A stretch of DNA of 45,315 nucleotides, taken from an uncultured Bacillota bacterium (GTDB lineage: Bacteria; Bacillota; Clostridia; Oscillospirales; Oscillospiraceae). Within the stretch, counting starts at the first letter, position 1. Each line of letters starts with the position of its first letter. Below, in pieces: positions 1 to 45,315 of the stretch. The stretch lies in contig CAMTMZ010000019.1 of assembly GCA_947073765.1 (NCBI GenBank), positions 1 to 45,315 of the forward strand. Direction: 5' to 3'. A program made the translations under genes and the position numbers. The notes beneath the pieces are model-generated. The model saw only the letters and a program-made list of their open reading frames with translations, did not search any database and had not been told where the DNA came from.

Positions 1-1351
1 GGACAATGGACCGCCCCAGTCCGGTGCCTCCGGCGGCCCCGGACCGGGCCTTGTCCACCCGATAGAAGCGGTTGAACACCTTAGGCAGATCCTCCTCCGG
101 GATGCCCACCCCGGTGTCCCCCACCTCCAGCAGCACCTGATCCCCGTCCCGGTATACCGACACAAAGACCCTTCCGCCACTGATATTGTACTTAATGGCG
201 TTTTCCACCAGGTTAAAACAGATCTGAGACAGGTCATCTTCCGTACACAGCACGGTGCAGCCGGGTTTCAGGCTGGTCTCTATCTCCACCCCGGCGGCGT
301 CGGCCACCGGCTGGAGCCGGGCCACTGTCCGCCGCGTCACCTGGGCTGCGTCCACCACCTTCTCCTCCCCCACCGGCAGGCTGTCCAGCCGGGTGAGGGC
401 CAGCAGGTGCTCGGTGATGCGGGTGAGCCGCTCGGCCTCCGCGCCAATGTCCCCCACAAAGTCCCGTACCATAGCCGGGTCCATCTCATCCGTCTGCAAA
501 ATGGAGTCGGCCAGCAGGCGGATAGAGGCCAGCGGGGTTTTCAGCTCGTGGCTGGCGTCGGAGACAAACCGGCGGCGGACCTCCTCCGTGGTCTGGAGAC
601 GGTCGGTGAGCTGGTTGAACTCTCCGGCCAGCTGGGCCATCTCGTCCCGGCCCACCGGCTGCAGCCGGTGGCCGTACTCCCCCTCCCCCACAACACGGAT
701 GGCCCGCAGCAGGGCCGCGATGCGGGCGGTAAGCATTTTGGAGAAGAAGGTTGACATAATCAGCGTAACCAGGGCAATCACCAGTGAGATGGTGCGCAGG
801 TTCTGCTGCAGGCTGTACAGCAGCTCCCCCTGGGCCTGATCCACCTCCAGAATATAGATAGACCCGATAATCATCCCCCGGTAGACGATGGGCATAGCGG
901 CGGTGGAGGTAAATACCCGGTGGCTGTAGCGGGAGTAAAACACGTCGCTGCCCCGCAGGGCGGACACCACCTCCTGATACAGGGCGTAGCGGTACTCCGG
1001 CGTCTCCTCAGGGGGGGGCGCCTCACCCTCCTGGGGCTGGCGGGTGCTGTCGTAGAGGATGAGTCCCGCCGGATCGGTGACCAAAATCCGTTTCAGGCCC
1101 ATGCTGTCCAGCATGTTCATCACCCTGGCCACCTGGTCGGCGGACAGCGACTCCAGCTCCATCAGCGCCGACGCCATCACCGCCGTCTGGCTTTTCAGGG
1201 AGTCACGCTTAGAGGCAAACAGCAGGTCCTGGGAGGCCACCAGGGGATAGGTGTTCAGCAGCACCAGCACCACGGCGAAGATCACCAGGTAGCTCAGAGC
1301 GTATTTCACTTGGAGAGAGGCAAAAAACGGAACCTTATTCTTGTTGTTCAT
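1..1351 (-). CDS. Membrane sensor histidine kinase, C-terminus cut by window edge
   Basis: Two-component sensor that autophosphorylates on histidine and passes phosphate to the response regulator encoded just before it. About 450 residues are visible. A first membrane segment lies near residues 18-38, followed by an extracytoplasmic sensor region of about 140 residues and a second membrane segment near 185-205. Then come a HAMP linker, a HisKA domain with SDASHELKTPL (His near residue 268) and a HATPase domain with NLVENAIKYN (N box), DTGVGIPEED and GGTGLG. Only the last part of the ATPase domain is missing. The ATG overlaps the regulator stop by 4 nt (ATGA), so the two are translationally coupled. 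The layout resembles PhoR/WalK kinases; the stimulus cannot be read from the sequence. Confidence 0.93.
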   Translation of the reverse strand, partial: MNNKNKVPFFASLQVKYALSYLVIFAVVLVLLNTYPLVASQDLLFASKRDSLKSQTAVMASALMELESLSADQVARVMNMLDSMGLKRILVTDPAGLILYDSTRQPQEGEAPPPEETPEYRYALYQEVVSALRGSDVFYSRYSHRVFTSTAAMPIVYRGMIIGSIYILEVDQAQGELLYSLQQNLRTISLVIALVTLIMSTFFSKMLTARIAALLRAIRVVGEGEYGHRLQPVGRDEMAQLAGEFNQLTDRLQTTEEVRRRFVSDASHELKTPLASIRLLADSILQTDEMDPAMVRDFVGDIGAEAERLTRITEHLLALTRLDSLPVGEEKVVDAAQVTRRTVARLQPVADAAGVEIETSLKPGCTVLCTEDDLSQICFNLVENAIKYNISGGRVFVSVYRDGDQVLLEVGDTGVGIPEEDLPKVFNRFYRVDKARSGAAGGTGLGRSIV

Positions 1352-2034
1352 ATCTTGGCCAGATAGTAGCCCACACCCCACTTGGTGCGGATAAACTCCG
1401 GGCTGGCGGGGTCCAGCTCCAGCTTCTCCCGCAGGCGGCGGACATGGACGTCCACCGTGCGGTAGTCACCGATATACTCATAGCCCCACACCACGTTGAG
1501 CAGGTTCTCCCGGCTGTACACCCGGCCCGGGTTGCGCAGCAACAGCTCCATCAGGTCAAATTCCTTGGCCGTAAGCTCCACAGGCACGCCGTCCCGCCAC
1601 GCGGCCCGGCCCCCCGGGTCCAGACGGATGTGCCCCGCCTCCAGCATGCTGTCGCCGCGCCTGTGCTCCGCTGCCCCGGACCGGCGCAGCAGCGCCCGCA
1701 CCCGTGCCTTCAGCTCCAGCAGGTTGAAGGGCTTGGTGATGTAGTCGTCCGCCCCGCATTCAAAGCCCATAATCTTGTCGGTGTCCTCCCCCTTTGCCGT
1801 TAATATAATAACCGGCACGTTGGAGAACTCCCGGATGCGCATGCAGGCCTGCAGCCCATCAATCTTGGGCATCATCACATCCAGCAGAATCAGATCGAAG
1901 CTGCCCTCCCGGGCCAGCTCCACCGCCTGTTCCCCGTCATAGCCTACCTCCACCTGATAGCCCTCGTGCTCCAGATTGAACTTGATGCCCTTGACCAGAA
2001 CCTGTTCGTCATCCACCACTAAAATCTTTGCCAT
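1348..2034 (-). CDS. OmpR/PhoB-family response regulator
   Basis: DNA-binding partner of the adjacent kinase, 228 residues. The N-terminal receiver domain has the acidic pair D8/D9, phospho-acceptor D52 in LLDVMMPKIDG, the conserved T of ILTAKGE and K of YITKPF. The C-terminal winged-helix domain shows LTAKEFDLMELLL, VWGYEYIGDYRTVDVHVRRLR and the closing WGVGYYL. The frame extends to a GTG at 2046. The ATG at 2034 is preferred because it gives the usual MAKILVVDDE start and has GAGGT about 6 bases upstream. It starts 8 nt after the stop of the ComEA-like gene, so the three genes are probably one transcript. PhoB/WalR-like in sequence; target genes unknown. Confidence 0.94.
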   Translation of the reverse strand: MAKILVVDDEQVLVKGIKFNLEHEGYQVEVGYDGEQAVELAREGSFDLILLDVMMPKIDGLQACMRIREFSNVPVIILTAKGEDTDKIMGFECGADDYITKPFNLLELKARVRALLRRSGAAEHRRGDSMLEAGHIRLDPGGRAAWRDGVPVELTAKEFDLMELLLRNPGRVYSRENLLNVVWGYEYIGDYRTVDVHVRRLREKLELDPASPEFIRTKWGVGYYLAKI

Positions 2035-2042
2035 AGCGTACC

Positions 2043-2450
2043 TCACTCATTTCCTGTGGTCACATATTCCCTCAAATTTTCCAAAATCGCTGGCCCGATT
2101 CCCGCCACCTGGGTCAATTCCTCCACATTCCGGAACGGGCCGTGCTCCTCCCGCCAGGCGGCGATGTCCATCGCCCGCTTCTCCCCGATGCCGGGCAGCC
2201 GCCGCAAATCCCAGCTGTCGGCGGTGTTTATGTTAATGACCTCCCCGGGCAGCAGGCTGTCAGGCCGCCGCTTCTCCTCCGAGACGGACTCCTCAAAAGA
2301 ACCGTCCCGCTCCTCCGCCGGCTGTTGGGCCGTAGTCACCCGGTAGGGCCGGGGCAGGCTGGCTCTGGACAGATACCAGCCCCCGCAAAACAGGGCAAAC
2401 CCGGCCAGCAGAGCCAAAACCAGCGCCCCAAATCTGGATGTTCTCCCCAT
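2043..2450 (-). CDS. ComEA-like helix-hairpin-helix protein
   Basis: A 135-residue protein with one N-terminal membrane anchor (about residues 8-27), a polar linker of about 45 residues and a C-terminal tandem helix-hairpin-helix domain (ININTADSWDLRRLPGIGEK, then VAGIGPAILENLREY). In ComEA proteins this domain binds double-stranded DNA outside the membrane during transformation. The SLBB domain found between anchor and HhH in Bacillus ComEA is absent, and no comEB/comEC follows; a two-component system does. It may therefore act in DNA uptake or have another surface DNA-binding role. AAGGGGGA lies 8-10 bases before the ATG. Confidence 0.82.
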   Translation of the reverse strand: MGRTSRFGALVLALLAGFALFCGGWYLSRASLPRPYRVTTAQQPAEERDGSFEESVSEEKRRPDSLLPGEVININTADSWDLRRLPGIGEKRAMDIAAWREEHGPFRNVEELTQVAGIGPAILENLREYVTTGNE

Positions 2451-2535
2451 TTTTCCTGTCCCCCTTGCGGATTCCGCTGTCCTTTGTTATAATGGAGCCC
2501 ACCGTGTCATACCGTAAATTTTAAGAAGTTCTTTA

Positions 2536-2564
2536 TTGCTTTTCCACCCTGTGTGGGATACACT
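2536..2564 (+). promoter_or_regulatory. Possible promoter of the carboxypeptidase gene
   Basis: TTGCTT, 17-base spacer, TACACT, about 45 bases before the ATG at 2609. Match is moderate, and the opposite strand of this gap also carries TATAAT-like boxes (2581-2586) that may serve the leftward comEA-like operon. Confidence 0.35.
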
Positions 2565-2608
2565 GGGGTCATACGGTTTCATTATACCATACATACGGAG
2601 AATTTCCT

Positions 2609-3976
2609 ATGAAAAAATATCGTTTTCTTTCCCTGATCCTCCTCCTCGCCATCTCTGTGTCCCTTATCCCCCCCGCCGCCGCCGTCCCCGGGCAGGAGGA
2701 CCTGGACCTGTTCTGCACCCACGCCGTTCTGCTGGACGCCAACCACGGCGAGGTCCTCTACGATATGAAGGCCTATGAAAAGGCCTATCCCGCCAGCATC
2801 ACCAAGATTATGACCGCCCTTCTGGTGCTGGAGGCCGTCGAATTCGGCCAGCTCTCTCTGGACACCCCAGTTACCGCCGGAGAGACCCGGATGCAGGATG
2901 TCACCTACTCCTACGTCAACGCCAACATCAAGCTGGGGGAGGTGCTCACTGTGGAGGAGCTGCTCTACTGCACCCTTCTCCCCTCCCATGCCGACGCCTG
3001 CAACATTCTGGCCGTGGCGGTGGACGGCTCCATCGAGGCCTTTGTGGATCACATGAACCGAAAGGCCGCGGAGCTTGGCTGTCAGAACACCCACTTCACC
3101 AACCCCGTGGGCATCCACAACGAAAACCACTACTCCACCGCCTACGACCTGGCCCTCATCATGCGCGCCTGCCTTGAGTACGATACCTTCCGCACCATCG
3201 CCAAAACCCCTAAATACACCCTCCGGGCCACCGAGATGTCCGGCCCCCGGGAGATGTACAACTCCAACGCCCTGGTTTCCACCTGGAATCACAGCGGCTA
3301 CCTCTATGACAAATGCGTCGCCGGCAAAACCGGCAACACCGACGAGGCCGGCCGCTGCCTGGCCGCCGCCGCTGAAGACGGCGACGAGGTGCTCATCTCT
3401 GTCGTCCTGGGCTCCGGCCCCATGGAAGTCCCCGGCGACACTGAGCTGCGCCAGGGCCATTTCCGGGAGAGCAAGCGGCTGCTGGAGTACGGTTTTAATA
3501 ATTTCCAGCGGGTGACCATCACCAAGGACAGTGAGCCGGTGGAGAAAGTAAAGGTCACCATGTCCCGGCAGGCCGACGAGGTCAATGTAAAGCCCCAGGG
3601 CTCCATTGTCCGCACCCTGCCCAAATCCATGAACCTGGACGACATCGAAAGCCGCATCACCCTTTTCGCCAAAGAGGTGGAGGCCCCGGTGGAGGCCGGC
3701 CAGGTAATGGGCACCATGACCCTCTCCTACAATGGAGAGGTCTACGGCACTCTGGACCTTGTAGCCGTCACCTCAGTAGAGCGGTCGGAGCTGCTCTACA
3801 AAAAGCAGCAGTTCTTTGATTTCTTCCAGAATGAAGGGGTGCGCATCATCCTGGCGGTGGTCCTTTTCCTGGCCGCTGTCGTGGTGCTGAAGCTCACCTT
3901 TTTCCGCCGCAGGCGCCGCCCCAAGGCGGGAACCGCCGCCCGGCGGGGCAATTACAAGGGGATTCGCCGGCAGTGA
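2609..3976 (+). CDS. Serine-type D-Ala-D-Ala carboxypeptidase (DacF/PBP5 family)
   Basis: Penicillin-binding enzyme that trims the terminal D-Ala from peptidoglycan stem peptides outside the membrane; 455 residues. It has a signal peptide (residues 1-26, ending PPAAAV) and a peptidase S11 domain with the SxxK motif SITK (nucleophile S63, K66) and KTG at 240-242. A C-terminal PBP5_C-like beta domain (about 290-395) and a C-terminal membrane helix (about 410-432) with a basic RRRRRPK tail follow. The SxN motif position reads S126-H127-A128, so the usual Asn is Ala. GGAG lies 8 bases before the ATG. It stands alone and ends in a strong terminator. DacF/DacB-like enzymes often work in sporulation or general wall maturation; which applies here is not visible. 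Confidence 0.92.
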   Translation: MKKYRFLSLILLLAISVSLIPPAAAVPGQEDLDLFCTHAVLLDANHGEVLYDMKAYEKAYPASITKIMTALLVLEAVEFGQLSLDTPVTAGETRMQDVTYSYVNANIKLGEVLTVEELLYCTLLPSHADACNILAVAVDGSIEAFVDHMNRKAAELGCQNTHFTNPVGIHNENHYSTAYDLALIMRACLEYDTFRTIAKTPKYTLRATEMSGPREMYNSNALVSTWNHSGYLYDKCVAGKTGNTDEAGRCLAAAAEDGDEVLISVVLGSGPMEVPGDTELRQGHFRESKRLLEYGFNNFQRVTITKDSEPVEKVKVTMSRQADEVNVKPQGSIVRTLPKSMNLDDIESRITLFAKEVEAPVEAGQVMGTMTLSYNGEVYGTLDLVAVTSVERSELLYKKQQFFDFFQNEGVRIILAVVLFLAAVVVLKLTFFRRRRRPKAGTAARRGNYKGIRRQ

Positions 3977-3993
3977 ACGCCGCCCGGCACAAA

Positions 3994-4023
3994 AGAGACA
4001 CGGAAAACTCCGTGTCTCTTTTT
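3994..4023 (+). terminator. Rho-independent terminator after the carboxypeptidase gene
   Basis: 11-bp stem (3994-4004 with 4009-4019), AAAC loop, then a T run. Confidence 0.9.
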
Positions 4024-4111
4024 CTGTTGTGCCCCGTCTCCCTCCCGCACCACCTCTCCACTCGGCGCATAGAATAGGGCAGCACCATCTGAAAGGAGGC
4101 TGTCGGAACTA

Positions 4112-5020
4112 TTGTTCCTGTACGATATGAACCCTGATTTTTCCTGTTATCTCACTCCCGCGGGCCGCTCCTACTCCGGGGCGGAGCCGGTCATCCCTCT
4201 GCCCTATCCCGGCGAGGGCGGACCGGTCTACCCCGGGGACGACGAAGCGGTTATCCCCCTGCCCTATCCCGGCGAGGGCGGGCCGGTCTACCCCGGAGAC
4301 GACGAACCGGTTATCCCCCTGCCAGACCCCGGTGAGGGCGGGCCGGTCTACCCCGGCGGCGGGGGCGGGGGACGGCCCGGCACATCCCGCGTCCGCTTCC
4401 TCAACGCAGCCTATAACTATCCGGCCCTGCGGATCACAGTGGCGAACAGCCGTTTCGCCAACCGGCTGGGCTACGCCTCCATCACCGGCTACGGCCGGGT
4501 CCGGGCCGGTTACCAGACCGTAACAGTGGCCGCCGCCAACGGCCGGATCTACGTGCGCAAATCCATGCCCTTCCAGGTCAACGGGCTGACCACCATCGCC
4601 GTTATCAACACCGCCAACGGCCTGGATCTGTTGCAAATCGCTGACAGCTGCTGCGCCCCTTCCAACGGCCTGTCCAGCCTCAGGATAGGCAATCTGGCCT
4701 ACAACAGCGGCCCGCTGGATGTGCTGATGAGCGACGGCCGGGTAGTCTGGGGCGATCTGCGGTACAAAGAGGTGGCGTCCTTCCGGGCCATCGCCCCCGG
4801 CGCCTACCAGTTCTTCTACGCCGATACCAACCTCTCCCCCATGCCTTCCTGGCTGGGCATCGAGCCTCTGGACCCCGCCTGGCTTGGAGTCTATCCTCCG
4901 CAGGAGACCTTCGGCTCCCTCTACCTGGACGTGTCCACCGGGGAGCGTTACACAGTCTACCTGCTTCAAAACGGTCCGGGGCGCAACAATATTCAAAATT
5001 TCATTCTGGTGGACCGGTAA
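4112..5020 (+). CDS. DUF4397-like protein with Pro/Gly-rich tandem repeats
   Basis: A 302-residue protein of unknown function. After about 24 residues come three near-identical 20-residue repeats (nt 4184-4243, 4244-4303, 4304-4363) of the form EPVIPLPYPGEGGPVYPGDD, then a poly-Gly linker. The rest resembles DUF4397 domains: RVRFLNAAYNYPALRITV near the start and a second sub-domain opening SSLRIGNLAYNSGPLDVLM. No signal peptide or membrane segment is seen. AAAGGAGG lies 12 bases before a TTG at 4112; the next in-frame ATG (4127) is too far from it, so TTG is chosen. Similar proteins in spore-formers are suspected surface or spore-coat parts; that is inference. Own terminator. Confidence 0.75.
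   Translation: MFLYDMNPDFSCYLTPAGRSYSGAEPVIPLPYPGEGGPVYPGDDEAVIPLPYPGEGGPVYPGDDEPVIPLPDPGEGGPVYPGGGGGGRPGTSRVRFLNAAYNYPALRITVANSRFANRLGYASITGYGRVRAGYQTVTVAAANGRIYVRKSMPFQVNGLTTIAVINTANGLDLLQIADSCCAPSNGLSSLRIGNLAYNSGPLDVLMSDGRVVWGDLRYKEVASFRAIAPGAYQFFYADTNLSPMPSWLGIEPLDPAWLGVYPPQETFGSLYLDVSTGERYTVYLLQNGPGRNNIQNFILVDR
4184..4363 (+). repeat. Three tandem 60-bp coding repeats
   Basis: Three in-frame 60-bp units encode the Pro/Gly-rich repeats of the DUF4397-like protein. Units 1 and 2 differ at a few third positions; unit 3 ends in a Gly tract instead of GDD. Copy number may vary between strains. Confidence 0.9.
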
Positions 5021-5029
5021 CAACCGCTC

Positions 5030-5059
5030 AGGGCGGGGGCTTTGCCCCCGCCCTGTCTC
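5030..5059 (+). terminator. Terminator after the DUF4397-like gene
   Basis: 11-bp GC-rich stem (5030-5040 with 5044-5054), TTT loop, then TCTCATTTT. Confidence 0.8.
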
Positions 5060-5121
5060 ATTTTCATACAAACCGCATCCTTCGTCCCCATATTTGGGAA
5101 CAGTTTTGTTAAAAATTGCGG

Positions 5122-5150
5122 TTGACTTTTTTAAACTATTTCACTACTAT
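5122..5150 (+). promoter_or_regulatory. Histidine operon promoter
   Basis: TTGACT, 17-base spacer, TACTAT, in an A/T-rich stretch. The start of transcription would be near 5157, about 50 bases before hisZ. This leaves no room for a T-box, and there is no His-rich leader peptide. Confidence 0.7.
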
Positions 5151-5208
5151 GATAAAGTAATAATTCAAAAAACCGCCGCGGCCATTTGCACGCGGGAGGA
5201 GGCCCCCA

Positions 5209-6273
5209 ATGGAACCATTCAACACCGAGCAGCTGGCCAGGCAGCTCCGGGAGCTCTACCGGCGCTGCGGATACACCCAATATAAGATGAGCAAGTTTGA
5301 GCCTTATGACCTCTATGTCCGCAACAAGAGCTTTCTGGTCAGCGGAGACATTCTCACCTTTACCGACGCCGACGGCCGCCTTATGGCCCTCAAGCCGGAC
5401 GTAACCCTCTCCATCGTCAAGAACGCGCGGGAGGGAGCCGGCCTGCAGAAAGTCTACTACAGCGAGAACGTTTACCGCACCTCCCCTATGTCCCAGGGCT
5501 TTCGGGAGATCATGCAGACCGGGCTGGAGTGTGTGGGTGACCTCGACCTGGTTGCCATGGGGGAGGTTCTCCTCCTGGCCACCCGAAGCCTGGAGCTCAT
5601 CAGCCGGGACTATCTGCTGGACGTCAGCCACCTGGGCTTTGTCTCCGGTTTGCTGGACAGCGCCGGCGTCCCCCGGGAACACCAGGTCCCGCTGCTGGAG
5701 CGGATGGGAGAAAAAAATGTCCCCGCCCTGCGCGCCCTGTGCCGGGATCTGGGTGCGGACGGGGAAACGGCGGATGCCCTGTGCCGCCTGGCCACCCTCT
5801 ACGGCCCTCCGGATGAACTGCTTCCCCCCCTTCGGGAGATGATCCGGGGCGCGCGGATGTCCGCCGCCCTGGAGGAGCTGGAACATGTGTGCGCCCTGGC
5901 CCCCTCCAACCGGCTGCGGCTGGATTTTTCCATCGTCAACAATATGGACTACTACAACGGCCTTATTTTCCGGGGCTACCTGCCCGGCCTGCCCAGCGGC
6001 GTGCTGTCCGGCGGCCGGTACGACAATCTGCTCCATCAGATGGGCCGGGAGGACGGGGCCATCGGCTTTGCCGTCTACCTGAACCTGCTGGAGCGTCTGG
6101 AGACCGCCCAGCCGGAATTTGACGCCGACCTGCTCCTGCTCTACGATGACCAGACTCCCGCCCCCGCCGTGCTGCGGGAAGCGGAGCGGTGCCGCCTGGC
6201 CGGCCAGACCGTTCGGGTAGAGCGCCGGGCTCCGGAGGGCCTCACCTTCCGGACAGTGCGGAAGGTGGGGTGA
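5209..6273 (+). CDS. hisZ: ATP phosphoribosyltransferase regulatory subunit HisZ
   Basis: Catalytically inactive histidyl-tRNA synthetase paralogue that forms a hetero-octamer with short-form HisG and is needed for activity and histidine feedback. 354 residues. Class II synthetase fold motifs are recognisable: motif 1-like YKMSKFEPYDLY, LKPDVTLSIVKN, motif 2-like YYSENVYRTSP followed by the HisZ-type REIMQTGLECVG, and a motif 3-like GVLSGGRYDNLLHQMGREDGAIGFAVYL. It lacks the anticodon-binding domain of true HisRS. GGGAGGAGG precedes the ATG. First gene of the operon; hisG follows after 8 nt and is the short form that requires HisZ. Confidence 0.95.
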   Translation: MEPFNTEQLARQLRELYRRCGYTQYKMSKFEPYDLYVRNKSFLVSGDILTFTDADGRLMALKPDVTLSIVKNAREGAGLQKVYYSENVYRTSPMSQGFREIMQTGLECVGDLDLVAMGEVLLLATRSLELISRDYLLDVSHLGFVSGLLDSAGVPREHQVPLLERMGEKNVPALRALCRDLGADGETADALCRLATLYGPPDELLPPLREMIRGARMSAALEELEHVCALAPSNRLRLDFSIVNNMDYYNGLIFRGYLPGLPSGVLSGGRYDNLLHQMGREDGAIGFAVYLNLLERLETAQPEFDADLLLLYDDQTPAPAVLREAERCRLAGQTVRVERRAPEGLTFRTVRKVG

Positions 6274-6281
6274 GGGCTGTG

Positions 6282-6905
6282 ATGAATGTCGCCCTGCCCA
6301 AGGGCCGCCTGGGGGAACAGGTCTACAGCCTGCTGGAACGGGCGGGCTACCCATGCCCCTCCATACGGGAGGAGAACCGGAAGCTGGTCTTTGAAAACCA
6401 GTCGGCCGGAGTGCGCTACTTCTGGGTCAAGCCCAGCGACGTGGCCATTTACGTAGAGCGGGCCGCCGCCGACATCGGCATCGCCGGCCGGGACATTCTG
6501 CTGGAGTACCGCCCGGAGGTCTATGAGCTGGCTGACCTGGGGATGGGCCGGTGCCGCATGTGCGTGGCCGGGCGGAAGGGGACCCGGGAGAGCCGGGACC
6601 AGACCCTGCGGGTGGCCACCAAGTTCCCCAACATCGCCAAGCGCTACTACAGCGCCCAGAGCCGTGACATCGACATCATTAAACTCCACGGCTCCATTGA
6701 GCTGGCCCCTCTGCTGGGGCTGAGCGATGTGATCGTAGACATCGTGGAGACGGGCAAAACCCTGCTGGAGAACGATCTGGAGATCCGAAACACCATTGTC
6801 CCCATCAGCGCCCGTCTCATTGCCAACAAGGTAAGCTATAAATTCAAGCATGAGGAGATCACCCGGCTGTGCCAGCAGGTGGATCTTTTGTGCTCCAAGC
6901 CTTAG
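6282..6905 (+). CDS. hisG: ATP phosphoribosyltransferase catalytic subunit, short form
   Basis: Catalyses the first step of histidine synthesis, joining ATP and PRPP to phosphoribosyl-ATP. 207 residues, the length of short-form HisG, which lacks the C-terminal ACT-like regulatory domain and depends on HisZ. MNVALPKGRLGE is the usual N-terminus and fixes the ATG at 6282; the open frame runs further upstream but inside hisZ. Other family features are DIGIAGRDILLE, VATKFPNIAKRYY and the PRPP-site region SDVIVDIVETGKTLLENDLE. Eight bases separate it from the hisZ stop. Confidence 0.96.
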   Translation: MNVALPKGRLGEQVYSLLERAGYPCPSIREENRKLVFENQSAGVRYFWVKPSDVAIYVERAAADIGIAGRDILLEYRPEVYELADLGMGRCRMCVAGRKGTRESRDQTLRVATKFPNIAKRYYSAQSRDIDIIKLHGSIELAPLLGLSDVIVDIVETGKTLLENDLEIRNTIVPISARLIANKVSYKFKHEEITRLCQQVDLLCSKP

Positions 6906-6926
6906 CCGGAAGGGAGGAATTTCACT

Positions 6927-8213
6927 GTGATACAGCTGTACCGCCGCGGCCAGCTGCCCCTGGACCACATTCTGGCCCGGCATGAACCCCAGGAGGAGCT
7001 CTCCCAGGCAGTGGCAGACATCATCGCCTCCGTCCGCCGGGAGGGAGACAGCGCCCTGCTCCGCTATGCCCGGCAGTTCGATGGCGCCGCTCCCCAGCGT
7101 CTGGAGGTCCCTCCCGAAGAGCTGGAGCGCGCGCTGGAGGAGCTGGACCCGGAGCTGCGTGCCATCCTGGAGCAGGCCGCGGATAATATCCGCTCCTTCC
7201 ACAGCCGCCAGGTGCGAAACAGCTTCCTCATCACGGAGCGGGAAGGGGTCGTTCTGGGCCAGAAGGTCACTCCTCTGGACCGGGTGGGACTGTATATCCC
7301 CGGCGGCACCGCCGCCTACCCCTCTACCGTCCTGATGAACGCCATCCCCGCCAAAATCGCCGGGGTCGGTGAGATTATTATGGTCTCCCCTCCCTCCCGG
7401 AGCGGAGATATCGCCCCCGTGATCCTGGCCGCCGCCAAAATCGCCGGAGTCGGCCGGGTTTTCCGGGTGGGCGGGGCCCAGGCGGTGGCCGCCCTGGCCT
7501 TTGGCACCCAGAGCGTCCCCCGGGTGGACAAAATTGTGGGCCCGGGCAACGCCTATGTAGCCCAGGCCAAACGGCAGGTGTTCGGCCAAGTGGCCATCGA
7601 CATGATCGCCGGTCCCAGCGAGATTCTGGTCATCGCCGACGAAAACAGCGACCCGGTCCAGCTCTCCGCCGACCTGCTCAGCCAGGCTGAGCACGACCAA
7701 AACGCCAGTGCCGTCCTTATTACCGACAGCCTCCCGCTGGCCCAGGCCGTGCGCCTGGAGCTGGAGCGTCAGCTGTCCGCTCTCCCCCGGCAGGACATCG
7801 CCCGGGCCTCCATCGACGGCAACGGAAAAATCATTGTAACAGAAAATCTTCTCCAGGCCATTGACATCGCCAACACGCTGGCTCCGGAGCACCTGGAGCT
7901 GTGCGTGGACAACCCCTTCGACTATCTGGACAAAATCCGCCACGCCGGCTCCATCTTCCTGGGCCGCAGCTGTCCGGAGGCCCTGGGTGACTACCTGGCC
8001 GGCCCCAACCACACCCTGCCCACCGGCGGCACCGCCCGTTTCTCCAGCCCCCTTTCGGTGGACGACTTCATCAAAAAATCCCAATTCACCTATTACACCC
8101 CCGCCGCGCTGGACAGGGTCGCGGAAAAAATTGCCCGCCTCGCCCGGGAGGAGGGGCTGGAGGGCCACGCTCGCAGCGCGCTGTCCCGCCGGAAGGAGGA
8201 GAACACCCCATGA
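6927..8213 (+). CDS. hisD: Histidinol dehydrogenase
   Basis: Zinc enzyme that oxidises L-histidinol to L-histidine in two NAD-dependent steps, the last in the pathway. 428 residues, full length. Family signatures include VGLYIPGGTAAYPSTVLMN, FRVGGAQAVAALAFGT, the DMIAGPSEI stretch, the zinc and catalytic region SQAEHDQNA, APEHLEL and GPNHTLPTGGTARF. Start is GTG at 6927 with AGGGAGGA 8 bases upstream. Lies 21 bases after hisG and overlaps hisC by 4 nt. Confidence 0.97.
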   Translation: MIQLYRRGQLPLDHILARHEPQEELSQAVADIIASVRREGDSALLRYARQFDGAAPQRLEVPPEELERALEELDPELRAILEQAADNIRSFHSRQVRNSFLITEREGVVLGQKVTPLDRVGLYIPGGTAAYPSTVLMNAIPAKIAGVGEIIMVSPPSRSGDIAPVILAAAKIAGVGRVFRVGGAQAVAALAFGTQSVPRVDKIVGPGNAYVAQAKRQVFGQVAIDMIAGPSEILVIADENSDPVQLSADLLSQAEHDQNASAVLITDSLPLAQAVRLELERQLSALPRQDIARASIDGNGKIIVTENLLQAIDIANTLAPEHLELCVDNPFDYLDKIRHAGSIFLGRSCPEALGDYLAGPNHTLPTGGTARFSSPLSVDDFIKKSQFTYYTPAALDRVAEKIARLAREEGLEGHARSALSRRKEENTP

Positions 8214-9274
8214 GCCGATATATGAGTTCCCGGTTTGATGCCCTGGAGGCCTATGTTCCCGGGGAGCAGCCCCAGGACATGCGTTATGTAAAGCTGAATA
8301 CCAACGAGTCCCCCTTCCCTCCCGCCCCCGGAGTGCTGGAGGCGGTAAGCGCCGAGGTAGAGCGCCTCAGCCTCTACCCCGATCCGGAGGGTAACGCCCT
8401 GCGGCGCGGCCTGGCCCGGCGATACGGCGTGGAGCCCGAAAACGTCTTTTTGGCCAACGGCTCCGACGAGCTGCTCAGCTTCGCCTTTATGGCCTTCTGC
8501 GACGCAGACCGCCCCGTGGCCTTCCCTGCCGTCAGCTACGGCTTTTACCCGGTATACGCCAATCTGTACCAGGTGCCCTATACCGAAATTCCCCTGGAGG
8601 ACGGCTTTGTTTTGAACCCGGCGGACTACTGTGGGCTAAACCGCAATATCGTCATCGCCAACCCCAACGCCCCCACCGGCCGGGCCATCCCGGCGGCCGA
8701 GATTGAGCGGATCGTCCGCACCAACCCGGACCACGTGGTCCTCATTGACGAGGCTTACATCGACTTCGGCGGGGAAAGCTGCCTTCCCCTCATCCAAACA
8801 TACGACAATCTGCTGGTCTGCCAGACCTTCTCCAAGTTCCGCTCCCTGGCGGGGGGCCGTCTTGGCTACGCCCTGGCAAGCCCCGGTCTGATTCAGGACC
8901 TGGACAAAATCAAGTACTCCACCAACTCCTACAATATCAACCGGCTGACCATGGCCGCGGCCACTGCCACCCTGAACCGGGACGATTACTGCGCGGCCAA
9001 CAGCAAAACCATCCAGGCCAACCGGGCCTATACCACCGCGGAGCTGAGCCGGCTGGGCTTTGAGACCCTCCCCAGCCTGGCCAACTTCATCTTCACCCGC
9101 TGTCCCCGGATCGAGGGGGGAGCGCTCTACCGGCATCTGAAGGCCAAAGGGGTTCTGGTGCGCCACTGGGACAGGCCTGAGATTTCCGACTGGCTCCGGG
9201 TCACCATCGGCACCCGGGAGCAGATGGACATTTTCCTGGCCAAGGTTCGGGAGATTTTAAAGGAGGCGGACTGA
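8210..9274 (+). CDS. hisC: Histidinol-phosphate aminotransferase
   Basis: PLP enzyme converting imidazole acetol phosphate to histidinol phosphate with glutamate as amino donor. 354 residues, fold-type I. Visible: KLNTNESPFPP at the N-terminus, the cofactor region NGSDELL, NPNAPTGR, the Asp-containing LIDEAYIDFG, and the Schiff-base lysine in QTFSKFRSLAGGRLGYA. ATG overlaps the hisD stop by 4 nt (ATGA), showing translational coupling. Two bases separate its stop from the next gene's ATG. Confidence 0.96.
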   Translation: MSRYMSSRFDALEAYVPGEQPQDMRYVKLNTNESPFPPAPGVLEAVSAEVERLSLYPDPEGNALRRGLARRYGVEPENVFLANGSDELLSFAFMAFCDADRPVAFPAVSYGFYPVYANLYQVPYTEIPLEDGFVLNPADYCGLNRNIVIANPNAPTGRAIPAAEIERIVRTNPDHVVLIDEAYIDFGGESCLPLIQTYDNLLVCQTFSKFRSLAGGRLGYALASPGLIQDLDKIKYSTNSYNINRLTMAAATATLNRDDYCAANSKTIQANRAYTTAELSRLGFETLPSLANFIFTRCPRIEGGALYRHLKAKGVLVRHWDRPEISDWLRVTIGTREQMDIFLAKVREILKEAD

Positions 9275-9275
9275 G

Positions 9276-9863
9276 ATGCGCAAGGCGGAGCTGACCCGCA
9301 GAACAGCGGAGACAGACATCTGGCTTTCCCTGGAGCTGGACGGTACAGGCAAGAGCGAAATTCGCACCGGCTGCGGCTTTCTGGACCACATGCTCACCCT
9401 CTTTGCCCGCCATGGCCGGTTCAACCTGCATACCACCTGCCAGGGGGACATTTATGTAGACGACCATCATACCGTGGAGGATGTAGGCATCTGCCTGGGG
9501 GATGCCTTTGCCCAGGCCTTAGGCGACAAGCGGGGCATTGTGCGCTATGGCTCCTGCATCCTTCCCATGGACGAGGCCCTCATCCTCACCGCTGTGGACA
9601 TCAGCGGCCGGGGCATGCTGTGCTTCGGGCTGGATATCCCCACCCAAAAGGTGGGCACCTTTGACACCGAGCTGGCAAAGGAGTTCCTCATCGCTCTGGC
9701 CCGCCGCTCCGGCATGACCATTCATGTCCGCCAGCTGTCCGGAGAGAACAGCCACCATATCATTGAGGGCGCGTTCAAGAGCCTGGCCCGCTCTCTGGGA
9801 ACGGCCGCAGCCATCGATCCCCGCTTTGCCCAGGAGATCCCCTCCACCAAGGGGGTGCTGTGA
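9276..9863 (+). CDS. hisB: Imidazoleglycerol-phosphate dehydratase
   Basis: Manganese enzyme that dehydrates imidazoleglycerol phosphate to imidazole acetol phosphate. 195 residues, so it is the single-function form without the N-terminal HAD phosphatase of enterobacterial HisB; the PHP phosphatase at the operon end fills that role. Metal-binding motifs are DDHHTVEDVGICLG and ENSHHIIEGAFKSLARSL, and FLDHML near the N-terminus. AAAGGAGG lies upstream of the ATG inside hisC. Confidence 0.97.
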   Translation: MRKAELTRRTAETDIWLSLELDGTGKSEIRTGCGFLDHMLTLFARHGRFNLHTTCQGDIYVDDHHTVEDVGICLGDAFAQALGDKRGIVRYGSCILPMDEALILTAVDISGRGMLCFGLDIPTQKVGTFDTELAKEFLIALARRSGMTIHVRQLSGENSHHIIEGAFKSLARSLGTAAAIDPRFAQEIPSTKGVL

Positions 9864-10480
9864 TGCTGGCCATTGTGGACTATGGAGTGGGCAATCTGTT
9901 CTCCCTCACCTGCTCGCTCCGGGCCATCGGCGCTGAGGCGGTAGTCACCGGCGACGGAGCCGTTCTGGCCCGGGCGGAGCGCGTCATACTGCCCGGGGTG
10001 GGGGCCTTTGGGGACGCGGCGGACGCCCTGCGGGCCTCCGGCTTAGACCGGGTGGTCCTCCGGGAAGCGGAGGCAGGAAAACCCCTGCTGGGCATCTGCC
10101 TGGGGATGCAGCTGCTGTTTGACTGCAGCCTGGAGTACGGCCGTCACGAAGGTCTGGGCCTCATTCCCGGCTCCATCCGGCCCATCCGCCCCCTGATCCC
10201 GAAGCAGCTGAAGGTGCCCCACATCGGCTGGAACGCCCTGCGCTTCCCCAGGGGCAGGCCGGTCAGCCCGCTGTTCCGTTACATTCAGGAGGGGGACTGC
10301 GTCTATTTCGTCCACTCCTTCGCCGGGGCAGACTGCGGCGAACACACCATCGCCACCGCGGAGTACGGCGCCGAGCTCACCGCCGCCGTGGCCCGAAACA
10401 ACATATACGGTGTTCAGTTCCACCCGGAGAAAAGCGGACCGGTGGGGCTCAATATATTAAAAGCCTTTTGCCAACAATAA
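9863..10480 (+). CDS. hisH: Imidazole glycerol phosphate synthase glutaminase subunit
   Basis: Class I glutamine amidotransferase that supplies ammonia to HisF. About 205 residues. Nucleophile Cys sits in GICLGMQLLFD, and the His-Glu pair in QFHPEKSG; the start IVDYGVGNLFSL and the oxyanion-region PGVGAFGDA are typical of HisH. The ATG at 9863 overlaps the hisB TGA by one base (TGATG); a GTG one codon earlier is also possible. Confidence 0.96.
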   Translation: MLAIVDYGVGNLFSLTCSLRAIGAEAVVTGDGAVLARAERVILPGVGAFGDAADALRASGLDRVVLREAEAGKPLLGICLGMQLLFDCSLEYGRHEGLGLIPGSIRPIRPLIPKQLKVPHIGWNALRFPRGRPVSPLFRYIQEGDCVYFVHSFAGADCGEHTIATAEYGAELTAAVARNNIYGVQFHPEKSGPVGLNILKAFCQQ

Positions 10481-10493
10481 GGAGGAATCATTT

Positions 10494-11213
10494 ATGCTGA
10501 TCATACCCGCGATTGACTTGAAGGACGGCAAGGTTGTCCGTCTGCTGAAGGGCGATTTCAACACGGTCCAGCAGGTGGCCGACGACCCAGTGGCCACCGC
10601 AAAGGCCTTTTACGAGGCCGGGGCCCGATACCTCCACGTGGTGGACCTGGATGGCTCCAAAGACGGCGTGCGCAAGAACACCGAGCTGGTCAAGGCTGTG
10701 GTCCAGGTAGGTCTGAAGACCGAGCTGGGGGGCGGTATCCGCTCCATGAAAGACCTGGAGGAGGTTTTTGCCCTGGGTGTGTGGCGGGCGGTCATCGGCT
10801 CCGCCGCCGTCAGCGACCCGGATCTTGTCCGGGCGGCGCTGGAGAAATACGGCCCGGAGCGCATCGCCGTGGGCGTTGACGCCAAGGACGGCCTGGTGCG
10901 CACCGCCGGCTGGGTAAAGGAGAGCGGCGAGAACTACCTGGACTTTGCCAGGCAGATGGAGCAGCTGGGGGTAAAGAACATCATCTTCACCGACATCGAC
11001 ACCGACGGCATGCAGTCCGGCCCCTCCTTTGCCCGCCTGCAGTTCCTCCGGGACCAGATCGGCTGCTTCATCATCGCCGCCGGCGGCGTGTCCTGCAACG
11101 CGGATCTCCAGGCACTGAAGCGCATGGGGATTGAGGCCGTCATCGTGGGCAAATCCTGGTATACGGGGGCTCTGGACCTGGCGCAGGCAATCGCGGAGGG
11201 CGGACCTCAGTGA
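10494..11213 (+). CDS. hisA: ProFAR isomerase HisA
   Basis: (Beta/alpha)8-barrel enzyme that opens the aminoaldose ProFAR to the aminoketose PRFAR (Amadori rearrangement). 239 residues. Catalytic Asp in IPAIDLKDGKVVRL and the second Asp in VGVDAKDG; phosphate-binding loops GGGIRS and AAGGVS. AAGGAGG lies 8 bases before the ATG. It starts 13 bases after hisH and its stop overlaps the hisF start by 3 nt. Confidence 0.96.
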   Translation: MLIIPAIDLKDGKVVRLLKGDFNTVQQVADDPVATAKAFYEAGARYLHVVDLDGSKDGVRKNTELVKAVVQVGLKTELGGGIRSMKDLEEVFALGVWRAVIGSAAVSDPDLVRAALEKYGPERIAVGVDAKDGLVRTAGWVKESGENYLDFARQMEQLGVKNIIFTDIDTDGMQSGPSFARLQFLRDQIGCFIIAAGGVSCNADLQALKRMGIEAVIVGKSWYTGALDLAQAIAEGGPQ

Positions 11214-11968
11214 TTGCCAAACGAATCATCCCCTGCCTCGACGTGAAGGACGGCCGGGTGGTGAAGGGGATCAACTTTCAGGGGCTGTCTGATGTCAGCT
11301 CCCCGGTGGAGCTGGCCAGGTTCTACAGCGGCTGCGGGGCTGACGAGCTGGTCTTTTACGACATCACCGCCTCCGCCGAGGAGCGCGCTCTGTTCACCGG
11401 CATTCTTCGGGAAACCGCCTCCGCCGTCTTCATCCCTCTCACCGTAGGGGGCGGCATCCGCACCCTGGAGGACTTCGACCGGGTGCTCAAGTGCGGCGCC
11501 GACAAGGTGAGCGTCAACTCCGGGGCCCTCCGGGACCCCTCTCTGATTCCCCGGGCCGCGGAGCGCTACGGCAGCCAATGCGTGGTGCTCAGCGTCGACG
11601 CCAAGCGGGTCAACGGCCAGTTCCGAGTTCTATCCAAGGGCGGCCGGGAGGACACCGGCCTGGACGCCATCTCCTGGATTAAATCCGGGGTAGCCAATGG
11701 CGCCGGCGAGATCGTCCTCAACAGCATCGACACCGACGGCGTCCAGGGAGGCTTCGACCTGGAGCTGCTCCAGGCCGTCTGCGACACGGTGGACGTACCT
11801 GTCATCGCCTCCGGGGGAGCCGGGTGTATCCAGGACTTCATCACCCTGTTCAAGGCGCTCCCAAAGGTGGATGCCGGCCTGGCCGCCTCCATTTTCCACT
11901 TCGGCCAGGTGTCCATTCCAGAGCTGAAACAGGCCCTGGCGGCGGAGGGAATCCCCACCAGGCTGTAG
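11210..11968 (+). CDS. hisF: Imidazole glycerol phosphate synthase cyclase subunit
   Basis: Barrel enzyme that uses ammonia from HisH to turn PRFAR into imidazoleglycerol phosphate and AICAR. 252 residues. Catalytic Asp residues are in IPCLDVKDGRVVKGINF and VLSVDAKR; phosphate loops TVGGGIRT and SGGAG are present. The start is GTG at 11210 inside the hisA stop region (GTGA overlap), a coupling often seen for hisA-hisF. Confidence 0.97.
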   Translation: MIAKRIIPCLDVKDGRVVKGINFQGLSDVSSPVELARFYSGCGADELVFYDITASAEERALFTGILRETASAVFIPLTVGGGIRTLEDFDRVLKCGADKVSVNSGALRDPSLIPRAAERYGSQCVVLSVDAKRVNGQFRVLSKGGREDTGLDAISWIKSGVANGAGEIVLNSIDTDGVQGGFDLELLQAVCDTVDVPVIASGGAGCIQDFITLFKALPKVDAGLAASIFHFGQVSIPELKQALAAEGIPTRL

Positions 11969-11980
11969 AGAGGTAATGCT

Positions 11981-12628
11981 ATGTTGAACATTGACCAGTT
12001 AAAGTTTGATGAAAAGGGCCTCATTCCCGCCATTGTGACCGATGCCTCCAGCGGCAGGGTGCTCACTCTGGCCTACATGAACCGGGAGAGCCTGTCCATC
12101 ACACTGAAGGAGGGCCGCACCTGCTTCTGGTCCCGCTCCCGGCAGGAGCTTTGGCGCAAGGGAGAGACCAGCGGCAACGTCCAGCACGTGGTGGACATCA
12201 CTGCCGACTGCGACCGGGACGCCCTCCTCGTCCGGGTAAATAAAGCGGGCCCCGCCTGCCACCTGGGCACAGACTCCTGCTTCAACGCCCCCCTCTGGCA
12301 CAGCGGCGCGGCGCAGCCCTTTTCAGTCCGCGGCCTTTACGCCCTGCTGGAGGGCCGGAAGCAGGACCTGCCCGAAGGGTCCTACACCACCTACCTGTTC
12401 CAGAAGGGGCTGGACAAAATTCTCAAAAAGGTAGGGGAGGAGTGCACCGAGGTGATTATCGCCGGCAAAGCGAAGGACAACAGAGAAACGGTTTACGAAA
12501 TTGGAGATCTGGTGTATCATGTCCTCGTACTGATGGTGGAGCTGGGCATCCCGGTGGAGGCGGTCCTCGCCGAGCTGGCCTCCCGCCACGTCATCGACCA
12601 TAAAGTAAAGCAGGAGAAAATGACATGA
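11981..12628 (+). CDS. hisIE: Bifunctional phosphoribosyl-AMP cyclohydrolase / phosphoribosyl-ATP pyrophosphatase
   Basis: Steps 2 and 3 of the pathway in one 215-residue fusion. The HisI part (about residues 1-110) has [21 protein letters not shown], the metal-site Asp/Cys cluster [11 protein letters not shown] and the zinc cysteines in [10 protein letters not shown]. The HisE part (about 115-215) is an all-alpha MazG-like domain with [15 protein letters not shown] and the E/D-rich [14 protein letters not shown]. It starts 12 bases after hisF with GAGAGGTAAT as ribosome site and overlaps the next gene by 4 nt. Confidence 0.96.
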
Positions 12629-13437
12629 TCCAGAATCTGCACACCCACACCACCTTCTGCGACGGAGCAAACACTCCGGAGGAGATGGTCCGCTCCGCCC
12701 TTGCCCTGGGCATGGACAGCCTGGGCTTTTCCGGCCACGGCCCCTCCTGCGCTCCGGACGACGCCGCCATGCCCCCGGAGTCCGTCCCCGCCTACCGGGC
12801 GGAGCTTCTCCGCTTGTGCCCGGAGTACGCCGGCCAGATGGACATCCTCCTGGGCCTGGAGCGGGACTATTTCTGGGCCCCTGACGGGGATGGCTGGGAC
12901 TACGTCATCGGCTCGGTCCACTACGTGGAGAAGGACGGGGCCTGGCTGGGCGTGGACCACTCCCCAGCGGTGTTTCTCCAAACTGTGGAGCGGTATTACG
13001 CCGGGGACTGCCTGGCCTTTGCTGAGGACTACTACCGCCTGGTGGGCGGGGTGGCGGAGAAAACCGGCTGTCAGATCATAGGCCACTTTGACCTGATTAC
13101 CAAGTTTAACGAGGGTGACAGGCTCTTCGACGCCACCCATCCCCGGTATGTACAGGCCGCTCTGAGCGCTCTGGACCTTTTGGCCGGGAGAGACGTGGTC
13201 TTTGAGATCAACACCGGGGCCATATCCCGGGGATACCGATCCGCCCCATATCCCGCCCCCTGGCTCCTTCGGGCCATCAGGGCACGAAATCTGCCCATCT
13301 GCATCACCAGCGATTCCCACAGCGCCTCCACCCTCCTCCACGCCTTCCCCCAGGCGGAGGCGTTGGCCCGAGCCTGCGGCTTCCGGGAAAAAATGGTTCT
13401 CACCCGCCAGGGCTTCCGGGCAGTCCCCCTGTCATAA
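12625..13437 (+). CDS. hisJ: Histidinol-phosphatase, PHP family
   Basis: Removes phosphate from histidinol phosphate. 270 residues, a PHP (trinuclear metal) hydrolase of the HisJ/HisK type. Metal ligands are in [40 protein letters not shown] and the C-terminal TSDSHS. ATG overlaps the hisIE stop by 4 nt. With this gene the operon covers every dedicated step from PRPP to histidine. Confidence 0.94.
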
Positions 13438-13440
13438 AAA

Positions 13441-13474
13441 AACTCCGGTTCCCAGCGGGAACCGGAGTTTTTCT
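13441..13474 (+). terminator. Histidine operon terminator
   Basis: 13-bp stem (13441-13453 with 13457-13469), AGC loop, T run. It also faces the leftward CHAP gene ending at 13482 (A run on the other side) and may act both ways. Confidence 0.92.
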
Positions 13475-13481
13475 CCTTTTA

Positions 13482-14153
13482 TCAGCACATCTTTCCTTCA
13501 GCGCGCAGAATCATGGACGCCACTTCCTGGCGGGTGGCCAAGTCCATAGGCCGTGTTCCGTCAGTGATGCCCCTCTCCACTGCCCGGTCCATCTCCGCTG
13601 CCCCCCAGCCGGGTCCGGGCAGCTCAGCCAGCTCCTTCCGGTAGCGCGCCATGTATTCCTTCCACTGCTCGTAGTTCACCGTCTCATCCTCCCTGTACCC
13701 GGGGCGGTAGGCCCCGACAATATATTTTTTGTGCCGCCTCCGGCGCATGACGGCCCCGCCGTTGGCCTCGTTCCCAGTTCCCGTGTTGCCGTCAATGGTG
13801 GTGATGTAAGCGCCGTCCCAGCTCTCGCAGATGCCCACATGGGCGGCGTTTTTCTTCCCGGAGAAGTTAAAGAAGATCACGTCCCCGGGCCGGTAGTCCC
13901 CGCTCACCTTCTGCTGTCTGTGGAAATTCAGCAGTGCGGGGCAGTAAGCCGTCTTGCCGCCGCCGTAGTACAGCCCGCAGGCTCCCGCCGCACGGAAGCA
14001 CCACCATACAAACACGGCGCACCAGGCGTAATTTTTCCCGGAAACCTCCTTGCCGTAGTAAGCCGTGTTGTACTTCACCCGGTTGGAGCCAGCCGGGGAT
14101 TCCTTCACCCCCAGCTCACCCCGGGCGGCCTCCAAAATCTTTTCCGCCGTCAT
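13482..14153 (-). CDS. CHAP-domain endolysin / amidase
   Basis: A 223-residue peptidoglycan hydrolase. The CHAP domain (about residues 5-150) has catalytic Cys in YAWCAVFVWWCF and His in NAAHVGICE, with RPGDVIFF between and IDGNTG after. A C-terminal module (about 175-223: MDRAVERGITDGT, RQEVASMILRA) resembles the S-layer-type or phage-lysin wall-binding repeat. No signal peptide, as expected for an enzyme released through holins. It is the last gene of a four-gene leftward cassette and overlaps the upstream holin-like gene by 4 nt. Confidence 0.87.
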   Translation of the reverse strand: MTAEKILEAARGELGVKESPAGSNRVKYNTAYYGKEVSGKNYAWCAVFVWWCFRAAGACGLYYGGGKTAYCPALLNFHRQQKVSGDYRPGDVIFFNFSGKKNAAHVGICESWDGAYITTIDGNTGTGNEANGGAVMRRRRHKKYIVGAYRPGYREDETVNYEQWKEYMARYRKELAELPGPGWGAAEMDRAVERGITDGTRPMDLATRQEVASMILRAEGKMC

Positions 14154-14365
14154 ATCCCGCCTCCCGACCGCTTGTCCACCGCGTCCTGCACCTTCTGGCT
14201 CTGAGTACCGAAGTAGAAGGCGATAATCACAGCGTAGATGGTCATAAAGTCCTGGCTGATCTGGCCGGTACAGGCCATGTAAGAAAATACTCCGGTGAGC
14301 ACCAACGTTACAAGGGATTTGACGCTTACCAGCGCTCCCAGGCGTTTCAGGATAATTTCATTCAT
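14150..14365 (-). CDS. Small holin-like membrane protein
   Basis: 71 residues with two predicted membrane segments (about 18-33 and 40-56) and a charged C-terminus, the size and shape of a phage holin. No family is named with certainty. Its ATG overlaps the upstream gene by 8 nt and its stop overlaps the endolysin start by 4 nt, so it is expressed with the endolysin. A holin would form the membrane lesion that lets the CHAP enzyme reach the wall. Confidence 0.72.
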   Translation of the reverse strand: MNEIILKRLGALVSVKSLVTLVLTGVFSYMACTGQISQDFMTIYAVIIAFYFGTQSQKVQDAVDKRSGGGI

Positions 14366-14603
14366 TGTCTGTCCTCCTCTCCATTTTCGCCCCGTTGAGG
14401 ACGGTTTTCAAGCACATCAGCAGCAGCTCTCCGCCGAAGAAAGCCAGGATCACCCCCAGCAGCCCGGCGGGGTCGTGACCGGTCCGGGACATGATGCGCA
14501 TGGCGTAGGCGGAGGCGGCAGTGCCGCAAATGACGCACCACAGCACCATGCCCTTTGCGAACAGATGGCGCACCGCCCGGAGCTTGTCCAGCAGACGTCT
14601 CAT
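14358..14603 (-). CDS. Second small membrane protein of the lysis cassette
   Basis: 81 residues with a basic N-terminus (MRRLLDKLRAVRH) and two hydrophobic helices (about 17-36 and 47-66). Role unproved; it could be a holin, or a holin partner or antiholin to the neighbouring 71-residue protein. Overlaps the upstream gene by 4 nt. Confidence 0.7.
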   Translation of the reverse strand: MRRLLDKLRAVRHLFAKGMVLWCVICGTAASAYAMRIMSRTGHDPAGLLGVILAFFGGELLLMCLKTVLNGAKMERRTDNE

Positions 14604-14845
14604 GCCTTCACCTCCTCTTCCAGATCACTGATCCGATGGTTGGCCACCCGAATTTTTTCCTCCTGGAGCTGGGCGCGTTCCTCCAGCCTGTAGGTGCGCT
14701 CAATCAGGCTGTTGTGGGCCTGTACCTTCTTTTCCAGCTGCTCCAGCCGGTATTGGGTCAGCTTGCCGGACACCAGGATGCCCCCAAAGGCCCCCACCCC
14801 GGAGCCCATCAGCCCTATCAGGGCCGCAAGAACCGTATCACTCAT
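14600..14845 (-). CDS. Membrane-anchored coiled-coil protein (XhlA-like)
   Basis: 81 residues, first gene of the cassette. One N-terminal glycine-rich membrane segment (about 4-25) is followed by a continuous coiled coil rich in Leu/Glu/Lys (YRLEQLEKKVQAHNSLIERT onwards). This layout recalls XhlA-type hemolysin/holin-partner proteins of PBSX-like phages, but with the membrane segment at the N-terminus. GGAGGGGT precedes the ATG. Confidence 0.68.
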   Translation of the reverse strand: MSDTVLAALIGLMGSGVGAFGGILVSGKLTQYRLEQLEKKVQAHNSLIERTYRLEERAQLQEEKIRVANHRISDLEEEVKA

Positions 14846-14918
14846 AATACCCCTCCTTTCTGGTTCTACCCTGGGCGAAATTACCCCCTTTGTTGCACAT
14901 CACCATACAACTAGCACG

Positions 14919-14950
14919 AAAAAAAGACAGCCCCCTCATAAGAGACTGTC
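14919..14950 (-). terminator. Terminator of the ROK-like gene
   Basis: On the minus strand a GACAG...CTGTC stem (14926-14950, about 10 pairs with some G-T) is followed by seven T. It separates the ROK-like gene from the lysis cassette. Confidence 0.75.
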
Positions 14951-14969
14951 CTTCTATTCCATATTCCAG

Positions 14970-16739
14970 TCAATCCGTCAGACCCAGGCAGCCGTAATAG
15001 ACCGCGCCCACAGCCTGGGCAAACTGGGCCACGGTGTAATCCGGGTGAGCATCCAACTGCCTCATCAGGCCGGTGTTGGCCAGTCCACTGTCAGCGGCGT
15101 ACTGCCGCAGGCCCGGCTCCCGTCGGGCCGCCCCCTCCTGCAGCAGCTGGAAGCAGGCGGGCAGTTTCACAAACCGGCCAAAGAGGGACCGCTCAGCGGT
15201 CTCAGGCTGAAGAACGTACTCAGTCTCCCTCCAGGTCACGGCCAGATACTCCCCCACCTCCCGGAAAATATCCTCACACGCCGGATCTCCTGCCGCGGCC
15301 CGCTCCATAAAAAATTCCAAACAGGGCTTGCGCATGTCCACCGGCTCCCCGGGCACCGTCAGCATCTCCCCCTCCCAGCGAAACAGCCCCTGGCGGAAAA
15401 TCTCCTCCCAAAGCTCCGGAGCCCGCCGGGGCAAATCCCTGGCCGCCAGGCGGAACACACCTGACTGGCTGGTATATCGCTGGAGGGTTCCCGGCAGCCC
15501 CGTGTTCAGGTTCAGCACACTGCGCACATCCCCGGCCTGAAAGCTCCGCTGCGCCCGGCTGCCCAGATCAATGATAAAATTGTATACCTCCAAAGGGATC
15601 TCCGGGATGGACCCATCGGGCCTGACCCATCCGGTGCCCAGCTCGGTACCCAAGGTATGGGCAAAAAACCCTCTGTCCAGCTCTCCGCCTCCCGCCGCCT
15701 GCTCCACGGCGGCAGCGAAGGCGGCCATAGGCCCGTCATTGGTGTTCATCACTGGCCCGCCCTCCACCACGTATTGGGCCAGGGCCTCATTCAGGGCTGT
15801 GATTCTGGCGAACTGCTCCTCATAGTCCAGGTTGGGATTGTTCCTCAGGCCAAAGGTCTTGTGGGTCTCGCCCCCTACAATGCGGTTGTCTATCACCACA
15901 TCCGGAAAGCACAGCCCAATGGCGTCAAAGCTTCGCAGCGCCTCCCCGGCCGCCCGCTCCATCCTGTCGGCCCCTCGCTCCATCTCCTCCGGTGCGGCGT
16001 CCTGACTCAGGGCCGCCCAATCAATCTCCTCCGCCCGGCCGGCCCAATACAGGCTGCCCGCCGCCCGCAACAGCCGGGTGAGCAGCAGCAGGGGGCCGGT
16101 GATCTCCTCCGCCAGAGTACAGGCGGCAGGGAACCAATCAAATTCCTTGCACAGCGCCAGTCTCCCGTCTACGCTGACAGCCAGCTTCACGTCGGTACCG
16201 CCGATATCCATCCCCAGCACCATCCTCCCCGCGGTCAGGGCGGGCAGCCCGGCGAAGACAGGCCGGCTCCATTCCCCCTGGCGGGGCTGGACAGCGGGGA
16301 CCTCCCCAATATTCCAGACGCCGAAGGCAAAGCGCTCCTCCGTGTCCGGCAAAGCGGATAAGACACGCTCATTTACATTGAGGCATTTGCCGTATCCGGT
16401 GCGCGCGCCCTTGGCCCGATCCAGCTGAAACACCTGTCCCAGGCGTTCCGCCAGCTCGACGGCCTCCCGGTCACACCGGTCCAGACACACGTCTACTCTC
16501 CGTCCCCCCAGCGCGGACAGCAGGTTATACACATTCGCGTAGACATATTCCGCCACAAACTGTGCCTCATCCTCTCCCGCCGTCTCCGGCAGGAGAAGGT
16601 CAAACACTCTCACCGACCGGTCATACAGCGTAACACACAGGTGAAAAGGCCGGGTTCCTCCAGCCTGAAAGGCCTTCCGCACGTCGGTAATATACACGCT
16701 CTGGTCCGCGGCCGCCCGCTCCAGAAAATCCCTCAGCAT
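14970..16739 (-). CDS. ROK-like sugar-kinase-fold protein with extra N-terminal domain
   Basis: About 589 residues, much longer than a 300-residue ROK kinase. Roughly residues 1-185 are an unrecognised alpha/beta domain. Then comes an actin-like ATPase domain: phosphate-1 motif LGMDIGGTDVKLAVS, a phosphate-2-like GLCFPDVVIDNRIVGG, NTNDGPMAAFAAA in the place of the ROK catalytic NDAN, and HTLGTELGTGWV as adenosine-side glycine motif. The ROK zinc motif CxCGxxGC is absent. The frame extends to an ATG at 16754, but GGGAG lies 8 bases before the ATG at 16739, so that start is used. Single-gene unit with its own promoter and terminator. Substrate unknown. Confidence 0.75.
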   Translation of the reverse strand: MLRDFLERAAADQSVYITDVRKAFQAGGTRPFHLCVTLYDRSVRVFDLLLPETAGEDEAQFVAEYVYANVYNLLSALGGRRVDVCLDRCDREAVELAERLGQVFQLDRAKGARTGYGKCLNVNERVLSALPDTEERFAFGVWNIGEVPAVQPRQGEWSRPVFAGLPALTAGRMVLGMDIGGTDVKLAVSVDGRLALCKEFDWFPAACTLAEEITGPLLLLTRLLRAAGSLYWAGRAEEIDWAALSQDAAPEEMERGADRMERAAGEALRSFDAIGLCFPDVVIDNRIVGGETHKTFGLRNNPNLDYEEQFARITALNEALAQYVVEGGPVMNTNDGPMAAFAAAVEQAAGGGELDRGFFAHTLGTELGTGWVRPDGSIPEIPLEVYNFIIDLGSRAQRSFQAGDVRSVLNLNTGLPGTLQRYTSQSGVFRLAARDLPRRAPELWEEIFRQGLFRWEGEMLTVPGEPVDMRKPCLEFFMERAAAGDPACEDIFREVGEYLAVTWRETEYVLQPETAERSLFGRFVKLPACFQLLQEGAARREPGLRQYAADSGLANTGLMRQLDAHPDYTVAQFAQAVGAVYYGCLGLTD

Positions 16740-16781
16740 GTCCCTCACTCCCATTCAAAAAATCCAGGTATATGCGGCAAA

Positions 16782-16810
16782 ATCATATCACAAAGGGCGG
16801 AAAAACGCAA
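16782..16810 (-). promoter_or_regulatory. Promoter of the ROK-like gene
   Basis: Read on the minus strand: TTGCGT (16810-16805), 17-base spacer, TATGAT (16787-16782). Lies about 40 bases before the chosen ATG. Confidence 0.55.
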
Positions 16811-16856
16811 CTGCGTTCCACCGCCTTTCCCAAAGGTCTGTTGGAGCAGATTTTTC

Positions 16857-16909
16857 TTGACAGTTTGGTTTATTTATTGTAAACTCAAATAGACTACAAG
16901 CTGTAAACT
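16857..16909 (+). promoter_or_regulatory. Promoter and probable BlaI-type operator
   Basis: TTGACA (16857-16862), 17-base spacer, TAAACT (16880-16885). The -10 box lies inside TGTAAACT (16878-16885), which is repeated exactly at 16902-16909. TACA-AGC-TGTA (16895-16905) is a perfect dyad of the TACA/TGTA kind bound by BlaI/MecI/CopY repressors, close to the start of transcription. The product of the next gene is the obvious ligand, giving autorepression. Confidence 0.65.
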
Positions 16910-16930
16910 TTCATGGGAGGAGAAAACAAC

Positions 16931-17290
16931 ATGGCGCAGTACAAACTGGGCGAGATAGAATCCGCCTTTGCCAACCTGATCTGGGATAACGAGCCTCTCA
17001 CCTCCGGCCGGCTGGTGGAGCTGTGCGGGGAAACGCTGGACTGGAAAAAATCCACCACCTATACCGTTCTGCGGCGGCTGTGTCAGCGGGGCGTTTTCCG
17101 CAACGAGGGGGGCACGGTGACCTCCCTGCTGTCCCGGGAGGAGTTCGACGCCCTGCGCAGACGGGAATTTGTAGACCAGACCTTCAACGGCTCCCTGCCC
17201 CGGTTCCTGGCCGCCTTCGCCCACCGCCAGAAACTGAGCGGCGAGGAGATCGATCAGCTCCAGCGGCTCATCGACGAGAACCGGGGGTGA
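16931..17290 (+). CDS. BlaI/MecI/CopY-family repressor
   Basis: 119-residue winged-helix repressor. The DNA-binding domain (about 1-70) has the family pattern ESAFANLIWDNEPLTSG ... WKKSTTYTVLRRLCQRG, followed by a helical dimerisation domain. In the BlaR1-BlaI system such repressors are cleaved or released when the membrane sensor is activated. An upstream ATG at 16913 is rejected because it overlaps the GGGAGGAG ribosome site, which is correctly spaced for 16931. The partner gene starts 5 bases after its stop. Confidence 0.9.
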   Translation: MAQYKLGEIESAFANLIWDNEPLTSGRLVELCGETLDWKKSTTYTVLRRLCQRGVFRNEGGTVTSLLSREEFDALRRREFVDQTFNGSLPRFLAAFAHRQKLSGEEIDQLQRLIDENRG

Positions 17291-17294
17291 GAAC

Positions 17295-19439
17295 ATGGTA
17301 ACGCTGTTCAAAACGGTGCTGGGCATGAGCGCCACCGGCGCGGGGGTGATCCTTCTGGTGCTGCTGGCCCGGCTGGCCCTGGGTCGGGCGCCGAAACACT
17401 TTTCCTACGCCCTGTGGGTGGTGGTCACTGCGGTCATCGCCGTAATCGCCCTGGGCGCCGCCCTGGCCACTAACCGGGCCAGCCGTCCCCCGGCACCGGA
17501 AACCACACCCCCCGCGGAGGTGTGGCTGGACTACCGCTCCGACCTCAGCGCCCTGCCCTGGGGCGAAACCCGGGAGATCCAGCTGCCGGAGTTTCCCGGG
17601 AAAACCTTCCGCTGGGACTCCGCCACCGTCTATGTCTGCAGCGAGAGCGGCGGCTCGTCCGCGGATGTCCCCATGATCTCCGGGATGCCTGTGGAGAATG
17701 TCATCCTCTGCGATCTGAACGGCGACGGCAAGCGGGAGTTCTGCGCCACTGTGGCCTTCGGCTCCGGGCTGGTGGACCTCCATGTGGAGGTGTACGACTA
17801 CGCCAACCAGCAGAAGTACACCCTCTGGGACCGGGGGACGTACAACTACGTCCTGTCTCTCGTAGACGGACAGCTGATCGTATCCAAGTCAGAGTATCAG
17901 GGCGGGTACCCCTCCCCCGGACAGCCAACCGGACGGCTGATTCTCACCGAGGACGGCCGTCTGGCCATCGAGGGCGAGGCCGTAGATCTCTCCGCCGCCC
18001 TGCCCATCCACCCCAGCTATGAGCTGGGCGATAACGGAGACGGCAGCGTCCGGGTGACCGGCCTGGGCGGCGCCCATGTGGAGTGGAATCGGTATTCCTA
18101 CGTTCAGCCCTTCCTCTACTTCGCCCAGGACCCCGCCTTCTTCTGCCACCGGCTGGCGGGCCGGGTCGTGGAGGGCTCCGCCATGTGGGCAGACAGCAAG
18201 GAGACTTTCCCCACCATCGTGGAGGTCAATTTCAGCGTGAACGACGACCGGGTGGAGAGCGGGACCATCGACGGCTTCTCCATCTCCTTCACGGTGGAGA
18301 CGGAGAGCGGGACGGTAACCCAGAAAGACTTCAAATCCTGGGCAGACGGCGAAGCCCTGGAGCTGAAAAACCATGAGATGGCGGCGGCGGCCCGCACCTT
18401 TGCCAAGCTTCTTCGGGAAGCAGAGGCCTGCTACTACGACGCCACCCCCACTCCCGCTCCGGAAATTGACCTCTCTTCCGCCGCCTACGTCCTGGACGAT
18501 TTGTGGACCAGCGTAGAAGTCACCGGGCTTGACTTTGGATATGCCCGGTGGTATGCCCGGGAGCTGAATACCGGCTTTGAGACGCCGGGAAACACCCCGG
18601 GTTACCTTGAGATTTCTGAGCCCAATTTTCTCGGCCTTTCCAATGAGTACTACTATGTCATTGCTCAGGCACTCCCCGGCCGTGTCTGGCTCCAGCTTGG
18701 CCCCAGGGCTCGAGGCAGCGTCAGGGATGTGGAATGTACCGTGGACTTGAACAGCGGAGCCTACACCTGCATCAAGGGAGCTCTCACCCCATCCATCGAC
18801 AGTAAAACCCTCCTCTCTGCCGCCCGGGCCATGGCCCAGCTCATCACCGAGGCATCGGACTTCCACGCCGCCTCCGCTATCCCCGAGGAAGGTCCCCTCC
18901 CCTTTGACAGGCCCATGAAGCTGTGGTTCGGCAGCGGCGCGGGGGCCTGGTCCACCATCCTTACCCTCCACCCTGACGGGACCTTCGAGGGAGACTATGA
19001 AGACGCTGACATGACCACCCTGTACGTCTGCCAGTTCCACGGGAAATTTAAGGATATCACTCAGGTCACCGGCAGCTCCTGGTCCATGACCCTGGAGGAG
19101 CTGACGCTGGATACAAAATATCCCGTGGGCCGGGAGTGGGACCAGGACGGCTGCCACTACATATCCAGCGAACCCTACGGCTTTGACGGTAAGGACGGCA
19201 AGGCCCTCCAGCCCGGCGCGCAGTTCACCTTCTATACCCCCCAGGCCACCGGCTGCGCCCCAGGCGACGAGCTGTACGGCATGACGGATGACACAGACTC
19301 CCCTCTCTACGAGTTCTGGACCTGGTGGCCCGCCAAGCACGGCTGGGGCCCCTATGGCGATGTTCTAGGCTGCTACGCCCTGCACAACCTCACCTCCGGC
19401 CGGGGCTTCTTCGACCTCCATGCCTGGGGCCTTCTGTAA
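17295..19439 (+). CDS. BlaR1-like membrane protein lacking the M56 metalloprotease domain
   Basis: 714 residues. Residues 1-43 match the N-terminus of M56/BlaR1 peptidases: a first membrane helix, then RAPKHFSYALWVV, normally followed by further helices and the cytoplasmic zinc protease with HExxH. Here the sequence passes straight into a second helix (about 44-58) ending ATNRASRPPAPETTPP. That is what usually follows the LAST helix of these proteins. No HExxH exists anywhere. The long outer part (about 75-714) keeps the sensor-like domain common in clostridial M56 proteins (DLNGDGKREFCATVAFGSGL, VEVYDYANQQKYTLWDRG) plus a second half of unknown type. Helix orientation places the large domain outside. 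Cotranscribed with the BlaI-type repressor. Confidence 0.72.
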   Translation: MVTLFKTVLGMSATGAGVILLVLLARLALGRAPKHFSYALWVVVTAVIAVIALGAALATNRASRPPAPETTPPAEVWLDYRSDLSALPWGETREIQLPEFPGKTFRWDSATVYVCSESGGSSADVPMISGMPVENVILCDLNGDGKREFCATVAFGSGLVDLHVEVYDYANQQKYTLWDRGTYNYVLSLVDGQLIVSKSEYQGGYPSPGQPTGRLILTEDGRLAIEGEAVDLSAALPIHPSYELGDNGDGSVRVTGLGGAHVEWNRYSYVQPFLYFAQDPAFFCHRLAGRVVEGSAMWADSKETFPTIVEVNFSVNDDRVESGTIDGFSISFTVETESGTVTQKDFKSWADGEALELKNHEMAAAARTFAKLLREAEACYYDATPTPAPEIDLSSAAYVLDDLWTSVEVTGLDFGYARWYARELNTGFETPGNTPGYLEISEPNFLGLSNEYYYVIAQALPGRVWLQLGPRARGSVRDVECTVDLNSGAYTCIKGALTPSIDSKTLLSAARAMAQLITEASDFHAASAIPEEGPLPFDRPMKLWFGSGAGAWSTILTLHPDGTFEGDYEDADMTTLYVCQFHGKFKDITQVTGSSWSMTLEELTLDTKYPVGREWDQDGCHYISSEPYGFDGKDGKALQPGAQFTFYTPQATGCAPGDELYGMTDDTDSPLYEFWTWWPAKHGWGPYGDVLGCYALHNLTSGRGFFDLHAWGLL

Positions 19440-19454
19440 CCCACCGGTATATAA

Positions 19455-19485
19455 AACAGGTGCCGCCACACCGGCGGCACCTGTT
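19455..19485. terminator. Bidirectional hairpin between converging genes
   Basis: 13-bp perfect stem (19455-19467 with 19473-19485), 5-base loop; short T-rich tail to the right and A-rich sequence to the left. Serves the BlaR1-like gene and probably the leftward solute-binding-protein gene. Confidence 0.75.
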
Positions 19486-19504
19486 ATGTTTCTCGTTTGG
19501 GGAA

Positions 19505-20818
19505 TCAGCCCAACGCAGCTGCCTGCAGCTCATCAAAGGCTGCCATACACTCATCCACCGTAGCACCGCCCAGCAGCTCACGCACAATCCGGCAGGTGTT
19601 TCCCCACTGCTCCACCTTCATCCCCGCGTTGGAGCCCAATACATAGACACCCTCCTCAATCCGCTCATTCAACGGTCTCAGAGCGGGAACACAGTCCACC
19701 TTCACGTTTTTAGAGGGGGAGATCACCCGGTTGGTCTCTGAATACAGCCTGAGGGCCTCATCAGAGGTCACAATGTCCAGCATCCGCATCGCATCCTCCC
19801 CATGCTCCGCATTTGCGCCCACAGCCCACCCGGTCATAGGCATCACCGGCATCTGTCCCCGGCTGCTGGGAAAGCCAATTACCCGCATCTCAAAGTCCGT
19901 CTTCCCGTAGGCTGTCTCCGTATTGGCCGCCCCCCAGTAGGCCATGACAATGGGGGTCTTTCCCGCCAAAAAATCCGCTCTCTCCCCCTCAATCGCCTCG
20001 CTGACCAGCGCCTTCTCCGCATCAATATAGCCCCGGTCGATCAGTGTCTGAAGAAACTCAAAGCCAGGGCGCATATAGTCGCTGTACTTGGCCTCTCCGC
20101 TGTTAAGCGCCTCAATCTCCCGCTGCGCATTACCGCCGTTGTACAAATCGGCGTAAGACTGAGCGAACACAAAGGTCTCCAGCCACCAGCGGTTGGCGCC
20201 AACGGGCGTCTCAATTCCGTTTTCCTGAAATACCCTGCAGCACTCCAGAAACTCCTCCGGCGTCTCCGGCAAGGCAAGTCCGCACTGGTTAAACATATCC
20301 ACATTGACAAACAGGCCATAGGCCACCACCTCCTGGGGAATGGCCACCAGCTTCCCGTCCACCGTGTTGGCGGTGCGGATTATTTCCCGCAGATTTTTCG
20401 CGCTGTCCAGCCCGGACAGATCCGCCAGCCTCCCCTCGGCGCCCAGAACCATCACAGTATCCGGGTTGAGCAGGTACAGGTCATCCATGTTGTTCCGCAC
20501 CCGGTCCAGGCAGACCTCATCATAGGTCCTGTCTTGGTAGCTGTCCGCTGTATAGGTCCTGTATACCATTGAAATGCCCAAGGCCTCCTCCGCCATCGCC
20601 ACGGTCTGGTCAACGGCGGTTCTCGCGACATTTTCTGCGTTGGGATCAGTTTTTTCCATGGGGCTGAAGAAATTGACAATTCGCTCGTCTTTCCCCTCCC
20701 CATCAAGCAGATTTGTATGCTCCTCCCTGTCCCCGCAGGCGGCCAACGATACAGCCGCAAGTACCGCCAGAAACGCCGCCATCCATCTGCGTCCCCTTTT
20801 ATCGTCACTGCTTTTCAT
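19505..20818 (-). CDS. Family 1 extracellular solute-binding lipoprotein
   Basis: 437 residues. Lipoprotein signal with lipobox SLAAC (Cys28), then a periplasmic-binding-protein fold of the sugar-binding ABC type: VAIPQEVVAYGLFVNVDMFNQCGL, PETPEEFLECCRVFQ, FLAGKTPIVMAYWG and a Trp-containing MTGWAVGAN. No permease or ATPase gene is nearby. Its ATG overlaps the stop of the hybrid kinase by 14 nt, so it is made with the kinase. It may capture a ligand on the outer membrane face and present it to the kinase sensor, or feed a transporter encoded elsewhere. Confidence 0.88.
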   Translation of the reverse strand: MKSSDDKRGRRWMAAFLAVLAAVSLAACGDREEHTNLLDGEGKDERIVNFFSPMEKTDPNAENVARTAVDQTVAMAEEALGISMVYRTYTADSYQDRTYDEVCLDRVRNNMDDLYLLNPDTVMVLGAEGRLADLSGLDSAKNLREIIRTANTVDGKLVAIPQEVVAYGLFVNVDMFNQCGLALPETPEEFLECCRVFQENGIETPVGANRWWLETFVFAQSYADLYNGGNAQREIEALNSGEAKYSDYMRPGFEFLQTLIDRGYIDAEKALVSEAIEGERADFLAGKTPIVMAYWGAANTETAYGKTDFEMRVIGFPSSRGQMPVMPMTGWAVGANAEHGEDAMRMLDIVTSDEALRLYSETNRVISPSKNVKVDCVPALRPLNERIEEGVYVLGSNAGMKVEQWGNTCRIVRELLGGATVDECMAAFDELQAAALG

Positions 20819-23015
20819 GCGTCCCTTTCCCCTTCACACATCTCCAAATCACTTTTTTCAACAGCTTAATGTCCAATGGCTTTGCTACATGGGCGTCCAT
20901 ACCGGCGTCCAGCGCCGCCTTTTCATCCTCTGCGAAAGCGTTTGCCGTCATCGCGATAATGGGAATTTTTCCTGCGTCCTCCCGCTCCAGGGCCCGAATG
21001 GTCCGTGCAGCCTCGTGCCCGTTCATCTCCGGCATCTGCACGTCCATTAAAATTGCGTCGAACCGACCCGGCTCCGTCTGCTGGAAGCGCTCCACCGCCA
21101 AGCGCCCGTTTTCCACAATCTCGCAGGAGGCCCCCTCCATCCCCAGTAGTTCAAAAAGAATCTCCGCGTTAATCTCGTTGTCTTCCGCGGCCAGGAATCT
21201 CATTCCATCCAGGCTGTCATCCTGCTCCCCGTCCGGGGCAGGCGCGGCGCTCTGTTCCAGCTCCCGGGCCTGATCTTCCGCAATCCTCAGTTCAATATCC
21301 ACCCGGAACAGGGAGCCCCGGTCCACCTGGCTGAACACCTCAATGCTTCCGCCCATCAGCTCCACAATGCTCTTGGTGATGGCCATGCCCAGCCCGGTGC
21401 CCTGCACCTTATTTGTTGTGCTGTTCTCCGCCCGGGTAAATGCGTCAAAAATGGTCTCCAGATACTCAGGGGTCATGCCGTAGCCGTCGTCCTCCACCTC
21501 AATCCGGATGTGCTCATATTGACTGGAGCGCTGTTTCAGCTCCATTACCCGAAAATAGATATGCCCGCCCTCCGGCGTATACTTTACGGCGTTTGACAGC
21601 AGGTTAATCAGTATCTGGTTAATTCTGGTCTCATCCCCCACCAGATACCGGTGCCGGATATCGGCCATCTCCAGCCGCATCTCCTGCCTTTTCGCCCTCG
21701 CCATTGGCTGAATAATCGAGCACACAGCGTCCGCCGCGCTCTGCAGGTCGAATTCCTCATAGTTGAGAACCACCTTCCCGCTCTCGATCTTGGATACATC
21801 CAAAATATCATTAATCAGGCTGAGCAGGTGCTGTCCGGAGGCGGTGATTTTATCGGTGTATTCCCGCACCTTGGCGGGATTGTCCGCGTCCTTGGCCAGC
21901 AGGGCGGTAAAGCCCAGCACCGCGTTCATGGGGGTGCGGATATCGTGGGACATATTGGACAGGAAGGTTGTCTTGGATTCGCTGGCAATCTGGGCCGCCT
22001 TCAGGGCCTCGGCCAGCTGCTGGCTGTAAACCTTCCGTTCCTCCTCCCGCTCCTTGCGCACCTTTTCCTGGTGGCTCCAGTTGCGGTAATACAACAGGAT
22101 GCACAGGAAAAACGCCGTCAGCATGGAGAGCACAACAAACACAATATTCTGGTTGACCGTCCGCCCCTCCTGCTGGATCGCCTCAACAGGCACATAGCCC
22201 ACCAGAAAAATCGTCCCGCTGTTGATGGACCACATATAGTTCAGGGCCTGCACATCCCGGATACGGTGATAAAACAGGGTGTTCCGCCCGGTTTCCAGAC
22301 AGGAATCCACCTCCGCGCGGATATCCGGGTCTTGTATACTGTTTGCCCGGTAAAAATCATCCAGGTTCAGGTGGCCGGCACTGCGCATCCCCATCCCCTT
22401 GGGCTTGAGCACAAAGCGCTTGCTCTGGGCGTCCATGATATACAAAGAGGCCTGCTTATTGTAGAAGCCTTCAGACGGGAGGGCGCGGTCAATGGTGTCG
22501 TAGATATATTCAATATAAAGTGTGCCCAGACGGACGCCGTCCCGGTCTACCGGGCATTTGACGGTATAGGCCCAGGTGCCCATGTAATTGAGGTAGGACC
22601 GGGAGACAGGCAGGCCCGAAATCGTTCCTCCGGCAGAAAAATCCAGACCATCCTCTGTAAACTTTTCACCGGTGTTTGAGCGCCCTTCCGCTTTTCCAGA
22701 GGAGATAAATGACAGTTTCGCGGCAGTTTGATTCTTTTCATAGATCGTTATATAAGTCTCCGGATCCTCCGCGCGGGCGAGCTCCCCGGCGATGAGGGTC
22801 TGGAACTCCGCCTCGTTGCGCAAAATGGCCTCGATGGTACATTGAATCAGGTCCAGGCTCTCCCCCAAATTCTGAACGGCAGAGGCTGACATCTCCCGGG
22901 AAATCTTCTGGGAAACCAGGTAAACTATTGTGCCAAATACACAAAAAATCAGCATAATTGAGAGCAATAACAGCCTTCCGCTTGGATTTTTCAACCTTTT
23001 TTCCTGATCTTTCAT
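20805..23015 (-). CDS. Membrane hybrid histidine kinase with extracellular Cache-like sensor
   Basis: 736 residues. Membrane helix near residues 13-34, an outer sensor domain of about 240 residues resembling double Cache domains, second helix near 290-312, a coiled linker, HisKA (FLSNMSHDIRTPMNAVLGF), HATPase (NLLSNAVKYTPEGG, DDGYGMT, GTGLGM) and one C-terminal receiver (AILMDVQMPEMNG with the phospho-Asp, IIAMTANAF, KPLD). No DNA-binding output. The ATG at 23015 has GGAG about 8 bases upstream; the earlier ATG at 23039 has none. First gene of a two-gene unit with the solute-binding lipoprotein. The phosphotransfer partner is not encoded nearby. Confidence 0.9.
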   Translation of the reverse strand: MKDQEKRLKNPSGRLLLLSIMLIFCVFGTIVYLVSQKISREMSASAVQNLGESLDLIQCTIEAILRNEAEFQTLIAGELARAEDPETYITIYEKNQTAAKLSFISSGKAEGRSNTGEKFTEDGLDFSAGGTISGLPVSRSYLNYMGTWAYTVKCPVDRDGVRLGTLYIEYIYDTIDRALPSEGFYNKQASLYIMDAQSKRFVLKPKGMGMRSAGHLNLDDFYRANSIQDPDIRAEVDSCLETGRNTLFYHRIRDVQALNYMWSINSGTIFLVGYVPVEAIQQEGRTVNQNIVFVVLSMLTAFFLCILLYYRNWSHQEKVRKEREEERKVYSQQLAEALKAAQIASESKTTFLSNMSHDIRTPMNAVLGFTALLAKDADNPAKVREYTDKITASGQHLLSLINDILDVSKIESGKVVLNYEEFDLQSAADAVCSIIQPMARAKRQEMRLEMADIRHRYLVGDETRINQILINLLSNAVKYTPEGGHIYFRVMELKQRSSQYEHIRIEVEDDGYGMTPEYLETIFDAFTRAENSTTNKVQGTGLGMAITKSIVELMGGSIEVFSQVDRGSLFRVDIELRIAEDQARELEQSAAPAPDGEQDDSLDGMRFLAAEDNEINAEILFELLGMEGASCEIVENGRLAVERFQQTEPGRFDAILMDVQMPEMNGHEAARTIRALEREDAGKIPIIAMTANAFAEDEKAALDAGMDAHVAKPLDIKLLKKVIWRCVKGKGTHEKQ

Positions 23016-23106
23016 GAGTCGTCTCCGTCTCCATTTCAACCGGCCGAGGCGCAGGGTGAGCGCGCCGGTCTATCGCCGCAGAATCTCCCTGTACCAGTTT
23101 ATTCTT

Positions 23107-23135
23107 ATGGTAGCATATTCTGTTCCTCTTTTCAA
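23107..23135 (-). promoter_or_regulatory. Possible promoter of the kinase/binding-protein unit
   Basis: Minus strand TTGAAA (23135-23130), 17-base spacer, TACCAT (23112-23107), about 90 bases before the kinase ATG. Confidence 0.4.
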
Positions 23136-23455
23136 CCTTCAGTTCAGAGGGGTAAAGGGCACAACAAAACGATGTCCGCCAACGGCGGACGTCAAAAACG
23201 AAATGTATTTTTTCATCTGTGTATTACATTTTTAAAGGGACTGTTCCGGCCCCTCTGTGACTTTTAATCGGGACAAAACGGGATTTAATGGAGCTGAACG
23301 GGTACATTAAAATTGTGTCTCCCCCAGACGGACGAAAACCCTGGCGAAAGGATTCCGCCGGGGATGCTTTGTAGATTTTACACAAAATCTTTTGGCTGGC
23401 GGTGCGTGCCTCCCGGATCTCTCCGGCTCGGGATGATGAACAGCAGATCTGAGAT
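23136..23455. other. Gene-free chromosomal stretch left of the element
   Basis: No supported gene. It holds one hairpin at 23171-23193 (10-bp arms around AAC) with no clear T run in either direction. Open frames here are short, lack ribosome sites and have no recognisable protein. Confidence 0.5.
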
Positions 23456-23489
23456 AAAAAATCGGAGCAAGCGTCATCAGCTTGCTCCG
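23456..23489 (-). terminator. Original terminator of the tRNA-Gln gene, now stranded
   Basis: On the minus strand a 10-bp stem (23489-23480 with 23472-23463, arms CGGAGCAAGC/GCTTGCTCCG), 7-base loop and six T follow directly after the attL copy of the tRNA 3' end (CCA complement at 23493-23495). Before integration this hairpin would have started 3 bases past the tRNA CCA. Confidence 0.8.
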
Positions 23490-23492
23490 GTC

Positions 23493-23515
23493 TGGCAGCC
23501 GGAGAAGGATTCGAA
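23493..23515. repeat. attL core (copy of tRNA-Gln 3' end)
   Basis: 23 bp beginning TGGCAGCCGG and ending GATTCGAA, identical to 32634-32656; flanking bases differ on both sides. Confidence 0.92.
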
Positions 23516-23610
23516 TTATAAAACAGCCGTTTTTATTCGGTAAATCCCGTAAAACAGTGTAAGTTCAGTATTGAAGAAAAGATAGATGTTTTAATTTTAG
23601 TAAATTGCTG

Positions 23611-23649
23611 TAAAGGGTAGGAAAGCGGCTAAAGGGTCAATTAAAGGGT
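23611..23649 (+). repeat. Left integrase arm-type sites
   Basis: TAAAGGGT occurs at 23611-23618, 23630-23637 and 23642-23649; the last two form TAAAGGGT-CAAT-TAAAGGGT, repeated exactly and in the same orientation near the right end (32514-32533). Position about 115 bases inside attL fits arm-type binding sites of a lambda/Tn916-type integrase. Confidence 0.65.
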
Positions 23650-23790
23650 AAAAGGTGTCCCATAAACCGGACAGCAAATCCCGCTCCAGTGATGTGCCCA
23701 TCTGTGGGCATGGGGCTTTTGCTACTTTTGCGGCTTTTGCTCCCCGGTTCAGGGGAGTGCTTAATTTTCAGCAGACCCCAGATTTGCGCC

Positions 23791-24145
23791 GGTCTCCTGA
23801 AATTTCAGGAGACCTCAGATTTGGGGGCAGTTCATCAGCAATTTTTCGCTCGCCAAATTTGGCGAGCGTAGTTTTCCCAAAAATTGGGGAGGTTGGAGGA
23901 GCCCCCACAATTAAGGACAGCGCAATTTTGCGTTCTCCAAAATTGGATTGTCGCAACTTCTTGCGATATAAAAAGGGAGGTCAAATTTGACACAGGGGGT
24001 GCCGGAAATTTCCGGCAGGGCCAGCGCCGCCAAAATTGGCGAGATTGGACGGGTCCAAATCTGGACTGGTTGGTAACGAGCGCAAAATTGAGCCCAGTTC
24101 ATCAGGGGGACGAAATTTCGTCCTCCCTGCGGGAAATTTCCCGCA
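23791..24145. repeat. Array of twelve short palindromes, mostly A/T-centred
   Basis: In 355 bp without a gene, twelve dyads follow each other: 23791-23814, 23847-23868, 23876-23888, 23921-23932, 23936-23947, 23951-23966, 23980-23991, 24000-24017, 24028-24041, 24053-24066, 24108-24123 and 24128-24145. Six are perfect palindromes centred on AAATTT (first, second, seventh, eighth, eleventh, twelfth); others have AA, TT or AAA between CAA/TTG-type arms. The arms differ between units (GGTCTCCTG, CGCTCGCC, TGCCGG, GGACG, TGCGGG) yet each pairs with itself. CAGTTCATCAG occurs twice within the array. The rest of 23516-24225 shows no gene. Confidence 0.85.
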
Positions 24146-24164
24146 CCCTTCTTGGAGCGGGACA

Positions 24165-24197
24165 ATAAAGAGGGCCAGGGGAACACCCCCAGCCCTC
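24165..24197 (-). terminator. Terminator of the element's left operon
   Basis: Minus strand AGAGGGC...GCCCTCT hairpin (24170-24197) with an inner GGGG/CCCC stem, GTGTT loop and TTTATT tail, just after the gene ending at 24226. Confidence 0.7.
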
Positions 24198-24225
24198 TGC
24201 CGCAAACTTACTGCCCCATAGCCGC

Positions 24226-24420
24226 CTACCGGAGCAATCCCCGGACAAGCCGGAGAATCAGGTCAAGGCCCCGATCATCAGCCTTCTCCAACAGTTTGAT
24301 GATCTCCAGCCAAACCGCCGTAACCTCCTTCTCGTTCTCAGTCAGTGGACGGTTGATTAGCTGCTCCTGAAACGCTATGAATGCCTCTGGAGCGGCGGGG
24401 GAGGTAAAGGGTTGGGTCAT
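24226..24420 (-). CDS. Small unknown protein of the element
   Basis: 64 residues, mostly helical, with a long amphipathic helix (ENEKEVTAVWLEIIKLLEKA, then LDLILRLVRGLLR). No family recognised. The frame extends upstream to 24471, but the ATG at 24420 overlaps the preceding gene's stop by 4 nt (ATGA) and is the likely start. Last gene before the terminator. Confidence 0.6.
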   Translation of the reverse strand: MTQPFTSPAAPEAFIAFQEQLINRPLTENEKEVTAVWLEIIKLLEKADDRGLDLILRLVRGLLR

Positions 24421-24812
24421 TCCTCTACCCCCAATTCTTCCGCTCTGTGCTTCATGCAGCGGAGCACCCAATCACACAAAATCGCCATAGCTTCCATGTA
24501 CATATTAGGTGGAAGGGCTTTCCGAAGCGGCTTCTCCCAGAACTCCACACGGCTTGTCCACTCATCATCTTTGGGAGTGAAAGTCAAAGCGTGTTGGACT
24601 TCTTTGGGAAAGCTGTGGAACACATCCCGGACGGGGCTCCACTTTTCCTCATAGAACAGACACGCCTCTGGGGTAAAACCCCAATAGCCAAAATCAACCA
24701 CTGGCACCCGATAGACTTTCGCCAGGTGGGCCGGGCTTCCCTCTTTCCGCTCCCTGCGGACCTGGGCCGTCAATTTGACAGCGGTTGTGATATCTGCAAG
24801 AATGTTTTGCAT
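24417..24812 (-). CDS. Unknown protein of the element
   Basis: 131 residues, soluble, rich in aromatic and charged residues (VPVVDFGYWGFTPEACLFYE). No family recognised. AAGGAGGA lies upstream of the ATG, and the stop overlaps the next gene by 4 nt. Because the element has no known packaging or interference gene, this and its small neighbour are candidates for element-specific functions; that is inference only. Confidence 0.65.
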   Translation of the reverse strand: MQNILADITTAVKLTAQVRRERKEGSPAHLAKVYRVPVVDFGYWGFTPEACLFYEEKWSPVRDVFHSFPKEVQHALTFTPKDDEWTSRVEFWEKPLRKALPPNMYMEAMAILCDWVLRCMKHRAEELGVEE

Positions 24813-24929
24813 TAGGTATTTTTCCTCCTTGTCATTGAAGGGGGCCGGGTGTATAATCTACCTGACCCCCTCCGGGGTTATTGCGGGGCTGCTATCCATG
24901 CTTTGACGGGCCAGGATAGCGGCTCCTTC

Positions 24930-25199
24930 TCATGCCACGCAGAAGCGGCGGGTGGTGGTGGTCTTGGTGAAAGCCTGGGCCACCTCGGGGAGGGCCGCTT
25001 TCAGGGCCTTGCTGTCCAGCCTGGAAGCCGTGACCGCTTTCCAGGTGACCTTGTACTCCCCGGCCCGCAGCTCCTCAGAATCGCCCATGTGGGCCTTGAT
25101 AGCATCCTTGATGTTCTCAGCCTCTGCCTGGGCTTCCTCGATGAGGGCTTGCAGCTGGCGCAGCTCCCGGACCTTGCTCTCGATCTCGCTGATACTCAT
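24930..25199 (-). CDS. Small phage-type protein with coiled coil
   Basis: 89 residues. N-terminal coiled coil (SEIESKVRELRQLQALIEEA) and a C-terminal part GEYKVTWKAVTASRLDSKAL...TTTTRRFCVA. That part resembles small phage proteins and the C-terminal segment seen beside YqaJ-type phage recombinases. GGAGGT lies 6 bases before the ATG at 25199; the longer open frame to 25397 lacks a ribosome site. Function unknown; a recombination accessory role is possible. Confidence 0.65.
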   Translation of the reverse strand: MSISEIESKVRELRQLQALIEEAQAEAENIKDAIKAHMGDSEELRAGEYKVTWKAVTASRLDSKALKAALPEVAQAFTKTTTTRRFCVA

Positions 25200-25365
25200 T
25201 GTGTTACCTCCTTCAAATTTAGGGGCTTGTCCCGGTGGCTGGGGGCTGTAAGGGTTCCTTACCTTCTCTGTGTCCCTTGTGTCCTGTCCAACTCTTGTCT
25301 TGCGCTCCCTATTTGTTCTTCCGCCTTGACCGGGGCTGTCCCCTCCTGACATGATTATAATATCG

Positions 25366-25450
25366 TATATAGGCCAATATATCAATTGACAGACCATACA
25401 AATATATAGGCTAATATATATTCATTTTGTATATGGACTTATATAGACAA
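25366..25450. promoter_or_regulatory. Three 37-bp-spaced TATATAG boxes in a divergent promoter region
   Basis: TATATAGGCCAATATAT at 25366-25382 and TATATAGGCTAATATAT at 25403-25419 (16 of 17 identical), and a partial third copy TATATAGACAA at 25440-25450, each starting 37 bases after the last. The region lies between the leftward coiled-coil gene and the rightward RHH gene. A ribbon-helix-helix protein is encoded next door and is the likely ligand. Confidence 0.55.
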
Positions 25451-25462
25451 GCGTGGTATAAT
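25434..25462 (+). promoter_or_regulatory. Promoter of the RHH/DUF4258/YgiT unit
   Basis: TGGACT, 17-base spacer, perfect TATAAT (25457-25462). The third TATATAG box overlaps the spacer. Confidence 0.55.
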
Positions 25463-25520
25463 AAAATCATAATGGAGGATGTGTCCGAATAGATCGGCGC
25501 TCCCCAGGGAGGTGAAATAT

Positions 25521-25733
25521 ATGCCAGAAAGATCGGACGCACTCAAAAAGGCACAGCAAAAATACATGGAGAAGTTTTCCGTTGCAAGGGTCCGAATGGA
25601 GCGTGACAGGTATGAACGTGTCCAGGCCCACGCAGAGGCCCGTGGAGAGTCCGTCAACGGCTTTATTAACCGGGCCATATCGGAGACTATGGAGCGGGAC
25701 AGCGGCGCTCCTGTAGCCGCTGAGGAGGGATAG
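25521..25733 (+). CDS. Ribbon-helix-helix (Arc-type) DNA-binding protein
   Basis: 70 residues. The central part FSVARVRMERDRYERVQAHA followed by ARGESVNGFINRAISETMER has the beta strand-helix-helix pattern of Arc/MetJ regulators. GGGAGGTG precedes the ATG at 25521; the longer frame from 25479 starts before this site and is rejected. It starts a three-gene rightward unit, 3 bases before the DUF4258 gene, and probably represses the promoter upstream. Confidence 0.78.
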   Translation: MPERSDALKKAQQKYMEKFSVARVRMERDRYERVQAHAEARGESVNGFINRAISETMERDSGAPVAAEEG

Positions 25734-25736
25734 CGC

Positions 25737-26048
25737 ATGGAAATTACTGATTTGCAGAAGCTATGTGAAAACGGCTCCATCCGCTGGACCGGCCACATAT
25801 TGAAGCGGCTTATGCAGCGAGGAATCTTTCAGGCCAGTGTGGTCCAGGCCATCCGCAGCGGAGAGATTATAGAACAGTACCCGGATGATTACCCATACCC
25901 CAGCTGTTTACTCCTGGGAACCACGGAGGCCGGGGAGGCCCTTCACATAGTCTGCGGAATAGGCGAGGGTAAAGTCTGGCTGATCACCGCATATCATCCA
26001 GACCCTGACGAATGGGAAAGCGATTTGAAAACAAGGAGGGTGAAATAA
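25737..26048 (+). CDS. DUF4258 protein, probable toxin
   Basis: 103 residues with the DUF4258 pattern: IRWTGHILKRLMQRGIFQASVV, an acidic IIEQYPDDYPYPSCLLLG and a C-terminal GKVWLITAYHPDPDEW. DUF4258 proteins are related to RelE/BrnT-fold toxins and are commonly paired with YgiT-type zinc-finger antitoxins, as here. The stop overlaps the next ATG by 1 base (TAATG). Toxicity is inference from family and pairing. Confidence 0.8.
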   Translation: MEITDLQKLCENGSIRWTGHILKRLMQRGIFQASVVQAIRSGEIIEQYPDDYPYPSCLLLGTTEAGEALHIVCGIGEGKVWLITAYHPDPDEWESDLKTRRVK

Positions 26049-26278
26049 TGAGTTGCTTTTACTGCAAGGGACAAACGATTGAACAAATGACAAAGTTCAT
26101 TGTTGACCTGGGCCGGTGCGTAGTGATTGTGAAGAACGTCCCCGGCCAGGTATGCCAGCAATGCGGGGAAACTTCATACAGTGACGAGGTGGCCCAGCAG
26201 CTGGAGAAGATCGTGGAGGCTGTGAAGCGGAGCATTATGTGCGAGGTCGCAATCATCGACTATTTACAAGCTGCATGA
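26048..26278 (+). CDS. YgiT-type zinc-finger protein, probable antitoxin
   Basis: 76 residues. Two CxxC pairs (CFYCKG near residue 3; CQQCGE near 37) form the zinc ribbon of the MqsA/YgiT N-terminal domain, and a helical tail follows (DEVAQQLEKIVEAVKRSIM). The DNA-binding HTH of full MqsA is absent, and the RHH protein may supply DNA binding. The frame reads upstream to 26012 but the ATG at 26048 is coupled to the DUF4258 stop. Confidence 0.82.
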   Translation: MSCFYCKGQTIEQMTKFIVDLGRCVVIVKNVPGQVCQQCGETSYSDEVAQQLEKIVEAVKRSIMCEVAIIDYLQAA

Positions 26279-26282
26279 AGGA

Positions 26283-26312
26283 AGGACCGGGGGAATGATC
26301 CTCCGGTCCTTT
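26283..26312 (+). terminator. Hairpin after the toxin-antitoxin-like unit
   Basis: AGGACCGG (26283-26290) pairs with CCGGTCCT (26303-26310), with further G-C pairs inside; the T tail is short (TT), so termination may be weak. Confidence 0.5.
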
Positions 26313-26403
26313 GATGTACAGGCAGGGTACAGCGGATATATGACTGGGGGGTATAGTTACCCTCCCTAGAGGCTAGACGGCCCTCTCCACCGCTCTGCAC
26401 AGC

Positions 26404-26673
26404 CTAGCCACCATTTAGCGGTGCAATCATAGCTTGAAACTCTGAATGCCTCCGCTCTAACTCTTTGATGAAGTCTTGCAGTGTAGTGATACTGCCATCC
26501 TCCACAGATTGTCGCATGGCCGTGTATAGAGCGCCCTGGACGGCTTGTGCGGCGGTAGAGTAATATTTCGGTTCTTTGATCTCAAAGGGCCTCCCCGGCC
26601 TCTGCTTTGGCTCTCCCACAATGTAACAGTGCTTATCGGCTGTCATTACCAATTTCTCTGTGAGTTGAATCAT
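26404..26673 (-). CDS. Small phage-type protein
   Basis: 89 residues: MIQLTEKLVMTADKHCYIVG, then a Pro/Lys-rich turn and a helical C-terminus (LQDFIKELERRHSEFQ). It faintly recalls phage proteins of the DUF5405 kind, not firmly. GGAGG lies 6 bases before the ATG at 26673; upstream extension to 26775 has no ribosome site. Confidence 0.6.
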   Translation of the reverse strand: MIQLTEKLVMTADKHCYIVGEPKQRPGRPFEIKEPKYYSTAAQAVQGALYTAMRQSVEDGSITTLQDFIKELERRHSEFQAMIAPLNGG

Positions 26674-26925
26674 GTGGTCCTCCTTTTTTAGTGCAACTTT
26701 TTGCAACAATGTTTGCTGTATCTGAGGTTTTATAAGGTTTTGCGGCTCTTTTTTATGGTGCCGGAAATGTCGCATAACTGTTTTTTAGGACCTGCGAAAT
26801 CTGCGGTTCAAACTCACGTTGGCGAGCAAACACAAGTTTTCCCGAGCCGCTGGAAAATGATCCGTCTTTTTTATGTTTGCACTTTCTTGCATTTTCAACA
26901 CTTTCCAGCTAGAAAAAGGGGGAGG

Positions 26926-27411
26926 TCACATCTGGCCTAACAGCCATTCAAAGCCGGGGAGCGTGGATATCTGCGCTCCCTGAATCCCCTGCTTCTCCAG
27001 TTCGGTGGCGGCTTCCTCCCTACTGCATCCAAGGACAGCGGCTATATCATCCAGGCTGAAAAGCTCCTCCTTGCCGCTCTCCATCGAGAGGGCCAGCCGG
27101 GCACCGACTAGACAAGCCTCCAGGGAGAGATCACGGTCAAGGCCGCTTTGCACAATATTCTGCACAATTCCCAGATAGACACCAAACCTGTCTGCAATGG
27201 ACTGGAGCTTGTCCGCATTCTCAAACATGGGCATATGCTTTGCGGAGCACTTTTCACAGAAAGCGCTTGCCTCCTCCACATCTCCTCCAGTACATTCCAG
27301 GATATCGGCAAGGTCGATCTGGTGCATGGCGCCGCACTTCGGGCACTTTGCAAAGGTATTGCCATAGTTGATGGGGGTAAACTCCCCAGATTCACTTTTC
27401 ACGTACAGCAT
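26926..27411 (-). CDS. Zinc-ribbon protein of unknown function
   Basis: 161 residues. N-terminal CPKC (about residue 23) and CEKC (about 53) pairs suggest one zinc ribbon. The C-terminal half has a helix-turn-helix-like LDDIAAVLGCSREEAATELE. AAAGGAGA precedes the ATG. No family name can be given; a regulator or a replication accessory is possible from its place in the replication operon. Confidence 0.7.
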   Translation of the reverse strand: MLYVKSESGEFTPINYGNTFAKCPKCGAMHQIDLADILECTGGDVEEASAFCEKCSAKHMPMFENADKLQSIADRFGVYLGIVQNIVQSGLDRDLSLEACLVGARLALSMESGKEELFSLDDIAAVLGCSREEAATELEKQGIQGAQISTLPGFEWLLGQM

Positions 27412-27441
27412 AATTATTCTCCTTTTTCGTAAATTTTCCGA

Positions 27442-27780
27442 TTATTTCCGGTTTTCGCCGGTTTCTGCCGCTTGGTAGAGGTTCAGCCAGTCCTCCAGCT
27501 TCATCACCACGCACCAGGGGGAGCGGGACCGGCGGAAGAATACGGCGGGGGCTCCGTCCTGGAATCTCTGAGCATCAGCTTCTGCCTGGGCCATCCACTT
27601 CCATATTTCGGTGGTCTCCCGTCGCTTGCATTCGATATGCACGCCGGGGAGACCGGTCAGGTCCGGTACTTCACCGAAAGAGAGGGACCCACCTCTCTCC
27701 ACGGGGTAGCCGTGTTCCCGCAGGATTGCCGCAAGCTCCCGCTCCCCGGCGGCTCCTTTTCTCGCACTTTTGGCTCCCAT
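27442..27780 (-). CDS. PD-(D/E)XK nuclease, Holliday-junction-resolvase-like
   Basis: 112 residues. The core motifs are visible: Glu in KGAAGERELAAIL, Asp in EVPDLTGLP, and ExK in VHIECKRRE, followed by a Gln/Ala helix (WMAQAEADAQRF). Small phage resolvases of the Hjc-like group share this layout. Twelve bases separate it from the helicase stop, so it belongs to the replication operon and may process branched DNA during element replication or excision. Confidence 0.8.
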   Translation of the reverse strand: MGAKSARKGAAGERELAAILREHGYPVERGGSLSFGEVPDLTGLPGVHIECKRRETTEIWKWMAQAEADAQRFQDGAPAVFFRRSRSPWCVVMKLEDWLNLYQAAETGENRK

Positions 27781-27792
27781 AGTTCGCCCCCC

Positions 27793-29070
27793 TCACACAT
27801 ATTTCAGCCGTTCATGGGCCGTTGGCCGAATCCGGCCATTGTTCAGATACCAGTTGAACAGAAGTTCACTCCCAGCTGGACCATGCCGGTTCTTTGCCAC
27901 GGACGCCACCAGAGGAGCGGGACCGTTTTTGTCCTCATACTGCGGGCGGTGAAGCAGCAGCACTCCGTCAGCGTCTTGTTCGATAGCTCCACTGTCTCTC
28001 AGGTCAGACAGTCTGGGCGGGCCCTTGCGTCCCTCTAACTCCCGGTTCAACTGAGCCAGGCACAAAATCGGGATATTCAATGAAAGAGCCAGCCGTTTCA
28101 AGCTGTTGCTGGTTTCGGTGACACGTTCATATAGGGACTTTCCTGGACTGTGCTGGATAAGGCCCAGGTAATCCACGACCACTAGCCCGCAGTGCTTCAC
28201 CTGTCGGGCTTGGACACCAATACTTGACACAGTGGCCCGCCGCTCCTGATTGAAGAAAAGCTGTCTTGCGTGGAGCTTGTCCATAGCGTCAGCGATCATC
28301 TGATTCTCAACATCCGATAGACTATGCAGAAGAATCCTCGTTGTAGATACCCCAGTCTCCGCAGCCAGCCGCCGGGCGGTCAGCTGAACCACAGGCATTT
28401 CCAAACTGATGAACAGCACCGGAGTTCCCGCAGCGGCCACCTTTTCCGCAATGGACAGCCCCAGGGTGCTTTTTCCACAGCCTGGGCGAGCTCCCAGGAT
28501 ATACAATCCTCCATCTACCAGCCCACCGCCCAGAGCGTTATCCAGGGAATTGTATCCGGTCGAGACAAAGGCTTTTGCGGTCCCGTCATCAATGGTGATC
28601 CGGCGGTCCATAAACTCTGACATGGCATCTGCTGAAGATACCAGGGTATGAGAATGGTCCCGCTCCACGGCCTGCTGTATTGCGCCCTGGAGGTCAACAC
28701 AGACGATCTGCGGCGGCTCCTCCCGGCCCAAACGGAGGTATGCGCTGGATACGGCCTCCATCAGCCCGGAGCGGAGCATATCGTTTTTCATACCCTGGAT
28801 ATGTACGTCAAGGTCAGATACCGCTGACAACTCCATAGCTGAGGACAGGTCTTGAATAGTCAGGGCTGTCCCGTTGGAAGCGGCCTCTGCTTTGATGGTC
28901 ACAGGATCAACGGGCTTTCCATCATCCTCCAGGGAACAGGCCGCAGTAAATACGACCCGCCCCAGTTCGGTTTGGAAATCATCAGCGGACAACTCCGCCC
29001 GGACCACTTGCAGGGTCCTATGATCTCCCAAGATAGCACCAGCGACGATCATTTCAGAATCAAGGGCCAT
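27793..29070 (-). CDS. DnaB-like replicative helicase
   Basis: 425 residues. N-terminal helical DnaB domain (DSEMIVAGAILGD, FTAACSLEDDGKPVD), then a RecA-like domain with Walker A GARPGCGKST (about 193-202), LFISLEMP, Walker B LVVVDYLGLIQ, and the DnaB motif region AQLNRELEGRKGPPRLSDLR. The N-terminal domain is shorter than in bacterial DnaB. The ATG at 29070 with GGAGG upstream fits the DnaB start; the longer frame to 29160 runs inside the initiator gene. It overlaps that gene by 11 nt and probably drives autonomous replication of the excised element. Confidence 0.9.
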   Translation of the reverse strand: MALDSEMIVAGAILGDHRTLQVVRAELSADDFQTELGRVVFTAACSLEDDGKPVDPVTIKAEAASNGTALTIQDLSSAMELSAVSDLDVHIQGMKNDMLRSGLMEAVSSAYLRLGREEPPQIVCVDLQGAIQQAVERDHSHTLVSSADAMSEFMDRRITIDDGTAKAFVSTGYNSLDNALGGGLVDGGLYILGARPGCGKSTLGLSIAEKVAAAGTPVLFISLEMPVVQLTARRLAAETGVSTTRILLHSLSDVENQMIADAMDKLHARQLFFNQERRATVSSIGVQARQVKHCGLVVVDYLGLIQHSPGKSLYERVTETSNSLKRLALSLNIPILCLAQLNRELEGRKGPPRLSDLRDSGAIEQDADGVLLLHRPQYEDKNGPAPLVASVAKNRHGPAGSELLFNWYLNNGRIRPTAHERLKYV

Positions 29071-29758
29071 CTGGCACGTCCACCTCCTCACCATCGACAA
29101 TTTCAGTGTGATAGGCCACCCTGGGCATCGTGGGGAGCTGTTCGGCTTGGGATGATCCATCCCGGCGCTCCCAGCTCGAAATAGCGGACTTCCAGGACCG
29201 CATTTTGTTCTTTCCTACCATCCAGCCCTTGCTCTCGTAGAATGATACGAAAGCTACCGGGTCCACGCTACTGTGTCGCTCTTGACAGTAGGCTTGAACT
29301 TCATCAACAGTCGGAGGAATGAAACGGGGGCGGGGCGGCTTGTACGCCCCCTCTCTTTCCTTAACTATACTATCCTTACCTATACTTACCTCGGTTTCCC
29401 GCTGGTTACCATCTGGTTGCCAAATGGGTTCCACTTGGTTGCCATCCGCTAATTTGACCAGCAATTCAGCATAAACACTCCGATGATATCGGTCTTTTCG
29501 GAGCTGGTTATTGATCCGCCAATCGGTTATGTAGCTCACAAGGTCCTCATTCAAGACGGTGATGAAGCCCTTCGCCACAAGGACCCGTAAATCATCCTCT
29601 GCGGCTCCAGTGGTGCGGATGACCGTGAACGCCTCCACTACACCGTCGTCATCTGCGGCCATGCCCAGGTCGTAATACAGCAACCTCGATGTCTGCGGCA
29701 TCCGCAGGAATCTGGCAGAGCTCACAACCGCCTTTGAAAACATACGTCTTTCAGCCAT
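29060..29758 (-). CDS. Replication initiator / DnaD-like phage replisome protein
   Basis: 232 residues. N-terminal winged-helix part (MPQTSRLLYYDLGMAADDDG, LVAKGFITVLNEDLVSYITD, INNQLRKDRYHRSVY) as in phage replisome-organiser proteins, a charged linker (about 105-140), and a C-terminal PPTVDEVQAYCQERHSSVDP...WKSAISSWERRD segment. Such proteins bind the origin and load the helicase encoded next. The helicase overlap supports coupled synthesis. Exact family not certain. Confidence 0.82.
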   Translation of the reverse strand: MAERRMFSKAVVSSARFLRMPQTSRLLYYDLGMAADDDGVVEAFTVIRTTGAAEDDLRVLVAKGFITVLNEDLVSYITDWRINNQLRKDRYHRSVYAELLVKLADGNQVEPIWQPDGNQRETEVSIGKDSIVKEREGAYKPPRPRFIPPTVDEVQAYCQERHSSVDPVAFVSFYESKGWMVGKNKMRSWKSAISSWERRDGSSQAEQLPTMPRVAYHTEIVDGEEVDVPDGP

Positions 29759-29766
29759 TCAGTCAA

Positions 29767-30012
29767 TCACCGCCTTCTCCACCGCAGCGGCCACGGCCTC
29801 AATCTCAGAAGCCCGGCCAGTTCTTTCAGGTGCCGGAGCGGGACAGCGGCGCTTTGGCCGTGGCCCAGCAAATCGGAAATTTTCACCGCTTGCCCTGTTG
29901 GGGTGGGTGTGGTATCATTTGTGGTGGAAGTGGTGGCCTGTCCAGTCTCCGCTCCCGCCTCGACCCGTTCTGGTGTTGCAGCACTGGAGCGGGCCATTTT
30001 TTCTGTGCTCAT
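29767..30012 (-). CDS. Small protein, C-terminus possibly frameshifted
   Basis: 81 residues as read. Ser/Thr-rich N-terminus, then VKISDLLGHGQSAAVPLRHLKELAG and an odd Arg/Trp-rich end (RPWPLRWRRR). One base shift after KELAGL would instead give SEIEAVAAAVEKAVID and a TGA directly touching the ATG of the next gene, a more natural end. Either a one-base deletion or a real alternative end. AGGAGGTG precedes the ATG at 30012, which overlaps the excisionase stop by 4 nt. Confidence 0.55.
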   Translation of the reverse strand: MSTEKMARSSAATPERVEAGAETGQATTSTTNDTTPTPTGQAVKISDLLGHGQSAAVPLRHLKELAGLLRLRPWPLRWRRR

Positions 30013-30203
30013 GCGCTCACCTCCTGGGCCTGACGCTTCACCCACTCCCGCAGGCCATCCACATAGATCAACGTGCGGTTGCCCAACTTGAACGATGGAA
30101 AATCAGCCCGTCCTATGTACTGGTAAACCGTGGGCTTTGATACTCCCAACAGTTTGGCCGCTTCCGCAGCGCTGACGGCCAGAGGTTCCAGCTTGTCCAC
30201 CAT
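30009..30203 (-). CDS. Excisionase-type HTH protein
   Basis: 64 residues. MerR-like helix-turn-helix of the excisionase/AlpA group: SAAEAAKLLGVSKPTVYQYI, then FKLGNRTLIYVDGLREWV. Probably the directionality factor for the integrase, and may also regulate transcription. It overlaps the upstream 59-residue gene by 1 base (TGATG) and the downstream gene by 4 nt. Confidence 0.85.
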   Translation of the reverse strand: MVDKLEPLAVSAAEAAKLLGVSKPTVYQYIGRADFPSFKLGNRTLIYVDGLREWVKRQAQEVSA

Positions 30204-30382
30204 CAGCCCGCCTCCTTCGCCAACCGGTCAATGATAGCGAAAATCCGCTCTTTTTCCTCGGCGGGCAGCTCTCTGCGAAGCTTGCGGGACAGGGAACAAT
30301 CTGCAATCCCTAGCGCCTCCGCTATCTGCCACAGTTTCACTCCCGCTCCTGCGGCGGTTCTCCGAATGTCTTGATTACTCAC
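30203..30382 (-). CDS. 59-residue HTH protein, GTG start
   Basis: Starts GTG AGT AAT CAA at 30382 with GGAGG 7 bases upstream. It reads MSNQDIRRTAAGAGVKLWQI, then AEALGIADCSLSRKLRRELP and a helical tail ending RLAKEAG. LWQIAEALGIADCSLSRKLR is a helix-turn-helix. First gene of the divergent replication operon, in the place occupied by Cro- or Str-like early regulators in phages and satellites. Its stop overlaps the excisionase ATG by 1 base. Confidence 0.75.
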   Translation of the reverse strand: MSNQDIRRTAAGAGVKLWQIAEALGIADCSLSRKLRRELPAEEKERIFAIIDRLAKEAG

Positions 30383-30406
30383 TTGTACACCTCCGTAATT
30401 TTGTTG

Positions 30407-30435
30407 TTGACAGCTCTAATATTAAGCTGTATAAT
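30407..30435 (+). promoter_or_regulatory. Consensus promoter with palindromic operator
   Basis: Perfect TTGACA (30407-30412), 17-base spacer, perfect TATAAT (30430-30435), pointing to the repressor gene. ACAGCT (30410-30415) and AGCTGT (30425-30430) form a dyad across the spacer, around a near-palindromic CTAATATTA. A repressor bound here would block both this promoter and the divergent operon. Confidence 0.7.
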
Positions 30436-30530
30436 TATTTTAGCACACAACAAGAGCGTTATCAAGATTGAAACAAAAGTTTCAACAGATAATAACAATT
30501 ATAGAGCGTTTTAGATTGGAGTGCATATAC

Positions 30531-31226
30531 ATGGAGCGCAAAAATGACCGTTTGCCCATATTTACAGAAAGATTTAGAGAACTGCAAGGAGAGAGGTCTA
30601 ACACTGAATTCGCCGATTTCTTGGGGATTTCCAGGCAGACAGTAGGCTTCTATTGTAATGGCGATCGTGTCCCGGACGCTTTGACATTGGTTAAGATTTC
30701 TCAGAAATGTGGGGTATCTACGGACTGGATTCTAGGCCTGACAAAAGATAAATCTTCACAGCCTAGAGTAGCAGATATGCTGGGAATATCATCAACAGCC
30801 GTAGATAAACTTATGGAGGTTTCTAAGTATTTTCCTGATATACTATTGGATATTTTGTCATCTGATGGTTTTTTAGGATTTATAGTCCAAATAAATCACC
30901 TTAAAATAGGTGTTTCAGCAACAAAACAGGCCCATGAAATGGTTCATAAAGAAGGCTTATGTATAAGTCATGAGAAAAAAAATGCACTTAAAGAATTTGA
31001 GGGTATGATGAGCGAATTTCTTGGTTATCCTGTTTCTTTTGTTGAGCCTCGTCATGCATTGTATGGAGAACTAGATAGCGTTAAAATGGCGGCTGAAAAT
31101 CTCGCAAAAGAAATATCCGGATACAATAACCTCTCAACCGCAGAGCTACTTGACAGCATATACGATTTTGAAGAAAGGGATATTAAGAAATTTTCCGAGT
31201 ATATCCGCAATAAGTACGACAAATAA
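30531..31226 (+). CDS. XRE-family repressor of the element
   Basis: 231 residues. HTH_3 domain near residues 10-65 (ERFRELQGERSNTEFADFLG, ISRQTVGFYCNGDRVPDALT, LVKISQKCGVSTDWILG), then a long C-terminal domain of unknown type with no S24 protease motif. Control by self-cleavage is therefore unlikely, and induction may come through a protein partner as for satellite Stl repressors. GGAG lies upstream of the ATG at 30531; the longer frame to 30468 has no site. A/T-richer than neighbours. Confidence 0.83.
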   Translation: MERKNDRLPIFTERFRELQGERSNTEFADFLGISRQTVGFYCNGDRVPDALTLVKISQKCGVSTDWILGLTKDKSSQPRVADMLGISSTAVDKLMEVSKYFPDILLDILSSDGFLGFIVQINHLKIGVSATKQAHEMVHKEGLCISHEKKNALKEFEGMMSEFLGYPVSFVEPRHALYGELDSVKMAAENLAKEISGYNNLSTAELLDSIYDFEERDIKKFSEYIRNKYDK

Positions 31227-31234
31227 GAAGAAAA

Positions 31235-31268
31235 TTAAAACCGCCCCCGGCGCTGACAACACCAGGGA
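31235..31268 (+). other. Hairpin between repressor and integrase
   Basis: CCGCCCCCGG-type arm pairs with CCAGGGACGG across CGCTGACAACA; the T run is missing. May act as attenuator or mRNA processing site before the integrase. Confidence 0.4.
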
Positions 31269-31337
31269 CGGCTATAGGGGCAACAAACTTTGCGGCCTGT
31301 TGCTCCTCCATCATATCAGGAACAGGAGGAAAAATCA

Positions 31338-32516
31338 ATGGCAAGAAAATCAACACGAAATGCTCAGGGGAGCGGGACGATCAGGCAGCGGAGCGACGGA
31401 CGGTGGGAGTGTCGATACACCGTGGGCCGGGACCCTGGCACCGGGAAGCAGATTCAAAAATCTATCTATGGCAGCACTCAGGCGGAGGTTCGGAAAAAGT
31501 TGGCCCAGGCCGTGGCTGCTCTGGATACTGGGGATTATTTTGAACCGTCAAAAATGACACTGGCCCGGTGGGTGGAAATCTGGCTGGAGGAGTACACCGG
31601 CGACAAAAAATATTTGACAGTGAAGCACTACAAGGCTCAATGCAAAACCCACATTGTCCCCAACTTGGGTGCTGTGAAGCTGTCGGAGTTGACCACACCG
31701 CAGATACAGGCTTTTTACAACAAGCTCCAGCGGGGCGGGCTGGCCCCTAAAAGCGTCCGCAATGTTCACGGTATCCTCACCAAATGCCTGTCTACGGCGG
31801 TACAGGTGGGGTATCTGAGGGATAATCCAGCTTCCAGGGTCACGTTGCCGAAGGTCGAGAAAAAGGAGATATGCCCGCTCACAGACGAACAGGTAAAAGC
31901 GTTCCTTGAAGTATCCGCTGAGGACGATTATGAAATTATCCTGAAGGTGATCCTGTTCACCGGCCTCCGTGAAGCTGAGGCCACCGGCTTGACTTGGGAT
32001 GTGATCGACTTCAAGGCTGGGACGATTAAGGTCTGTAAGCAGCTCCAGAAGCGCCCTCTGAAAGACGGCGGCTTTACCTTCGCCCCACTGAAGAATAACA
32101 AGACCCGGATACTCAGACCCGCTCCCTTCGTTATGTCTCTATTGGAGCGCAGGAAACAGGAACAGATTACCCAAAAGCTGAAAGCGGGGCCCCTCTGGCA
32201 GGGGTGGGCCAGTCCGGAGGAGCAAAAGACAGCGCTGGTCTTCACCACGGCCACCGGCGGAAATCTTCACCCACAGACTGTCTATGAACATTACAAAAAG
32301 TTGGCTAAAAAAATCGGAGCACCAGAAAGCCGGGTGCATGATCTTCGTCATACCTTTGCCGTTTTGTCTCTCCAGAACGGTGACAGCGTGAAAACCGTAC
32401 AAGGGAACCTGGGCCATGCCACCGCCGCTTTCACCCTGGATGTCTACGGCCATGTCAGCGAGAAGATGAAAGAGGACAGTGCCCAGCGTATGGAAAAGTA
32501 CATTTCAAACCTGTAA
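31338..32516 (+). CDS. int: Tyrosine integrase of the element
   Basis: 392 residues. N-terminal arm-binding AP2-like domain (GSGTIRQRSDGRWECRYTVG), SAM-like core-binding domain (about 70-165), catalytic domain with R211 (TGLREAEATGL), H334-x-x-R337 (HDLRHTF), H360 (GNLGH) and nucleophile Y370 (DVYGHVSE). Complete active site. AGGAGG lies before the ATG at 31338; the frame to 31290 is rejected. It recombines at the tRNA-Gln core 118 bases downstream. Its TAA stop (32514-32516) is part of the right arm-type repeat. Confidence 0.95.
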   Translation: MARKSTRNAQGSGTIRQRSDGRWECRYTVGRDPGTGKQIQKSIYGSTQAEVRKKLAQAVAALDTGDYFEPSKMTLARWVEIWLEEYTGDKKYLTVKHYKAQCKTHIVPNLGAVKLSELTTPQIQAFYNKLQRGGLAPKSVRNVHGILTKCLSTAVQVGYLRDNPASRVTLPKVEKKEICPLTDEQVKAFLEVSAEDDYEIILKVILFTGLREAEATGLTWDVIDFKAGTIKVCKQLQKRPLKDGGFTFAPLKNNKTRILRPAPFVMSLLERRKQEQITQKLKAGPLWQGWASPEEQKTALVFTTATGGNLHPQTVYEHYKKLAKKIGAPESRVHDLRHTFAVLSLQNGDSVKTVQGNLGHATAAFTLDVYGHVSEKMKEDSAQRMEKYISNL

Positions 32517-32533
32517 AGGGTCAATTAAAGGGT
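32514..32533 (+). repeat. Right integrase arm-type site
   Basis: TAAAGGGT-CAAT-TAAAGGGT, identical and in the same direction to 23630-23649, 100 bases inside attR. The integrase stop codon is its first three bases. Confidence 0.65.
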
Positions 32534-32590
32534 CAGACTTCGGTGCAGAAATCAGCACCGCAATTTTTAAACGCTATTTCACGCTATGGA

Positions 32591-32626
32591 TAAGAAAATC
32601 CCCTGGAATCTTTACAATTCCAGGGG
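32591..32626. terminator. Replacement terminator for tRNA-Gln, supplied by the element
   Basis: 10-bp perfect stem (32600-32609 with 32617-32626, arms CCCCTGGAAT/ATTCCAGGGG), 7-base loop. On the minus strand it starts 8 bases after the tRNA CCA and is followed by ATTTTCTT; on the plus strand by TATTCTTT, so it can also end integrase transcripts. Confidence 0.82.
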
Positions 32627-32633
32627 TATTCTT

Positions 32634-32656
32634 TGGCAGCCGGAGAAGGATTCGAA
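32634..32656. repeat. attR core (3' end of tRNA-Gln)
   Basis: 23 bp identical to attL at 23493-23515; it restores the CCA, acceptor 3' strand and part of the T arm of the tRNA. Confidence 0.92.
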
Positions 32657-32707
32657 CCCTCACAAACAGAGTCAGAGTCTGTCGTGCTACCCTTACACAA
32701 TCCGGCT
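32634..32707 (-). tRNA. tRNA-Gln (anticodon CTG)
   Basis: 74 nt with encoded CCA. Acceptor AGCCGGA pairs with TCCGGCT, discriminator G; D arm GTGT/GCAC; anticodon stem ACAGA/TCTGT with loop CTCTGAC (anticodon CTG, reads CAG); T arm GAGGG/CCTTC with loop TTCGAAT. Its last 23 bases are the integration core of the element, which lies immediately downstream, so the intact gene depends on sequence now carried at the element's right end. Confidence 0.95.
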
Positions 32708-32799
32708 ATCGGCCCCGCTCCCGCAGGGACGAATGTTATTATAGCAAAAGCTCAGAAATTGTCAAGGGGTATTTTTAATTTTTTCTTTGAAAGCGGTGT

Positions 32800-33849
32800 T
32801 CACCGTTCCGCCACGGAAAAACGCAGGCGGGTGGTCTGACAATACCGCTCCCCGGCCCGCAGGATGGCGCAGGGGAAGGCGGGCTGGTTGGGGGAGTCCG
32901 GAAAATGCTGGGTCTCCAGGCAAAAGCCGTGGCGGGGGCCGTAGACAGCCCCACCCTTGCCCTTGTGGCCCTCCTCCACAAAATTGGCGGTGTAGAACTG
33001 AACGCCGGGGCTGTCGGTCTCCATCTCCATCACCACGCCGGTGACCGGGCTGAAGGCCCGGGCCGCCGGGCGCATCATGCCGGGCCGGCCATCCACTACA
33101 AAGTTGTGGTCGTAGCCATGCCCCCACAGCAGCTGCTGAAAGGGCTCGTCTATACGCGCGCCGATGGGCCCCCCCGCCCGCAGATCCATGGGGGTGCCCT
33201 CCACCGGATCAATTCGTCCCAGGGGGATGCTGGAGCTGTCCGCCGGGGTATAATGGGAGCAGAACAGCTGTATGCTCTGGTTCAGCACCGTTCCGCTGTC
33301 CTGGCCGGACAGGTTGAAGTAACTGTGGTTGGTCAGGTTACAGGGAGTGTCCCGGTCGCTCACCCCCTCGTAACGGATGGACAGCTCGCTTCCCTCCAGG
33401 GCATAGGTCACCCGTACCCGGAGGCGGCCCGGGTAGCCCTCCTCCCCGTCCGGGCTGTCCAGGGTGAGCACCGCCCGGCAGCCGCTGGCCTCCTCCACCG
33501 CCCACACCCGGTGGGAGTAGCCCACATTTCCGCCGTGGAGGTGGTTGGGCCCGTCGTTCCTGGCCAGAGCGTACTCCCGCCCGTTCAACATAAAGCGGCC
33601 CCCGGCGATACGGTTGGCACAGCGCCCCACCAGGGCCCCGAAAAAGCCGCCCTGGGTCTCATACTCCTCCAAAGTGTCATAGCCCAGCACGACGTCCACC
33701 GGACCCTCCCGGCCTGGAACGGTGAGCACGCGGACCGCGCCGCCAAAGGTGAGGAGCTTCACTGTCAGCACGCCGCTGTTCAGGGTGAGCTCCCGCACCT
33801 CCTCGCCGTTCTTCGTCACACCAAAGGACCTCTCCAATTCCTCACTCAT
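32800..33849 (-). CDS. galM: Aldose 1-epimerase (galactose mutarotase)
   Basis: 349 residues. Interconverts alpha and beta anomers of sugars such as glucose and galactose. Family motifs: GRCANRIAGGRF, the substrate His in GPNHLHGG, CNLTNHSYFNLSG with the catalytic His, the HGYDHNFV segment, and the C-terminal PGVQFYTANF followed by FCLETQHFPDSPNQPAFP. GGAGG lies 7 bases before the ATG. Single gene with its own promoter; its 3' end lies about 90 bases from the tRNA-Gln gene on the same strand. Confidence 0.94.
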   Translation of the reverse strand: MSEELERSFGVTKNGEEVRELTLNSGVLTVKLLTFGGAVRVLTVPGREGPVDVVLGYDTLEEYETQGGFFGALVGRCANRIAGGRFMLNGREYALARNDGPNHLHGGNVGYSHRVWAVEEASGCRAVLTLDSPDGEEGYPGRLRVRVTYALEGSELSIRYEGVSDRDTPCNLTNHSYFNLSGQDSGTVLNQSIQLFCSHYTPADSSSIPLGRIDPVEGTPMDLRAGGPIGARIDEPFQQLLWGHGYDHNFVVDGRPGMMRPAARAFSPVTGVVMEMETDSPGVQFYTANFVEEGHKGKGGAVYGPRHGFCLETQHFPDSPNQPAFPCAILRAGERYCQTTRLRFSVAER

Positions 33850-33895
33850 ACCGCAGCCTCCCTATTTCAGCTTTATCTGAACATTGCGCGGCTCC

Positions 33896-33924
33896 AGTAT
33901 AGCATATTCCCGGGGAAAAGGCAA
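33896..33924 (-). promoter_or_regulatory. Promoter of galM
   Basis: Minus strand TTGCCT (33924-33919), 17-base spacer, TATACT (33901-33896), about 50 bases before the ATG. Confidence 0.6.
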
Positions 33925-33935
33925 CTTTTCCCGCC

Positions 33936-34316
33936 CTACAGCACATTGGCCACCGAGGGCTGTTCCATCTCCGCCAGCAGCTCCAGCTGGGTTATCAGGT
34001 CGGCGTTGGCTGCGTTATACTGATCCGGTTCCTGAAGGCGGACATACTCCAGCACCGTCCGGAAGCCCCGCAGCACCTGGTCGGTGTCGCTGTGGCGCAT
34101 GGTGGTGTGGAAGTAGAAGTGGCGGTTCTGCCAGTCTTCATAGACCTGCCGGGTGACAGCCTCCGCCCGCCCCCAATCCTCCTCCTCAGCCAAACGCTGG
34201 GCCTGACGCAGCTGCTCCCGCATCTCCCCGGTGAGCCGCTCCGAGTACCAGCCATTGACCAGGCTGAGTCCCAGCAGCAGCGCCAGCAGCGCCGCCGCGA
34301 TATAAAGCCGTTTCAT
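33936..34316 (-). CDS. DUF4363-family protein
   Basis: 126 residues with one N-terminal membrane helix (about 5-20) and an outer all-helical domain (LTGEMREQLRQAQRLAEEED, then WQNRHFYFHTTMRHSDTDQV). DUF4363 proteins commonly lie beside DUF421 (YetF-like) genes in spore-forming Firmicutes, as here. The ATG at 34316 is chosen because AGGAGGT is 7 bases away; the earlier ATG at 34322 touches that site. Role unknown, possibly in spore or envelope properties with its neighbour. Confidence 0.82.
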   Translation of the reverse strand: MKRLYIAAALLALLLGLSLVNGWYSERLTGEMREQLRQAQRLAEEEDWGRAEAVTRQVYEDWQNRHFYFHTTMRHSDTDQVLRGFRTVLEYVRLQEPDQYNAANADLITQLELLAEMEQPSVANVL

Positions 34317-34335
34317 GGGCATACCTCCTGTCGTA

Positions 34336-34362
34336 CAGGGACCGCCGGCAAGGGCGGCCCCT
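34336..34362 (-). other. GC-rich hairpin between DUF421 and DUF4363 genes
   Basis: AGGG-CCGCC pairs with GGCGG-CCCT with small mismatches; no T run after it on the minus strand. It could protect mRNA or attenuate the second gene. Confidence 0.4.
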
Positions 34363-34363
34363 G

Positions 34364-35035
34364 TTATTCCTTTTTCGCAAAGTAGACGGCGTCTGACTCA
34401 TCCACCAGCATGAGGAACACATTTGACAGCCCCCCGCAGCCCCGCCGCTCCAGCTGCCTGTCCAGCCAGGGGCGGTCGTGCCCCAGGGCCTTCAGGTTGT
34501 CCTCCAGCAGCCGGCCGTCGCTCACCACCACCCGGGGCAGCCCCCCCTCCTCCACCTTCACCTTCATCTCTCTGGCCGCAGGGGGCTTCTGGTTGGCGTA
34601 GGGCAGAACGGACAGCTGGCCGTTTGTCTCCAGAATGGCGTACTTGATCTGGCTTATATCGGTATACCCCTTGATGCGCAGCTCCTCCAGCAGCTCGTCT
34701 ACGGTGAGACGGTTTTTCGCCATCTCCCGCTGATTCACCATACCGTTTTGAATCACAACGCTGGGCCGTCCGCACAGAAGGGCCCGGAAGGTGACGCTTT
34801 TCATTGTGAGCACCGAAAGAATCATAGTGAGAGACAGCAGCGTCAGAATGGGCACAACCCCGGTGAGCAGGGGGATGCCGTAGTCCTGCATAGGCACGGA
34901 GGCCAGATCCGCGATGATGAGGGAGAGCACCAGCTCCGAGGGCTCCAGCTCCCCCACCTGACGCTTGCCCATCAGCCGCACCCCGGCAATGATCAGAATG
35001 TATAGGATGATGGTGCGAAAAAAGCCGGTAAACAT
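34364..35035 (-). CDS. DUF421 (YetF-like) membrane protein
   Basis: 223 residues. Three N-terminal membrane helices (about 5-22, 34-48, 57-80) with the family motif MGKRQVGELEPSELVLSLII. Then two cytoplasmic alpha/beta lobes, the first starting RALLCGRPSVVIQNG and containing AKNRLTVDELLEELRIKGYT and YAILETNGQLSVLPY. Relatives in Bacillus are spore inner-membrane proteins linked to germination or wet-heat resistance; that link is from the family, not shown here. Pairs with the DUF4363 gene downstream. Confidence 0.88.
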   Translation of the reverse strand: MFTGFFRTIILYILIIAGVRLMGKRQVGELEPSELVLSLIIADLASVPMQDYGIPLLTGVVPILTLLSLTMILSVLTMKSVTFRALLCGRPSVVIQNGMVNQREMAKNRLTVDELLEELRIKGYTDISQIKYAILETNGQLSVLPYANQKPPAAREMKVKVEEGGLPRVVVSDGRLLEDNLKALGHDRPWLDRQLERRGCGGLSNVFLMLVDESDAVYFAKKE

Positions 35036-35236
35036 AGCATCGTCTCCTTAATAAAGCTCCCCCGCCGCATCCGCGGCGCGGTCCTCCCTTTTTGCCGGGA
35101 AGGCCGGCATTTGCCAGGCAAATAACCGGGGATCGCGTCCATATCAATCACAGTCTTTCCCCGCAGGCGAAAAATTATCCTGCGAAATGCCCAAATGCGG
35201 CCGCGAAAATCAGTTAGAAAAAGGAAGTTCTCCATC

Positions 35237-35265
35237 TTGCCAAGGGGAGCGTTTTCCGATAAAAT
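35237..35265 (+). promoter_or_regulatory. carAB promoter
   Basis: TTGCCA, 17-base spacer, TAAAAT; transcription would start near 35272, about 45 bases before carA. No PyrR-type attenuator hairpin is seen in that short leader. Confidence 0.6.
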
Positions 35266-35316
35266 AACTTGATAACGATTTTGGCGACACTGGAACGGAA
35301 AGCGAGTGAACGAAAG

Positions 35317-36399
35317 ATGAAAGCGACCTTGATTCTAGCAAACGGGAGCATCTTCTCCGGCACCAGCATCGGCTCCGCCGAGACACGGGTGTGCGAGATG
35401 GTGTTCAATACCTCCATGGCCGGCTACCAGGAGATCCTCACTGACCCCTCCTACGCCGGACAGGGCGTGGTAATGTCCTATCCCCTCATCGGCAACTACG
35501 GCGTGAACAGTGAGGACAACGAGTCCAGAAAACCATGGGTGGAGGCCTTCGTGGTGCGGCATCTGTCTCCCCGGGGAAGCAACTTTCGCTGCGAGGGCGA
35601 CCTGGGCAGCTATCTGAAGGAACACAATATCACCGGCATCCAGGGTGTAGACACCCGGGCGCTGACCAAAATTCTCCGCAATGAGGGGAGCATGAATGGG
35701 ATGCTCACCTGTGCGGAGCATTTTAATATCGCACAGGTGCTGGAGGAGCTGCGGGCTTACCGGGTGGAAAACACGGTCCAGCTGGTCACCCGGCCTGAGC
35801 CGGAGGTCTTCCCCGCTTACGGCGAGGAGAAGCACCACGTGGCCATGATGGACTACGGCGTCAAACAGCATATGATTGAATGCCTGCGCAAGCGGGGCTG
35901 CAAGGTCACCGCCCTGCCCGCCTCCACCCCCGCGGAGGAGGTGCTGTCCGGAGGATACGACGGCGTCATGCTCTCCAACGGCCCCGGCGACCCGGCGGAG
36001 AACACCGCCATCATTGAGGAGCTGAAAAAGCTCTATGCCAGCGACATCCCCCTCTTCGGCGTCTGCCTGGGTCACCAGCTGCTGGCCCTGGCCACCGGGG
36101 CCAAAACCGGACGGCTGGCCTACGGACACCGGGGGGGCAACCATCCCGTCCGGGACACGGAGAAGGGCCGGGTATTCATCACCAGCCAGAATCATGGCTA
36201 CATGGTGCTGGCCGATTCTGTGGATCCCAGTGTGGCCGAGGTGAGCCACATCAATGTCAACGACGGCACCTGCGAGGGCCTGCGCTACAAGCGGCCCAAC
36301 TGCTTTACTACCCAGTTCCACCCCGAGGCCAACGCCGGCCCCAAGGATACGGAATATCTGTTCAACCGCTTTATTGATTCGATGGGAGGTGCCAAGTAA
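35317..36399 (+). CDS. carA: Carbamoyl-phosphate synthase small (glutaminase) subunit
   Basis: 360 residues. Hydrolyses glutamine and passes ammonia to CarB for carbamoyl phosphate, used in pyrimidine and arginine synthesis. The N-terminal CarA domain has NGSIFSGTSIG, FNTSMAGYQEILTDPSYAGQ and GVDTRALTKILR. The C-terminal amidotransferase domain has nucleophile Cys in GVCLGHQLLALA and His/Glu in QFHPEANAGPKD. ATG at 35317 gives the usual KATLILANG start; its ribosome site is weak. The stop overlaps carB by 1 base (TAATG). Confidence 0.96.
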   Translation: MKATLILANGSIFSGTSIGSAETRVCEMVFNTSMAGYQEILTDPSYAGQGVVMSYPLIGNYGVNSEDNESRKPWVEAFVVRHLSPRGSNFRCEGDLGSYLKEHNITGIQGVDTRALTKILRNEGSMNGMLTCAEHFNIAQVLEELRAYRVENTVQLVTRPEPEVFPAYGEEKHHVAMMDYGVKQHMIECLRKRGCKVTALPASTPAEEVLSGGYDGVMLSNGPGDPAENTAIIEELKKLYASDIPLFGVCLGHQLLALATGAKTGRLAYGHRGGNHPVRDTEKGRVFITSQNHGYMVLADSVDPSVAEVSHINVNDGTCEGLRYKRPNCFTTQFHPEANAGPKDTEYLFNRFIDSMGGAK

Positions 36400-39300
36400 T
36401 GCCCAAATATACTGATGTAAAAAAGGTGCTGGTACTGGGCTCCGGGCCCATCGTCATCGGCCAGGCCGCCGAGTTTGACTACGCCGGGACCCAGGCCTGC
36501 CGCGCCCTGAAAGAGGAGGGCCTGGAGGTGGTGCTGGTCAACTCCAACCCCGCCACCATTATGACCGATAAGGACATCGCTGACCACGTGTATATCGAGC
36601 CGCTGAACATCCCCTCCGTAACTCAGGTGATCGAAATGGAGCGGCCCGACTCCATCCTGCCCACTCTGGGGGGGCAGACCGGCCTGAACCTGGCCATGGC
36701 TCTCCACGAAAACGGCACTCTGGAGCAGTACGGCGTCCGTCTGCTGGGCACCTCCCCCGAGTCCATCCGCAAGGCGGAGGACCGCCAGGGCTTTAAGGAC
36801 TGCATGGAGTCCATTAACCAGCCCTGCGTCACCTCCCTGGTGGTGGAGAGCGTACAGGACGCGGTGAATTTCGCCGAAGAGATCGGCTACCCGGTCATCG
36901 TCCGCCCCGCCTACACCCTGGGCGGCACTGGCGGCGGCATCGCCTACGACCGGGCCTCCCTGGAGGAGATCTCCGAACGGGGCATCAATCTCAGCCGGGT
37001 GGGCCAGGTGCTCATTGAGCGGTGCATCGCCGGCTGGAAGGAGATCGAGTTCGAGGTGATGCGGGACGGCGCCGGCAACGTGATCACCATCTGCTCCATG
37101 GAGAATATCGACCCCGTGGGCGTCCACACCGGCGACTCCATCGTGGTGGCCCCCGCCCAGACTCTGGCCAACAAGGAGTTCCAGATGCTCCGCTCCGCCG
37201 CCCTGGATATCATCTCCGCCCTGGAGATTGAGGGCGGATGCAACGTGCAGTTCGCCCTGAATCCCGACTCCTTCGAGTACGCCGTCATCGAGGTCAACCC
37301 CCGTGTGTCCCGCTCCTCCGCCCTGGCCTCCAAGGCTACCGGCTACCCCATCGCCAAGGTGGCGGCAAAGGTTGCCCTGGGCTATACCCTGGACGAGATT
37401 CCCAACGCCGTCACCGGCAAGACAAAAGCCTGTTTCGAGCCCACCATCGACTACTGCGTGTTGAAAATTCCCCGCCTGCCCTTTGACAAATTCACCACCG
37501 CCAGCCGCACTCTGGGCACCCAGATGAAGGCCACCGGCGAGGTGATGGCCATTGCCAATTCCTTTGAGGGGGCGGTGATGAAAGCCATCCGCTCTTTGGA
37601 GCTGAACGTACGGGCGCTGAAGCTGGACAAGCTGGAGGATCTGTACACCGACGAGATCGAGGAACTGCTGGTCAACGTCACCGACGAGCGGCTGTTCGTG
37701 GTGGCCGAGGCCCTGCGCCGGGGCTTCTCCCCACAAAAAATCTATTCCATCACCAAGATGGACATCTGGTTCCTGGACGGCTTTAAGCGGATCATCGACA
37801 TGGAGGAGGAGCTGAAGCGCTGTAAGGGCGAGCCGGACATTGACACCCTGAAGCGGGCCAAGGAGATGTGCTTTGCCGACAGCTATATCGGCGCCCTGTG
37901 CGGCATGACCCAGGCTGATGTGAAGGCCCTGCGGGAGCGGTATCACATCATCCCCGCCTTCAAAATGGTGGACACCTGCGCCGCCGAATTTGATGCCGAG
38001 ACCCCCTACTACTACTCCACCTACGACGGGGAGAACGAGGCCCGGGACGACGGCAGCCGCCGGAAAAAGGTGCTGGTGCTGGGCTCCGGCCCCATCCGCA
38101 TCGGCCAGGGCATCGAGTTTGACTACTGCTCTGTCCACTCGGTCTGGGCCCTGAAAAAACTTGGGTGCGAGACGATTATTGTCAACAACAACCCGGAGAC
38201 CGTCTCCACTGACTTTGACGTGGCCGACAAGCTATATTTTGAGCCGCTGACAGCGGAAGACGTGCAGAACATTGTAGAGCAGGAAAAACCCTGGGGAGCG
38301 GTGGTGCAGTTTGGCGGGCAGACCGCCATCAAGCTGGCGAAATCCCTCACCGACATGGGGGTGAGGATCCTGGGCACCTCCTCCGACGGGGTGGACGCCG
38401 CTGAGGACCGGGAGCGGTTCGACGAAATTTTGCAGAAGTGCGGCATCCCCCGGGCCAAGGGCCGCACCATCTACACCACCGAGGAGGCCCTGGCCGCCGC
38501 CCGGGAGCTGGGCTACCCCGTGCTCGTCCGGCCCTCCTACGTGCTGGGCGGACAGGGCATGGAGATCGCCTACACCGACCGGAATATTGAGGAGTTCATG
38601 AAGATCATCAACATGACCGTTCAGGAGCACCCCATCCTGGTGGACAAGTATCTCATGGGCCGGGAGCTGGAGGTAGACGGCGTGTTCGATGGGGAGGACA
38701 TTCTCATCCCCGGCATCATGGAGCACGTGGAGCGGGCGGGGGTCCACTCCGGAGACTCCATCGCCGTCTACCCGCCCCTCCACCTGGAGGACAAGCACCG
38801 GGAGCTCATCCTCAGACACACCAAGAACATGGCCAAGCACCTGGGGGTGGTGGGCCTGATCAACGCCCAGTATATTCTCTACGACGACGATATCTACGTC
38901 ATCGAGGTCAACCCCCGGTCCTCCCGGACCATCCCCTATATCTCCAAGGTCACCGGCGTGCCCATTATCGACCTGGCTACCGAGGTCATGCTGGGGAAGA
39001 AGCTGAAGGATATGGAGTACGGCACCGGCATCTACAAGGAGGCCGACTACTTCGCCGTGAAGGCCCCGGTGTTCTCCTTTGAGAAGCTCACCGATGTGGA
39101 CACCGGCCTTGGCCCGGAGATGAAGTCCACCGGCGAGGTGCTGGGCCTGGCTGAGACCTACCCTCAGGCCCTGCTGAAGGCCTTCAAGGGCTCCGGAATG
39201 CGGGCCCCCAAGAAGGGCGGGCGGATCATCATCACCGTGAAGGACGAGGACAAGGGTGAGATCATCGCCATCGCCCGGGGCTTTGAGGAGATGGGGGTGG

Positions 39301-39608
39301 AGCTGTTTGCCACCTCCGGCACCTGCCAAGTGCTTCAGGACGCGGGTATCCCGTGCAAGAGTGTCAACCGGGTGTCCCAGGCCCACCCCAATATCCTGGA
39401 CATGATCGCCTCGGGCACCGTGGACCTGATTATCAACACCCCCACCCGGGGCCGAAAGCACGACTCCGACGGCTTCCGCATCCGCCGCTCCGCCGTGGAG
39501 CACGGGGTGGGCTGCGTCACCTCGGTGGACACCGCCCGGGCTCTGCTCACCGTCCGGCAGCAGAGCCGCAGCGAGGATTTGACCCCCATTGACATCACCA
39601 AAATTTAA
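36399..39608 (+). CDS. carB: Carbamoyl-phosphate synthase large subunit
   Basis: 1069 residues, full length. Two homologous ATP-grasp halves (carboxyphosphate and carbamate phosphorylation): the first begins KKVLVLGSGPIVIGQAAEFD, the second KKVLVLGSGPIRIGQGIEFD (about residue 557). Each has a glycine loop (TLGGTGGG; VLGGQGME) and a metal-binding EVNPR motif. A C-terminal MGS-like allosteric domain (about 940-1069) includes ELFATSGTCQVL and NTPTRGRKHDSDGFRIRRSA. GGAGGT lies before the ATG. Strong terminator follows. Confidence 0.97.
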   Translation: MPKYTDVKKVLVLGSGPIVIGQAAEFDYAGTQACRALKEEGLEVVLVNSNPATIMTDKDIADHVYIEPLNIPSVTQVIEMERPDSILPTLGGQTGLNLAMALHENGTLEQYGVRLLGTSPESIRKAEDRQGFKDCMESINQPCVTSLVVESVQDAVNFAEEIGYPVIVRPAYTLGGTGGGIAYDRASLEEISERGINLSRVGQVLIERCIAGWKEIEFEVMRDGAGNVITICSMENIDPVGVHTGDSIVVAPAQTLANKEFQMLRSAALDIISALEIEGGCNVQFALNPDSFEYAVIEVNPRVSRSSALASKATGYPIAKVAAKVALGYTLDEIPNAVTGKTKACFEPTIDYCVLKIPRLPFDKFTTASRTLGTQMKATGEVMAIANSFEGAVMKAIRSLELNVRALKLDKLEDLYTDEIEELLVNVTDERLFVVAEALRRGFSPQKIYSITKMDIWFLDGFKRIIDMEEELKRCKGEPDIDTLKRAKEMCFADSYIGALCGMTQADVKALRERYHIIPAFKMVDTCAAEFDAETPYYYSTYDGENEARDDGSRRKKVLVLGSGPIRIGQGIEFDYCSVHSVWALKKLGCETIIVNNNPETVSTDFDVADKLYFEPLTAEDVQNIVEQEKPWGAVVQFGGQTAIKLAKSLTDMGVRILGTSSDGVDAAEDRERFDEILQKCGIPRAKGRTIYTTEEALAAARELGYPVLVRPSYVLGGQGMEIAYTDRNIEEFMKIINMTVQEHPILVDKYLMGRELEVDGVFDGEDILIPGIMEHVERAGVHSGDSIAVYPPLHLEDKHRELILRHTKNMAKHLGVVGLINAQYILYDDDIYVIEVNPRSSRTIPYISKVTGVPIIDLATEVMLGKKLKDMEYGTGIYKEADYFAVKAPVFSFEKLTDVDTGLGPEMKSTGEVLGLAETYPQALLKAFKGSGMRAPKKGGRIIITVKDEDKGEIIAIARGFEEMGVELFATSGTCQVLQDAGIPCKSVNRVSQAHPNILDMIASGTVDLIINTPTRGRKHDSDGFRIRRSAVEHGVGCVTSVDTARALLTVRQQSRSEDLTPIDITKI

Positions 39609-39615
39609 GCGGAAG

Positions 39616-39645
39616 AAGGCCCCCGGCTAAGCCGGGGGCCTTTCT
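39616..39645 (+). terminator. carAB terminator
   Basis: About 12-bp stem (39616-39627 with 39631-39642), TAA loop, TTTCT tail. Confidence 0.88.
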
Positions 39646-39655
39646 AATGTATCCG

Positions 39656-42600
39656 TTATTTCGCCAGCAGCTCGTTGAGCGTCTCCAGCAGTTTGCCGAT
39701 ATTGATGGGTTTGGAGATATGGCCGTTCATGCCGGAGCGCAGCGCCTCCTGCTTATCCTCTTCAAAGGCATTGGCTGTCATAGCCAGGATGGGAATATTG
39801 GCCAGCCGTGGATTTTCCAGCCGGCGGATACACCGGGTGGCCTCATAGCCGTTCATCACAGGCATCTGCACATCCATCAGCACCGCCTGATACCAGCCGG
39901 GCTGGGAAGAGGCCACCATATCCACCGCCTCCCGGCCGTTCTCGGCGGTCTCCACCCGGAAACCGGACTCCTCTAAAATAGCGGCCGCAATCTCCTGGTT
40001 GAGCTCATTGTCCTCCACCAGCAGCACACGGCCGGTAATGGCGGCTTGGACCTGTTCTTCTCCCCGGCTGTCCTTCTCTTCCGACCCTACCACAGACAGC
40101 AGACAGCTGCGCAGCTCAGACAGAAACAAAGGCTTGGAGCAAAAGGCGCTGATGCCGGCCTCCCGGGCCTCATCCTCGATGTCTGACCAGTCATAGGCGG
40201 TGAGGACGATGATGGGCACGTCCTCTCCTGTCTCCTTCCGGATGCGGCGGGCCACCTCGATACCGTTCATGTCGGGCAGCAGCCAGTCGATAATGTAGAC
40301 GCTGTAGACGTCGTTGCGCATCACCGACTGGCGGGTGCGCAGCACCGCCTCCTTGCCGGACAGAGTCCACTCCGCCCGCAGCCCGATCTGCTGGAGCATA
40401 CAGGATACGCTGTCGCAGGTATTGAAGTCGTCATCCACCACCAGGGCCCGGCAGTTCTTCAGCTCCGGGATGCTCTTGGGCTCCCGCTCCTCAGAGCACA
40501 GCCGGAAGGTTATGGTCACCGTAAACTCGGTACCCACCCCCTGCTTGCTCTTTACCTCAATGGCGCCGTCCATCATGTCCACAATATTTTTGGTGATGGC
40601 CATACCCAGGCCGGTGCCCTGGATGCCGCTGGTGGTGGAGTTGCGCTCCCGCTCAAAGGGCTCGAAAATGCGGGCGACAAAGTCCTCGCTCATGCCGATG
40701 CCCGTGTCCTTAATCAGGAATTCATAGGTGGCGTGGCCGGCAGGGGCGCCGGGCCTCTCCGTTACCCGGATGCTCACCACTCCCCCGGCGGGGGTGTATT
40801 TTACCGCGTTGCTCAGCAGGTTGAGCAGAACCTGGTTCAGCCGCAGCCTGTCACAGTAGATCTCCTCATTCACCACGTCCACGGCGTCCATATAAAGCTC
40901 CAGCTGCTTGGCGTGGACATCCGCCTGGACAATGCTTCGCAGGCCGTGGAGAATATCTGGCATGGAGCAGGGCTTCTCCTCCAGAGACATTTTGCCGCTT
41001 TCGATCCGGCTCATATCCAGCACATCGTTGATGAGGCTGAGAAGATGGTTTCCGGAGGTCATGATCTTCTTCAGATAACCCTCCACCTGGTCCCGATGGT
41101 CGATGTGGGTGGTGGCCAGGGCGGTGAACCCGATGATGGCGTTCATGGGGGTGCGGATATCGTGGGACATGTTGGACAGGAACACACTCTTGGCGCGGCT
41201 GGCCCGGTTGGCCTGGTCCAAGGCATCCTTAAGCAGGTCCATCCGCTCCATCTCCTGCCGGGTCTCCTCATCCACGCTGCGGAAGCCCAGCACCACCACC
41301 CGTCCGCTCTCCCAATCGCCTGTTCGGACCGCCTTCATCTGGAAGTAGCGCACCTCACCGTCACACAGGGTGCTGTAGTTGGTGTAAAACTGCCCCCGGG
41401 CCCCCAGCTCAATGCGCAAACGCTCCCGGGTGCAGATGCCGCGCAGCATCTCCTTATCATCCGGGTGGACGCAGCGCTGGATATACCGCCCCATGCAGTC
41501 TTCCAGGGTAAGCTCACCGGAGAAGACATCACTCAGCACCCCAAGCCGGCACTCATGAATCCGCAGAGAGCGGCCGATACCGGTATCCAGATCGAACACA
41601 CACACCAGATTGTAGTCCACCGTCAGCGCCTGGACCAGCTCCATCTGCTGGCGCTCCCGGGTTAGGCGCCGCTGCTCCTCCCGCTGTTTTTGCGTTGTGT
41701 AGTCCAGGAGGAAGCGCTGGTAAAACAGCGCGCCATTTTCCTCCATCAGCTTTACATTGCCCATGACATGGCGGATTTCTCCGTTGGTATGGCGAACCCG
41801 ATACTCTATGTTGATGTTGTCCCCCACTTTAACCAGCGTTTTGATGCAGTCCCGCAGCCGCTCCCGATCCTCCTCCACCACAGAGGAGGCGATCATATCA
41901 AAGCCGCCGGCCAGAAGGGCCTCCTTTGATTCATAGCCCAATATCCGCAGGGCCGCGCGGTTGACACTGAGCATGCGGGAGCCGTCCAGCGTGTGGCACA
42001 TCACGCCGCAGTCCAGGGTGGTGAAGAGGTTCTCCAGCTCCCGATTCTTCTCGGTGATCTTCTCCTCAAAAGCCCGCTCCTGAGTCACATCAATGGCCAC
42101 GCCCACGGTGCCCATCACGCTGCCGTCACAGTCGTACAGGGGGGATTTGTAGGTGGTCAGCAGCCGAGTGCCCTCCCCGGTCTGGATGGTCTCCTCCGAC
42201 ATGCGGGTCTCCCTGGTCTCCATCACGATCCGCTCAGACTCAATGCACGCGGGATCATCCTGTTCCACGTCCCAGATATAGGCGTGACCTTGGCCCTGCA
42301 CCTGTTCCTTCGTCTTGTTCACCGTGGCGCAGAAGGAGGCATTCACCTTCTCATGGATGCCATCCTTGTCCTTAAACCAGACCAGGCTGGGCGTACTGTC
42401 AATGGCGGCCTCCAGATACTGGCTGGTCTGCCACAGGTCCAGACGCTGCTTCTGACACTCCTGCCAGCGCTTAAATCGGAAGCTCAGCTCCACCTGGGGC
42501 AGAGGGAGCGTCCACAGCTCGTCAGCCAGGGCCATGCTATCCCCCAGGGCAGCGGTCTGTTCCTTATCCGCCAACAGGATCAGTTGGGCAGAGGCCTTCC

Positions 42601-42805
42601 GCTCCTGGGCCAGAGCCCGAACTCCGTCCGCCCCGGAGGCGGGAACCACTAGTATCACATCCGCCCGGGCCAGCAGGTCCTTTCGAGGCTCGGCGCTGTC
42701 CAGAAAGGAGTGGTTAAACCCCTCCAAGGGCGGCATCCTCCGGATGGTCTCCAGCACTTGGGGCTGGCAGTTGATGAGATAAAACTCCATATGGCAGCGG
42801 TACAT
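39656..42805 (-). CDS. Cytoplasmic multi-PAS hybrid histidine kinase with two receivers
   Basis: 1049 residues, no membrane segment. Residues 1-120 look like a degenerate receiver-type domain without a clear phospho-acceptor set. PAS domains follow (SQYLEAAIDSTPSLVWFKDK; LFTTLDCGVMCHTLDGSRML; a third near 400-530). Then come HisKA (FLSNMSHDIRTPMNAIIGF), HATPase (NLLSNAVKYTPAGG, DTGIGMS, GTGLGM) and two receivers (IIDWLLPDMNG; VLMDVQMPVMNG). No output domain. The ATG at 42805 has GGAGGG 8 bases upstream; longer extension to 42904 lacks a site. Single-gene unit; partner unknown. Confidence 0.92.
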   Translation of the reverse strand: MYRCHMEFYLINCQPQVLETIRRMPPLEGFNHSFLDSAEPRKDLLARADVILVVPASGADGVRALAQERKASAQLILLADKEQTAALGDSMALADELWTLPLPQVELSFRFKRWQECQKQRLDLWQTSQYLEAAIDSTPSLVWFKDKDGIHEKVNASFCATVNKTKEQVQGQGHAYIWDVEQDDPACIESERIVMETRETRMSEETIQTGEGTRLLTTYKSPLYDCDGSVMGTVGVAIDVTQERAFEEKITEKNRELENLFTTLDCGVMCHTLDGSRMLSVNRAALRILGYESKEALLAGGFDMIASSVVEEDRERLRDCIKTLVKVGDNINIEYRVRHTNGEIRHVMGNVKLMEENGALFYQRFLLDYTTQKQREEQRRLTRERQQMELVQALTVDYNLVCVFDLDTGIGRSLRIHECRLGVLSDVFSGELTLEDCMGRYIQRCVHPDDKEMLRGICTRERLRIELGARGQFYTNYSTLCDGEVRYFQMKAVRTGDWESGRVVVLGFRSVDEETRQEMERMDLLKDALDQANRASRAKSVFLSNMSHDIRTPMNAIIGFTALATTHIDHRDQVEGYLKKIMTSGNHLLSLINDVLDMSRIESGKMSLEEKPCSMPDILHGLRSIVQADVHAKQLELYMDAVDVVNEEIYCDRLRLNQVLLNLLSNAVKYTPAGGVVSIRVTERPGAPAGHATYEFLIKDTGIGMSEDFVARIFEPFERERNSTTSGIQGTGLGMAITKNIVDMMDGAIEVKSKQGVGTEFTVTITFRLCSEEREPKSIPELKNCRALVVDDDFNTCDSVSCMLQQIGLRAEWTLSGKEAVLRTRQSVMRNDVYSVYIIDWLLPDMNGIEVARRIRKETGEDVPIIVLTAYDWSDIEDEAREAGISAFCSKPLFLSELRSCLLSVVGSEEKDSRGEEQVQAAITGRVLLVEDNELNQEIAAAILEESGFRVETAENGREAVDMVASSQPGWYQAVLMDVQMPVMNGYEATRCIRRLENPRLANIPILAMTANAFEEDKQEALRSGMNGHISKPINIGKLLETLNELLAK

Positions 42806-42842
42806 AAATTGTTCCCTCCAGCGCGGCATGTTGTTTATACTT

Positions 42843-42871
42843 ATTCTAATCCGCAAAGCACACCATGTCAA
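42843..42871 (-). promoter_or_regulatory. Promoter of the hybrid kinase gene
   Basis: Minus strand TTGACA (42871-42866), 17-base spacer, TAGAAT (42848-42843), about 40 bases before the ATG. Confidence 0.65.
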
Positions 42872-42883
42872 CCGAAAAGGGAC

Positions 42884-42917
42884 AAAAAGCCGGCAGTACA
42901 TCACCTGCCGGCTTTTT
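42884..42917 (-). terminator. Terminator of the PfkB kinase gene
   Basis: Arms AAAAAGCCGGCAG/CTGCCGGCTTTTT (42884-42896 with 42905-42917) with an 8-base loop; on the minus strand it ends in a T run. Confidence 0.85.
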
Positions 42918-42927
42918 ATCCTCCGTT

Positions 42928-43863
42928 TCAGCTCTCCAGAAAGGCCTCAATCTCTTCCCGAGCGGGCAGGGCCGGGATAGCTCCCTTTTTCTGCACTGTG
43001 AGCCCGCCGGCGGCATTGCCGTATTCCATGGCCCGGCTGACAATCTCCCGGGTGAGCTGGTCTGCCCGCTCCACCCCCTGGATGCGCAGACTGGACAGAA
43101 AAGCCCCCCAGAAGGCATCTCCCGCGCCGTTGGTATCAATACAGGGGACCTTGCGGGCGGCCACGTCCCAGCGCTCCCCGCCAAAGAAGCACCGGGCTCC
43201 GGCGCCCCCCAGCGTCTCCACGACCACGCGGACGCCAAACTCCTCCATCAGGCCAGGCAGGGCCTCCTCTCCGCCTACCATGCCCACCTCTTCGTCCGAT
43301 ACCTTCAGCAGATCCACATAGGGCAGGATCTCCCGCACTTTGGCCGCACAGGCCGCCTGGTTCCCGTTCCACATCACGCTGCGGTAGTTCACATCAAAAC
43401 TGACCAGCCTGCCCAGCTCATGCCCCAGGCGCAGAGCCTTGGCGGTGGCCTCAGCCGCCGGAGAGGCGGACAGGGAGCAGGACCCGGCATGGACGATGAC
43501 GCTGCCGCGGATATCCTCCTCCTTTACGGCAGACTCCTCCAGGAACATGTCCGCCCCCGGTTTCCGGGCAAAGGTGAAGCTTCGGTTGCCGTCAGGGGCC
43601 AGGGTGACAAAGGCCAAGGTGGTTATGGCCCTTTCGCACAGGGCCGGGTTGAGCACCTTCACGCCGTTTTCCTCCATGGTTCGCACCAGGAAGCGGCCAA
43701 AGTCGTCATCCCCCACGCTGCTGCAAATCCCTGCGGACAGCCCGCTACGGGCGGCCGCAACCGCAGCGTTGCCAGGGGCGCCGCCTGGGTTGCGAATATA
43801 GCTGGCCGGCTCGCTGCCAGGTGTGAAGTCGATTACAAGCTCTCCAAGGCTGTACAGATCCAT
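42928..43863 (-). CDS. PfkB-family carbohydrate kinase (fructokinase-like)
   Basis: 311 residues. Phosphorylates a sugar with ATP. Ribokinase/PfkB signatures: N-terminal LGELVIDF, the substrate loop NPGGAPGNAAVAAARSG, RSFTFARKPGAD, LLKVSDEEV, and the C-terminal anion hole and catalytic Asp in DTNGAGDAFWGAFL. Closest in style to fructokinases; substrate not proved. The frame continues far upstream, but ATG at 43863 gives the usual start with AAGGCGG upstream. Own promoter and terminator. Confidence 0.92.
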   Translation of the reverse strand: MDLYSLGELVIDFTPGSEPASYIRNPGGAPGNAAVAAARSGLSAGICSSVGDDDFGRFLVRTMEENGVKVLNPALCERAITTLAFVTLAPDGNRSFTFARKPGADMFLEESAVKEEDIRGSVIVHAGSCSLSASPAAEATAKALRLGHELGRLVSFDVNYRSVMWNGNQAACAAKVREILPYVDLLKVSDEEVGMVGGEEALPGLMEEFGVRVVVETLGGAGARCFFGGERWDVAARKVPCIDTNGAGDAFWGAFLSSLRIQGVERADQLTREIVSRAMEYGNAAGGLTVQKKGAIPALPAREEIEAFLES

Positions 43864-43897
43864 AGCGCATCCGCCTTTCCTTTGTTCTGATAGATCT

Positions 43898-43925
43898 ATT
43901 ATAGCAAATCCTGGGGGGATTGCAA
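43898..43925 (-). promoter_or_regulatory. Promoter of the PfkB kinase gene
   Basis: Minus strand TTGCAA (43925-43920), 16-base spacer, perfect TATAAT (43903-43898); it overlaps the 3' end of the glycosyltransferase gene. Confidence 0.6.
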
Positions 43926-45020
43926 GGGGACGTTTTCCGCCGCCCGCTCCATCTGCTCCAGATTGTTTTTCAGCCGCTGGCTGCCCGGCTCCAGCTCCAG
44001 GGCCCGCCTGGCCTCCTCCACCGCCTCCCGATAGGCGCCGGTGTAGTAGAGGGCCAGCGCCCGCAGGTCGTGGGGCAGGCTGCCCCAGGCGGCGGCCTCG
44101 CAGATATAACTTCTGGGCCGGACGGTAATGGCCAGGGCACAGGCGGTGAAGTAGAGCACCCCCTCCCACTCCTGCCGCTGGTAGAGCATGAGGGCCAGAT
44201 CGGTATAGGGCTCCCGCAGGTGCGGAGCCTCCGTGATGGCCCGGAGATACCAATCCCGGGCCTGGGCCGCTTCCCCCTTCTCCCAGTATGATTTAGCGAT
44301 GTACCGCATGGACGCCGCCCGCTCATCCCGCCAAAGGGCGGTGGGCATGTTTAAATGGTCCTTCAGGGTTCGGATGCAGTCGTCCCAGCGGCCCCGATAC
44401 ATGTACTCCCGGCCCAGATAGTGGACGTTGCGGTCGTCGCCCGGCTCCTCCCGGACGGACAGCTCCAACAGGGGGAGATACTGATCCCGGGATTTGGCAG
44501 GGTCCGGATGGTGGTCCAACTGCACCCCTTCGGCGCTCACCATGGGGCCGGGACTGCCCGTCCCCACCCAGCGCAGCACCTCGTGGACCGGATGGACCCA
44601 CTGATAGCCATGGCGGGCGTGAATCTTCTCATACCAGAACACCACCCCCTCAGAGCCGTCGGCGTTGAATGACCAGGTATACCGGTAGGAGGCCTGTCCC
44701 GCCCCCGGCACCCACACCCGTTCCAGCTCCTTTCGCCAGCCGGGATGAAACACCTCGTCCAGGTCGGTGCATACACAGATATCCGCGTCCTCCGGCACCA
44801 GCGCCAGGGAGCGGTTCCGGGCTGTGTCAAACCGCCAGGGGGATACGGGCTCCACCGTCACCTCCGCCCCCCGGGCGCGGAGTTTCTCCACGGTTTTATC
44901 CTCTGAACCGGTGTCCAGCACCACAACCTGGTCCGCCTCAGACATGGAGTCCATCCAGCCCTCAGCGAATTGCTCCTCATTTTTACAAATGGCATAGACG
45001 CACACCTTGTACTTCCCCAT
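43899..45020 (-). CDS. Family 2 glycosyltransferase with TPR-like C-terminus
   Basis: 373 residues. GT-A domain: YAICKNEEQFAEGWMDSM, VVLDTGSEDKTVEKL, and the metal/nucleotide motif CTDLDEVF (DxD type). The C-terminal half (about 215-373) is built of TPR-like helical repeats (RDQYLPLLELSVREEPGDDR, EREYMYRGRWDDCIRTL-like turns, ALYYTGAYREAVEEARRALE). AGGAGG lies before the ATG at 45020. The gene follows a collagen-like protein gene on the same strand, 58 bases apart. Such TPR glycosyltransferases in spore-formers often sit beside collagen-like glycoproteins. Confidence 0.88.
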   Translation of the reverse strand: MGKYKVCVYAICKNEEQFAEGWMDSMSEADQVVVLDTGSEDKTVEKLRARGAEVTVEPVSPWRFDTARNRSLALVPEDADICVCTDLDEVFHPGWRKELERVWVPGAGQASYRYTWSFNADGSEGVVFWYEKIHARHGYQWVHPVHEVLRWVGTGSPGPMVSAEGVQLDHHPDPAKSRDQYLPLLELSVREEPGDDRNVHYLGREYMYRGRWDDCIRTLKDHLNMPTALWRDERAASMRYIAKSYWEKGEAAQARDWYLRAITEAPHLREPYTDLALMLYQRQEWEGVLYFTACALAITVRPRSYICEAAAWGSLPHDLRALALYYTGAYREAVEEARRALELEPGSQRLKNNLEQMERAAENVPLQSPQDLL

Positions 45021-45045
45021 AAAAACCTCCTCTTGAAAGAACCGA

Positions 45046-45064
45046 CGCTCCCAAAGTGGGAGCG
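45046..45064 (-). other. Hairpin between the collagen-like and glycosyltransferase genes
   Basis: 8-bp stem CGCTCCCA/TGGGAGCG with a 3-base loop. The tail on the minus strand has only a short T-rich stretch, so partial termination with read-through is plausible. Confidence 0.45.
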
Positions 45065-45078
45065 CCGGAAGGTACAGA

Positions 45079-45315
45079 TCAGGTCGCGATAACACCGGCG
45101 GTCCTCAAAGAGGCCAGCAGCTCGTTGATCTTGTCTACAAGCTCCGGAGTTCCAGCTCCGGGATCCTCATCTGCTACAGCAGGGCCGGGTGTGATGGCGG
45201 GACCGGCAGGACCGGTGGGACCCTGGGCTCCCGTGGCACCGGTGGCGCCCGCAGCGCCGGCAGGGCCGGCAGGGCCAGTGGGACCGGTGGGACCGGCAGG
45301 ACCCTCGGCTCCCGT
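45079..45315 (-). CDS. Collagen-like repeat protein, C-terminal end only
   Basis: The window holds the last 78 codons; the start lies beyond 45315. Reading leftward, Gly-X-Y triplets ([36 protein letters not shown]) pass into a short linker ([20 protein letters not shown]) and a terminal helix ([19 protein letters not shown]). This matches surface or exosporium collagen-like proteins of spore-formers, whose Thr residues are often glycosylated. The following glycosyltransferase gene fits that role. The short helical end suggests trimerisation rather than a globular BclA-type head. Confidence 0.85.

Follow-up and report, generated by a model that had tools for sequence, protein, structure and literature searches.

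The window analysed here, the whole stretch of 45,315 nucleotides, contains an integrated element of 9,164 bases whose ends are formed by a 23-bp direct repeat at a tRNA-Gln gene. attL (23493..23515) repeats the 3'-end of this gene, and attR (32634..32656) lies within the gene itself (32634-32707, minus strand). A 20-bp repeat, TAAAGGGTCAATTAAAGGGT, is present at both element ends (23630..23649 and 32514-32533, the latter beside the integrase gene), and its copies probably represent integrase arm-type sites. Profile matches identified a cI-like repressor (30468..31226) and a tyrosine integrase (31290..32516) on the plus strand and a DnaD-like helicase loader (29060..29758) on the minus strand, and Pfam and PHROGs a DnaB-like helicase (27793..29160, minus strand). 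An excisionase-like HTH protein and a RusA/PDDEXK-type nuclease are also encoded. A 131-aa gene (24417..24812, minus strand), which adjoins the array described below and lies close to where the leftward operon ends, had no family match in Pfam and PHROGs profile searches.

Structural genes were sought among 15 ORFs of the element, ten of which were compared with Pfam and PHROGs and five small ones with PHROGs only; none exceeded the Pfam cut-off and none was clear. Weak matches were those of GpA_ATPase, below the cut-off, to a 161-aa protein (26926..27411, minus strand) and of a terminase-small-subunit PHROG (E 0.004) to a 64-aa HTH protein. Thus, the features of a PICI-like element, namely an integrase, an att site at a tRNA gene, regulator and replication genes and no detected structural genes, are present, and from its gene content we call the element a putative satellite. 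The 161-aa protein is 94% identical in the second satellite of the same genome (C18), and full-length copies with 94-99% identity occur in C18 and in the contigs L011, L012 and L013. A partial copy was found in L014 of genome G310, otherwise only weak partial matches in 2 out of 400 genomes, and there were no matches among viral contigs. In the relative of the element in Flintibacter muris (L012:9119-9619, plus strand) DnaD-like N-terminal residues run into a DnaB-like C-terminal part. Judged by eye, this fused ORF is a deletion derivative; the far end of the L012 element also differs.

The array starts 276 bases inside attL and occupies 355 gene-free bases (23791..24145). It consists of 12 to 13 operator-like dyads with an A/T core and variable arms. 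Six of them are perfect palindromes of 12-24 bp centred on AAATTT, and the remaining 6-7 are short or imperfect, with centres AAAAATT, AATTTT, AAAATT, AAATCT or CTTC. The array begins with a perfect 24-bp palindrome with the half-site CCTG (23791..23814) and a perfect 22-bp palindrome with the half-site CGCC (23847..23868), both with an AAATTT centre. These are followed by 3-bp arms flanking AAAAATT (23876..23888), CGC arms flanking AATTTT (23921..23932), TCC arms flanking AAAATT (23936..23947) and the dyad TCGCAACTTCTTGCGA with an atypical centre (23951..23966). The perfect units GTCAAATTTGAC (23980..23991) and CCGG (24000..24017) again have AAATTT centres and precede a second CGCC unit (24028..24041) and a GTCC unit (24053..24066). 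A degenerate unit core (24083..24090) has GCGC and GAGC arms, and the homologous site in C18 reads GCTC..GAGC. The last two units, GACG (24108..24123; AACG..CGTT at the homologous site of L011) and CGGG (24128..24145), are perfect with AAATTT centres. Six different half-sites were counted among the seven strict units. The initial annotation had described this array as units which share a centre and differ in their arms from one to the next, and both parts of this description stand.

Perfect palindromes of at least 12 bp are six in the array compared to a mean of 0.10 and a maximum of 2 in 977 pieces of 355 bases drawn at random from the window. Hairpins cover 154 of its 355 bases, at most 66 elsewhere in the window and at most 109 among 20 stretches of the same genome. 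Folding against shuffled controls, which had been proposed as a check, gave a local z of -8.7 with 0 out of 60 dinucleotide shuffles equally low, and on either strand its folding was much stronger than that of shuffles. With a covariance model of the unit (R1), at least 25 matches at E<=10 were obtained in the host genome, of which 21 fell within three arrays (window, C18 and C11) and 4 elsewhere; these are lower bounds, as 150 out of 263 first-look candidates were scored. In other genomes single units found by the covariance model were mostly isolated. In an Rfam scan of the whole window tRNA alone reached the gathering score, and described RNA families were ruled out for the array. Cruciform extrusion was rejected by argument, the centres being AAATTT rather than TTTAAA, and integron attC-like hairpins were rejected by eye, the outer boxes of the units not being constant.

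Seven more arrays were found in Oscillospiraceae mobile elements, and all eight are located near an integrase or att site. They represent three genera (g1, g30 and g50), their folding z ranges from -5.1 to -9.7, and in each case 0 out of 60 shuffles was as low. The C18 satellite (attL at L005:16680, tRNA-Pro) carries its array in the equivalent place. A MAG contig (L011, by its length and content the same as G453:C43) has a longer array whose ends match the window array with 93% over 204 bases and 86% over 95 bases, while the middle differs. In the window and in C18, for which att repeats were found, an att end lies beside the array, and presumably so in the related L011. A block between att and array (23656..23683, plus strand) is common to the window, C18 and L011; used as a pattern on 400 genomes, this att-side block recovered the own genome and one match with two mismatches (L015). 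The remaining arrays are in a prophage of the same genome (C11), in G122, in G050 and in two places of G370 (G370a and G370b). The gene order cI, array, integrase or integrase remnant is shared by C11, G122, G050 and G370b; the integrase ORF of G370b is short (185 aa). The position of the array is not due to one recombinase family, because G050 has a serine recombinase. An IS element separates G370a from a nearby tyrosine recombinase, and the G122 element encodes a 792-aa D5-type primase instead of DnaB. The C11 array has ordinary hairpin coverage, only one strict unit and a z of -6.6, and was recognized through similarity. Segments recur from array to array in mosaic fashion. The cI-like repressors beside four arrays (L023:13865-14557, L190:2164-3123, L191:6746-7309 and L227:7710-8591) share a proline/glutamate-rich tail (..PPEGAEGPQEGE and similar) and differ in the rest.

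Searches beyond these elements yielded no further array of this design. Matches of the array query among 200 genomes of the family were confined to the own genome, including C11, and there were none when array DNA was compared with phages and plasmids or when array pieces were used as patterns on viral contigs. Relatives of the C11 cI were matched in 111 out of 400 genomes, and the 30 loci read, one of them C11 itself, contained no additional array. There was also no array with 80 DnaD-like and 3 DnaB-like relatives in viral contigs, or in the Flavonifractor phage Chenonceau. Two clusters of another kind were seen, three TGTCCGAAAAAACGGACA-type repeats forming a different hairpin cluster in a viral contig (L103:12176-12253) and tandem GC-rich long hairpins with a coverage of 196/355 in another Oscillospiraceae genome (L156:3700-4080).

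In genome G417 two neighbouring covariance-model matches fall within a gene of the Rha type. This rha gene (L226:5625-6389, minus strand) has two tandem operator-like palindromes in its coding region, and its loop SKFGPVSTESKFGP is 9 residues longer than in the best relatives. In rha relatives the motif DFFIxSTY is immediately preceded by a short protein loop of variable sequence, and the DNA encoding this loop forms a palindrome around an AAATTT-like core. Across 45 rha genes this site scores 5.72 as a palindrome, compared to 3.16 (sd 0.98) for other segments of the same genes, and in 32 of the 45 it equals or exceeds the best control of its own gene. The rha palindrome is also present in named phages of Ruminococcus, Bacillus, Paenibacillus, Listeria, Lactobacillus (two), Brochothrix, Staphylococcus and Streptococcus. 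The rha genes of phi80 and P22 have reportedly been described as inhibitory in IHF mutants. In phiRg519T2 rha is located directly behind a cro-like gene. A viral contig bearing rha contains four A/T-core units within 400 bases (L383:11499).

From 46 and 44 overlapping loci 58 sites passed, of which 54 were distinct and 52 were used; the sites of L353 and L390, which are centred on another dyad, were dropped before the code count. Since a site was counted only with at least 3 out of 4 inner pairs, the high pairing at positions 1-4 of the dyad (0.92-1.0) is partly set by selection. Pairing is 0.63 at position 5, drops to 0.25 at position 6, rises again to 0.90 and 0.88 at positions 7 and 8, and is 0.62 at position 9 and 0.29-0.52 at positions 10-14. 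The unread position 6 in this profile suggests a protein dimer on double-stranded DNA. A scan of 48 loci, in about 11 of which another dyad than the rha site was taken, revealed no second copy of the gene's own palindrome near rha in the approximately 37 loci effectively tested. There was also none in phiRg519T2 and phiCD27.

The half-site bases of the 52 rha genes follow the recognition helix of Rha, H-X1-X2-L-x-X3-X4-I. Residue X1 is associated with base 4 (K with G in 15/15, A with A in 10/10, S with A in 8/8, D with C in 10/11 and N with G in 3/4), X2 with base 2 (H with C in 23/23, N with T in 15/15 and D with G in 9/9, the D site being read as CG), and X3X4 with base 1 (RD with C in 37/37; EK, ES, DK or KS with GG in 7/7). 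For X1 and X2 together 102 out of 104 letters fit, compared to a mean of 37 and a maximum of 58 in 2000 permutations, a fit that is partly by construction, since these 52 genes also served to define the helix classes. A cluster-wise permutation gave a single cluster at the thresholds used, and relatedness was controlled by a pair test. Among 25 close pairs, a difference in X1 class was accompanied by a different base 4 in 16/16 cases and a difference in X2 class by a different base 2 in 21/21. Close pairs of the same class (n=23) shared the bases (22 and 23). In eight genes outside the code set, from seven phages and L464, the fit is 7/8 for base 4, Javan105 being the exception, 8/8 for base 2, provided that K is assigned to C as in phiRg519T2, and 8/8 for base 1, in total 23 of 24 letters; phiSLT was left out because its site is identical to that of L341. 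Examples of natural helices are HAKLLRDI in phiRg519T2 and HTDLLRSI in yoqD of the SP-beta-like phage Goe13. Residues 65 and 67 correspond to half-site positions 8-7 (KE with AC in 9/9, TR with CT in 7/7, QK or NK with GA in 18/21).

In a predicted structure of Rha (pLDDT 86) helices span residues 17-23 and 28-44 and strands residues 56-62 and 68-75. The residues X1-X4 (29, 30, 33 and 34) are placed at the start of the second helix and residues 65 and 67 between the two strands. According to this model residues 17-75 could be a helix-turn-helix followed by a hairpin as a possible wing. No Rha relative was found in the PDB by sequence at E<=0.1, and the model had no fold match at E<=0.001. Because the half-sites follow the recognition helix, also between close relatives and in further genes, Rha very probably reads an operator within its own gene, and the location of this operator suggests autoregulation. 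The initial annotation had considered a protein that reads only the centre of the units. This is not supported by the rha genes, in which the arms vary with the recognition helix.

In related arrays the best units agree with rha palindromes at 22-24 out of 25 bases. The G370b unit TACTGTCCCCAAAATTGGGGTGAGTG and the rha site of L382, TACTGACCCCAAAATTGGGGTGAGTG, agree in 24/25 bases, and the C18 and G370b units TACTGAGCTCAAAATTGAGCCCAG each agree with the rha site of L318 in 24 of 25 compared bases. An inner arm of the rha type was present in 24 out of 56 strict array units compared to 62 out of 377 control hairpins (p = 2e-5), the controls comprising hairpins of background stretches and of loci with isolated model matches. 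The full rha grammar, inner and outer, was fitted by 11/56 array units and 13/377 controls (p = 4e-5), and outer classes by 46/112 and 163/754 (p = 3e-5). The inner grammar alone provides a weak contrast (42/56 vs 248/377). Among pure A/T cores, those with A followed by T make up 35/40 in arrays and 33/37 in rha sites compared to 46/133 in controls.

In the window array the GTCC unit is the sole one of seven strict units which fits the full rha grammar. The inner half-sites CCTG, CCGG and CGGG are readable by the code, with HDNLxA and HD[DEQ]LxE as predicted helices. CGCC has a G at base 3, for which the code offers a single precedent, one phage with X2 = K, and GACG falls outside the code. 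CGCC, GACG and other half-sites of the window had no counterpart in the rha set analysed. Among the 80 loci listed in a scan for rha operators of the type G-AAATTT-C, at least one was a new rha (GCTG with the helix HKNLLADI, as predicted), and none was an rha with the half-sites of the window array. Hence, the assignment to Rha operators is weaker for the window array than for C18, G370b and L011. By design, position and shared segments the window array belongs with the arrays that match rha.

Pairing within the arrays was followed in homologous segments. Seven were compared, and ten units in three of them were scorable, with 71 paired positions in total. One-sided changes broke 14 of these, while one compensated and one uncompensated double change were observed. 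Compensated or replaced arms were seen by eye as single examples only (24108-24123 and 24128-24145, each compared to L011). Loss of pairing in homologous elements had been named beforehand as an observation that would speak against selection on the arms, and this is partly what was found. The loss is about what is expected neutrally from the overall divergence of 11%. Unlike in the arrays, arms and protein change together in the rha genes. The array arms seem to have been acquired as ready palindromes and to be decaying since.

On balance, we regard it as rather probable that Rha-type operators of many specificities are banked in the array, which thereby captures the Rha of other phages. This reading is based on the observations that the rha palindromes follow the Rha helix and that units of related arrays nearly match these palindromes. 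Rha dimers would bind the array palindromes as double-stranded DNA, and different units would answer to different Rha types. At E<=0.001 Phage_pRha was found in none of six genomes besides G417, five of which carry arrays and some of which are incomplete. Autoregulation is of no use to an element that lacks rha, so the array sites would meet the Rha of other phages, and the element, residing in a genome without detected rha, may capture Rha made by such phages in the same cell. One of the alternatives listed by the initial annotation, a decoy for a helper-phage protein, would agree with this capture.

How capture could serve the element is a separate question. A sink for foreign Rha comes somewhat short of an even chance in our estimate and is favoured somewhat over a sensor, although one site per specificity would be a weak sink unless the element is amplified. 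The mobile elements may furthermore keep a renewable, phage-derived operator bank as an immune memory which works by capturing proteins, loses old units by decay and gains new ones; we put this forward tentatively, as a possibility on the unlikely side. A local sensor, in which bound Rha of an incoming or co-resident phage alters integrase expression or excision, is likewise possible though somewhat doubtful. The location of 8 out of 8 arrays near an integrase or att site would agree with such a sensor. However, the place beside int and att is a common cargo site, and the position relative to int differs, the arrays being upstream of int or across attP. Furthermore, array length and spacing vary, and in C11 a promoter-like sequence lies between array and int.

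Instead of binding Rha, the arrays might be debris or donor cassettes, that is, rha pieces gathered by recombination that have no regulatory role or serve to swap rha specificity. The near-neutral decay of pairing and the mosaic sharing of segments fit this explanation, as does a G370b unit which, judged by eye, continues into a stretch resembling the rha sequence after the palindrome. In contrast, the units are little more than the palindrome, are densely packed and occur in three genera, and the five genomes with arrays that were searched yielded no rha. Outside the four inner positions the dyads also remain above background (0.48-0.61 at positions 5-9 vs 0.25). We consider this explanation improbable.

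An action at the RNA level is less probable still. Hairpins of a transcribed array would base-pair with their counterparts in rha mRNA, and the very strong folding of both strands and the near identity of units to rha segments could be adduced for this. The initial annotation had likewise considered selection on pairing in RNA or single-stranded DNA. Counted over half-site positions 1-9 of the rha coding strand, 29 mismatches are A.C and 7 are G.T, the opposite of what an RNA helix would give, although codon constraint may contribute. Enclosed mismatches in the arrays are balanced (A.C 21, G.T 20). The preference for A followed by T in the cores of both arrays and rha sites also argues against such selection, and the recognition-helix code points to DNA. 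Moreover, among the top matches the units are, by eye, partly sense and partly antisense to the presumed transcript. An RNA hairpin library was thus rejected as first choice. A replication origin, proposed initially and compatible with the DnaB-like and DnaD-like proteins of the element and with a gene-free, repetitive region, is very unlikely, as arrays also lie between cI and int of the C11 prophage and of the G122 element with its D5-type primase, units of related arrays match rha palindromes rather than iterons of one initiator, and the arms differ between units so that repeated copies of one initiator site are not present.

The capture of foreign Rha by operator banks would connect an operator located within antirepressor genes with a protein-DNA code that can be read and with site clusters of many specificities in satellites and prophages. 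If this is true, the specificity of a widespread phage regulator is predictable from sequence, and phage-phage conflict has a layer of DNA decoys or sensing. If the reading as immune memory also holds, the targets of the bank can be read from the DNA via the recognition code. In titles and abstract openings, mostly from outside the subscription journals, we found no published account of Rha operators or of such arrays.

Among known systems the Rha antirepressors (Phage_pRha, PF09669) are closest, since their genes carry the same kind of palindrome and the best array units are identical to it except at 1 of 25 compared bases. In contrast to these genes, the array is non-coding, comprises many specificities and is found in genomes without detected rha. 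The lambda OR and OL regions and stoperators are also several palindromic sites of a phage regulator in non-coding DNA. However, these are variants of one site for one protein, whereas the array units differ at the apparent specificity bases. With PICIs and SaPIs the element shares its small size and integrated state, an integrase, a cI-like gene and replication genes, and possibly a response to phage proteins. A phage satellite that senses or interferes with its helper has been described (PMC11846896); it reportedly acts through the satellite's repressor protein, unlike the bank of DNA sites proposed here. CRISPR arrays are comparable by analogy only, as a collection of phage-related sequences whose ends are alike and whose middle varies, as in the window array and L011. 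Unlike CRISPR arrays, the array described here has no direct repeats, and its units are palindromic and resemble protein-binding sites.
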